Source: an uncultured SAR86 cluster bacterium (GTDB lineage: Bacteria > Pseudomonadota > Gammaproteobacteria > Magnimaribacterales > D2472). Taken from it: DNA of 42,497 nt. This document shows positions 1-42,497 of the stretch, piece by piece. Location of the stretch: positions 1-42,497 of the forward strand of contig CACDVW010000009.1 of the NCBI GenBank assembly GCA_902556355.1, in the 5' to 3' direction. Under the pieces are notes generated by a model. The model did not search any database. It had not been told where the DNA came from and saw only the letters and a program-made list of their open reading frames with translations. Positions within the stretch are counted from its first letter, which is position 1, and the number at the start of each line of letters is the position of its first letter. A program made the translations under genes and the position numbers.

Positions 1-2225
1 TACATTAGTCCAAAGTTAATTGCTTTTGCACTTCTTCTTTGCTCATCCGTTACATTTTCTATATTTACTCCAAAGACTTCTGCAGCTGTCGAAGAATGAA
101 CATCTAATCCTTTATTAAAAGCATTTGTTAAATTTTTATCTTTTGAAAGATGCGCCATAATTCTAAGTTCAATCTGTGAATAATCTGCTGATATCAAAAC
201 ATTCCCTCTCTCTGGAACAAAAGCTTCTCTTATTCTTCTACCTTCTGAGGTTTTAATTGGTATGTTCTGTAAATTAGGTTCTGTAGATGAAAGCCTTCCG
301 GTTGAAGTTATAGCTTGTTGATATGAAGTATGGATTCTTTGTGTTGCTGGGTTCTCAATTTTAATAAGACTGTCGGTATAGGTTGATTTAAGCTTTGCCA
401 AAGTTCTATATTGAAGAATAATTTTTGGTAACTCATATTCTTCTGATAGTCTTTGAAGGGTTTCTTCATTTGTTGATGGCTGTCCTTTAGGAGTTTTCTT
501 GAGAACTGGTAACTTAAGCTTTTCATATAAAACTTCTAAGAGTTGCTTGGGTGAGTCTAAATTAAATTCTTCACCAGCAATTTTGAAAGCCTGAGAGCTT
601 AAATCTGATATTTTTTCTGCAAGCTCTTCTGAGTGAGCGGCCAACTTTTCTTTGTCTATTTTTGCTCCGTTTTGTTCAACTTTGGAGAGAACATGGACAA
701 GTGGATACTCAATGTCTTCCAGTAATTTTTTTTGTGTTGGTTTGTCTTTAAGCAGTCCCTCAAGTTTGTTATAGAGCCTTAAAGTTATATCTGCATCTTC
801 TGCCGCATAATTAGTTGCAACATCAATTTCAACCTCTGCAAAGCTAATTTGTTTTGAAGCTGTGCCAGCAACATCACCATACTTTATTGTTTCATAATCA
901 AGATAATATAAAGCTAACTTATCCATACCATGTCTGGTTGCGGTGCTATTAAGAACATATGACATAAGCATGGTATCTGCATGAAATTTATCTAACTGAA
1001 TCTTATGCCTAGATAAAATTGGTATATCAAATTTTAGATTCTGGCCAACAGCTTTTTCCTTATTTCGCTCTATAGCCTTGCCAATAATTTCAATTACTAA
1101 ATCTAAACTTGGCTGATCGGAACAGCCTTCATAGGTGTGGCCTATGGGTATATAACATCCAGCTCCCTCTTTAACAGATAATGATATGCCGACAAGATTA
1201 GCAGTAATTGTATCCAGTGAATCTGTTTCGGTATCTATTGCATAAACTTTACATTCATCAAGGTTTTTGGCCCATGCTTGAAGCTGATCTTTACTATAAA
1301 CAGTTTCATAGTTTTTGTTTTTCTCTTTGAGGATTTCTTTAACATCTGTTTGTTTAGAAGCTTTACTCGTTAATTTTGTTGAAGTATTTTTTGGCAACGC
1401 TTTAAACTCTAGATCAGCAAAAAGCTCATCTAATCTTTCTTGATGGGGATTGAGCTGGAGCAAACTATCAAAGTCCACACCAAGTTCAACATCTTGTTTC
1501 AATGATACTAGCTCAACATTTCTTTCCAGGTCAGCAAGAGAGTTGCGGAGATTTTCTCCAACAACACCCTTAATTGATTCAGCATTATCTTTTATACCAT
1601 CTAAATTCTTATATTCATTCAGCCACTTGGCTGCTGTTTTTTGACCAACTTTAGGAACTCCGGGGATATTGTCAGAACTGTCTCCAACCAAAGCAAGCAT
1701 GTCTCTGATTTGATTTGGCTGAACACCAAATTTTTCAAATACCTTGTCTTCGGTAAAAATTTGATGCTTCATTGTATTCATAATTGTTATATTTGGATCT
1801 TCAACCAATTGCATCAGATCTTTATCCAATGAAGAAATGACTGCTTTAAATTTTTTTTCTTTTGCCTTATTTACCAAAGTTGCAATTACATCATCTGCTT
1901 CAACTCCTGGAATCTCAATAAGAGGAAATCCAATTGCTTTACAAATTTCCTTCAGAGGCTTTAGCTGCTCCCTCAAGTCGTCAGGCATGGGTGGTCTGTT
2001 GGCTTTATATTCTTTATAAATTTCACTTCTAAAAGTTTTTCCCTTAGCATCAAAAACTACAATTATTGGTGATCCTTCACTATCTTTTTTTAAAGTCATC
2101 AGCATATTAGTGACTCCCTTGATTGCTCCAGTAGGCTGACCTTTTGACGTACTTAACGGGGGCATCGCGTGATATGCACGATATAAATATGAAGAACCAT
2201 CGATTATAAAAACTCTATCTTTCAT
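1..2225 (-). CDS. polA: DNA polymerase I, 5' part (runs off the left edge)
   Basis: Replicative gap-filling and repair polymerase. The frame starts with ATG at 2223-2225 and stays open for 741 codons to the window edge, so about the last fifth of the protein is missing. Order of domains: N-terminal 5' nuclease (IIDGSSYLYRAYHAM at the start, then DLRE, EADDVIATL and GDSSDNIPGV), a 3'-5' exonuclease domain and the polymerase domain. The proofreading domain looks active: DTETDSLD (Exo I), QNLKFDIPIL (Exo II) and YAAEDADIT (Exo III) keep the acidic residues and the Tyr. The polymerase part contains TGRLSSTEPNLQNIP and SADYSQIELR (motif A), and ends inside the O helix at AINFGLM. It is divergent from dsbB, with a 74-base spacer. 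The visible part is intact. Confidence 0.97.
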   Translation of the reverse strand, partial: MKDRVFIIDGSSYLYRAYHAMPPLSTSKGQPTGAIKGVTNMLMTLKKDSEGSPIIVVFDAKGKTFRSEIYKEYKANRPPMPDDLREQLKPLKEICKAIGFPLIEIPGVEADDVIATLVNKAKEKKFKAVISSLDKDLMQLVEDPNITIMNTMKHQIFTEDKVFEKFGVQPNQIRDMLALVGDSSDNIPGVPKVGQKTAAKWLNEYKNLDGIKDNAESIKGVVGENLRNSLADLERNVELVSLKQDVELGVDFDSLLQLNPHQERLDELFADLEFKALPKNTSTKLTSKASKQTDVKEILKEKNKNYETVYSKDQLQAWAKNLDECKVYAIDTETDSLDTITANLVGISLSVKEGAGCYIPIGHTYEGCSDQPSLDLVIEIIGKAIERNKEKAVGQNLKFDIPILSRHKIQLDKFHADTMLMSYVLNSTATRHGMDKLALYYLDYETIKYGDVAGTASKQISFAEVEIDVATNYAAEDADITLRLYNKLEGLLKDKPTQKKLLEDIEYPLVHVLSKVEQNGAKIDKEKLAAHSEELAEKISDLSSQAFKIAGEEFNLDSPKQLLEVLYEKLKLPVLKKTPKGQPSTNEETLQRLSEEYELPKIILQYRTLAKLKSTYTDSLIKIENPATQRIHTSYQQAITSTGRLSSTEPNLQNIPIKTSEGRRIREAFVPERGNVLISADYSQIELRIMAHLSKDKNLTNAFNKGLDVHSSTAAEVFGVNIENVTDEQRRSAKAINFGLM

Positions 2226-2299
2226 ATTAATTTAATTCCCTGTCTAAGGTGTATTCTGTAAAAGTATTTCTTATACTATTGTAAAACGAGTCTATTTTT

Positions 2300-2812
2300 A
2301 TGTTTAAACGTCTTAAAAATTTTACTATTTCAGTGTATCAAAACTATTTCGAAATAGCCTCATGTTTAGGTGCAACTACAATAATTTTATTAGCAATCTT
2401 GATGGACAATATATTAGGTCTTCAAGCCTGCCCAATGTGCATAATGACAAGATATGTTTTTGGCATTATTGCGTTGATAGCATTTTTTGGATTTATAGCA
2501 AAGAAATTATTTCTAATTGATAAATTTCTTATAGTGTTGGCATCTATAGCTGGACTAGCTGTAACAGGAAAACAGATATATCTTCAAAATTTAAGCCAAG
2601 AAGAAATAAGTAATTTGCCAATGGGGTGTGGCATGCCATTAGAGACACAAATAGAATATTTTGGTTTTTTTGGAGGCATTGCAAATGCATATAAGGGAGG
2701 CCCAACTTGTGCTGAAGTTAACTGGAGTTTCATTTTTAACTTTGCTGAATGGGGCTTTATATTTTTTCTAGTTTTCTTGATATCATCTATTTTAAAAATA
2801 TTAAGAGTATAA
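2300..2812 (+). CDS. dsbB: Disulfide bond formation protein B
   Basis: Inner-membrane quinone reductase that reoxidises DsbA in the periplasm and passes the electrons to ubiquinone. The 170-residue length is normal for the family. Four hydrophobic segments are visible, at roughly residues 20-40, 50-70, 75-95 and 145-168. The two functional cysteine pairs are present: C44-P-M-C47 in the first periplasmic loop, followed by the family-typical Arg at 51, and C110/C137 in the second loop. The gene is divergent from polA and no DsbA gene is in the window. The ATG start is supported by the hydrophobic N-terminus; I see no strong ribosome binding site. The assignment rests on the spacing of the cysteine pairs and the membrane layout. 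Confidence 0.93.
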   Translation: MFKRLKNFTISVYQNYFEIASCLGATTIILLAILMDNILGLQACPMCIMTRYVFGIIALIAFFGFIAKKLFLIDKFLIVLASIAGLAVTGKQIYLQNLSQEEISNLPMGCGMPLETQIEYFGFFGGIANAYKGGPTCAEVNWSFIFNFAEWGFIFFLVFLISSILKILRV

Positions 2813-2886
2813 AATCTAATATTTTGTAACAAAACTACAAGTAAAATTACCTATTAAGCCTATAGGTAAAGGATTTGTAATACAGT

Positions 2887-2915
2887 TTGACTATCATCTG
2901 ATCGTAATATTTAAT
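2887..2915 (+). promoter_or_regulatory. Probable sigma-70 promoter of pckA
   Basis: TTGACT at 2887-2892 and TTTAAT at 2910-2915 are separated by 17 bases. They lie in the 155-base gap between dsbB and pckA, about 50 bases upstream of the pckA ATG. The -35 is close to consensus and the -10 is weaker. The rest of this gap shows nothing else recognisable. The call is based on sequence match only. Confidence 0.4.
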
Positions 2916-2967
2916 TCACTACAAATATGTAAATAATTTACTGTTATATGTTTTAATAGGGTTAAAT

Positions 2968-4509
2968 ATGAACGAAACAAATACAGCACAAGCACTTTAT
3001 CTAAATAATGAAGAGCTAATTTCAGAAGCTGTAAAAAATAATGAAGGGATTATTGCCAGCAATGGCGCTTTTTCTACCTCTACTGGATCTAGGACAGGCA
3101 GAAGCCCTAATGATAGATTCATTGTAGACGAGCCAACAACTTCAGATCTCATAGATTGGGGTGATATAAATAAGCCTTTTAACTCACAAAAGTTTGATTT
3201 GCTTTGGGATAAAGTTGAAAGCTATCTTTCTAAAAAAAATAGATATACTTCTCAGCTCCATGTTGGTTCTCATGAAGATCATTATTTGCCTATCAAGGTT
3301 ACAACAGAGACTGCCTGGCATGGTTTATTTGCAAGATTAATATTTGTTGTTCCAGAAGAATATAATCCATCAAAGAAAGAGGAATGGGAAATTTTAAGTG
3401 CATGTAATTATGAGTGTATTCCTGAAGAAGATGGAACTAATTCAGAAGGCTGCGTGATAATAAACTTTGAAAAAAGAAAAGTTCTGCTTGCTGGGATGAA
3501 GTATGCAGGCGAGCTTAAAAAATCTATGTTTTCTGCTCAAAATTTCTTACTACCTGAAAAAGATGTTCTTCCTATGCACTGCTCAGCCAATGTTAACTCT
3601 GAAGGAAAGGTAGCCTTATTTTTTGGCTTGTCAGGAACTGGTAAAACAACTCTATCAGCAGACCCAACTTGTTCGTTAATTGGTGATGATGAGCATGGCT
3701 GGGGTCAAGGCTCTGTCTTCAATTTTGAAGGTGGATGTTATGCCAAAACTATAGACCTCTCTGAGAAAAATGAACCTGTAATTTACAATGCAATCAAGCA
3801 TGGCAGTGTTATTGAAAACGTTTTTTTGAATAAAGCCAATGAACCTGATTATTACAACACCACACTATCTGAAAACGGAAGATGTTGTTATCCCAGATCT
3901 CATATTGAAGATGCTGTAGAAGAAAATGCTGCTGGTGAACCTGAAACAGTAATATTTTTAACTTGTGACTTAACCGGGTTAATACCCCCCGTATCCATTC
4001 TCTCAAAGGAGGCTGCTGCCTATCATTTTCTAAGCGGCTATACAGCAAAAGTTGGTTCAACAGAAATTGGATCAAGCTCTTCTATCGAATCTACTTTTTC
4101 AACATGTTTTGGTGCACCCTTCTTTCCAAGACCTGCAGGAGTATATGCTGATTTATTAATGAAAAGAGTCGAGGCTTATAACTCCAAAGTTTTTCTTGTA
4201 AATACTGGATGGACTGGTGGTCCGTATGGTACTGGTTCGAGGTTTGATATACCAACCACAAGAAGGATAGTTAATGCTATTCAAAATGGTGAGCTTAATG
4301 ATGTTGAGACTCAGCATATTCCAGGACTTAATTTAGAAATACCAAAAAATGTTGATGGAGTTGACAGCAAACTATTAAACCCAATTGAGACATGGTCAGA
4401 TGGTGAAAACTATCAAGCATACTTAAAAGAATTAGTCGAAAAATTCCAAAATAACTTTAAAAAATTTGATGTCGGACATGATATTATTTCTGCAGGACCA
4501 AAATTTTAG
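2968..4509 (+). CDS. pckA: Phosphoenolpyruvate carboxykinase (ATP)
   Basis: Converts oxaloacetate plus ATP to phosphoenolpyruvate, CO2 and ADP in the cytoplasm, the entry step of gluconeogenesis. It has 513 residues, a little shorter than the E. coli enzyme (about 540), with the difference at the N-terminus. Signature elements: [12 protein letters not shown] near residues 42-53 (substrate-binding arginine), the P-loop GLSGTGKTT at 220-228, and the kinase-2 motif LIGDDEHGW at 237-245, with metal and catalytic residues kept. C-terminal motifs such as [10 protein letters not shown] are present. This is the ATP-dependent family, not the GTP-dependent one. The gene starts at ATG 2968. gshA follows after only 8 bases, so the two probably share a transcript. 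The pairing with glutathione synthesis has no obvious metabolic reason. Confidence 0.97.
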
Positions 4510-4517
4510 AGAAAGCT

Positions 4518-6011
4518 GTGGACTTCCACAATCTATTAGAAAATCTTAAAAATCAATCTTTCTTCTCAAACCTTATAATAGAAAGAGGTATTGAGAAAGA
4601 GTCATTAAGAGTTACTCAAAACGGCTATATCTCAAACAAAAAACATCCAGAAACTCTTGGATCTTCTTATACAAACCCATCAATAACTACTGACTTTGCA
4701 GAATCTCTAATTGAGATCGTTACACCCACCTATACAAACATCGATGAGCTTTATGAAAAACTAAAAATAATTCATATTTTTATAAATCAAAATCTAAAAG
4801 ATGGAGAAATGCTCTGGCCGTTTTCTATGCCTCCAAAAATAGAAGATGAGGCCAAAATAAATATTGCAACATATGGAAAAACTAATATGGGTAGACTTAA
4901 ACATGTTTATCGAAAAGGCCTTGCCATTAGGTATGGGAAAACAATGCAATGCGTATCAGGCATACACTATAACTTTTCTATATGTGATAAATCATTAAAA
5001 CATCTAGGATATTCATCTCAAAATGAGAAAAATAAAGCTTATCTAAATTTAATCAGAAATTTCAAAAGATTATTTTGGTTCGTGTTAATTGAATTTGGCA
5101 ACTCTCCGGTTGTAGACAAATCTTTTGTTTCAGGCAGAGCTAATGATTTAGATATTCTCAATGAATCAGATTTATTTAAACCCTATGCAACTTCACTGCG
5201 AATGAGCGATATTGGCTATCAAAGCAAAGCTCAAAAAAATCTCAATTTTAAATATAATGATCTAGATGCATTTTTGTCTGAACTAAAAAACGCAATAATA
5301 AATCCTTATTCTGATTTTGAGAAACTTGGACTAAAAGATAATGACAATAAGTTTCATCAAATATCGAATGGTATTTTACAAATTGAAAATGAACTTTATG
5401 ACTGCATTAGGCCAAAAAGAGCAGGCAAAAGTGGTCAGAGACCTTATCAGCTTCTTAGAGAACAGGGCATTCAGTATGTTGAAGTTAGAGGAATTGATCT
5501 CAATCCAAATGAGGCGATCGGCATTTCTAAAGATCATATTAGAATACTAGATCTTCTACTAATTTATTGTTTAATAACGCCAAGTCGAAAAATGACTGAC
5601 AAAGAAAAAATTCAAATTGAACAACAAGATAAAAATGTAATTAAATCAGGCAGAAACCCTAACCTTAAGGTCTTTTATAAAGATAAGGAAATATCTATAA
5701 ATGTAGCTAGGCAAGAACTAATTAAAAACCTTGGGCAGTTAGCATTAGAATTTGAAGATCAGGCTTTTGTTGATGCCATTAAAAATTTAGGGAACTTTAA
5801 GAAAAATAATTTTAACCAAGCAGAATCGTTTCATGATTATGGTATTAAAAAAACTATTGAAAATTATCAGACAATTAATTCTTTTTCAAATATTGACGTT
5901 GAATTGTGCAAAAAGGAAGCTAGTGATTCATTAAAAGAGTTTGATAGAATAAATCAAAAAAAAGAAATAGCTTTTGATGAGTTTGTTAACTCATACAACT
6001 CAAAAATATAA
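4518..6011 (+). CDS. gshA: Glutamate-cysteine ligase
   Basis: First step of glutathione synthesis: ATP-dependent joining of L-cysteine to the gamma-carboxyl of L-glutamate. Its 497 residues are close to the gammaproteobacterial type-1 family (about 518). Family segments seen: RGIEKESLRV at residues 23-32, ITTDFAESLIEIVTP near 56-70, the glycine-poor ATP-grasp-like core with GRLKHVYRKGLAIRYG, and YVEVRGIDLNPNEAIGI near 320-336. It starts with GTG at 4518, 8 bases after the pckA stop, so translational coupling is likely. No gshB is in the window. The coding strand is visibly rich in A and C, as expected for a gene transcribed against fork movement if the origin lies to the right. The next gene begins 12 bases downstream. 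Confidence 0.94.
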   Translation: MDFHNLLENLKNQSFFSNLIIERGIEKESLRVTQNGYISNKKHPETLGSSYTNPSITTDFAESLIEIVTPTYTNIDELYEKLKIIHIFINQNLKDGEMLWPFSMPPKIEDEAKINIATYGKTNMGRLKHVYRKGLAIRYGKTMQCVSGIHYNFSICDKSLKHLGYSSQNEKNKAYLNLIRNFKRLFWFVLIEFGNSPVVDKSFVSGRANDLDILNESDLFKPYATSLRMSDIGYQSKAQKNLNFKYNDLDAFLSELKNAIINPYSDFEKLGLKDNDNKFHQISNGILQIENELYDCIRPKRAGKSGQRPYQLLREQGIQYVEVRGIDLNPNEAIGISKDHIRILDLLLIYCLITPSRKMTDKEKIQIEQQDKNVIKSGRNPNLKVFYKDKEISINVARQELIKNLGQLALEFEDQAFVDAIKNLGNFKKNNFNQAESFHDYGIKKTIENYQTINSFSNIDVELCKKEASDSLKEFDRINQKKEIAFDEFVNSYNSKI

Positions 6012-6023
6012 ATAGGGGTAAAT

Positions 6024-7028
6024 ATGAAAGCCTTACAATGTGTAGAACTTGGCGGTCCAGAAAAATTAGTTGTAAACGATGTTGCAGATCCAGAGATTTC
6101 TGAAGATCACATCATTATTGAAGTAAAGTCTGCGAGTGTAAATTTTCCTGATGTTTTAATGATCCAAGGTTTATATCAATTTCAGCCGCCACTTCCTTTT
6201 ATTCCTGGAGGAGAGTCAGCAGGAGTAGTTTTAGAAATAGGTGATGGAGTTGAAGGGTTTAATGTCGGCGACAAGGTTTTTGCTGCAACTGGCGTAGGCG
6301 GTATATGTGAAAAAATATTAGCACATAAAAATAATGTCAGGCCCATACCTGAAAATATGGAGTTTGAAATAGCTGCTGCACTGTCTGTTACATACGGAAC
6401 CTCTATATATGCATTAAAACAAAGAGCAAATCTTAAAGCTGGTGAAACTCTTTTAGTTCTTGGGGCTTCGGGCGGTGTAGGTTTAGCAACTGTTCAACTA
6501 GGTAAAGCAATGGGCGCCAAAGTTATAGCGGCCGCATCAACTCAAGAGAAAGTTGATATCTGCATAGAAAACGGTGCAGATGAAGGTTTCGTTTATCCAT
6601 CAGGAAACCTTGATAGAGATCAGCAAAAAGAGCTATCAAGCAAAATTAAAGAATTAACAGGGGGGCTAGGACCAAATGTTATTTATGATCCGGTTGGCGG
6701 AACATATGCTGAGCCATGCCTGAGATCTATAGCATGGGATGGTAGGTATCTTGTCATTGGCTTTGCGGCCGGAGCAGATCAAATTCCTAAGATGCCATTG
6801 AATTTGACTTTACTAAAAGGCTGTCAAATTGTCGGAGTCTTTTGGGGTGCATGGACCGGTATGTTCCCAGCAGAAAATCAAAAGAACTTTGAGGAGTTGT
6901 TCGAAATGTATAAAGATGGAAAAATTAATCCTAGCCCTTCAGATAAATTTACACTAGAGACTTCTGCAGAGGCTATTGCTCATCTCAAAAATAGAAAAGC
7001 GAAGGGAAAAGTTGTTATCAATTTCTAA
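6024..7028 (+). CDS. Quinone oxidoreductase-like medium-chain reductase (NADPH)
   Basis: Member of the zinc-free quinone oxidoreductase branch of the medium-chain dehydrogenase/reductase superfamily, 334 residues, full length. The N-terminal GroES-like half carries SVNFPDVLMIQGLYQ and PGGESAGVV. The Rossmann half carries GASGGVGLATVQLGKAMGAKV near residues 147-167, the NADPH-binding glycine motif. The zinc-ligand cysteines of alcohol dehydrogenases are not in place. Substrate cannot be read from sequence; homologues act on quinones, enoyl compounds or reactive aldehydes. An AGGGG-like ribosome binding site lies just before ATG 6024. It lies 12 bases after gshA, which would suit a role in oxidative or carbonyl stress, but that is inference. 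Its 3' end overlaps the start of the next gene. Confidence 0.88.
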   Translation: MKALQCVELGGPEKLVVNDVADPEISEDHIIIEVKSASVNFPDVLMIQGLYQFQPPLPFIPGGESAGVVLEIGDGVEGFNVGDKVFAATGVGGICEKILAHKNNVRPIPENMEFEIAAALSVTYGTSIYALKQRANLKAGETLLVLGASGGVGLATVQLGKAMGAKVIAAASTQEKVDICIENGADEGFVYPSGNLDRDQQKELSSKIKELTGGLGPNVIYDPVGGTYAEPCLRSIAWDGRYLVIGFAAGADQIPKMPLNLTLLKGCQIVGVFWGAWTGMFPAENQKNFEELFEMYKDGKINPSPSDKFTLETSAEAIAHLKNRKAKGKVVINF

Positions 7029-8370
7029 AACTTACAAAAAATTTAAATATTTAGTTTTATTTTTTATTGTTTCTTGTAGCAGCGGCTCATCTCAAAATAA
7101 TGAAACGGAAAACCAAGATTCTATAGTTACTAATTATCCATCGCATCCCATGGTATGGGAATACTCTGCACCTGAAAGTGTTGGAATGAATAGTGACATT
7201 TTAGACCAAGCATTTAATTATGCTTTTAAAGAAGGCTCATTTACTCAAGCAGCAGTAGTAATAAAAGATGGAAAACTAATTTATGAAAGGTATAGAGGTA
7301 TAACCAATAATGAGGCAGAAACACTAGCCTCATTATTAAATTCTAGTTCAAATTTATACAAAGATATTTACGGAAATAGAAACAAGGAAAGTCTAATCAC
7401 TTCATGGTCTACAGCCAAGTCCTTTACAAGTGTATTAGTTGGAATAGCTGAAGAAAATGGTCATATAGACTCAATTCAAAATAGTGCTTCGGATTATATA
7501 TCTGAATGGTCATCAGATAATAGAAACACAATAACTATAAAGAATCTATTAGATATGAGATCTGGTCTATATCCTGCCTGTTATGATTTTTTGAATAATT
7601 CACTAACTGAATGTACAAATTCTTCAGATTCTTCATCTGGAGGAAACATTGTTTTTTCAGATGATCAGATGACAGGATGTATTGATAGAAACTATGCTGC
7701 TGAAGGAATATTTCATCCTTGGTACAACAATGGGCAACGAATTTACTCTAAGGGTGATTTTGTATATTCAAATTGTGACACTATGGTATTGGGGGAAATT
7801 ATTTTTAGAGCAACTGGTCAAGATATTCAAACATATGCTGAATATAATTTATTTTCCAAAATTGGTATTGATGCCAGCTGGTGGAAGGATTTCACATCAG
7901 ATGGTCAGTCTAATGGAAATTATTTAGCATATTGCTGTTTAGATACAACAGCAAGAGATTTTGCAAAGTTTGGTTATATGCTGCTATTAAATGGAGTTTG
8001 GGAAGGAAGCAATCAAAAATATGAAAGTTATGTTAATAAAATTAAAAATATAACTTCATATGGTCTTCAGTTTTGGACCATATGTGCAAAACCCCAATCA
8101 AATGATCAATGCAATGAATGGATAATTTCAACCATAGGATTTGATGGTCAATATATAATGATCGACTTTTCAAGAAATCTTGTTGTTGTTAGAGCAAGCT
8201 TATATCAGCCTATACAAAACCTTTCTCAAGAAAAAAAGATGAAATTGGTTAATTCCGATATATCTAATTCAAACTGGGTAGCAACTGTTCCAAGAGGTTT
8301 GGGTGCTAATTTAAATACTAATTTTAACCCAAGTCAGTTTTTTAAACTTGTAACAGATTCAATAAATTAA
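7012..8370 (+). CDS. Lipoprotein serine hydrolase (beta-lactamase class C / penicillin-binding fold)
   Basis: Predicted exported lipoprotein of about 452 residues with a serine beta-lactamase-like fold. I place the start at TTG 7012, because a GAAGGGA ribosome binding site sits at 7001-7007 and this start gives a compact signal peptide: a basic start, then YLVLFFIVSC, with the lipobox Cys at residue 22. A frame-consistent TTG at 6976 would add 12 residues. Either start overlaps the upstream reductase gene. Active-site motifs: S133-T-A-K136 (SxxK nucleophile and base) and Y252-S-N254 (YxN); the third motif looks like GFDGQ near the C-terminus. Such proteins include esterases, D-aminopeptidases and 6-aminohexanoate-dimer-hydrolase-like enzymes, and the substrate is unknown. 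A cysteine-containing insertion sits between the first and second motifs. It ends 42 bases before the convergent PhoX gene. Confidence 0.85.
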   Translation: MLSISKTYKKFKYLVLFFIVSCSSGSSQNNETENQDSIVTNYPSHPMVWEYSAPESVGMNSDILDQAFNYAFKEGSFTQAAVVIKDGKLIYERYRGITNNEAETLASLLNSSSNLYKDIYGNRNKESLITSWSTAKSFTSVLVGIAEENGHIDSIQNSASDYISEWSSDNRNTITIKNLLDMRSGLYPACYDFLNNSLTECTNSSDSSSGGNIVFSDDQMTGCIDRNYAAEGIFHPWYNNGQRIYSKGDFVYSNCDTMVLGEIIFRATGQDIQTYAEYNLFSKIGIDASWWKDFTSDGQSNGNYLAYCCLDTTARDFAKFGYMLLLNGVWEGSNQKYESYVNKIKNITSYGLQFWTICAKPQSNDQCNEWIISTIGFDGQYIMIDFSRNLVVVRASLYQPIQNLSQEKKMKLVNSDISNSNWVATVPRGLGANLNTNFNPSQFFKLVTDSIN

Positions 8371-8412
8371 ATATCGACTCAATACATTTTAATCATTAGC
8401 ATTTGATCGGTA

Positions 8413-9765
8413 CTAAGCTTCATGATGAACTATGTCGGAATCTAGCCGATCTCTAAATTCTCTGATTTTATTCCAGTCACCTGTAACAGCAATAGTTTTG
8501 CCTCTATCCTGAATATTAAGATACATATTTTTTCCATCAGGTGAGAAACATATGCCAGCAATTTCTGAGCTGCTATTTCCTGCAACTCTTCCCAGAGGAT
8601 AAAGGGTCCCATTAGGCGTACAACCAATGAGCTTGCAAGCATTACTGCCATTATCTTCACAAATTATAAGATCTCCCCATGGAGTTATATTAATGTTGTC
8701 GCCTTCCCAAAGATTGTTAGCGTTATCAGATTCATAGAAGAGTGATATTTTTGAATTTACAGGAGAATATTTCCAAATTTGCCCTAGGCCGGCCTTGCCA
8801 CCTTTTTTACATGTAAAAAATATGTTGGAAGTCATATTTTTATCATTTGTGAAAATAATTCCTTCCCCTCCATTAAAAATTGAAGCGCCAATTTTTTTAC
8901 CTTGAATTTTAGTTTTGGTAGATTTTGCCAAAGGGTCTTTTATGCGAACCCATTCAACAGGAAAATTGTCTCCAACACGAATCATGCCATCTCTGTTTGA
9001 GGTATTTTCAACTCCCGGTATTTTTAGTGCGTAAAGCTTTCCTCTTCCGCTGAGATTATTCTTTTTGTTTGGTACAAACTTATAGAATAAGCCACTGTAA
9101 TCATCTTCGGTTTGATAAACACTTCCATTTGGGTCATTCAAATCAACTGTTATTGCTTCTCTTTGAAATCTACCCATATGGGTTAATCTTTTGTAGCCTT
9201 TAAGTGAATCAGCCTCTGGGTCTACTTCAAAAGCATAACCGTGATTTTCTCTATATGTTTCTTCACATGAAATCCATGTATTCCATGGGGTGGTTCCGCC
9301 GGCACAATTGTCGATTGTTCCTGAAAGGCTTCTGTTAGCACGCTTTAAAGTCAAACCATCTGATTCAAGGACAATGGTACTTGTTCCACCAGAAAACGGT
9401 CTACCATTGGATTCATTGTATGCTGTTGATAGTTCTAAATGCTTATCTCTATTCTTTGTTTCATGATTAACTACTAATGCTACTGAGCCGTCTTTTAATT
9501 CAAAAGCACCCATTCCATCTGGTCTTCCACCATACTTAAGGCCATCTGTCATAACATCACCAGTGGACATAAGCACTTTGTATGAAAAGTCTTTAGGTAA
9601 ATCAAATAAAGCTTTTGGATCTTTTAGTAACAGCCCATCCCATTTTGTCATTGATGATATTGGGTTGTTAGCAGCAAATAACTTGCCTCCACCATATGCG
9701 AATAACATTAACATTGCAGAAGACTGTCCTGCACGTTTCATAAATAGTCTTTTTGAATTATCCAT
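8413..9765 (-). CDS. PhoX-family (DUF839) exported phosphatase
   Basis: 450-residue protein of the PhoX/DUF839 family. Characterised PhoX members are calcium- and iron-dependent alkaline phosphatases that release phosphate from organic esters in the periplasm. The N-terminus has a Tat-like signal (KRLFMKRAG, then a hydrophobic stretch ending near FAANN). The family signature NCAGGTTPWNTWISCEE is near residues 153-169. Further family segments are VNHETKNRD, GRFQREA, YSGLFYKFVP, GGEGI and CEDNGSN, with many of the expected acidic and asparagine metal ligands. Many marine bacteria carry several DUF839 paralogues, and not all are proven phosphatases, so the exact substrate is open. It follows the oxidase operon on the same strand after 47 bases, with a hairpin between them. 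An AGGA lies 13 bases before the ATG. Confidence 0.82.
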   Translation of the reverse strand: MDNSKRLFMKRAGQSSAMLMLFAYGGGKLFAANNPISSMTKWDGLLLKDPKALFDLPKDFSYKVLMSTGDVMTDGLKYGGRPDGMGAFELKDGSVALVVNHETKNRDKHLELSTAYNESNGRPFSGGTSTIVLESDGLTLKRANRSLSGTIDNCAGGTTPWNTWISCEETYRENHGYAFEVDPEADSLKGYKRLTHMGRFQREAITVDLNDPNGSVYQTEDDYSGLFYKFVPNKKNNLSGRGKLYALKIPGVENTSNRDGMIRVGDNFPVEWVRIKDPLAKSTKTKIQGKKIGASIFNGGEGIIFTNDKNMTSNIFFTCKKGGKAGLGQIWKYSPVNSKISLFYESDNANNLWEGDNINITPWGDLIICEDNGSNACKLIGCTPNGTLYPLGRVAGNSSSEIAGICFSPDGKNMYLNIQDRGKTIAVTGDWNKIREFRDRLDSDIVHHEA

Positions 9766-9789
9766 AATTTAAATTTATCCTAATTGTAT

Positions 9790-9829
9790 TAAAAATCTGT
9801 TACAAACATGATTTAATTTGTAACAGATT
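9790..9829 (-). terminator. Intrinsic terminator of the oxidase operon
   Basis: A perfect 13-base inverted repeat (AATCTGTTACAAA at 9794-9806 and TTTGTAACAGATT at 9817-9829) with a 10-base loop. On the minus strand the second arm is followed directly by a T-run. The right arm lies inside the last codons of the SCO gene, and the SCO stop is in the loop. The stem is long but AT-rich, so termination may be incomplete and part of the transcripts could continue into the PhoX gene. On the plus strand no T-run follows. Confidence 0.7.
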
Positions 9830-10451
9830 GATAAGTTAAAGAAAGCCTTGAAATATCAAAAGGCGGTCTAAATATTCCAGCAAAATCCCCATTTGGATCC
9901 AATAAAATAATATTGTTTACATGATTATCTAAATGGGAGTGATCCATGTGGTTTGAGTGATCTGGCATCACATTATTAACTGACAATTGAGTAGCTAAAC
10001 TTAAGAGCATTGGTCTAGCATTGCTTACACCAATAAAATCTTTGTCAAATCCCTTAGCATATTTATCTATCATATCTGGGGTATCTCTTTCAGGATCAAT
10101 TGATACCAAAACCCACTGCTTATCATCTAATTTATAGTCTTTGTCTCTAAGTACTTTTATCAGTTTAGATAGTTGATACATCGTTGTTGGACATTCATCG
10201 GGACATTTTGTAAAACCAAAATACATCAGAGTCCACTTACCTCTGAGATCATTTTTTGTAAATGTTTTTTCTTTAGAGGAGAAAAATTCAAAATCTGATA
10301 TTTGTTTTGGGTCATTGAATAAAAATAGGCCGTTAACAAGCAACTCATCACTCGAAAGTGTTCTAGGCGTTGTTAATTTGTTAATAAATAAACCAAGAAT
10401 GGTTATCATGAAGATAGCTATTAGTAGTAAGTTTCTATTTATTCCTTTCAT
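9813..10451 (-). CDS. sco: SCO1/SenC-family copper chaperone for cytochrome oxidase
   Basis: Membrane-anchored thioredoxin-fold protein that delivers copper to, or reduces, the CuA site of oxidase subunit II. It has 212 residues. One N-terminal membrane anchor is at about residues 8-24, facing the periplasm. The copper-binding C83-P-D-E-C87 follows LMYFGFTK. The distal histidine of the family is most likely H177, just before NNIILLDPNG. Just upstream is an unusual histidine-rich stretch, with H165, H168, H171, H173 and H177 in 13 residues, where most relatives have a short DHS-type segment. It is the last gene of the oxidase operon. Its ATG overlaps the cyoE stop by 4 bases, so the two are translationally coupled. 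Confidence 0.92.
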   Translation of the reverse strand: MKGINRNLLLIAIFMITILGLFINKLTTPRTLSSDELLVNGLFLFNDPKQISDFEFFSSKEKTFTKNDLRGKWTLMYFGFTKCPDECPTTMYQLSKLIKVLRDKDYKLDDKQWVLVSIDPERDTPDMIDKYAKGFDKDFIGVSNARPMLLSLATQLSVNNVMPDHSNHMDHSHLDNHVNNIILLDPNGDFAGIFRPPFDISRLSLTYQSVTN

Positions 10452-11311
10452 GAGACAAGATAATGATCAAGCAACAAAGCTACAAATATAAGAAAAATAT
10501 AATAGATAGAAAAATTAAATGTTTTCATTGCAACAGTGTCGTCATCAGTAAAATATAACTTAACTGCGTAGTACATAAATATTGAACTAAGTATTATTGC
10601 TGAAACTAGATAAATAACTCCAGACATTAATACTATGTATGGGAGAACACTAACGATAAATAAAATAATTGTGTACAAGACAATTTGAAGTTTAGTAAAT
10701 GCAACTCCATGAGTAACTGGAAGCATTGGGATAGACTCTTTTGCATATTCTTCCTTTCGATAAATTGCCAATGCCCAAAAGTGTGGCGGAGTCCAAACAA
10801 AAATTATTAGGACTAATAAAAGTGCGTAGGGATCTATCGTATTGGAAATTGCAGCCCAACCTAATAGCGGAGGCGCCGCTCCTGCTAAACCACCAATAAC
10901 AATATTTTGTGGTGTTGCTCTTTTTAGATATACAGTATAAATAAATGCATAACCAATTAACGAGGCAAGGGTTAAGATCATTGTTAATGTATTTATGTAT
11001 AGGAATAAAATTAAAGCTCCTACAACACCAATCACCAAAGCAAAAGAAGAAGCATGAAGTGCACTAAGCTCTCCTTGGGGAAGAGGTCTTTGATCAGTTC
11101 GAGTCATGGCTGCATCTGCTTTTCTATCAATAACTTGGTTGATTGCGGCAGCTGAGCCTGAACATAAGGCAATTCCAATTAATGCGATTAAAATTGTTGA
11201 AACTGAACTAATTGTTTGTTCAGCCAGAAGCATTCCTACCAAGGCACAAATAAGCATCATATAGACTACATTAGGCTTACAGAGCAGGTAGTAACTTCTT
11301 AAGAGTTTCAT
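10448..11311 (-). CDS. cyoE: Protoheme IX farnesyltransferase (heme O synthase)
   Basis: Adds the farnesyl tail to heme B to make heme O, the precursor of heme A for the neighbouring aa3 oxidase. Polytopic UbiA-superfamily membrane protein of about 287 residues, with around eight or nine hydrophobic segments. The prenyl-diphosphate/metal motif NQVIDRKADAAMTRTDQRPLP is present (Asn-x3-Asp-x3-Asp). I choose the ATG at 11309-11311, because it makes a 4-base ATGA overlap with the ctaA stop and has GGA upstream; a TTG at 11320 would add three residues. It is also called ctaB when found in oxidase operons like this. It is tightly coupled to ctaA upstream and SCO downstream. Confidence 0.95.
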   Translation of the reverse strand: MKLLRSYYLLCKPNVVYMMLICALVGMLLAEQTISSVSTILIALIGIALCSGSAAAINQVIDRKADAAMTRTDQRPLPQGELSALHASSFALVIGVVGALILFLYINTLTMILTLASLIGYAFIYTVYLKRATPQNIVIGGLAGAAPPLLGWAAISNTIDPYALLLVLIIFVWTPPHFWALAIYRKEEYAKESIPMLPVTHGVAFTKLQIVLYTIILFIVSVLPYIVLMSGVIYLVSAIILSSIFMYYAVKLYFTDDDTVAMKTFNFSIYYIFLIFVALLLDHYLVS

Positions 11312-12282
11312 TTTTTCCAAGCTAAATAATTAACTGTAAAAATAGCTAATAACAAAAGGGCTGCAACTAGATTGTGTGCTATTGCCACGTATAAAGGCAA
11401 TACATATACAACATTGATTATGCCCAAGCTAATCTGGGTTAATAGAAGAATTCCAATTGTTGATGCAAGTGGAGCAGCGTTGGAAAACCAAAGTTTTGAA
11501 ATAAGAATTAAAAAAACCACGGCAACTAAAATCGCGGAGACTCTATGTGAATAATGAATTGCTACTCTAGAAGGATTATCTAATAGTCCATATAAGTAGT
11601 TTGGGCCAACCTCTTGATTAAGATTAAACCCATTTTTGAAGTCCATTTCTGGGATATAAGTTCCCTGACAAGTTGGAAAATCTGCGCAGGCCAAAGAGGC
11701 ATAATTTGTGCTTGTCCAAACTCCTAAAAAAATCTGAAAAAGCAAAACTGCAAGGGCTATTCCCGCAATAGTCTTTAACCTTGGAATTGCCATTTTCTCT
11801 AAAATATCAAATTTACCGGACATTAAAAAAATAAGAAAAAATAAAGTTAAAGTTGTAAAACCGCCAAAAAGGTGGGCAGTAACTATTATAGGTAACAACA
11901 ATAAGCTAACAGTTAAATAACCAAAAAGACCCTGGCAACAGATAAAAATTAACAAGCCTATTGTCCAACGTCTAATATTTTTATTCTCATTTTGCTTAAA
12001 AGAATAATAAACCATGATTATTGCTAAAAAGCCTAGAGCAGCTGCGAAGTATCTATGCACAACTTCAGGTATTGCTTTGTTTATATCATATGGAAATGTT
12101 GGGTATCTGGCCTCAGCTAAAGCTATCTCAGCTTCATTAGTTGGAAAAACAACAAAGCCATAACATCCAGGCCAGTCTGGACAGCCAAGGCCCGCATCTA
12201 CAAGCCTGGTCCAGGCTCCTAATGCAATGACCACAAAAGCTAAGCATATGCCAAAAAGTGATAAATTTTTAATATTATTCAT
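11308..12282 (-). CDS. ctaA: Heme A synthase (COX15/CtaA)
   Basis: Oxidises the methyl group of heme O to the formyl group of heme A in the cytoplasmic membrane. Its 324 residues and eight hydrophobic segments are as expected. Family signatures are TRLVDAGLGCPDWPGCYG near residues 26-43, EVVHRYFAA near 72-80 with a heme-ligand histidine, TAHLFGG near 135-141, and later IHYSHRVSAI and IAHNLVAA with the second pair of histidines. Cysteine pairs lie in both halves (C34/C40 and C199/C205 by rough count), typical of one class of these enzymes. Its ATG shares one base with the stop of the upstream thioredoxin-like gene. Together with cyoE it makes the operon self-sufficient for heme A. Confidence 0.94.
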   Translation of the reverse strand: MNNIKNLSLFGICLAFVVIALGAWTRLVDAGLGCPDWPGCYGFVVFPTNEAEIALAEARYPTFPYDINKAIPEVVHRYFAAALGFLAIIMVYYSFKQNENKNIRRWTIGLLIFICCQGLFGYLTVSLLLLPIIVTAHLFGGFTTLTLFFLIFLMSGKFDILEKMAIPRLKTIAGIALAVLLFQIFLGVWTSTNYASLACADFPTCQGTYIPEMDFKNGFNLNQEVGPNYLYGLLDNPSRVAIHYSHRVSAILVAVVFLILISKLWFSNAAPLASTIGILLLTQISLGIINVVYVLPLYVAIAHNLVAALLLLAIFTVNYLAWKK

Positions 12283-12830
12283 TAGATTAGTACCTTTAAG
12301 TCTTTAAGAATTTTTTTTGGATCGGTTCCGGGATTGAAATACATTACCGCCCTGCCATAGGGATCAATTATAAAAATAGGATTTTCTTGAAACATATCAA
12401 GAGTTGAGTTTTTTTGAAGTACATTAATTAATACGCCGTTTTTGTCATTGACCAATTCAATTCTTGGGTATTCCTGGATTAAATCATCAATCTCAGTTTT
12501 TAATTGAAGGTTTGAAAAGAAAGCAACACGCTTAAGCTTGTATATGTCTCTATTAAGTGCAACATTTAACTGCCTCATTAAATAAAGTGATTCTTTTGAC
12601 TTTGATATATCGGTTACATATACGCCCATAACCCACTTGCCATCTTCAAACTCAATAAGCTTCTCATTTTTTACATTGTTAAACTGCTCAAAATTAAAAT
12701 AGCTTTTAAAAAATACACCATTGTTTTTTGTTCCTTCAGGGGAATACCCCAAAACAAAATAAAGAGACGAAAAAGTAACTACCAAAATTGGTGTTAATAA
12801 AAGAATTGCTAAAAATATCTTATTCTTCAT
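12282..12830 (-). CDS. Oxidase-operon protein, membrane-anchored, thioredoxin-like without cysteines
   Basis: A 182-residue protein between SURF1 and ctaA, the position where gammaproteobacterial oxidase operons carry an uncharacterised conserved protein. There is one N-terminal membrane segment (about residues 5-28). The soluble part has the pattern of a SCO/thioredoxin-like fold: a strand with GKWVMGVYVTD, a helix with LYLMRQLNVALNRD, and near the end IFIIDPYGRAVMYFNPGTDPKKIL, the usual strand-Asp-Pro-x-Gly element. There is no cysteine anywhere in the protein, so it cannot bind copper through a CxxxC motif as SCO does. A role in oxidase assembly is suggested only by position. It overlaps the SURF1 stop by 11 bases and ctaA by one. 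Confidence 0.75.
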   Translation of the reverse strand: MKNKIFLAILLLTPILVVTFSSLYFVLGYSPEGTKNNGVFFKSYFNFEQFNNVKNEKLIEFEDGKWVMGVYVTDISKSKESLYLMRQLNVALNRDIYKLKRVAFFSNLQLKTEIDDLIQEYPRIELVNDKNGVLINVLQKNSTLDMFQENPIFIIDPYGRAVMYFNPGTDPKKILKDLKVLI

Positions 12831-13521
12831 TTTTTTTAAACCCTATCCATAAATACATTAAACATAATGCAATAAGCATTGTGAACCACTGAATGGCATA
12901 TCCAAAATGTTTTTCAGCTGTCATATTGCTTGGAACAATTTTCATATAAGCAAGACTACTTTTTAATGTGGGATCTGCAACTAAAATATATGAAGACAAT
13001 TGCTCATCAAACTCCTTTCTCAAAACATCAAGGTTTTTTGTCTGTGAAACCTTGGGCCAATTATCAGTAACTAGATCTTCTGACAATACAAAGCCAAGCT
13101 CTGGATCTTCAAGAATTCCATTCACTTCAACATATTCATCTTTTATATCAATTCCAGGCAAGGTATCTCTAGACTTGCCTTGGGAAATCCAACCACGATC
13201 AACCAATATGTATGTTTCTGTTTCATTGATCTGTAAAGGTGTTAAAACCTTATATCCAGCAATACCAGAACTTATAACATTATCAATAAGTATCTGCTTA
13301 GACCCGTTCCAGACTCCTTTGACTATAACTCTATCCCATTTAGAAGATTCCTCTGAAATTGATTTGGGAGTCTTTGTGATATTACTATTAAACTGTTCAA
13401 TTAAATTTGATTTCTCATGGCCTCTTTCAACCTGCCATAGGCCAAGAAGAAAAAAAGTTGTAGCAAAAAAAATAAAAAAGACTGTTATTTTTTTTCCTGG
13501 ATTAAATTTTTTAAAATTCAT
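12820..13521 (-). CDS. SURF1-family oxidase assembly protein
   Basis: 233-residue membrane protein that helps insert heme A into oxidase subunit I. It has the two-transmembrane layout of the family: residues about 12-28 (FFIFFATTFFLLGLWQVE) and about 205-225 (QWFTMLIALCLMYLW), with a periplasmic domain between. Conserved pieces are GLWQVERG after the first helix, TYILVDRGWISQG in the middle and HFGYAIQWF before the second helix. The gene begins with ATG at 13521, 33 bases from the divergent DUF2909 gene. If the minus-strand operon is transcribed from the coxB promoter, the transcript must pass antisense through that small gene; otherwise a second promoter is needed here. I see none of good quality. 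Confidence 0.9.
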   Translation of the reverse strand: MNFKKFNPGKKITVFFIFFATTFFLLGLWQVERGHEKSNLIEQFNSNITKTPKSISEESSKWDRVIVKGVWNGSKQILIDNVISSGIAGYKVLTPLQINETETYILVDRGWISQGKSRDTLPGIDIKDEYVEVNGILEDPELGFVLSEDLVTDNWPKVSQTKNLDVLRKEFDEQLSSYILVADPTLKSSLAYMKIVPSNMTAEKHFGYAIQWFTMLIALCLMYLWIGFKKNEE

Positions 13522-13554
13522 ATATTAAATTCATAATTGCTTTAAAATGGCACC

Positions 13555-13773
13555 ATGATTAAAACCCTTATTTATATAGATGTCTTCTTAATAATGGTAT
13601 CACTTGGTAGTGGTCTTTACTTTTTAATCGTTGACCAAGGCAAGCCAGATAGCAAAAGAACTGTCTATAGCTTAGGTTTTAGGGTCACGCTAGCTGTCAT
13701 TTTAGTAATTCTTGTAACTATAGGCTTAATAACTGGTGAATTAGGCAACACAGTTCCTTGGGATGAGTCTTAA
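13555..13773 (+). CDS. DUF2909 twin-transmembrane small protein
   Basis: 72-residue protein with two hydrophobic segments (about residues 4-26 and 43-62) joined by a short basic loop (SKRTVYSLGFRV). This matches the DUF2909 family, which is typically found inside gammaproteobacterial oxidase operons between coxC and SURF1. Its function is unknown; a role as a small oxidase subunit or assembly factor is only suggested by location. It is the only plus-strand gene between 8413 and 21123. It ends three bases before the coxC stop codon and begins 33 bases from SURF1, so it is packed tightly and reads against its neighbours. I have only memory, not a search, for the family match. Confidence 0.75.
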   Translation: MIKTLIYIDVFLIMVSLGSGLYFLIVDQGKPDSKRTVYSLGFRVTLAVILVILVTIGLITGELGNTVPWDES

Positions 13774-13776
13774 TTA

Positions 13777-14691
13777 TTACAGTATATAAACAAATAAAAA
13801 CAACATTACCCAGACCACATCAACAAAATGCCAATACCATGAGGCTGCTTCAAATCCAAAATGATCGTGATCTTCAAAGTGCCCAGCAAAAACTGATCTA
13901 GCCAACATAACTGCAAGCATAAAACCTCCCATCATTACGTGGAAGCCGTGGAAGCCTGTAAGCATAAAAAATGTTGAACCATAAATGCCTGAGTTTAATG
14001 TAAGGCCGTAATGTGCATAAGCTTCATAGTACTCTGCAGCCTGAAGACCAACAAAGATTAAAGCTAAGCCAACTGTTATGCCTAAGAAACGATTAAACTT
14101 TTTTCTATCTCCATTTTTAAGACCAATATGAGCAAAATGAACGGTTACACTTGAACTTAACAAAACAATTGTATTCCATAGTGGCAGCCACTCTAATGCA
14201 TGCCCCCAGCCAGGCCAGGCCATACTTTTTTCTGCTAATGCATATTCGGCACCTTTGTCTGGAGTTGTCATAACAGGCCATGAGGATTCAAAACCTTCCC
14301 ACAAACCAATTGCAGAAATACCAACCCCGTTTTCGCCTTCGCCACTTAACCAAGGAACCGCAAAGCTTCTTACGTAAAATAGTGCTCCAAAAAAAGCAGC
14401 AAAAAACATAACCTCTGAAAAAATAAACCAAGCCATTCCATAAACATAGGATGTTTTTAATTGATTGCTATCTAGGCCAGCTAGGTGCTCTTTAATAACC
14501 TGTCGAAACCAAAAAAATAATGTTGTAAATAGTGAAATAAATCCTGCATATAAAATATAAGCTGAGTTGCTATCTGGATTATCAAGATTATTAATTGTGC
14601 TGCTAGCACCCATTACCAATAAAAATAAAGATAACGCCATGAAAATAGGAAATCTACTTTGTTCAGGTACGTAATAAGTTTGTGCGCTCAT
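13777..14691 (-). CDS. coxC: Cytochrome c oxidase subunit III
   Basis: Core membrane subunit of the aa3-type oxidase, 304 residues with seven predicted membrane segments. Signatures include MAWFIFSEVMFFAAFFGALFY (helix with the conserved Glu), EWLPLWNTIVLLSSS, GLQAAEYYEAY, GSTFFMLTGFHGFHVMMGG and the C-terminal SWYWHFVDVVWVMLF. A loop of about 50 residues between the second and third core helices (from SGEGENG to ALEWLP) is longer than in the short mitochondrial form, but is common in this proteobacterial type. It lies three bases after ctaG on the same strand. It is also named ctaE. Confidence 0.97.
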   Translation of the reverse strand: MSAQTYYVPEQSRFPIFMALSLFLLVMGASSTINNLDNPDSNSAYILYAGFISLFTTLFFWFRQVIKEHLAGLDSNQLKTSYVYGMAWFIFSEVMFFAAFFGALFYVRSFAVPWLSGEGENGVGISAIGLWEGFESSWPVMTTPDKGAEYALAEKSMAWPGWGHALEWLPLWNTIVLLSSSVTVHFAHIGLKNGDRKKFNRFLGITVGLALIFVGLQAAEYYEAYAHYGLTLNSGIYGSTFFMLTGFHGFHVMMGGFMLAVMLARSVFAGHFEDHDHFGFEAASWYWHFVDVVWVMLFLFVYIL

Positions 14692-14694
14692 TTT

Positions 14695-15267
14695 TTAATG
14701 CTCCATTTCGTGATGTTCTTCATGCATGTGCTGGGCAACTGCCTCATCATCATATTCTGTAACATCAAAAATTGTATAAGATAAAATTATGTTTTCAATA
14801 TTTTCAGGAAGCTCATCTGAGACCAGCAATCTAACAGGAAGTAATGCGTCTTCACCGGGCTTCAGTTCTTGTTGTTCAAAGCAGAAACACTCTAATTTCT
14901 TAAGGTGTGCTGCAGCATTTGAAGGCGCAACACTTGGCACTGCTTGAGCAGTCATTGTCTTATTTGTAGTGTTTTTTACATAAAAAGTAGCTGTATAGTA
15001 TTTGCCAGTAGAAATAGTCATAACATCTTCAGAAGGTTTAAATGTCCATGGCATATTTTCATTATTAGTAGATATGAACTGAAGTCCTAATGGCCTTCCA
15101 TCTTCAATGACCAGCTTTTCTGCGTTATCTGATTGAAAGACCTTTCCATTGATGCCAGTGACCTCACAAAAAACATTGTATAGAGGCACTAAAGCAAAGC
15201 CAAAGGCAAACATCAACGGAACAGCTATTACCAGTCTTCTTAATGTTTTTTTGGCTTCAGGATTCAT
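14695..15267 (-). CDS. ctaG: Cytochrome c oxidase assembly protein CtaG/Cox11
   Basis: Copper chaperone that loads the CuB site of subunit I. It has 190 residues: one N-terminal membrane helix (about residues 11-30), then a periplasmic immunoglobulin-like domain. Conserved elements: LYNVFCEVTGINGK after the helix, TFYVKNTTN, and the copper-binding LECFCFEQQELKPGE with the C-x-C pair. The C-terminus is a histidine-rich tail (QHMHEEHHEMEH) beyond the normal end of the domain. The ATG shares one base with the coxA stop, so translation is coupled. Order coxB-coxA-ctaG-coxC is the standard proteobacterial arrangement. Confidence 0.95.
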   Translation of the reverse strand: MNPEAKKTLRRLVIAVPLMFAFGFALVPLYNVFCEVTGINGKVFQSDNAEKLVIEDGRPLGLQFISTNNENMPWTFKPSEDVMTISTGKYYTATFYVKNTTNKTMTAQAVPSVAPSNAAAHLKKLECFCFEQQELKPGEDALLPVRLLVSDELPENIENIILSYTIFDVTEYDDEAVAQHMHEEHHEMEH

Positions 15268-16850
15268 TAATCAACTTTTGGAGGTGTTGTAAATGTATGA
15301 TAAGGAGCGGGTGAGGCAACAGTCCACTCAAGACCTCTTGCACCTTCCCAAACTTGATCGGTTGCTTTTTTACCACCCATCACAGTCTTAACAACTATAA
15401 ATAAAAATAAAATTTGAGAAACACCAAACAAAAAAGCTCCAACAGAAGAAACCATGTTCCAGTCTGCAAATTGCAATGCGTAATCTGGATATCTCCTAGG
15501 CATACCTGCAAGCCCAATAAAGTGCTGAGGGAAGAAGGTAACATTAACGCCAATAAAAGATAGCCAGAAATGAAGTTTACCCAATCTTTCATCGTACATA
15601 TTTCCAGACCATTTTGGTATCCAGTAATAAACAGCTGCCATTATTGAGAAGATAGCTCCAGGAACTAATACATAGTGGAAGTGAGCTACAACAAAATATG
15701 TGTCGTGATATTGGAAATCAGCCGGCACTATCGCAAGCATCAGACCTGATAAACCACCAATAGTAAATAACACAACAAATGCAATTGCAAAAAGCATTGG
15801 GGTTTCAAATGTAAGAGATCCTTTAAACATCGTTGCAACCCAGTTGAAAACTTTAACTCCTGTTGGAACAGCAATTAACATTGTTGCCCACATAAAAAAT
15901 AACTCCGCTGCGAGAGGCAAACCAACAGTAAACATATGATGAGCCCAAACAACAAAAGATAATATTGCAATCGAGAGCATCGCCCAAACCATAGATGAAT
16001 ATCCAAAGAGCTGCTTCCTAGAAAAAGTTTCAATTATATGAGAAACAATTCCAAAGGCGGGCAGAATCATAATATAAACCTCTGGGTGACCAAAGAACCA
16101 GAAGATATGCTGAAATAATACAGGATCACCACCACCTGCTGCATTAAAGAAACTGGTTCCAAAATGTATATCCATTAACATCATGGTTACTGCACCAGCA
16201 AGTACTGGCATAACGGCTATTAATAAATAAGCTGTTATGAGCCAAGACCATACAAACAAAGGCATTTTCATTAACGTAACACCCGGAGCTCTCATGTTCA
16301 TAATAGTTACTACTACATTAATAGCTCCCATAATTGATGAGGCTCCCATTATATGAACTGAGAAAATAAAAAAAGTAACACTAGGAGGTGCATATGTTGT
16401 TGATAGAGGTGCATAGAATGTCCAACCGAAGTTAGGTGCTCCACCATCCATAAACAAAGATGATAATAAAATAAAGAAAGCAAAAGGCAATATCCAAAAA
16501 CTTAAATTATTCATTCTTGGCAAAGCCATATCTGGGGCACCAATCATCATTGGAACTAGCCAGTTTGCTAAGCCAACAAAAGCTGGCATGACACCGCCAA
16601 AAATCATTATCAACCCATGCAGTGTGATCATTTGATTATAAAATTCCGGTTCAACTATTTGCATGCCCGGCTGAAACAATTCAGCTCTTATAACCAATGC
16701 CATTGCCCCACCAATTAGGAACATAGCAAAACTAAACCATAGATATAAAGTACCTATATCTTTATGGTTAGTTGTGTATAACCATCTGGTTAAGCCCTTT
16801 GCCGGACCATGATGATGATCGTCGTGATGATTTTCTATTACTGCGCTCAT
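15267..16850 (-). CDS. coxA: Cytochrome c oxidase subunit I
   Basis: Catalytic subunit of the heme-copper oxidase, 527 residues with twelve membrane helices, holding heme a, heme a3 and CuB. Key segments: MITLHGLIMIF (low-spin heme histidine), FWFFGHPEVYIMILP (CuB histidine and crosslinked tyrosine), VVWAHHMFTVGL (CuB histidine pair), and HDTYFVVAHFHYVL (heme a3 and heme a histidines). The glutamate of the D-channel in the GHPE region and the family-typical YPDYA near the end are seen, which supports an A-type oxidase. The cytoplasmic N-terminus is histidine- and aspartate-rich (NHHDDHHHG). It starts at ATG 16850, 21 bases after coxB. It is also named ctaD. Confidence 0.98.
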   Translation of the reverse strand: MSAVIENHHDDHHHGPAKGLTRWLYTTNHKDIGTLYLWFSFAMFLIGGAMALVIRAELFQPGMQIVEPEFYNQMITLHGLIMIFGGVMPAFVGLANWLVPMMIGAPDMALPRMNNLSFWILPFAFFILLSSLFMDGGAPNFGWTFYAPLSTTYAPPSVTFFIFSVHIMGASSIMGAINVVVTIMNMRAPGVTLMKMPLFVWSWLITAYLLIAVMPVLAGAVTMMLMDIHFGTSFFNAAGGGDPVLFQHIFWFFGHPEVYIMILPAFGIVSHIIETFSRKQLFGYSSMVWAMLSIAILSFVVWAHHMFTVGLPLAAELFFMWATMLIAVPTGVKVFNWVATMFKGSLTFETPMLFAIAFVVLFTIGGLSGLMLAIVPADFQYHDTYFVVAHFHYVLVPGAIFSIMAAVYYWIPKWSGNMYDERLGKLHFWLSFIGVNVTFFPQHFIGLAGMPRRYPDYALQFADWNMVSSVGAFLFGVSQILFLFIVVKTVMGGKKATDQVWEGARGLEWTVASPAPYHTFTTPPKVD

Positions 16851-16871
16851 ATTTACTTACTCTCTTTAATA

Positions 16872-18017
16872 TTAAATCTTTGGTTTTTTATAATCTACAA
16901 TATCTTTTGGAACTACTATTTCGCCATCTCCGTTTTCAGCATTTCCCCATGATTGACGGGTATATGTAATTACAGCTGCCAGCTCTACTTCAGATAAATA
17001 GCTAAACGAATTCATTGCAGCTCCTTGAACACCTTCCATCAATATCTCAATATTTTTATCTTTTTGGTTCATAACAATATCGCTACCAGCCAATGCAGGA
17101 AATATTCCTGGAATACCTTGTCCGTTTGTTTGGTGGCATGCAACACAGTTTACTGCATATACGCTTTCACCTCTTTCAACTAATTCTTGCGCTGTCCAAT
17201 CTTTCGTAGTGAGCTCTGCCATTTTAATAGCTGCTTGTTTTTTTTCGTCCACCCATTGGTTGTACTCTTCTTGTTCAACCACCTTTACAACAATAGGCAT
17301 AAATCCATGATTTTTGCCGCATAGCTCAGTACACTTGCCTCGATATACACCTGGCTTGTCGACTTTAGTCCAAGCAGTATTCACAAAACCTGGTATTGCG
17401 TCTTGTTTAATTGCAAAAGCTGGCATCCACCAGGAATGAATTACGTCATTTGCTGTAATCAAGAATCTTACTTTTTTGCCAGCAGGTATTACGACCATCT
17501 CATCTACCTCTTGAAGGTAGTGCTCACCCTTAGGAACAAGATTATTAATCTCATCCATATCAGTTGAGAGATTTGAAAAGAAACTTATATCGTCTTCAAG
17601 ATAGTTATACTGCCATTTCCACTGATAGCCAGTAACCTGAATGTTTACATCTCCAGCTTCATCATCGTAAATTTTTACTAAGGTCTTTGAGGCAGGAACA
17701 GCCATGGCAATAAGAATCAAAAATGGAACTATGGTCCATGCTATTTCAAGCTTATGATTTTCATGGAAAGAAGCTGCTACTGGATTTTTTTTCTTTGTAT
17801 GTGCATACATGGAATAGAACATAACGCTAAATACAACTACGCCAATTACTACGCATATCCAAAAGATAAGCATATGCAGTTCAAATACCTCGTTACTAAT
17901 GTCAGTTACGCCTCTTGTCATATTCAAGGCAAACCAGTCTGCATGCATTGGAGATGCGAAAACAAACAATGCTGAAAAAATCTTTAAATGAAGATTATGA
18001 AAATATTTCAAAGACAT
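16872..18017 (-). CDS. coxB: Cytochrome c oxidase subunit II with fused cytochrome c domain
   Basis: Electron-entry subunit. I choose ATG 18017, which is preceded by AGGAT at 8 bases and gives a normal signal peptide ending near SPMHA; an upstream in-frame start at 18068 would overlap the promoter. Mature layout: two membrane helices, a cupredoxin CuA domain with the ligands in CTELCGKNHGFMPIV, then a C-terminal c-type cytochrome domain with CVACH and a later Met in AAMNSFSYL as likely axial ligand. The fusion makes this a caa3-like oxidase that can take electrons from a tethered heme c. The length is about 381 residues. It is the first gene of the operon. It is also named ctaC. Confidence 0.95.
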   Translation of the reverse strand: MSLKYFHNLHLKIFSALFVFASPMHADWFALNMTRGVTDISNEVFELHMLIFWICVVIGVVVFSVMFYSMYAHTKKKNPVAASFHENHKLEIAWTIVPFLILIAMAVPASKTLVKIYDDEAGDVNIQVTGYQWKWQYNYLEDDISFFSNLSTDMDEINNLVPKGEHYLQEVDEMVVIPAGKKVRFLITANDVIHSWWMPAFAIKQDAIPGFVNTAWTKVDKPGVYRGKCTELCGKNHGFMPIVVKVVEQEEYNQWVDEKKQAAIKMAELTTKDWTAQELVERGESVYAVNCVACHQTNGQGIPGIFPALAGSDIVMNQKDKNIEILMEGVQGAAMNSFSYLSEVELAAVITYTRQSWGNAENGDGEIVVPKDIVDYKKPKI

Positions 18018-18067
18018 CTTTTTTATCCTATGTGTGTGCTTTACAAAATAAAATTTGGTTATATGCA

Positions 18068-18096
18068 ATTATAAGGTATATCTATAATTAAAACAA
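18068..18096 (-). promoter_or_regulatory. Promoter of the cytochrome oxidase operon
   Basis: Read on the minus strand: TTGTTT (18091-18096), a 17-base spacer, then a perfect TATAAT (18068-18073), about 50 bases before the coxB ATG. The same TTGTTT-N17-TATAAT layout is found before the ATP synthase operon at 41890-41918. The match and position are good; the start point itself is not proven. Confidence 0.65.
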
Positions 18097-18102
18097 AATT
18101 AT

Positions 18103-18142
18103 GTACGTACTTTTTCGGTGCATATGATATCTTTTTGTGCAT
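18103..18142. promoter_or_regulatory. Possible operator region upstream of the oxidase promoter
   Basis: Just upstream of the oxidase -35 lie an 8-base palindrome GTACGTAC (18103-18110) and two direct copies of GTGCAT (18118-18123 and 18137-18142), 19 bases apart. The position suits a regulator site, but the motifs are short and I cannot name a regulator. The segment is also the 3' flank of yheV, so it could partly serve transcript ending. Confidence 0.25.
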
Positions 18143-18149
18143 TTTTTTA

Positions 18150-18350
18150 CTAGCTTTTAGAAGCTTTATAGTCTTGCATATTTATAACATTTATAAGCTC
18201 ATTTTTCTCAGCTACTGACTTAGGTCTTTCTTCTGAAAAATCACACTTTACACAATAAATTAGATCATTGTCTGCATTGATAGCTATGGTGTCTTTAGCG
18301 CCACATTTGGGACATTTAGCACCAGCTATGAATTGGACCATTTTTTTCAT
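18150..18350 (-). CDS. yheV: YheV-family zinc-ribbon protein
   Basis: A 66-residue protein with one zinc ribbon: CPKCGAKDT (C14, C17 by count) and CVKC about 17 residues later. The N-terminus FIAGAKCPKC and the spacing match the YheV family of gammaproteobacteria, whose role is unknown. The rest is polar and probably disordered. It overlaps the aroE stop by 4 bases, so it is the last gene of the purE-tsaC-hemF-aroE-yheV run on the minus strand. The call rests on remembered family sequences rather than a search. Confidence 0.8.
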   Translation of the reverse strand: MKKMVQFIAGAKCPKCGAKDTIAINADNDLIYCVKCDFSEERPKSVAEKNELINVINMQDYKASKS

Positions 18351-19162
18351 TTTGAAAGGCCCTCAATATCTTTTATTACTGAATTTGTTTCAGGAATGGT
18401 GCCAAACCAGTGATTGAATGACAGGGCTGCTTGATTAACCAGCATTCCAATCCCATCATAAACTTGATTAGAGTATTCTTCTGCCCACTCACAAAAAGGG
18501 GTTTTTGTTAGTGAATAGTTTAAGTCGTAAAAAACAGCTGATTGAGATACTGATATATTGGATGGAGCAGAAAATTCACCTGTTAATCCCGCTGAACTTC
18601 CATTGATAACAAGATCATACTTTGAGTCTTTCATAGAAGTTGAAACAACCTCTGGATTTTTATAATTCGCACATAAGCTTTCTGCTTTTTCTTTCGTTCT
18701 ATTAATAATGGTTATATGCTCAGGTTTGGAGTTATATAGTTTATATAAAATACTTTCAACAGCGGAGCCAGCTCCAAGAATCAATATTTTTTTTCCTTCA
18801 GGATTGATAGATTTTTTATGCAAGTCATCAATAAAGCCTGAGCCATCAGTTGATTCTAGGAAGAATTGCTTATCCTTTTTTATAATTGTGTTCACTGCAT
18901 TTATAAATTTTGCTTCGTTGCTGATGTTGCCTTTAATGTTTGTTGCAGCAAGATTCTTTAATGGCAGAGTAACGTTCAATCCTATTGCATATTTATCTGA
19001 AAAAAACTCGGAGATAAAACTATCAAAAGTTCCTTGCTCTACTCTATATGCTTTGTAATCTAAATTAAGTCCTTCCTTCCTAGCAAATCTTGAATGAATA
19101 AAAGGAGACAACGAATGCTCAATCGGGTTTCCAATAACACCTAATTTAAATATCTTAGACAT
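18347..19162 (-). CDS. aroE: Shikimate dehydrogenase
   Basis: Reduces 3-dehydroshikimate to shikimate with NADPH in aromatic amino acid synthesis. It has 271 residues, the usual length. N-terminal substrate domain: GNPIEHSLSPFIHSRF (shikimate-binding serines), VTLPLK with the catalytic lysine near residue 65, and ESTDGSGFIDDL with the catalytic aspartate. The NADPH domain carries ILGAGSAVESIL, which has the Rossmann glycines. The following INRTKEK supplies the basic pair for the NADP phosphate. Its start overlaps the end of hemF by 8 bases and its end overlaps yheV by 4. The hemF-aroE pairing is conserved in pseudomonads. Confidence 0.95.
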   Translation of the reverse strand: MSKIFKLGVIGNPIEHSLSPFIHSRFARKEGLNLDYKAYRVEQGTFDSFISEFFSDKYAIGLNVTLPLKNLAATNIKGNISNEAKFINAVNTIIKKDKQFFLESTDGSGFIDDLHKKSINPEGKKILILGAGSAVESILYKLYNSKPEHITIINRTKEKAESLCANYKNPEVVSTSMKDSKYDLVINGSSAGLTGEFSAPSNISVSQSAVFYDLNYSLTKTPFCEWAEEYSNQVYDGIGMLVNQAALSFNHWFGTIPETNSVIKDIEGLSK

Positions 19163-20060
19163 TCCAATCCGTATCTATAAATTTAAGCAATCTTTTCTCC
19201 ATAGCTTCGTGCTCTTTTGTTTTTTTATAAGACCATTTAACATCGCTTGGCAATGATGCAAGTATCGACTCTATTCTTCCATTTGATTGAAGACCAAATG
19301 CAGTTCCCCTGTCATAAACAAGATTAAATTCAGCATATCTTCCTCTTCTTAACAACTGAAAATCTTTTTGTAACTTGGTATATTTTTTTTGCCTTCTTAG
19401 ATTCGCAAGTGTTGTATATGAATTTTTATATTGGCTAGCGGTATCAGACAAAAGCAGCAGGGTCTTTTCAAGGCCTAATTGTTTAAAATTGTCAAAAAAA
19501 ATGCCTCCTATGCCCCTTCTTTCATTCCTGTGAGGTAAATAAAAGTATTCATTACAATTTTTTGAGAATTTTTTATAGAGAGTTTTGTTATATCCGTCTA
19601 AGAAAGTTTTTGCATCTTTATGCCATTTTTTACAATCACTTTTATAGGGCAGAAAAGGTGTCAAATCATAACCACCACCTGACCACCAGTCTTTAATATT
19701 ATTTTTTTTGTCTAAAATACAAAACAATCTAATGTTCATATGACTGGTTGGCACATTGGGATTTTTTGGGTGTGATATAACAGATACGCCCATAGCCTGA
19801 TATCCGTAATTTGAAGACTTTGTTATCAGGTTTCCAAGAGCTGCTTTCGGAAGTTTTTTCCCCTTAATGGAGGAAAAATTTACTGCGCAATTATCAAAAA
19901 AATTACCACCCTGAATTATGAATGTTTTCCCGCCACCTCCCTCAGGTCTTTTCCAAGAATCACATACAATTTTTGCGTTTTTAGATTTTTCTAGATCGGT
20001 AAATGATTTGATTATCTCTGCCTGAGAATCAATAAATATTTTTTCTAGATTTTTAATCAT
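19155..20060 (-). CDS. hemF: Oxygen-dependent coproporphyrinogen III oxidase
   Basis: Decarboxylates two propionates of coproporphyrinogen III to give protoporphyrinogen IX, with O2 as oxidant, in heme synthesis. It has 301 residues, full length. Family segments: RPEGGGGKTFIIQ near residues 38-50, SHPKNPNVPTSHMNIR, WWSGGGYDLTPFLP, PHRNERRGIGGIFFDNF, and near the C-terminus RRGRYAEFNLVYDRGTAFGL, ending with ILASLP. The metal-binding histidines (in SHPKNP, TSHMN and PHRNE) are kept. An O2-dependent enzyme and a nearby aa3 oxidase both indicate aerobic life. It lies one base after tsaC and overlaps aroE. Confidence 0.97.
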   Translation of the reverse strand: MIKNLEKIFIDSQAEIIKSFTDLEKSKNAKIVCDSWKRPEGGGGKTFIIQGGNFFDNCAVNFSSIKGKKLPKAALGNLITKSSNYGYQAMGVSVISHPKNPNVPTSHMNIRLFCILDKKNNIKDWWSGGGYDLTPFLPYKSDCKKWHKDAKTFLDGYNKTLYKKFSKNCNEYFYLPHRNERRGIGGIFFDNFKQLGLEKTLLLLSDTASQYKNSYTTLANLRRQKKYTKLQKDFQLLRRGRYAEFNLVYDRGTAFGLQSNGRIESILASLPSDVKWSYKKTKEHEAMEKRLLKFIDTDWNV

Positions 20061-20061
20061 A

Positions 20062-20622
20062 TTAATCTCTAATTACAGCTCTAGTATGAAGGTCAATTAT
20101 TCTTGAGGGTTTATTATTGTTACCTAGTTTATCATCAAAATAAGCTACGTCAGACTCGTTGAACACACTCATAATTTCATCAATATTATTTAAATTTTCT
20201 TGCCCGGAAATATTTGCTGATGTTGAAACCATTATTCCACTAAATGTTTCTAATAGTGCTTTTATAGGATAGTGATTACTCACTCTTAGTGCTATTTTAC
20301 CACTTGCGTTTTGTAAATGCTCTGGCAATTTTTCGTCATAATCTATTAGCAATGTAGTTGGTCCTGGCCACACTGTATCAATGAAATTTAGTTCTTCAAC
20401 TGATAGTTTATTTATATATTTTGAGATGGTGTCGAGTGAATCTATTAATAAAATAAAACTTTTATTTTTTGGTCTTTTTTTAAGATCATATATTCTTAAA
20501 AAACTTTCTTTATTAAGTGCATCGCAACCTATTCCCCAGATGCCTTCTGTAGGATGAATTAAAATCTTACCCTCAGCCAAATGATTGGCCGAGGATAAAA
20601 GATTTAACGATTTTTTATGCAA
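20062..20622 (-). CDS. tsaC: Threonylcarbamoyl-AMP synthase
   Basis: Makes threonylcarbamoyl-AMP from threonine, bicarbonate and ATP, the first step of the t6A37 tRNA modification. It has 186 residues, the short TsaC form without the C-terminal Sua5 domain. Signature HPTEGIWGIGCDA near residues 22-34, then YDLKKRPKNKSFILL with the basic ATP-binding residues, WPGPTTLLI, and VSTSANISGQ near residues 131-140. It lies between purE, which it abuts without a gap, and hemF (1-base gap). Pseudomonads also have yrdC/tsaC just before hemF. Confidence 0.95.
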   Translation of the reverse strand: MHKKSLNLLSSANHLAEGKILIHPTEGIWGIGCDALNKESFLRIYDLKKRPKNKSFILLIDSLDTISKYINKLSVEELNFIDTVWPGPTTLLIDYDEKLPEHLQNASGKIALRVSNHYPIKALLETFSGIMVSTSANISGQENLNNIDEIMSVFNESDVAYFDDKLGNNNKPSRIIDLHTRAVIRD

Positions 20623-21123
20623 TTAGGAATTAAGTGCCTGATCTTTTTTTAGAACCTCGTCACGCATATTACTTTTATATTCTGAAAGTTTTGCCGCCAA
20701 GCCATCGTCTGAAGTAGCTAAAATTTGAACCGCTAGAATTGCGCTATTTTTTGCGCCAGCTTTTCCCACAGCAACAGTAGCAACTGGAACACCAGGAGGC
20801 ATCATAGCTGTTGATAGCAAGGAGTCTATTCCGCCCATTCCGCCTGATTCTATTGGGATACCTATAACAGGTCTTGTTGAGTGTGCTGCAACAGCACCAG
20901 CAAGGTGGGCTGCCATACCTGCAGCAGCTATAAATACCTTACATCCATTGTTTTCAGAGGTTTTGATCAACTCCATGACCTCATGAGGTGTTCTGTGAGC
21001 AGACATTACGTTTTTTGTGTAGTTGACGCCAAAAGAATCCAAAATAGAAAAACTAGCCTCTACAATAGGCAAATCAGAGTCCGAACCCATTATTATCGCT
21101 ACATCTGTGGTTGAATTAGTCAT
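20623..21123 (-). CDS. purE: N5-carboxyaminoimidazole ribonucleotide mutase
   Basis: Moves the carboxyl group of N5-CAIR to give CAIR in purine synthesis. It has 166 residues, the small octameric class I enzyme. Motifs are MGSDSDLPIVEA near residues 12-23, VMSAHRTPHEV with the catalytic histidine, AAAGMAAHLAGAVAAH, and PVIGIPI. The partner gene purK, often adjacent, is not here, so it must lie elsewhere or be replaced. It is the first gene of the minus-strand run, divergent from def. The stop codon directly abuts tsaC. Confidence 0.95.
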   Translation of the reverse strand: MTNSTTDVAIIMGSDSDLPIVEASFSILDSFGVNYTKNVMSAHRTPHEVMELIKTSENNGCKVFIAAAGMAAHLAGAVAAHSTRPVIGIPIESGGMGGIDSLLSTAMMPPGVPVATVAVGKAGAKNSAILAVQILATSDDGLAAKLSEYKSNMRDEVLKKDQALNS

Positions 21124-21139
21124 AATTTTTAAAATAAAT

Positions 21140-21170
21140 AGTTGTTAATAATACAAAGAGATTATAATGG
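21140..21170. promoter_or_regulatory. Divergent purE/def promoter core
   Basis: The 8-base palindrome ATTATAAT at 21161-21168 contains overlapping TATAAT boxes on both strands, centred in the 74-base gap between the divergent genes purE and def. For def, TTGTTA at 21142-21147 could be a -35, with a short 15-base spacer. The -35 for purE is poor. Distances to both start codons are suitable. Confidence 0.35.
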
Positions 21171-21197
21171 CGGAATATATAAAAAAATAGTGATTTG

Positions 21198-21692
21198 ATG
21201 GCAGAAAAACTAAAAATTTTAAAATTTCCAGATCCAAGGCTGAGAACTGTTGCTAAGAAAGTTGAAAAATTCGACAAAAGTCTAGAAAAGCTTACTCAGG
21301 ATATGCTTCATACAATGTATGAAGATAATGGAATTGGTCTTGCAGCAACTCAAGTAAACAGACATATCCGTGTAATAGTTATGGATTTAAGTGAAGAAAG
21401 GAATGAACCAAGAATTTTTATTAATCCTGAATACAAGATATTAAATAAAGAATCACTTGCATCCTTCGAAGAGGGGTGTCTTTCAGTTCCAGGGTTTAGC
21501 GAAGAAATCATAAGACCAGATAAAATAGAGCTTAAATGGCAGGATCTATCGGGTGAATTACATCAAGATACCCCAAATGGGCTTCTAACTATATGCATAC
21601 AACATGAAATAGACCATTTAGAAGGCAAATTAATGGTTGATTACATAAGTCCTATTAAACGCGATAGAATTAGGAAAAAGCTTTCAAAGTAG
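21198..21692 (+). CDS. def: Peptide deformylase
   Basis: Removes the formyl group from the N-terminal methionine of new proteins. About 164 residues. The three metal motifs are all present: GIGLAATQV near residues 43-51, EEGCLSVP near 87-94 with the metal cysteine, and HEIDHLEG near 132-139 with the two metal histidines and the catalytic glutamate. I start at ATG 21198 (MAEKLKILKFPDPRLR, a typical family start); a TTG directly before it, at 21195, would add one residue. fmt follows after 46 bases, giving the usual def-fmt pair that handles both addition and removal of the formyl group. Confidence 0.97.
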   Translation: MAEKLKILKFPDPRLRTVAKKVEKFDKSLEKLTQDMLHTMYEDNGIGLAATQVNRHIRVIVMDLSEERNEPRIFINPEYKILNKESLASFEEGCLSVPGFSEEIIRPDKIELKWQDLSGELHQDTPNGLLTICIQHEIDHLEGKLMVDYISPIKRDRIRKKLSK

Positions 21693-21738
21693 GAATTAAA
21701 GAGATTTTGAGCGAAATTAACAGATTTTAAGCAATTTT

Positions 21739-22662
21739 ATGAATATTTTATTTGCTGGAACGCCCGAACCCTCAGCCAAACTGCTGCAATCATTATGTAA
21801 TAATAAGTGCATTAATATTGTCGGGGTTATAACAAAACCAGATGTAGCTCAAAAAAGAGGTAATAAAATAAAACAATCTCATGTATCTCTTACTGCATCT
21901 GAGGCCAACCTTCCGATCTTCAAGCCTGATGATTTGAATTCAGCAGAATTTAAAGAAACTCTATTAAAACTAGACTTTGATTTTTTGGTTGTAGCAGCAT
22001 ATGGAAAAATACTTCCAAACTGGATGTTAGCAAGTCCAAATGTTATGCCAATTAATATTCACTACTCACTACTTCCAAAATACAGAGGCGCATCTCCAAT
22101 TCAGTCTTGCCTTTTAAATGGAGATAAAAAAACTGGTATTACTTTTATTAAAATGACCAACAAATTAGATGAAGGTGATTGCATAGAAAGATATGAAATG
22201 CACGTATGTGATGATCATAACAAAGTAACACTCGAAGAAGATTTATGTAATTTGGCTATAGAAAATATATTCACTGTATTATCAAACATTACCCAAAATA
22301 ATTTTGGCCTGTTAAAGCAAAATCATAAAGCATCTTCTTATTGTAAAAAAATTACCAAGCAAGATTCACTGATAACTTTTGAAATGTCATCTGATGAAAT
22401 ATATAACAAATTTAGAGCATATTATGAATGGCCGGGTATAGCATTTGAACATAAAAATACAATCGTGAAAATTAAAGGGATGTATGTTTTAGATAAAAAT
22501 AATGCATTTGTAGACAACGAAAATTTTAAATTTGATAAATCAGGATTAAATATGAAAACAGCAGATAGAGCGATAGTAATTACTCACTTACAGTTTCCAA
22601 ATAAAAATATTATAAGCTCAGCGGATGCTTTTAATTCATATAAAGAGTTCTTCATCAAATAA
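21739..22662 (+). CDS. fmt: Methionyl-tRNA formyltransferase
   Basis: Transfers a formyl group from 10-formyltetrahydrofolate to initiator Met-tRNA. It has 307 residues. The N-terminal domain has ILFAGTPEPSAKLL at the start, the catalytic region INIHYSLLPKYRGASPIQ near residues 106-123 (Asn and His), and a later LDEGDCI with the catalytic Asp. The C-terminal domain has the usual KITKQDSLITFE and YEWPGIAF. Some residues differ from the common forms (HYSLLP for HASLLP), but no key position is lost. In pseudomonads the rRNA methyltransferase gene rsmB sits between fmt and trkA; here trkA follows after 55 bases. Confidence 0.95.
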   Translation: MNILFAGTPEPSAKLLQSLCNNKCINIVGVITKPDVAQKRGNKIKQSHVSLTASEANLPIFKPDDLNSAEFKETLLKLDFDFLVVAAYGKILPNWMLASPNVMPINIHYSLLPKYRGASPIQSCLLNGDKKTGITFIKMTNKLDEGDCIERYEMHVCDDHNKVTLEEDLCNLAIENIFTVLSNITQNNFGLLKQNHKASSYCKKITKQDSLITFEMSSDEIYNKFRAYYEWPGIAFEHKNTIVKIKGMYVLDKNNAFVDNENFKFDKSGLNMKTADRAIVITHLQFPNKNIISSADAFNSYKEFFIK

Positions 22663-22717
22663 TTTAATTTACTACGAAGTCTTTTAATTACATTAAAAGA
22701 GGTTTAATTTATCAAAT

Positions 22718-24067
22718 ATGAAAATTGTAATATTGGGTGCTGGTAGAATAGGTAGCAGTCTTGCAAGAAATTTATCTAGTTCTAACTATGAAGTTTGTGT
22801 AGTTGATGAAAACAAAAACAAACTATCTGAACTTGAAGATAAGTTAGATATTATGACTATTGAGGGGTCTGCTTCTCATCTTAATACATTAAAAAAATCT
22901 GGACTCGATGAAGACACAATTGTTCTTGCAGTAACATCTAACGACGAAGTAAATATCGTTGCTTGCCAAATTGCAAAAAAAGCCTTTGATGTTAAAAAAA
23001 CTATATGTCGTTTCAGAGATAACTGTTACTTTGGAAAACTAGATATATTTGGTGAAGGAGTTATTGATATACCTATAAGTCCTGAAGATGAAATAACAAC
23101 TCATTTAAAAGAGTTAATTGATCACCCAGGGGCAAATCAAATTGAAAGTTTTGCTAATGGAAAGGTTAAGCTAGTTTCAGTTAAAGCTAAGAAAAAAGGC
23201 AAGCTTGTTGGAAGAGAGCTTAAAGGCATTAAGGAAGATATGCCAGATATTGATGCTTTTGTGGCCTCCATATACAGAAAAGGGAATCCTTTTATACCTT
23301 CAGGGGATACTATTATCAAAGAGAATGACGAAGTCTACTTTATATCGTCTGAATCCAATATAGGGCCAATTGTTGATGAATTTAGAGACCATGAAGAGCA
23401 ATATTCCAGAATTATGATTGTAGGCGGTGGAAAAGTAGGCTTTTCTTTAGCAAAATATATTGAAAAGGGCTATAACGTAAAGCTAATTGACTCTAACAAT
23501 GATCGATGCAAGGTATTGTCGAAAGAATTAGAGAAAACGATAGTTCTAAATGGCTCAGCAACAGATGAATCTCTTCTAAAAAGTGAAAATATTGCAAATA
23601 TTGATATATTTTGTGCATTAACTGATGATGATGAGACAAATGTCATGTCTTCGTTGCTTGCCAAGAAAATGGGCGCAAAGAAAACTATGATTATACTAAA
23701 TAACCCGTCTTATTTAGGTCTTGTGCCTGGTTTCATTGATGTCTATATAGCGCCTTATAGACTTACTGTGTCATCTGTTCTCCAAGATCTAAGAGAAAGT
23801 GATGTGGCTCAAGACGTTATTTTAAAAGTAAATACAGGCGCAGAAGCTATTGAGGGCATTGTTCATGCGAATGAATTTACCTCACCTTTGTTTGGCAAAC
23901 CTATTAAAGACATTCCTTTGCCCGAGGGAACAGCAATTGCAGCAATTATAAGACATGGTGAGCTTATAATGCCTAGCTCAAGTGTTGAATTAACACTTAA
24001 CGATCACTTAGTAATATTTTTATCTGATAAAAACAAAATTAATGAAGTAGAGGTGCTTTTTAAATAA
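22718..24067 (+). CDS. trkA: Trk potassium uptake regulatory protein TrkA
   Basis: Cytoplasmic gating subunit of the Trk potassium system; binds NAD(H) and other nucleotides. It has 449 residues and a clear internal duplication: two RCK units, each a Rossmann domain (ILGAGRIGSSLARNL at about 4-18 and IVGGGKVGFSLAKYI at about 232-246) followed by a TrkA-C domain (around 140-220 and 365-449). The conserved acidic residue at the end of the second strand is present in each half (VVDEN and LIDSN). It lies 4 bases before trkH, forming a two-gene potassium transport unit. The start ATG at 22718 gives the exact family N-terminus. Confidence 0.96.
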   Translation: MKIVILGAGRIGSSLARNLSSSNYEVCVVDENKNKLSELEDKLDIMTIEGSASHLNTLKKSGLDEDTIVLAVTSNDEVNIVACQIAKKAFDVKKTICRFRDNCYFGKLDIFGEGVIDIPISPEDEITTHLKELIDHPGANQIESFANGKVKLVSVKAKKKGKLVGRELKGIKEDMPDIDAFVASIYRKGNPFIPSGDTIIKENDEVYFISSESNIGPIVDEFRDHEEQYSRIMIVGGGKVGFSLAKYIEKGYNVKLIDSNNDRCKVLSKELEKTIVLNGSATDESLLKSENIANIDIFCALTDDDETNVMSSLLAKKMGAKKTMIILNNPSYLGLVPGFIDVYIAPYRLTVSSVLQDLRESDVAQDVILKVNTGAEAIEGIVHANEFTSPLFGKPIKDIPLPEGTAIAAIIRHGELIMPSSSVELTLNDHLVIFLSDKNKINEVEVLFK

Positions 24068-24071
24068 ACCA

Positions 24072-25505
24072 ATGAACCTGAAGCCTTTATTAAAGCTATT
24101 CAGCATCTTGGTGATGTTTTTTAGCACTTCATTTATATTTCCAATAATCACGTCTTTAATTTATGAAGATGGAGCCATGTCAGTCTTTGTTATTACATTT
24201 TTGATTGTTTTTGTAGTTGGCTTCATTGGGTGGTTAATATCAAGGAATACTATTGAAGATATGAGCCACAAAGATGGTTTCTTGGTAATAACTCTTTTCT
24301 GGGTTGTGTTGTCATCTGCTGGCTCTATTCCATTTATGTTAAGCGGTATGACTTTTATTGATTCTTTTTTTGAATCAATGTCTGGTATAACTACTACTGG
24401 CGCAACTGTAATTTCAAATTTGAGCACCCTTCCAGAGTCATTGTTACTTTATAGGCAACTATTACAGTGGATGGGCGGCATGGGTTTAATAGTTCTAGCT
24501 ATAGCTGTTATGCCTTTATTGGGTATTGGTGGTGGCCAGCTTTATAAAACAGAAATACCTGGAGCCATGAATGACCAAAAGCTAACACCAAGAATAAAAG
24601 AAACAGCTCAAGCTTTGTGGCTGATATATCTATTACTTACTGTTAGTTGTGCTCTTTTTTATTTCTTTGCAGGAATGAATGTATTTGATGCAATATCACA
24701 TAGTTTAAGCACAGTCTCAATTGGTGGTTTTTCTACATATGATCAGAGCATTGGTTACTTTAATAACGGAATGATTGAGACTGTTTGTATATTTTTTATG
24801 CTTTTGTCCGCACTTAGTTTCACACTGCATTATTTTGCATTTTATATGAAAAAACCTTTCAAATATTTATATGATCCAGAGCTTAGATTCTTTATCTCAA
24901 TAATGGTAATCATATTCCTGCTATCTGTTTTAATGAATTATATTTCAACTCAAGAGCAGGCCAGTATTAGAGAATTGCTTTTTCACGCTGTATCAATTGT
25001 AACTACGACAGGTTTTTCAATAGGTGATACAAACCAGTGGAGTCCATCAATAGGTTTTCTTTTCTTAATTGGAGCTTTTATTGGAGCATGTTCTGGTTCG
25101 GTTGGTGGAGGCATTAAATCTTGGAGAGTGCTCATAATGATCAATTATGCATATATCAATCTAAAGAAAATGATTCATCCAAATGCTGTTATAACTTTAA
25201 AAATTGGAACTAAGAGTGTTGAAAATGATGTTGCTGCATCTGTTTGGGGCTTCTTTTCGATATATGTAATATCTTTCATTATTTTATTATTGGGGCTAGT
25301 TGCTACAGGCCTTGATTTTCAATCAGCGTTTTCAGCTATTGGTGCTTGCTTAAATAATCTTGGTCCTGGTCTTGGCGAGGTTGCTCAAACATATGATTCT
25401 GTTTCAACAGTTGGTAAGGGGATATTGTCTTTTGCAATGATATTAGGAAGACTTGAAATTTTTACACTTCTTGTTTTATTCACACCAATCTTTTGGCAAA
25501 AATAA
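24072..25505 (+). CDS. trkH: Trk potassium channel-forming subunit TrkH
   Basis: Membrane subunit that conducts K+ uptake. It has 477 residues with four pseudo-repeated pore units. The four filter loops can be read: SGITTTGATVIS (near residues 103-114), STVSIGGFSTYD, SIVTTTGFSIGD and ACLNNLGPGLGE, each with the central glycine for K+ selectivity. The intramembrane loop in the third unit (GACSGSVGGGIK) is also kept. It is the last gene of the plus-strand def-fmt-trkA-trkH group and ends one base before the stop of the convergent acyltransferase. No intrinsic terminator is evident between them. Confidence 0.96.
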   Translation: MNLKPLLKLFSILVMFFSTSFIFPIITSLIYEDGAMSVFVITFLIVFVVGFIGWLISRNTIEDMSHKDGFLVITLFWVVLSSAGSIPFMLSGMTFIDSFFESMSGITTTGATVISNLSTLPESLLLYRQLLQWMGGMGLIVLAIAVMPLLGIGGGQLYKTEIPGAMNDQKLTPRIKETAQALWLIYLLLTVSCALFYFFAGMNVFDAISHSLSTVSIGGFSTYDQSIGYFNNGMIETVCIFFMLLSALSFTLHYFAFYMKKPFKYLYDPELRFFISIMVIIFLLSVLMNYISTQEQASIRELLFHAVSIVTTTGFSIGDTNQWSPSIGFLFLIGAFIGACSGSVGGGIKSWRVLIMINYAYINLKKMIHPNAVITLKIGTKSVENDVAASVWGFFSIYVISFIILLLGLVATGLDFQSAFSAIGACLNNLGPGLGEVAQTYDSVSTVGKGILSFAMILGRLEIFTLLVLFTPIFWQK

Positions 25506-25506
25506 T

Positions 25507-26367
25507 TTAGATGTCTGAATATGGGTCCTCTCCGGTAGGGGGTCTTCTATAACGCTTATATTCCCAAGAATAATCTATTGGGTTTATATTAATTAATTCT
25601 TCGATACTTTTGTTAAGTGATAGTTTGTACTCACTATCATTATATATTGATTTTTTACTGGGTTTGATGGTGATACCAAGCCTATTTTTGCCAAACGAGT
25701 TAAGACAAATAAATACACCTGGCTTCTTTGTTTTGTATACCATTGATGAGGCTAATGTTGTTGTATATGCATCATTGTTAAAAAGTTTTACGTATTCACC
25801 CATGCCTCTTTGTGGAACTTGATCAGCAGCTATACAAATGGTTTTGCCGGCTTTAAATGCTTGATAGATTTTTCTTACGCCGTTCATGTTAGTTTCATAA
25901 ACCTTGTTAGTTTTTCCTTCTCTTTGTTTTTTTACAAAACTGTCAAGTGCTTTAATTTTAACTTTTTTATAAAGCGTGGTCGTTTCGCTTTTAGTATTTA
26001 TCCATTTAAGTAACATATCTACGCTTCTATTATGGATAGCAATTACGGCAACACCATTCCCATCATTGATATATTTATTGAGAAGAAAATTATTTTCTAC
26101 TCTAAATATTTTTTTTCCTGAAATATGAATTGGTCTACTCCAAGACTGAATAGTTTCATAGCCACTTACCAATGTCTCTATAAAACTTTGTGATGCAAGT
26201 TTTTCAATTTCATCTTGGTTTAAGTTTTTATAACTCATCTTTAGGTTTTGAAATGTTACTTTATATCCATTGGATAACTTATATATCCCGGTTTTAGAAA
26301 TAGAAGAAACGATAAGTCTAACTATTGCTATGGGAAATAAAGATACTATGTAAAATATAGATCTCAT
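25507..26367 (-). CDS. Lipid A biosynthesis acyltransferase family protein (LpxL/HtrB-like)
   Basis: Inner-membrane acyltransferase of the LpxL/LpxM family, which adds secondary acyl chains to lipid A. It has 286 residues, with an N-terminal membrane anchor at about residues 3-22. The HX4D catalytic motif is in AIHNRSVDML, followed by AADQVPQRGMGEYVKLF, which corresponds to the family's DQ/GxxVxFFG segment, and ASSMVYKTKKPGVF. It is about 15-20 residues shorter than E. coli LpxL. In Pseudomonas an htrB gene lies in the same neighbourhood, between glyQ and trkA. Directly upstream is a second, broken copy of its first 35 codons (see 26392-26499). The exact acyl chain and acceptor cannot be told from sequence. 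Confidence 0.85.
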   Translation of the reverse strand: MRSIFYIVSLFPIAIVRLIVSSISKTGIYKLSNGYKVTFQNLKMSYKNLNQDEIEKLASQSFIETLVSGYETIQSWSRPIHISGKKIFRVENNFLLNKYINDGNGVAVIAIHNRSVDMLLKWINTKSETTTLYKKVKIKALDSFVKKQREGKTNKVYETNMNGVRKIYQAFKAGKTICIAADQVPQRGMGEYVKLFNNDAYTTTLASSMVYKTKKPGVFICLNSFGKNRLGITIKPSKKSIYNDSEYKLSLNKSIEELININPIDYSWEYKRYRRPPTGEDPYSDI

Positions 26368-26520
26368 CGTGATTGCTTTTCCAGTGGTAATTTAATATGC
26401 ATTAGATAGCTTATATACCCCAGTTTTAGAAATAGAAGACACTATATTATTTACAAGAGATATTGGAATTAGGGATACTATGTAAAATATAAACTTCATT
26501 GTGATTACTTATCCAGCGTT
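26260..26520 (-). repeat. Tandem duplication, 132-base period, at the head of the acyltransferase gene
   Basis: The segment 26260-26388 (first codons and about 21 bases of leader of the acyltransferase) is repeated at 26392-26520. The two start codons are 132 bases apart. Over the 105 coding bases compared by hand, 82 are identical; the leader bases before each ATG also match (19 of 24). The copies abut. The downstream copy (nearer the gene) is the working head; the upstream one has lost its continuation. Confidence 0.85.
26392..26499 (-). pseudogene. 35-codon remnant: duplicated N-terminus of the upstream-facing acyltransferase
   Basis: Open frame of 35 codons plus TAA, whose product matches the first 35 residues of the adjacent acyltransferase at 26 positions (shared core VSSISKTG and YKLSN). 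It contains the whole membrane anchor and then stops where the repeat unit ends, 24 bases before the acyltransferase ATG. Of 18 changed codons, 9 are silent. That is too many for a copy drifting without constraint, so either a full second gene existed and was later deleted, or the short product or its leader still matters. Its leader resembles that of the intact gene, including a CTGGA-type ribosome binding site. Pseudogene is my preferred reading; a leader peptide is the alternative. Confidence 0.6.
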
Positions 26521-26629
26521 TGATATATAATCTTAATTGATTTTTATAGTTATGGATTTAATTTCTATAAATAGTTTATTTATTATTAATTGGACATATG
26601 TTCCATTTTATATGGATTAGGAGAGTACA

Positions 26630-27985
26630 TTGACCGCAAAAACAATGGATGATTTAGTATCTTTGTGTAAGAGAAGAGGTTTTATCTTTCAATCTGGAGA
26701 AATATATGGCGGATTGCAGGGCATGTATGATTATGGTCCTTTGGGTGTAGAACTAAAAAATAACCTAAAAAATGCTTGGTGGTCATCTATGGTCTATGAA
26801 AACGATAATATTGAGGGTTTAGATGCTTCTATATTATCAAATCCTACAGTTTTAAAGTATTCTGGTCATGAAGATACTTTCTCAGACCCCATGGTTGACT
26901 GTAAAACATGTAAATCAAGGTTTAGAGAAGATCAGCTACCTGAAAGCTGCAATAAGGGTAAATGTGATTTTACTGAAGCGCGACAGTTTAACCTTATGTT
27001 TAAAACAAGCGTTGGACCAATAGACGATGGTACTTCATTTGCATACTTAAGGCCTGAAACTGCACAACAAATATTTACAAATTTTAAAAACGTTGTTGAT
27101 TCTTCTTCAAAAACATTACCTTTTGGCATTGCACAAATAGGCAAAGCATTTAGGAATGAAATAACGCCTAGAAATTTTATCTTCAGAGTTAGGGAGTTTG
27201 AGCAAATGGAATTGGAGTTTTTTGTAAAGCCTGGAACTGATGAAGATTGGCATAAGACATGGGTTAAAAAGAGACTTGATTGGTGGGAAAAACAGGGTGT
27301 GCCAAAAGATAATATAGAGCTCTATGATGTACCTAATGATGAGTTAGCGCATTACTCAAAGGGAACGATTGATATTATGTATAAGTTTCCTCATGGACTT
27401 GAAGAATTAGAGGGTATAGCGAATAGAACAGATTTTGACTTAGGCTCACATACAAAAAATCAGGATGAACTTAATATATCTGCCAAAGTTATGCCAAATA
27501 ATAATTCAAATACAAGATTGGCAATTCAAGATATAGAGTCAAAGAAATGGGTAGTTCCTTATGTTATAGAGCCTTCTGCTGGTGTAGATAGGGGTGTTTT
27601 GGCGCTCATGAATGAAGCATATAATGTTGAAGATTTAGGTGAGGGTAAAGAAAGAATTGTTTTAAAGCTTAAACCACATCTTTCGCCCATAAAAGCCGCT
27701 GTAATTCCGCTGAAAAAAAATAATGCTGAACTAGTTAATAAAGCCTCTGATTTAAAAAAGAGATTGCAAAGCTTAAACATAGGGAGAGTTGTTTTAGAAA
27801 ATACAGGTAATATAGGTAAAGGCTATCGAAGACATGATGAAATTGGTACGCCATTGTGTATTACAATAGATTTTGAGAGCTTGGAAGACAATTCAGCTAC
27901 AGTTAGAGATAGAGATACTATGCAGCAAAAAAGAATTTCTATTGATGCTTTGCCAGACTATTTAATAAAGTGCATAAATGAATAG
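26630..27985 (+). CDS. glyQS: Glycyl-tRNA synthetase, dimeric (single-chain) type
   Basis: Charges tRNA-Gly with glycine. At 451 residues in one chain, this is the alpha2 class II enzyme found in eukaryotes, archaea and some bacteria, not the alpha2-beta2 GlyQ/GlyS enzyme usual in gammaproteobacteria. Evidence: [25 protein letters not shown] at the N-terminus, a Cys cluster C91/C94/C107/C112 in the insertion that often binds zinc, motif 2 [25 protein letters not shown], motif 3 [16 protein letters not shown], and a C-terminal anticodon-binding domain from about residue 355. It starts with TTG 26630, with AGGAGA at 26619-26624. It occupies the syntenic position of glyQ-glyS. plsC begins 3 bases after its stop. 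Confidence 0.95.
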
Positions 27986-27988
27986 ATA

Positions 27989-31688
<3,700 letters not shown>

Positions 31689-31725
31689 TTGAGTTTATTA
31701 AAACTAGAAATTTAATTTTAAGCAA

Positions 31726-32829
31726 TTAAATTAATAAAGGCATCACAACATATTTAAAGTCATCTGAGCCTGGGTTTGTGATGAGGCAGCTCTTATCAGA
31801 ACCAAAAAAATGCACCTCAACACTTTCACCATCAATTGAGGATAAAATTTCTTGGATATAGTTAACATTAAATGCTATATCAATACTTTCACCAGTGTAA
31901 GAACAATTAATACTTTCTTCTGCCTGTTCTTTTTCTGGGTTGTTAGCAGAAATGTTAATTTTGTTTTCTGATGTTACCATCCTTACCCCTCTAAACTTTT
32001 CACTAGAAAGAATACTTACTCTGCTAAGGCTTTCTGAAAGGTCTTTCTTATTAATTGAAAGGGTTGTGCTTTCTCCACTTGGAATCACTTGCTCATAATC
32101 TGGGAATTTGCCCTCAATTAATTTGCTTGAAAAAGTGGTACCAGCAACATTAACATTAATAGAGTTGGGTGTTAGTTGTAATAAAATATTCTCGCCACTA
32201 TCGCTCACAATCTTACCTATTTCATTAATTGATTTTCTTGGAACGATTCCGGTTATTTGTTCTGAAACCCCTTCGTTTAGTGGAGCGTTAGCTAGAGCTA
32301 ATCTATGTGCATCCGTTGCCACGCTTGTGATTACGTTGTCCTCAACCGAAATATATAAGCCATTTAGGTAATGTCTCCAATCCTGATTGCCCATAGCAAA
32401 AGATGTTTTATATATTAAAGCCCTTAAGTTTGGCCCTGTGATATTTACAGTGTTTCCGCCCTCTTCTTTTTCAAAAACAGGAAAGTCTTCACTTGGTAAT
32501 GTGGATAAATTATATTTACCAGAGCTTGTTTCTATCTTTAGATTGTCTCCATCGAGAAAAAAATGAATCTCATCTCCCTCTTTAAATAATCTGCAAAGCT
32601 CGCTGAGTTTTTTTGCTGGGGCTGTTGTCCTTCCTCCACTTTTAAAATTAGATATTGTTGAAATGGTTGATATTTCTGATTCTAAATCCGTTGCTGTGAG
32701 TCTTAAGGTTGACTCATCAACCTCAAAAAGAACGTTTGCAAGAATTGGGAGAGTTTGACGTTTTTCTACAACCCCAAGTGTTGCATTAAGAGATGAAACT
32801 ATCTCTTCTTTAGTAATATAAAAGTCCAT
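31726..32829 (-). CDS. dnaN: DNA polymerase III beta sliding clamp
   Basis: Ring-shaped processivity factor of the replisome. It has 367 residues, the normal length, made of three similar clamp domains. Recognisable pieces are LPILANVLFEV near residues 27-37, TDLESEI, RHYLNGLYISV, VATDAHRLALA near 170-180, FPDYEQVIP, and the C-terminus VMPLLI, which is close to the family end (V-M-P-M-R-L/V). It starts with ATG 32829, two bases after the dnaA stop, so the two genes are probably co-translated. Confidence 0.97.
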   Translation of the reverse strand: MDFYITKEEIVSSLNATLGVVEKRQTLPILANVLFEVDESTLRLTATDLESEISTISTISNFKSGGRTTAPAKKLSELCRLFKEGDEIHFFLDGDNLKIETSSGKYNLSTLPSEDFPVFEKEEGGNTVNITGPNLRALIYKTSFAMGNQDWRHYLNGLYISVEDNVITSVATDAHRLALANAPLNEGVSEQITGIVPRKSINEIGKIVSDSGENILLQLTPNSINVNVAGTTFSSKLIEGKFPDYEQVIPSGESTTLSINKKDLSESLSRVSILSSEKFRGVRMVTSENKINISANNPEKEQAEESINCSYTGESIDIAFNVNYIQEILSSIDGESVEVHFFGSDKSCLITNPGSDDFKYVVMPLLI

Positions 32830-32831
32830 GT

Positions 32832-34127
32832 TTAGTTGGTTAGTGCTCTTGTTAAGTTTCTATAATCCTCTTCATGCGAAGGGCTCTCTTTTCTAAGTTC
32901 CGCAATTTTTTTGCACGCATGTAAAACTGTGGTGTGGTCCCTTCCATTAAAAGCTTCACCTATTTCTGGAAGGCTGTGTCTAGTTAGCTCTTTTGTTAAA
33001 GCCATGGCAAGCTGTCTTGGTCTTGTTATAGAGCGACTTCTTCTTTTTGACAAAAGATCTGAAAGCTTGATGTTGTAATATTCAGCCACTGTCTTTTGTA
33101 TATTTTCAATACTGACCATTTTTGCAGAAATTACAAAAAGGTCTTTAAGGGCGTCTTTGACAAGAGCAAGGTCTATTTCCTGGTTGGTAAACTTTGCGTT
33201 GGCAACAACCCTTTTAAGAGCGCCTTCAAGCTCCCTTATGTTTGATCTTATTCTTTGTGCAATATATATAGCGCAGTCATTTGGCAGAGACACCCCCATT
33301 GAGGATGCTTTTTGAAGGAGCACTGCAGCTCTCGTTTCAAGCTCAGGAGGATCAATAATTACCGGTAACCCCCAACCAAGCCTTGATTTCAGTCTTTCCT
33401 CTAAACCATCTATTTCTTTTGGGTATTTGTCACAGGTAAGGATCATTTGATTGTTTCTGTCTAATAAAGCATTGAATGTATGAAAGAACTCTTCTTGCGA
33501 CTGCTCTTTTCCTGCAAAAAACTGTATATCATCAATTAAAAGAGCATCAGCGTTTCTATAAAAAGATTTAAATTCGTTCATAGCCCCAAGTTGAAGCGCT
33601 TTAACCATATCAGACACAAACTTTTCTGAGTGAACATAAACTATTCTTTTGTTTGGTTCGTTTTTTAAGATTTCGTTTCCAACTGCGTGCATTAGATGGG
33701 TTTTACCAAGGCCGACACCACCATATATAAATAGTGGGTTGTAATCACCCTTAGGGTTTAAAGCAACCTGTTTAGATGCTGCTAGAGCCACGTGATTTGA
33801 TTTACCCTCAACAAAAGTATCAAAAACATAAGACGGTACCAGTTTGGTGTCTTCGGATTTTTTATTGTTACTGTATTTATCAACAAATGTTTCTTTTGTA
33901 AGTGTTTTAAAAACTAGACTTATGTCTTTTTTTGATTGTGATTTAATCATTTCCATGATTTCATTGGAAAGATTTGTTTCTACGTAGTTGAGAATAAAAT
34001 CATTGGGCGCAACTATTTCTAGAGTATTTTTGTTTAAGTTGCCTTTAAGGGGTCTGATCCAGGTGTTAAAATCTTCTTGTGAGAGCTTGTTTTCAAGTTT
34101 CTCTGAGCATTTATTCCAAAATTCCAA
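32832..34127 (-). CDS. dnaA: Chromosomal replication initiator DnaA
   Basis: AAA+ ATPase that binds DnaA boxes and opens the origin. It has 431 residues. Domain I at the N-terminus (WNKCSEKLENKLSQEDFNTWI), a short linker, AAA+ domain with Walker A GGVGLGKTH at 136-144 and Walker B ALLIDDIQFF near 196-205, and a C-terminal domain with the DnaA-box-binding signature RDHTTVLHA at 396-404. It starts with TTG 34125-34127, preceded at 8 bases by a perfect AGGAGG (34136-34141 on the opposite strand). A rare start codon behind a strong ribosome binding site is common for dnaA. It is divergent from rpmH. Confidence 0.98.
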   Translation of the reverse strand: MEFWNKCSEKLENKLSQEDFNTWIRPLKGNLNKNTLEIVAPNDFILNYVETNLSNEIMEMIKSQSKKDISLVFKTLTKETFVDKYSNNKKSEDTKLVPSYVFDTFVEGKSNHVALAASKQVALNPKGDYNPLFIYGGVGLGKTHLMHAVGNEILKNEPNKRIVYVHSEKFVSDMVKALQLGAMNEFKSFYRNADALLIDDIQFFAGKEQSQEEFFHTFNALLDRNNQMILTCDKYPKEIDGLEERLKSRLGWGLPVIIDPPELETRAAVLLQKASSMGVSLPNDCAIYIAQRIRSNIRELEGALKRVVANAKFTNQEIDLALVKDALKDLFVISAKMVSIENIQKTVAEYYNIKLSDLLSKRRSRSITRPRQLAMALTKELTRHSLPEIGEAFNGRDHTTVLHACKKIAELRKESPSHEEDYRNLTRALTN

Positions 34128-34203
34128 TCCTAGTTCCTCCTAATAGATAACTAGTCTACGAAAAAACTAACAAGATATCTACAGCATAAGTTCATGAATT
34201 TTC

Positions 34204-34212
34204 TGTGGATAA
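34204..34212 (-). promoter_or_regulatory. DnaA box
   Basis: TGTGGATAA, the exact reverse complement of the consensus TTATCCACA. It lies about 77 bases upstream of the dnaA start, so it could act both in origin function and in dnaA autoregulation. Confidence 0.75.
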
Positions 34213-34275
34213 CTTGTATATAAAAAACTTATTTTAGTTTTTTTAAAATTCTATGAAATCTTTTAATTTATGGGC

Positions 34276-34281
34276 TATAAT
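34276..34281 (+). promoter_or_regulatory. -10 box of the rpmH operon promoter
   Basis: Perfect TATAAT 30 bases before the rpmH ATG, followed by a GC-rich discriminator (GCGCC). No good -35 is seen 16-18 bases upstream. GC-rich discriminators are typical of ribosomal and growth-rate-controlled promoters. Confidence 0.5.
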
Positions 34282-34311
34282 GCGCCACTATTTTTTTACA
34301 GGTAGTAAATT

Positions 34312-34446
34312 ATGAAAAGAACATTCCAACCAAGCACTTTAAAAAGAAGCAGAACTCATGGATTTAGAGCAAGAATGGCTACCAAGGCAGGCAGAGCAAT
34401 ACTGTCTAACAGAAGAAAAAAAGGCCGCAAGGTTTTAACTGCCTAG
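34312..34446 (+). CDS. rpmH: 50S ribosomal protein L34
   Basis: A 44-residue, highly basic ribosomal protein. The sequence starts [19 protein letters not shown] and ends with [12 protein letters not shown], an almost exact match to the family. An AGGT lies 9 bases before ATG. It is the first gene of the plus-strand run rpmH-rnpA-yidC-mnmE; rnpA starts 3 bases after its stop. It is too short to stand out by length alone, but the sequence is unmistakable. Confidence 0.98.
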
Positions 34447-34449
34447 AAC

Positions 34450-34752
34450 TTGCGAACCCCTTCGCTTTCAAAACACTTTCATAGTTCTAAAAATTTAAGA
34501 ATCTTTTTTGTCGAGGATGGTAAAACAGATCTGCGAATAGTTGTGTCTAAAAAAAATTTTAAGCTTGCTGTTACGAGAAATAAAATTAAGAGAAGGGTAA
34601 AAGAAATTTTTAAAAACAATCATCTTTTTTTTAACAATGGTTCTTTTGTGTTTGTTGCCTATAAACCATTTGCTGAATTAAGTTTCAAAGAGGCTTCTGT
34701 TGAGATAGTTAACGCTGTAAAATCATCAATTCATAATAAGGTTAAAAAATGA
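34450..34752 (+). CDS. rnpA: Ribonuclease P protein component
   Basis: Protein subunit that, with the RNase P RNA, cuts the 5' leader from pre-tRNAs. It has 100 residues, a bit shorter than E. coli (119). The family signature RNKIKRRVKEIFK (the RNR motif) is near residues 44-56. It starts with TTG 34450, only 3 bases after rpmH, with no clear ribosome binding site, so translation is probably coupled to rpmH, as in other bacteria. Its end overlaps yidC by 4 bases; the yidD gene that usually lies between them is absent. Confidence 0.93.
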   Translation: MRTPSLSKHFHSSKNLRIFFVEDGKTDLRIVVSKKNFKLAVTRNKIKRRVKEIFKNNHLFFNNGSFVFVAYKPFAELSFKEASVEIVNAVKSSIHNKVKK

Positions 34753-36305
34753 ATTTAAGAAAAGTTTATCTAGGGGTTATTGTTGTTCTCTCAATGGCTT
34801 TGTTTTATGAGTGGAACTCTGAAAACCAAAAGCTCTCTGAGATAGAACAGCTTAGGGTAGCAGACATGGAGGCTGCCACCTCACAGGTTACAGATGGCGG
34901 GAGTTTTGTTTATCTTGAAAATGATGAATTAAGAATAAAAATATCAACATCCACCGGTTCTGTTGTTGAATCTAGGCTTAAAAAGTATGGGGTAGAAAAT
35001 ATTGAAGGTTCACTTGGGGTGAGGGTTTTTGGCTCATCAAACACAAGCCCGTTTAAGTATTATTTAAAAACCGGTTTTACTGGTAAGGCCCCTAATTATG
35101 TGCTTCACAGCTACGACAACAACTCTGTGGTTTTAAAAACAGAAGATGGGGATTTAACAAAAGAATTCACTTTTTTGCCTGAGACATATGAGCTTTTAAT
35201 TACTGACACCTCATCACTTGGTTCTTCTGGAAAGGCTTTTGCTGCTCTTTATAGAACCGAGGGGAGGTCTTTAGATTTAAAAACATCATGGCTTCAAGGC
35301 GGAATGATGAATAACAGCTCTTATCAAGGAGTCGCGTTTAGCACTGATCAAGATCCATACGAAACAACCAGGTTAAGAAGTATTGATGAATCCATCTCTT
35401 ATCTTTCTCGTTCTGGTTGGGTTTCTTTTATACAAAAATATTTTTTTGCTGCTCTTATTGGTTCAGAAGATGGTATTTATAATTTCTTTGCCCATCCTGC
35501 TGATTCTGGTGTTTATAGAATGGGCTATACCGTTGAAAAAGGAGAGGCCGCGAACCTTGTATATAAACACTCACACCGTGTATTTATTGGGCCAAAGGTT
35601 AGAAAGGATTTGGCTGAGAGGGCAGAAAATTTAGAGCTCTCTATAGACATGGGTTGGTTTTGGTTTATATCGCAACCCATGGTTTGGTTTTTAGATCTAA
35701 TTAATGGTTTTGTTGATAACTGGGCTCTATCGATAATAGTTTTCACTTTTATTTTAAAGCTTGTGTTGTTTCCTGTAACAGCAAAGGGGTTTGTTTCTAT
35801 GGGCAACATGAGAAAGGTTGGCCCCAAAATGAAAGAGCTTCAAGACAGATATAGTGATGACAGGCAGAGGCTTTCACAAGAAATGATGAAGCTATACAAA
35901 ACAGAAAAAGTTAATCCGCTGGGTGGTTGTTTGCCAATCTTGGCTCAAATGCCTTTTTTTATTGGTTTCTTTTTTGCGTTAAGAGAGATGGTTGAGCTAA
36001 GGCATGCGTCTATTTTTTGGATGTCTGATTTATCTGTTCCAGACCCTCTTTTTATCCTTCCTGTTTTATTTGGTTTGATTATGTTTTCCACACAAAAGCT
36101 TAGTCCCGCGCCTCCTTCTCAGGACCCAATGCAGCAACAAGTAATTAAATACATGCCTGTTGTTTTTTCCGTATTCTTTTTTGTTTTCCCGGCAGCTTTG
36201 TGTCTTTATTCTGTAATAAACTCGGGTGTTTCTCTTGGTCAACAAAGATATTTATATAAAAAACATGGTGTTTTGGGTGACACCCAGGTCGGTTCCGGGG
36301 GTTAG
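34749..36305 (+). CDS. yidC: Membrane protein insertase YidC
   Basis: Inserts membrane proteins, alone or with SecYEG; needed for ATP synthase and oxidase subunits such as those coded in this window. It has 518 residues, the Gram-negative form: N-terminal membrane helix (about 4-20), large periplasmic beta domain (about 55-310), then the conserved five-helix core, starting near WFWFISQPMVWFLDLI and containing WALSIIVFTFILKLVLFPVT, MKELQDRYSDDRQRLSQEM, NPLGGCLPILAQMPFFIGFF and the last helix near FSVFFFVFPAALCLYSVI. The coding strand is strongly G/T-rich. Its ATG overlaps the rnpA stop (ATGA). mnmE starts 5 bases after its stop. Confidence 0.96.
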   Translation: MNLRKVYLGVIVVLSMALFYEWNSENQKLSEIEQLRVADMEAATSQVTDGGSFVYLENDELRIKISTSTGSVVESRLKKYGVENIEGSLGVRVFGSSNTSPFKYYLKTGFTGKAPNYVLHSYDNNSVVLKTEDGDLTKEFTFLPETYELLITDTSSLGSSGKAFAALYRTEGRSLDLKTSWLQGGMMNNSSYQGVAFSTDQDPYETTRLRSIDESISYLSRSGWVSFIQKYFFAALIGSEDGIYNFFAHPADSGVYRMGYTVEKGEAANLVYKHSHRVFIGPKVRKDLAERAENLELSIDMGWFWFISQPMVWFLDLINGFVDNWALSIIVFTFILKLVLFPVTAKGFVSMGNMRKVGPKMKELQDRYSDDRQRLSQEMMKLYKTEKVNPLGGCLPILAQMPFFIGFFFALREMVELRHASIFWMSDLSVPDPLFILPVLFGLIMFSTQKLSPAPPSQDPMQQQVIKYMPVVFSVFFFVFPAALCLYSVINSGVSLGQQRYLYKKHGVLGDTQVGSGG

Positions 36306-36310
36306 TTTTA

Positions 36311-37627
36311 GTGTCTGTGGTTTTTGCGCTAGCCACGCCCCCTGCAAAATCGGCAATATGTATCTTTAGGGTATCTGGTCCTGGTTGCCTTTCAAAAATT
36401 CCTGAGCTTACTGGTTCTCCATTAGAGAAAAATAAAAAATTTTATTTAAGGTCTGTTAAAAACAAATCTGGTGATATTGTTGACCGTGTTGGCATTATTT
36501 CTTTTGAGGGTCCAGATAGTTATACAGGGGAAGATTCTTTTGAGGTGTATGCCCATGGCGGGTTGGGTGTTATGTCTATGCTGGTTGATGTTTTTAAGTC
36601 TTTGGGTTTTGATGAGGCTCCCCCTGGCGAGTTTACCAAAAGAGCCTTTTTAAATAACAAGATTAGTCTTGCAGAAGCAGAGGCTGTTGTTGATTTAATT
36701 GATAGTCATGATCAAGATGGGGTGGTTCTATCTTCAAACACTCTTTCAGGTGATTTTACAGAAAAGGTTTTGGGTTTCTCAGATGTTATAAACAACCTTC
36801 GTGTTAGGGTTGAGGGTGAAATTGATTTTTCTGATGAGGGGGAAAGCTTTTTTGATTCATCTCTACCAAATGAGCTATCCCTTCTTGTTGAAAATTTTAA
36901 GCTTTTTGTTGGAGGTTGTTTGAATAAAAAAAATCACTCTGCAAAAAATAAGGTTATGTTTGTAGGTCCTGTAAACTCTGGTAAATCTTCTGTGTTTAAT
37001 AGACTACTTGGTTTTGAGAGGGCTCTTGTTTCTGAGAAACCTGGCACAACAAGAGACCTTGTTGAGTCTGAAATTTTTTATAATGAGGCTTCTTTTTCTA
37101 TATCTGATACAGCTGGCTTAAGAGAGACAGATGATGTTGTTGAGTCAAAAGGAATGCAGTTTGCATTAGAGCAATTAAATAATGTTGATCTGGTGGTTGG
37201 GATTTTTGACTCTGATGAAGGGTCTATATTAGATAGGTTTGCTGAGCTTTCTAAAGAAAAAAAATATTTAAAAGTTTATAACAAAACAGATTTGGGTCAT
37301 GTTGTGAAGAAGGGTGTTTTTGACTGTATGGTATCAGCTAAAACCGGTGAGGGTTTTGATGGCCTTAAGAAACTTATCTCTAAAGCGTTTAAATCAGATA
37401 TTTCTGGAGACTATATGTATTTAGTAAGAGATAGGCATATTGGGCTTTTTCAATCTTCTATTAATCATCTTGAAAATGCGCTTTTAAAACTTAGTGAGGA
37501 TAGCGGGCTTGAGCTTATAGCAGAAGATTTAAAGCTGGCTAGGGGTGATTTAAACGAAATAATAGGTGTTAAAATGTCAGACTCTTTGCTTGGTGATATT
37601 TTTAGCTCTTTTTGTATTGGTAAATAA
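36311..37627 (+). CDS. mnmE: tRNA modification GTPase MnmE
   Basis: With MnmG, adds the (carboxymethyl)aminomethyl group at U34 of some tRNAs. It has 438 residues (E. coli 454). N-terminal folate-binding domain with ATPPAKSAICIFRVSGPG and PGEFTKRAFLN; helical domain around an internal G domain with P-loop GPVNSGKSS at 219-227, PGTTRDLVES, DTAGLRET, NKTD; and the C-terminal FCIGK with the conserved cysteine. It starts with GTG 36311. In hand-counted 36481-36600 the coding strand has 37 G to 15 C and 47 T to 21 A, a very strong G/T bias. Its partner mnmG follows after a 214-base gap. Confidence 0.96.
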   Translation: MSVVFALATPPAKSAICIFRVSGPGCLSKIPELTGSPLEKNKKFYLRSVKNKSGDIVDRVGIISFEGPDSYTGEDSFEVYAHGGLGVMSMLVDVFKSLGFDEAPPGEFTKRAFLNNKISLAEAEAVVDLIDSHDQDGVVLSSNTLSGDFTEKVLGFSDVINNLRVRVEGEIDFSDEGESFFDSSLPNELSLLVENFKLFVGGCLNKKNHSAKNKVMFVGPVNSGKSSVFNRLLGFERALVSEKPGTTRDLVESEIFYNEASFSISDTAGLRETDDVVESKGMQFALEQLNNVDLVVGIFDSDEGSILDRFAELSKEKKYLKVYNKTDLGHVVKKGVFDCMVSAKTGEGFDGLKKLISKAFKSDISGDYMYLVRDRHIGLFQSSINHLENALLKLSEDSGLELIAEDLKLARGDLNEIIGVKMSDSLLGDIFSSFCIGK

Positions 37628-37665
37628 GCTGTTATTAAATTGTTAATGTTTTTTAACTCTTTTTT

Positions 37666-37674
37666 TTATTCACA
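37666..37674 (+). promoter_or_regulatory. DnaA box in the mnmE-mnmG gap
   Basis: TTATTCACA fits the relaxed DnaA consensus TTATNCACA exactly. A second sequence, TTATTAACA at 37766-37774, differs from it by one base. Confidence 0.45.
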
Positions 37675-37682
37675 GGTTGTTG

Positions 37683-37704
37683 AGAGATGTGTCTCTAGTT
37701 TTTT
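37683..37704 (+). terminator. Weak intrinsic terminator after mnmE
   Basis: AGAGA and TCTCT arms (37683-37687, 37692-37696) around a TGTG loop, followed by AG and six T. The stem is only 5 base pairs, so it may be inefficient. It lies 56 bases after the mnmE stop. Confidence 0.35.
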
Positions 37705-37841
37705 AACAGGGTTAAACATGGTTTGTTAAATCATATTTTTGTTTTAGTAGGGGCGTAAAAGGTGCTTATTAACAAATCCTTTAGGCACTAATAGAATTAA
37801 CAGTAAGTATATAATATAGATATTATTGGTTTTATTATTAT

Positions 37842-39689
37842 ATGGATAAGTTTGATGTAGTAGTTGTTGGGGGCGGTCATGCTGGAGTAGAGGCTGCATA
37901 CGCTGTATACAGAAGCGGCCTTTCTTGTGCACTTGTAACTTTTGAAAAAAATAAAATTGGTCAGATGTCATGCAACCCAGCTATAGGGGGTCTTGGTAAA
38001 TCGCATATAGTTAGAGAGATTGATGCAATGGGCGGTATTATGCCGATTGCAACAGATATGTCCGGCATTCAATACAGAACCTTGAATACAAGAAAAGGAG
38101 ATGCTGTCCAAGCCCTAAGGGTCCAGTGTGATAGAAATCTTTATAAAAAAGCCATTCAAAAGATATTAAATTCAACTAGCATTAATATTTTTGAAGAAGA
38201 GGTTGAGGACCTAATTGTTGAACAAGAATCAGTAAAAGGGGTTATAACAAAAAATAAAAAAATTTATGGAAAGAAGACGATTCTTACTACTGGCACATTT
38301 TTGAACGGTTTGATGTACACAGGATTGGAAGTTTCTTCTGGTGGAAGAGTCGGGGATGATTCTGCTATACCTCTATCCAAGAAACTTTACGAGTTAAAGC
38401 TTCCAATGGGACGACTTAAAACAGGAACACCGGCAAGAGTGAAAATGTCTACGCTAGACCTGTCTGTTATGGATGAGCAACCGGGCGAGACGCCCACTCC
38501 ATTTATGTCATTAACAGGCGAGGTTAAAAAACACCAAGAACAATTATCATGTTTTATAACAAGAACCAACAAAACAACACACCAAATAATATCTGACAAC
38601 ACTCACCTGTCTGCAATGTATTCTGGAAACATCTCAGGAATTGGCCCTAGGTATTGCCCATCCATAGAAGATAAAGTATTTAAATTTAGTCACAAAGACA
38701 GCCACCAAATTTTTATTGAGCCTGAGGGTGTTGGGGTTGACCTCGTATACCCAAACGGAATATCAACAAGCCTTCCCAAAAAGGCTCAAGAAGATTTTAT
38801 CCACACAATAAAAGGAATGGAGCAGTGTGAAATTACAGAATTTGGATACGCTGTTGAATATGATTTTGTTGACCCCAGGACAAACAAAAAAACCCTTGAA
38901 ACCAAATACTTTAATGATTTTTATTTAGCTGGACAAATTAACGGAACAACCGGGTATGAGGAAGCAGCCGCCCAAGGTCTAGTTGCTGGCCTAAATGCCG
39001 CTCAGGCTATTCAAAAAAAACCTGACTTTATTCTTCAAAGAGAAGAAGCGTATATAGGGGTCTTAATAGACGACCTAACCACACATGGAATAACAGAACC
39101 CTATAGAATGTTTACAAGCAGGGCAGAACACAGGCTTTTACTCTCACAAAACAACGCTGAACAAAGGCTGTTAAGCAAAGCTTTTGACCTTGGTATTATT
39201 TCAGAAGAAAGAAACACAACCTTTGTAAACAAAGAGAAACAATACACAGAGTTCGTTAAAACCAGATTAGACAAAACAAAAATATCATCCTTCATAAACA
39301 AAGAACAACAAACTGTTTCGCTTGATGAAAAAAGAAGCATATCTTTAATATTGGCAAGACCAGATGTTGACGAAAACAACCTCATTAAACTTAACAAAGA
39401 AGAAGAAGCTTTTTTTAAAAGAGCCTCAACAGAAATAAAATATAAAGGCTATATAGAAAAACAAACCAGAGAAATAAATAAAAATAAAAAACAAAACAAC
39501 AAAAAAATACCCCCATCAATAAATTACAAAAAAATATCAGGACTTTCGAATGAGGTGGTAGAAAAACTAACAGAATCTCAACCAGAAACAATTGGATCAG
39601 CTTCACAAATAGAAGGAGTAACACCAGCCGCCATAAACCTGATTCTGATAAGCATAAAAAAACAAGAGTTGGAAAAACTCAATGCATGA
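37842..39689 (+). CDS. mnmG: tRNA uridine-5-carboxymethylaminomethyl modification enzyme MnmG (GidA)
   Basis: FAD-dependent partner of MnmE in U34 modification. It has 615 residues. The FAD motif VVVGGGHAGVEAA is near residues 6-18; other family segments are GQMSCNPAIGGLGKSH, LRVQCDRNLYKKA, TGTFLNG, GRLKTGTPAR, and, in the C-terminal half, AGQINGTTGYEEAAAQGL and FTSRAEHRLLL. It ends with QIEGVTPAAINLILISIKK. The first half has balanced coding-strand bases, but from about 38500 on the strand turns A/C-rich, with a run of Lys and Asn codons near residues 540-560. It overlaps rsmG by 8 bases. Confidence 0.97.
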   Translation: MDKFDVVVVGGGHAGVEAAYAVYRSGLSCALVTFEKNKIGQMSCNPAIGGLGKSHIVREIDAMGGIMPIATDMSGIQYRTLNTRKGDAVQALRVQCDRNLYKKAIQKILNSTSINIFEEEVEDLIVEQESVKGVITKNKKIYGKKTILTTGTFLNGLMYTGLEVSSGGRVGDDSAIPLSKKLYELKLPMGRLKTGTPARVKMSTLDLSVMDEQPGETPTPFMSLTGEVKKHQEQLSCFITRTNKTTHQIISDNTHLSAMYSGNISGIGPRYCPSIEDKVFKFSHKDSHQIFIEPEGVGVDLVYPNGISTSLPKKAQEDFIHTIKGMEQCEITEFGYAVEYDFVDPRTNKKTLETKYFNDFYLAGQINGTTGYEEAAAQGLVAGLNAAQAIQKKPDFILQREEAYIGVLIDDLTTHGITEPYRMFTSRAEHRLLLSQNNAEQRLLSKAFDLGIISEERNTTFVNKEKQYTEFVKTRLDKTKISSFINKEQQTVSLDEKRSISLILARPDVDENNLIKLNKEEEAFFKRASTEIKYKGYIEKQTREINKNKKQNNKKIPPSINYKKISGLSNEVVEKLTESQPETIGSASQIEGVTPAAINLILISIKKQELEKLNA

Positions 39690-40269
39690 AAAAAACAAAG
39701 CTGAAGCAGAAAAATTAGAAAAATTTGTAAACGAAGCTCTAGCTTTCAACAAAAAACACAATATTTTTGTAAGAGAATCAATCAAAGAGGTTTATGAAAA
39801 AGACGTAGATGATTGTTTGCCCGTTCTGCAAAAAATTAAGAACTCAGACAAAATATTAGATCTTGGTTCTGGAGGAGGCTTTCCAGGAATAATTATAGCC
39901 ATCCTTAAACCGATGTGCGAAATTCATCTTTTAGAAAAAAGTAAAAAAAAGTGCTACTTCTTAAACAAAACAATCGACCTTTTGGGGTTAAAAAACGCAA
40001 AAGTTTTAAATACATTTATTAATAAAAACAACAGCCTTGGTTCATACACCCTTATAACAGCAAGAGCGTTTTCTTCCACCACAAACATATTAGAACTCAC
40101 AGAGAGCAACCTTGATGATGATGGCAAATATGTTTTACTTAAAGGAAAAAAAGAAAAAATCACAGAAGAGCTAGCAACAATAGACACAAACAAATATAAG
40201 TATGAAATAATCAAACTAGAAAACAAGAAATATGAAAGACACCTATTAGAGATAAAAAAAAGTGAATAA
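39682..40269 (+). CDS. rsmG: 16S rRNA (guanine-N7)-methyltransferase RsmG (GidB)
   Basis: Methylates N7 of G527 of 16S rRNA, using S-adenosylmethionine. It has 195 residues. SAM-binding motif ILDLGSGGGFPGIIIAIL near residues 53-70, then EIHLLEKSKKKCYFLN, and LITARAFSS near 120-128. It starts with ATG inside the end of mnmG (ATGCATGA) and ends inside the start of parA (GTGAATAA), both overlaps being 8 bases. Coding strand rich in A and C, very many Lys and Asn codons. Confidence 0.94.
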   Translation: MHEKNKAEAEKLEKFVNEALAFNKKHNIFVRESIKEVYEKDVDDCLPVLQKIKNSDKILDLGSGGGFPGIIIAILKPMCEIHLLEKSKKKCYFLNKTIDLLGLKNAKVLNTFINKNNSLGSYTLITARAFSSTTNILELTESNLDDDGKYVLLKGKKEKITEELATIDTNKYKYEIIKLENKKYERHLLEIKKSE

Positions 40270-41023
40270 GGTTATAGCAATAGCAAACCAAAAAGGCGGT
40301 GTTGGAAAAACAACCACGGCGGTAAACCTTGCCTCAAGCCTTGCTGCAACCAAAAGAAGGGTTTTACTCATTGACCTTGACCCACAAGGGAACGCCACAA
40401 CGGCAACAGGAATAAAAGATGAAAAACCAAACACCTTGTACGACCTTTTTTTCAATAACACACCCATCAATGAGTGCATATACAACACACCAGATAACTA
40501 CAAAGTCTTACCAGGAGACCAAAACCTCATAGCGCTTGATGTGGGAATAAGAGAAAACAACAAACAAAATTTTTTATCAACAGAATTAAAAAAAATAGAG
40601 GATGAATTCGACTATACAATAATAGACACACCACCAACACTAAACCAGCTCACAATAGAAGCTCTGTTTGCAGCATCGGGAACCCTTATCCCCCTTCAAT
40701 GCGAATACTATTCTTTAGAGGGTGTTGCTGGATTAATGCAAACAATACAAACCCTTTCCGATAAAAACCTGACATCTAACAGGGTTTTGGGGATAATAAG
40801 AACAATGGTAGACATGAGAAATAACCTTGCCAAAGAAGTCTCTGATGAGCTAGAAAAACATTTTTCAAGCTTGGTTTTCAACACCCTTATACCCAGAAAC
40901 ATAAAGCTAGCCGAGGCCCCAAGCCACGGCGTATCTGGTGTTAAATATATGCCAACCTCTTATGGTGCAAAGGCTTACTTAGCACTTGCTGGAGAGTTAA
41001 TAAGAAGGGTGGAATATGTCTGA
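40262..41023 (+). CDS. parA: Chromosome partitioning ATPase ParA (Soj)
   Basis: Walker-type ATPase that moves ParB-parS complexes over the nucleoid. It has 253 residues, without the N-terminal DNA-binding domain of plasmid type Ia forms. Deviant Walker A KGGVGKTTTAVNLA at 11-24, including the signature lysine, then LLIDLDPQGNATT and YTIIDTPPTLNQLT (Walker B). It starts with GTG 40262. In two hand-counted lines (40441-40500 and 40621-40680), the coding strand has 35 C to 15 G and 45 A to 25 T, the reverse of mnmE on the same strand. Confidence 0.97.
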   Translation: MNKVIAIANQKGGVGKTTTAVNLASSLAATKRRVLLIDLDPQGNATTATGIKDEKPNTLYDLFFNNTPINECIYNTPDNYKVLPGDQNLIALDVGIRENNKQNFLSTELKKIEDEFDYTIIDTPPTLNQLTIEALFAASGTLIPLQCEYYSLEGVAGLMQTIQTLSDKNLTSNRVLGIIRTMVDMRNNLAKEVSDELEKHFSSLVFNTLIPRNIKLAEAPSHGVSGVKYMPTSYGAKAYLALAGELIRRVEYV

Positions 41024-41855
41024 AGAAAACAAAATTTTAAATAAAGGGCTCGACGCTCTGTTGGGCCAAAACACTAACAACAACCAAAAAAGCGTTAAAG
41101 AGCTACCTGTTGAAGATATTAACCCAGGAAGATTTCAACCAAGAACAAATTTTGACGAAGAAAAACTCTTAGAGTTAACAAACTCTATAAAAAACCACGG
41201 AGTGCTCTCACCAATTCTTGTTAGAGAGGTTGGACTAAACAAATATGAGGTTATAGCGGGAGAAAGAAGGTTGAGAGCTTCAAAAAACGCCGGCCTTAAA
41301 ACAATTCCTACATTAATCGATCAAAAACAAGACAAAGACGCCCTAGAGTCGGCCTTAATAGAAAACCTTCAAAGGGAAGACCTCAACGCAGTTGAAGAAG
41401 CAAGGGGCTATGACAGATTGAAAAGAGAGTTTGGTTTAACCCAGGATGAAGTTGCGGCCTCAACAGGTAAAGCTAGAAGCACAATTGCAAACTCTTTAAG
41501 GTTGCTGTCTTTACCTGCAAAGGTTTTGGATATGCTTTCTTCTGGGAAAATTGAAAAAGGGCACGCAAAACTTCTAGCATCAATGGATCCATTAGAGGCC
41601 GAAAAAGCAGCAAACAATATTGTAAAAAATAAACTTACAGTAAAAGATTTAGCAGGGTTGTCCTCAAAAAAAACCAATAAAAAACCTCAAACCAAGACAA
41701 AAGATAGAGATCTTTTAATTGTTGAAGAGGAAATGTCTGAAAACTTTGGCCACAAGGTTGAGATAGAGGCTAAAAACAAAAAATCAGGCAAGGTTGTTAT
41801 TAATTACAACACCAAAGATGAGCTTGAATCTATAATTTATAAACTAAAAAACTGA
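41016..41855 (+). CDS. parB: Chromosome partitioning protein ParB (Spo0J)
   Basis: CTP-dependent DNA clamp that loads at parS. It has 279 residues. CTP-binding motifs AGERRLRASK at about 81-90 and ENLQREDLN at 116-124, helix-turn-helix at about 142-165 (LTQDEVAASTGKARSTIANSL region), and a C-terminal dimer domain near 235-279. A site matching its target is in the end of recF. The start overlaps parA by 8 bases (ATGTCTGA). The strand bias found in parA fades in the 3' half of this gene. Confidence 0.96.
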   Translation: MSEENKILNKGLDALLGQNTNNNQKSVKELPVEDINPGRFQPRTNFDEEKLLELTNSIKNHGVLSPILVREVGLNKYEVIAGERRLRASKNAGLKTIPTLIDQKQDKDALESALIENLQREDLNAVEEARGYDRLKREFGLTQDEVAASTGKARSTIANSLRLLSLPAKVLDMLSSGKIEKGHAKLLASMDPLEAEKAANNIVKNKLTVKDLAGLSSKKTNKKPQTKTKDRDLLIVEEEMSENFGHKVEIEAKNKKSGKVVINYNTKDELESIIYKLKN

Positions 41856-41889
41856 CTGTAAAAAATTTTCAATTTAAGAACAAAACAAC

Positions 41890-41918
41890 TTGTTTATAAG
41901 ACCATATATTTCTATAAT
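41890..41918 (+). promoter_or_regulatory. Promoter of the ATP synthase operon
   Basis: TTGTTT (41890-41895), a 17-base spacer and a perfect TATAAT (41913-41918), 32 bases before the atpI start. The 95-base gap after parB also has a weak DnaA-box-like TTATACAAA at 41932-41940. The core hexamers and the spacer length are identical to those of the oxidase operon promoter. Confidence 0.65.
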
Positions 41919-41950
41919 TCACCGCAACAAATTATACAAAATACGATCTT

Positions 41951-42292
41951 TTGAGTACGTTTCAAAAAACACTATCTAAAAACAAGTTAATAGTAGCCTT
42001 ATTTGTAACTCTTTTAGCTTTTGGGGTATATAAAGATGCCTTATTTTTAATGGCCGCACCAATGTATTTGGGGTTAATTGCTAGTGCTTATTATGTTGGG
42101 TCAAAAATTTCTGACTATACAATTAATGCTTTTTATAGCTGGTCTATAAAGTGGACAGTGTTTATCTTCTCTCTTATTTTTACCGGATTATATATGGAAG
42201 CGGCCTTTATACCCGCAATGCTACTTTATATTTTAATCAACTCAACAATTAACCCAATGATGTTTGCATCAAAACGAGAGTTAACAACATAA
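41951..42292 (+). CDS. atpI: ATP synthase subunit I
   Basis: Small membrane protein that helps assemble the c-ring of F1Fo ATP synthase. It has 113 residues with four hydrophobic segments (about 12-28, 30-48, 66-84 and 86-101), as expected. It starts with TTG 41951; there is no better start codon in frame near it, and the ribosome binding site is poor. The next gene, atpB, begins on the last base of its stop (TAATG). The identification depends largely on position between parB and atpB, which is usual in gammaproteobacteria, because AtpI sequences are little conserved. Confidence 0.8.
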   Translation: MSTFQKTLSKNKLIVALFVTLLAFGVYKDALFLMAAPMYLGLIASAYYVGSKISDYTINAFYSWSIKWTVFIFSLIFTGLYMEAAFIPAMLLYILINSTINPMMFASKRELTT

Positions 42293-42497
42293 TGGCGAAA
42301 GAGCTTACCACAGAGTCATACATAGACCATCATCTTACAAACCTAACATGTGGTCATGTTGGTATGGATGAAAGTGCTGGTATTTATAAGTCATTTTGGA
42401 CTTGTGATCCATATATGGTCGACAAAATGGGTTTTTGGGCCTTTCATGTAGATTCTTTATTTTGGTCAGTTTTATTGGGAGGATTATTTATCTTTTT
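42292..42497 (+). CDS. atpB: ATP synthase Fo subunit a, 5' part (runs off the right edge)
   Basis: Proton-channel subunit a. The first 68 codons are in the window, starting at ATG 42292, which shares one base with the atpI stop. The start has ESYIDHHLTNLT, a typical gammaproteobacterial AtpB opening, and then GFWAFHVDSLFWSVLLGGLFIF, the first membrane helix. Between them lies a stretch with two cysteines (TCGHVG and WTCDPYMVD), which may face the periplasm. The channel residues lie beyond the window. Confidence 0.93.
   Translation, partial: MAKELTTESYIDHHLTNLTCGHVGMDESAGIYKSFWTCDPYMVDKMGFWAFHVDSLFWSVLLGGLFIF

Follow-up and report, generated by a model that had tools for sequence, protein, structure and literature searches.

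Partial tandem duplication of an LpxL/HtrB-superfamily acyltransferase gene start in SAR86 bacteria, most likely a neutral scar

Partial tandem duplication of a gene can leave a truncated 5' fragment behind as a pseudogene scar. Some bacterial genes have translated leader peptides or upstream ORFs, and a conserved peptide or codon pattern is expected of attenuator-type leaders, albeit not of every upstream ORF. In PMC5361080, homology-facilitated illegitimate recombination is proposed for orphan T6SS immunity genes, with the displaced part being retained, and the same recombination is cited there as proposed for the 3' regions of Rhs. The gene start analyzed here invites comparison with each of these systems. 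It lies in the window, by which we mean the whole 42,497-nucleotide stretch of DNA under study, which is contig C9 of a draft SAR86 genome (G000); among named relatives, SAR86 isolate AG-447-B02 is the closest (94% protein identity). Among the matches listed in literature searches on SAR86, recombination, lipid A and acyltransferase, none named SAR86, and no relevant paper was apparent from the listing for partial duplication with leader or microhomology.

The duplicated gene start and its surroundings

The intact gene at this locus (Table 1) matches Pfam family PF03279 with 90.9 bits (cut-off 22.3), which places its product in the LpxL/HtrB lipid A acyltransferase superfamily, and its translation contains HNRSVD, an instance of the HX4D/E catalytic motif of that superfamily. 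All 15 of its NCBIfam matches fell under their cut-offs, the LpxL lauroyltransferase subfamily proper (TIGR02207) scoring 85.9 bits against 297.8; because even the best match (PRK08905, 119.5 bits) is under its cut-off of 281, we give the gene no named subfamily. The divergent neighbor gene is presumably of the glycyl-tRNA synthetase type, and its N-terminal motif was found upstream of the acyltransferase in the window and in all 23 relatives examined. Just past this neighbor, at 27989-28693, lies a second acyltransferase-type gene, which resembles 1-acylglycerol-3-phosphate acyltransferases with a score under the curated cut-off.

Table 1. Coordinates of features at the duplicated gene start, numbered along the window
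Feature	Position	Strand	Basis
Intact acyltransferase gene, LpxL/HtrB superfamily, 286 codons + stop	25507..26367	-	Pfam PF03279
Inner repeat copy: leader end + first ~38 codons of the intact gene	26255..26384	-	Direct repeat
Inner leader, 24 bases, without the conserved upstream motif	26368..26391	-	Upstream 48 bases of 16 genus genes
Outer repeat copy, 132 bases upstream, 78% identical	26387..26516	-	Direct repeat; z = 21 against shuffles
Outer frame: 35 codons + TAA	26392..26499	-	ORF list
Conserved promoter-like motif GATTATATATCAA, -33 to -21 of the outer start	26520..26532	-	Printed upstream sequences
Divergent neighbor gene	26630..27985	+	ORF list; starts 131 bases from the outer ATG

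A preliminary description of this DNA had claimed a tandem duplication of the gene head, and a repeat search bears this out: two gapless copies of 130 bases stand at a spacing of 132, and the match of outer to inner copy reaches z = 21 against dinucleotide shuffles of the upstream region. The counts given in that description for the spacing, for identical residues (26 of 35) and bases (82 of 105), and for silent codons among the changed ones (9 of 18) were exact when recomputed by script; put the other way, the outer and inner heads of G000 differ at 23 of 105 bases and at 18 of 35 codons, nine of them silent and nine replacing. Since 132 is three times 44, the outer frame is in frame with the intact gene, from whose ATG (26367, minus strand) it is separated by 24 bases. 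That the frame ends in TAA at this distance stands as first described, but the accompanying statement that TAA and repeat end coincide exactly is insecure, since the gapless repeat continues for another 5 bases. In G000, the 8 bases that follow codon 35 agree with the gene's own codons 36-38 at five positions and with its leader at two (6 versus 5 over 12 bases), and in the sister species G014 the corresponding 12 bases score 5 for the gene versus 6 for the leader. Homology of the outer copy to the gene stops within about codons 35-38, with the gene's leader directly after. Over 8 bases, the sequence following codon 35 in G000 is closer to gene codons 36-38 than to the leader, and over 12 the two are nearly even, so that the TAA could have come about by a nonsense change in codon 36, which reads AAA in the gene; alternatively, it may be located at the junction. 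The outer peptide matched zero Pfam or NCBIfam families at the E-values used. An assembly artefact is vanishingly improbable even for an incomplete draft (47 contigs, 75% complete), given that the copies differ at 22% of bases and that the separate record of isolate AG-447-B02 has the same arrangement.

Position suggests how the outer frame may be expressed. All 13 unduplicated genus genes shown have the upstream motif, GATTATATA(T/A)CAA, at -33 to -21, and it likewise precedes the outer copies in G000, G014 and a third genome, G012. Neither G000 nor G014 has it ahead of the intact gene, which follows directly on the tail of the outer copy; in these two genomes the motif stands 132-141 bases farther from the intact gene than in unduplicated relatives. 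A diverged form of the motif precedes the intact gene of G012 as well, and in that genome the outer frame is disrupted; no conclusion can be drawn from two cases. We infer that the motif is a promoter -10 region, an assignment that rests on its conservation because a promoter scan of 26200-26720 neither listed the motif nor found an excess of sites (3 versus 3.8 in shuffles). One weak promoter match occurs at the same place in each repeat copy, but its second hexamer falls inside the coding part and it thus supplies no upstream promoter for the gene at its own start. With the motif only before the outer copy, the outer frame probably heads the gene's mRNA, starting where the native gene started, and an upstream-ORF effect on expression is therefore plausible even if the peptide is meaningless. 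No terminator-like site was found in 26200-26720, and no RNA family in an Rfam search of 25900-26900 at permissive thresholds.

Head copies among relatives

The outer peptide was matched in 13 of 18 genus genomes, twice only in G000 and G014, and among the 16 genus genomes with a readable gene start it is the sister species G014 that has the same head copy. Its outer copy has 9 extra bases, a repeat of neighboring bases; the frame is open and stops at the corresponding TAA. G013 and G016 (90% and 89% protein identity) and G015 have a single copy, with the neighbor-gene motif at 168-169 bases versus 301-310 in the duplicated genomes. G012 has a head copy of its own, 185 bases upstream, which comprises about 47 codons plus the upstream motif and is frameshifted and out of frame with the gene; we count it as a separate event because it clusters with the G012 and G015 heads (96% bootstrap in a tree of heads). 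A third head copy was found in another genus (G050), 120 bases upstream and in frame, with 26 codons followed by TGA.

These cases come from a scan for upstream head copies that gave four matches (z of 21, 15, 13 and 8), the next one reaching 3.0. The scan took genes not cut by contig ends and covered 94 of 95 locus entries, G020 having too little upstream sequence; three entries repeat contigs already counted, which leaves 91 distinct, among them G048, where the gene is broken and the head unreadable. The G048 acyltransferase (L160, G048:C1:287249-288549; G048:C1:288143-288887) lacks its first 30 residues, has a TAG inside and is matched separately at its end. In three other families of the order, no head copy appeared in 37 loci plus two distant paralogues (best z 3.2); frames were anchored on the match in 39 of 40 loci, one having a stop in frame, and two of the 39 are the second, distant acyltransferases of G014 and G006. 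Viral contigs searched with the acyltransferase gene gave 15 pattern matches and zero confirmed relatives. Loci L039, L045 and L053, labelled Crocinitomicaceae, Neomarinimicrobiota and Flavobacteriales, carry SAR86-type acyltransferases (49%, 45% and 54% identity), a hint that these metagenome bins are mixed or wrongly labelled. The preliminary description had held that relatives lacking any second copy, together with frameshifts or stops in sister strains, would make the frame a neutral recent scar. On these terms the picture is divided: G013, G016 and G015 are without the copy and the separate copy of G012 is frameshifted, whereas the frame of G014 is open.

To judge how unusual such copies are, we applied the same test to 1,020 reading frames, taken from the window and from sixty 20-kb stretches in five SAR86-family genomes (three selected because they are carriers). 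The acyltransferase gene was returned in all four carriers (z of 23, 13.8, 13.6 and 9.3). Five other frames exceeded z = 6, the best at 10.6 and thus above the 9.3 of G050. Three of the five were inspected: the best (L229 2273-6719) looks like repetition within a repeat-rich protein, and the other two gave weak alignments that are short or gapped, one of them L224 7639-8233 (z 7.4). By the listing, the upstream regions of the remaining two overlap neighboring frames. Head copies thus occur in three lineages, with zero clear cases among 1,016 other reading frames. With the window's own lineage left aside, the comparison is 2 of 92 orthologues versus 0 to 2 of 1,016 other frames (Fisher P 0.007 to 0.037), where the loci are related, the denominators approximate (89 distinct other loci) and the counting of other hits our own judgement. 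For these reasons, we regard the evidence that this gene start is a duplication-prone site as only suggestive. The stronger proposal, that it is a recurrent SAR86 duplication site where the native start becomes an upstream ORF that some lineages keep to lower or tune an outer-membrane lipid enzyme, is distinctly improbable.

Sequence change in the outer frame and origin of the repeat

The number of silent differences between the two copies had been read as a sign of coding constraint on the outer frame, a dead copy being expected to show fewer. The pairwise excess is real: when about 25 changes were placed on an unconstrained head, with a transition bias of 2 and 72% A+T as settings of our choosing, at least 9 silent codons arose in 0.5% of the runs that stayed open (P ~0.005). 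The constraint reading does not follow, since the intact gene accounts for half of the path between the copies: by parsimony with G013 as reference, four of the seven placeable silent codons of the G000 copies fall on the lineage of the intact gene (codons 10, 12, 26 and 31), two on the outer lineage (9 and 16) and one on both (20); codons 19 and 32 cannot be placed. On the same reference, 4 silent and 2 replacing codons belong to the inner stem, 1 silent and 3 replacing codons to the outer stem, and 3 silent and 7 replacing sites to the outer tips, with four outer-versus-inner and two inner-tip sites unplaced and codons 3 and 16 shifting if G012/G015 is the reference. In the tree of heads, resolution among the outer, inner and G013 sequences is poor (bootstraps 35-51). 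The duplication is therefore a caution that a count of silent changes between head copies cannot by itself prove the shorter copy alive, because the intact copy adds silent changes of its own.

The outer copies of G000 and G014 can also be compared directly. They differ at 10 of 105 bases, with 7 replacing and 3 silent codons (NG86 dN 0.093, dS 0.130); the inner heads of the same genomes differ by 3 replacing and 1 silent. Over the whole intact gene the two genomes differ by 16 replacing and 57 silent changes, a ratio distinct from the outer 7:3 (Fisher P = 0.004). Against eight pooled pairs of intact heads (46 replacing, 44 silent), there is no difference (P = 0.33), and the outer copies cannot be separated from intact heads because the head is weakly constrained anyway and the changes number 10. 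A model with dN/dS of 0.28 yields at least 7 replacing changes in 11% of cases. When 10 bases were changed without constraint, the frame stayed open in 74% of runs (the indel uncounted), and at least 3 silent codons occurred in 36% of these. Both outer copies have lost arginine 17, which all 16 genus genes retain, and that of G014 has also lost proline 12, retained in 15 of 16. With 7 of 35 aligned residues differing between sister species, conserved positions included, the outer peptide lacks the conservation of peptide or codons typical of attenuator-type leaders. Thus, the changes in the outer frame match the neutral prediction and give constraint no support, although with so few changes the power is low and weak constraint would be compatible with them. 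The dN/dS check proposed with the preliminary description comes out as expected of neutral change at the same low power, and its suggestion that the peptide is still used gains no support from the 7:3 ratio or from the placeable silent codons, most of which lie on the side of the intact gene. Its other variant, in which translation of the frame serves as a leader for the gene, keeps the support of position, given the motif before the outer copy and none before the intact gene, but gets none from the peptide.

That variant can be put as a selected upstream ORF, kept open because its translation rather than its sequence tunes the acyltransferase 24 bases downstream. The frame does have the gene on one side and the promoter-like motif on the other, has stayed open in two species that share its stop and are set apart by an in-frame indel, and has an in-frame counterpart in G050 (offset 120), and head copies recur in three lineages; yet the peptide is without sign of sequence constraint, unconstrained frames survive 10 changes in most runs, the G012 copy is frameshifted and, at an offset of 185, out of frame with its gene, and neither an RNA family nor a terminator-like site was found in the regions scanned. 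On balance, we regard such selection as unlikely.

The preliminary description also offered a full-length second acyltransferase, mostly deleted since, of which the outer copy would be the remnant. An earlier functional life would explain the silent differences, but exactly one match at E ≤ 1e-25 was found in each of the 94 of 107 family genomes having any, so that the search for a full-length tandem paralogue in relatives turned up none. In addition, the outer homology ends at about codons 35-38 with the gene's leader straight after, and if recombination between repeats at corresponding positions had caused the deletion, a single chimeric gene would be expected rather than a stub. This origin is very improbable.

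Mosaicism of the gene complicates the history of the copy. Over codons 1-63, G014 is nearer to G000 (94-96%); over the gene body it is nearer to G013 (96%) than to G000 (89%). The intact gene is, as judged from these sequences, a mosaic between species, and for the same reason the G000 and G014 lineages may have come to share the head copy through recombination instead of inheriting it. Compared from about -450 to +1400, G013 and G016 (L032, L033) are near-identical around the gene, with 0-4 differences in each 60-base window; farther upstream they differ by 2-12 per 60 bases and, in one window, at 26 of 54, a pattern suggestive of a recent tract exchange. One possible origin, compatible with a scar though in our view less likely than not, is displacement: a diverged head would have come in with its own leader, joined by homologous recombination on one side and illegitimately on the other, and would have left the native head stranded upstream. 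On this model, the copies would have differed in large part before they came together. Such displacement would fit the G014 gene, with its G000-like head and G013-like body, and the heads of G000 or G014, which differ from that of G013 by 21-25% while the bodies differ by 4-10%; it would also fit the similarity of the inner G000 versus G013 comparison (9 silent, 10 replacing) to that of outer versus inner G000 (9 and 9). However, heads exceed bodies in difference in more distant pairs too, and the outer head (78% identity) is no nearer to that of G013 than the inner heads are (75% and 79%). Nor was a donor head found among the 15 genus genomes compared, where, apart from the sister, no head is nearer to the inner head than that of G013 at 75-79%. 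Without a donor or a closer match of the outer head to G013, divergence in place after a plain tandem duplication is at least as possible.

Interpretation and comparison with known systems

We favor a partial tandem duplication whose outer copy is a scar without preserved peptide function that possibly alters expression of the gene, and put the probability of this reading at roughly 0.6. The leader end and about 35-38 codons of the acyltransferase gene would have been copied in tandem ahead of it before the G000 and G014 copies diverged, through a join that we attribute to illegitimate recombination, possibly while a diverged head allele was being recombined in. Judging from the position of the motif, the outer frame would be part of the gene's mRNA and is probably translated, with translation of the gene restarted 24 bases on. 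Its open frame would then be a leftover that may alter gene expression, and the duplication is most likely a neutral scar, at most a non-specific upstream ORF. Two observations sit less comfortably with this interpretation. The G000 and G014 frames are both open and share a stop, and their sole indel is a multiple of three, which is compatible with chance but is also the pattern of a maintained frame; and recurrence in three lineages fits pure accident less well.

Interest in the locus is modest and lies in recurrence at one gene together with a displaced promoter-like motif. If the recurrence is real, this is a site where small duplications repeatedly turn a gene's own start into an upstream ORF, which would give streamlined genomes a simple way of gaining new translational control.

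Set beside a partial-duplication pseudogene scar, the SAR86 copy is alike in being a short direct repeat of a gene start with a join off the gene boundary, in having a stop inside or at the end of the copy, and in its decay in one lineage (G012); it is unlike such a scar in that the frame is open in two species and keeps the intact gene apart from the promoter-like motif. With translated leader peptides and upstream ORFs it has in common a short ORF in the presumed mRNA leader, 24 bases before the main start, but the SAR86 ORF derives from the gene's own head, comes with no terminator-like site or known RNA family in the regions scanned, and encodes a peptide without sign of constraint. The displacement of T6SS and Rhs parts, as proposed in PMC5361080, resembles the possible import at this locus in that the incoming allele is anchored by homology at one end and the old part is left beside it, and import of a diverged allele in this manner would account for a difference between the copies as large as that between two intact heads. 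It is unlike the SAR86 case, where the part left stranded would be a 5' head, where the alleles differ by about 22% instead of being unrelated, and where none of the genus genomes compared supplied a donor.
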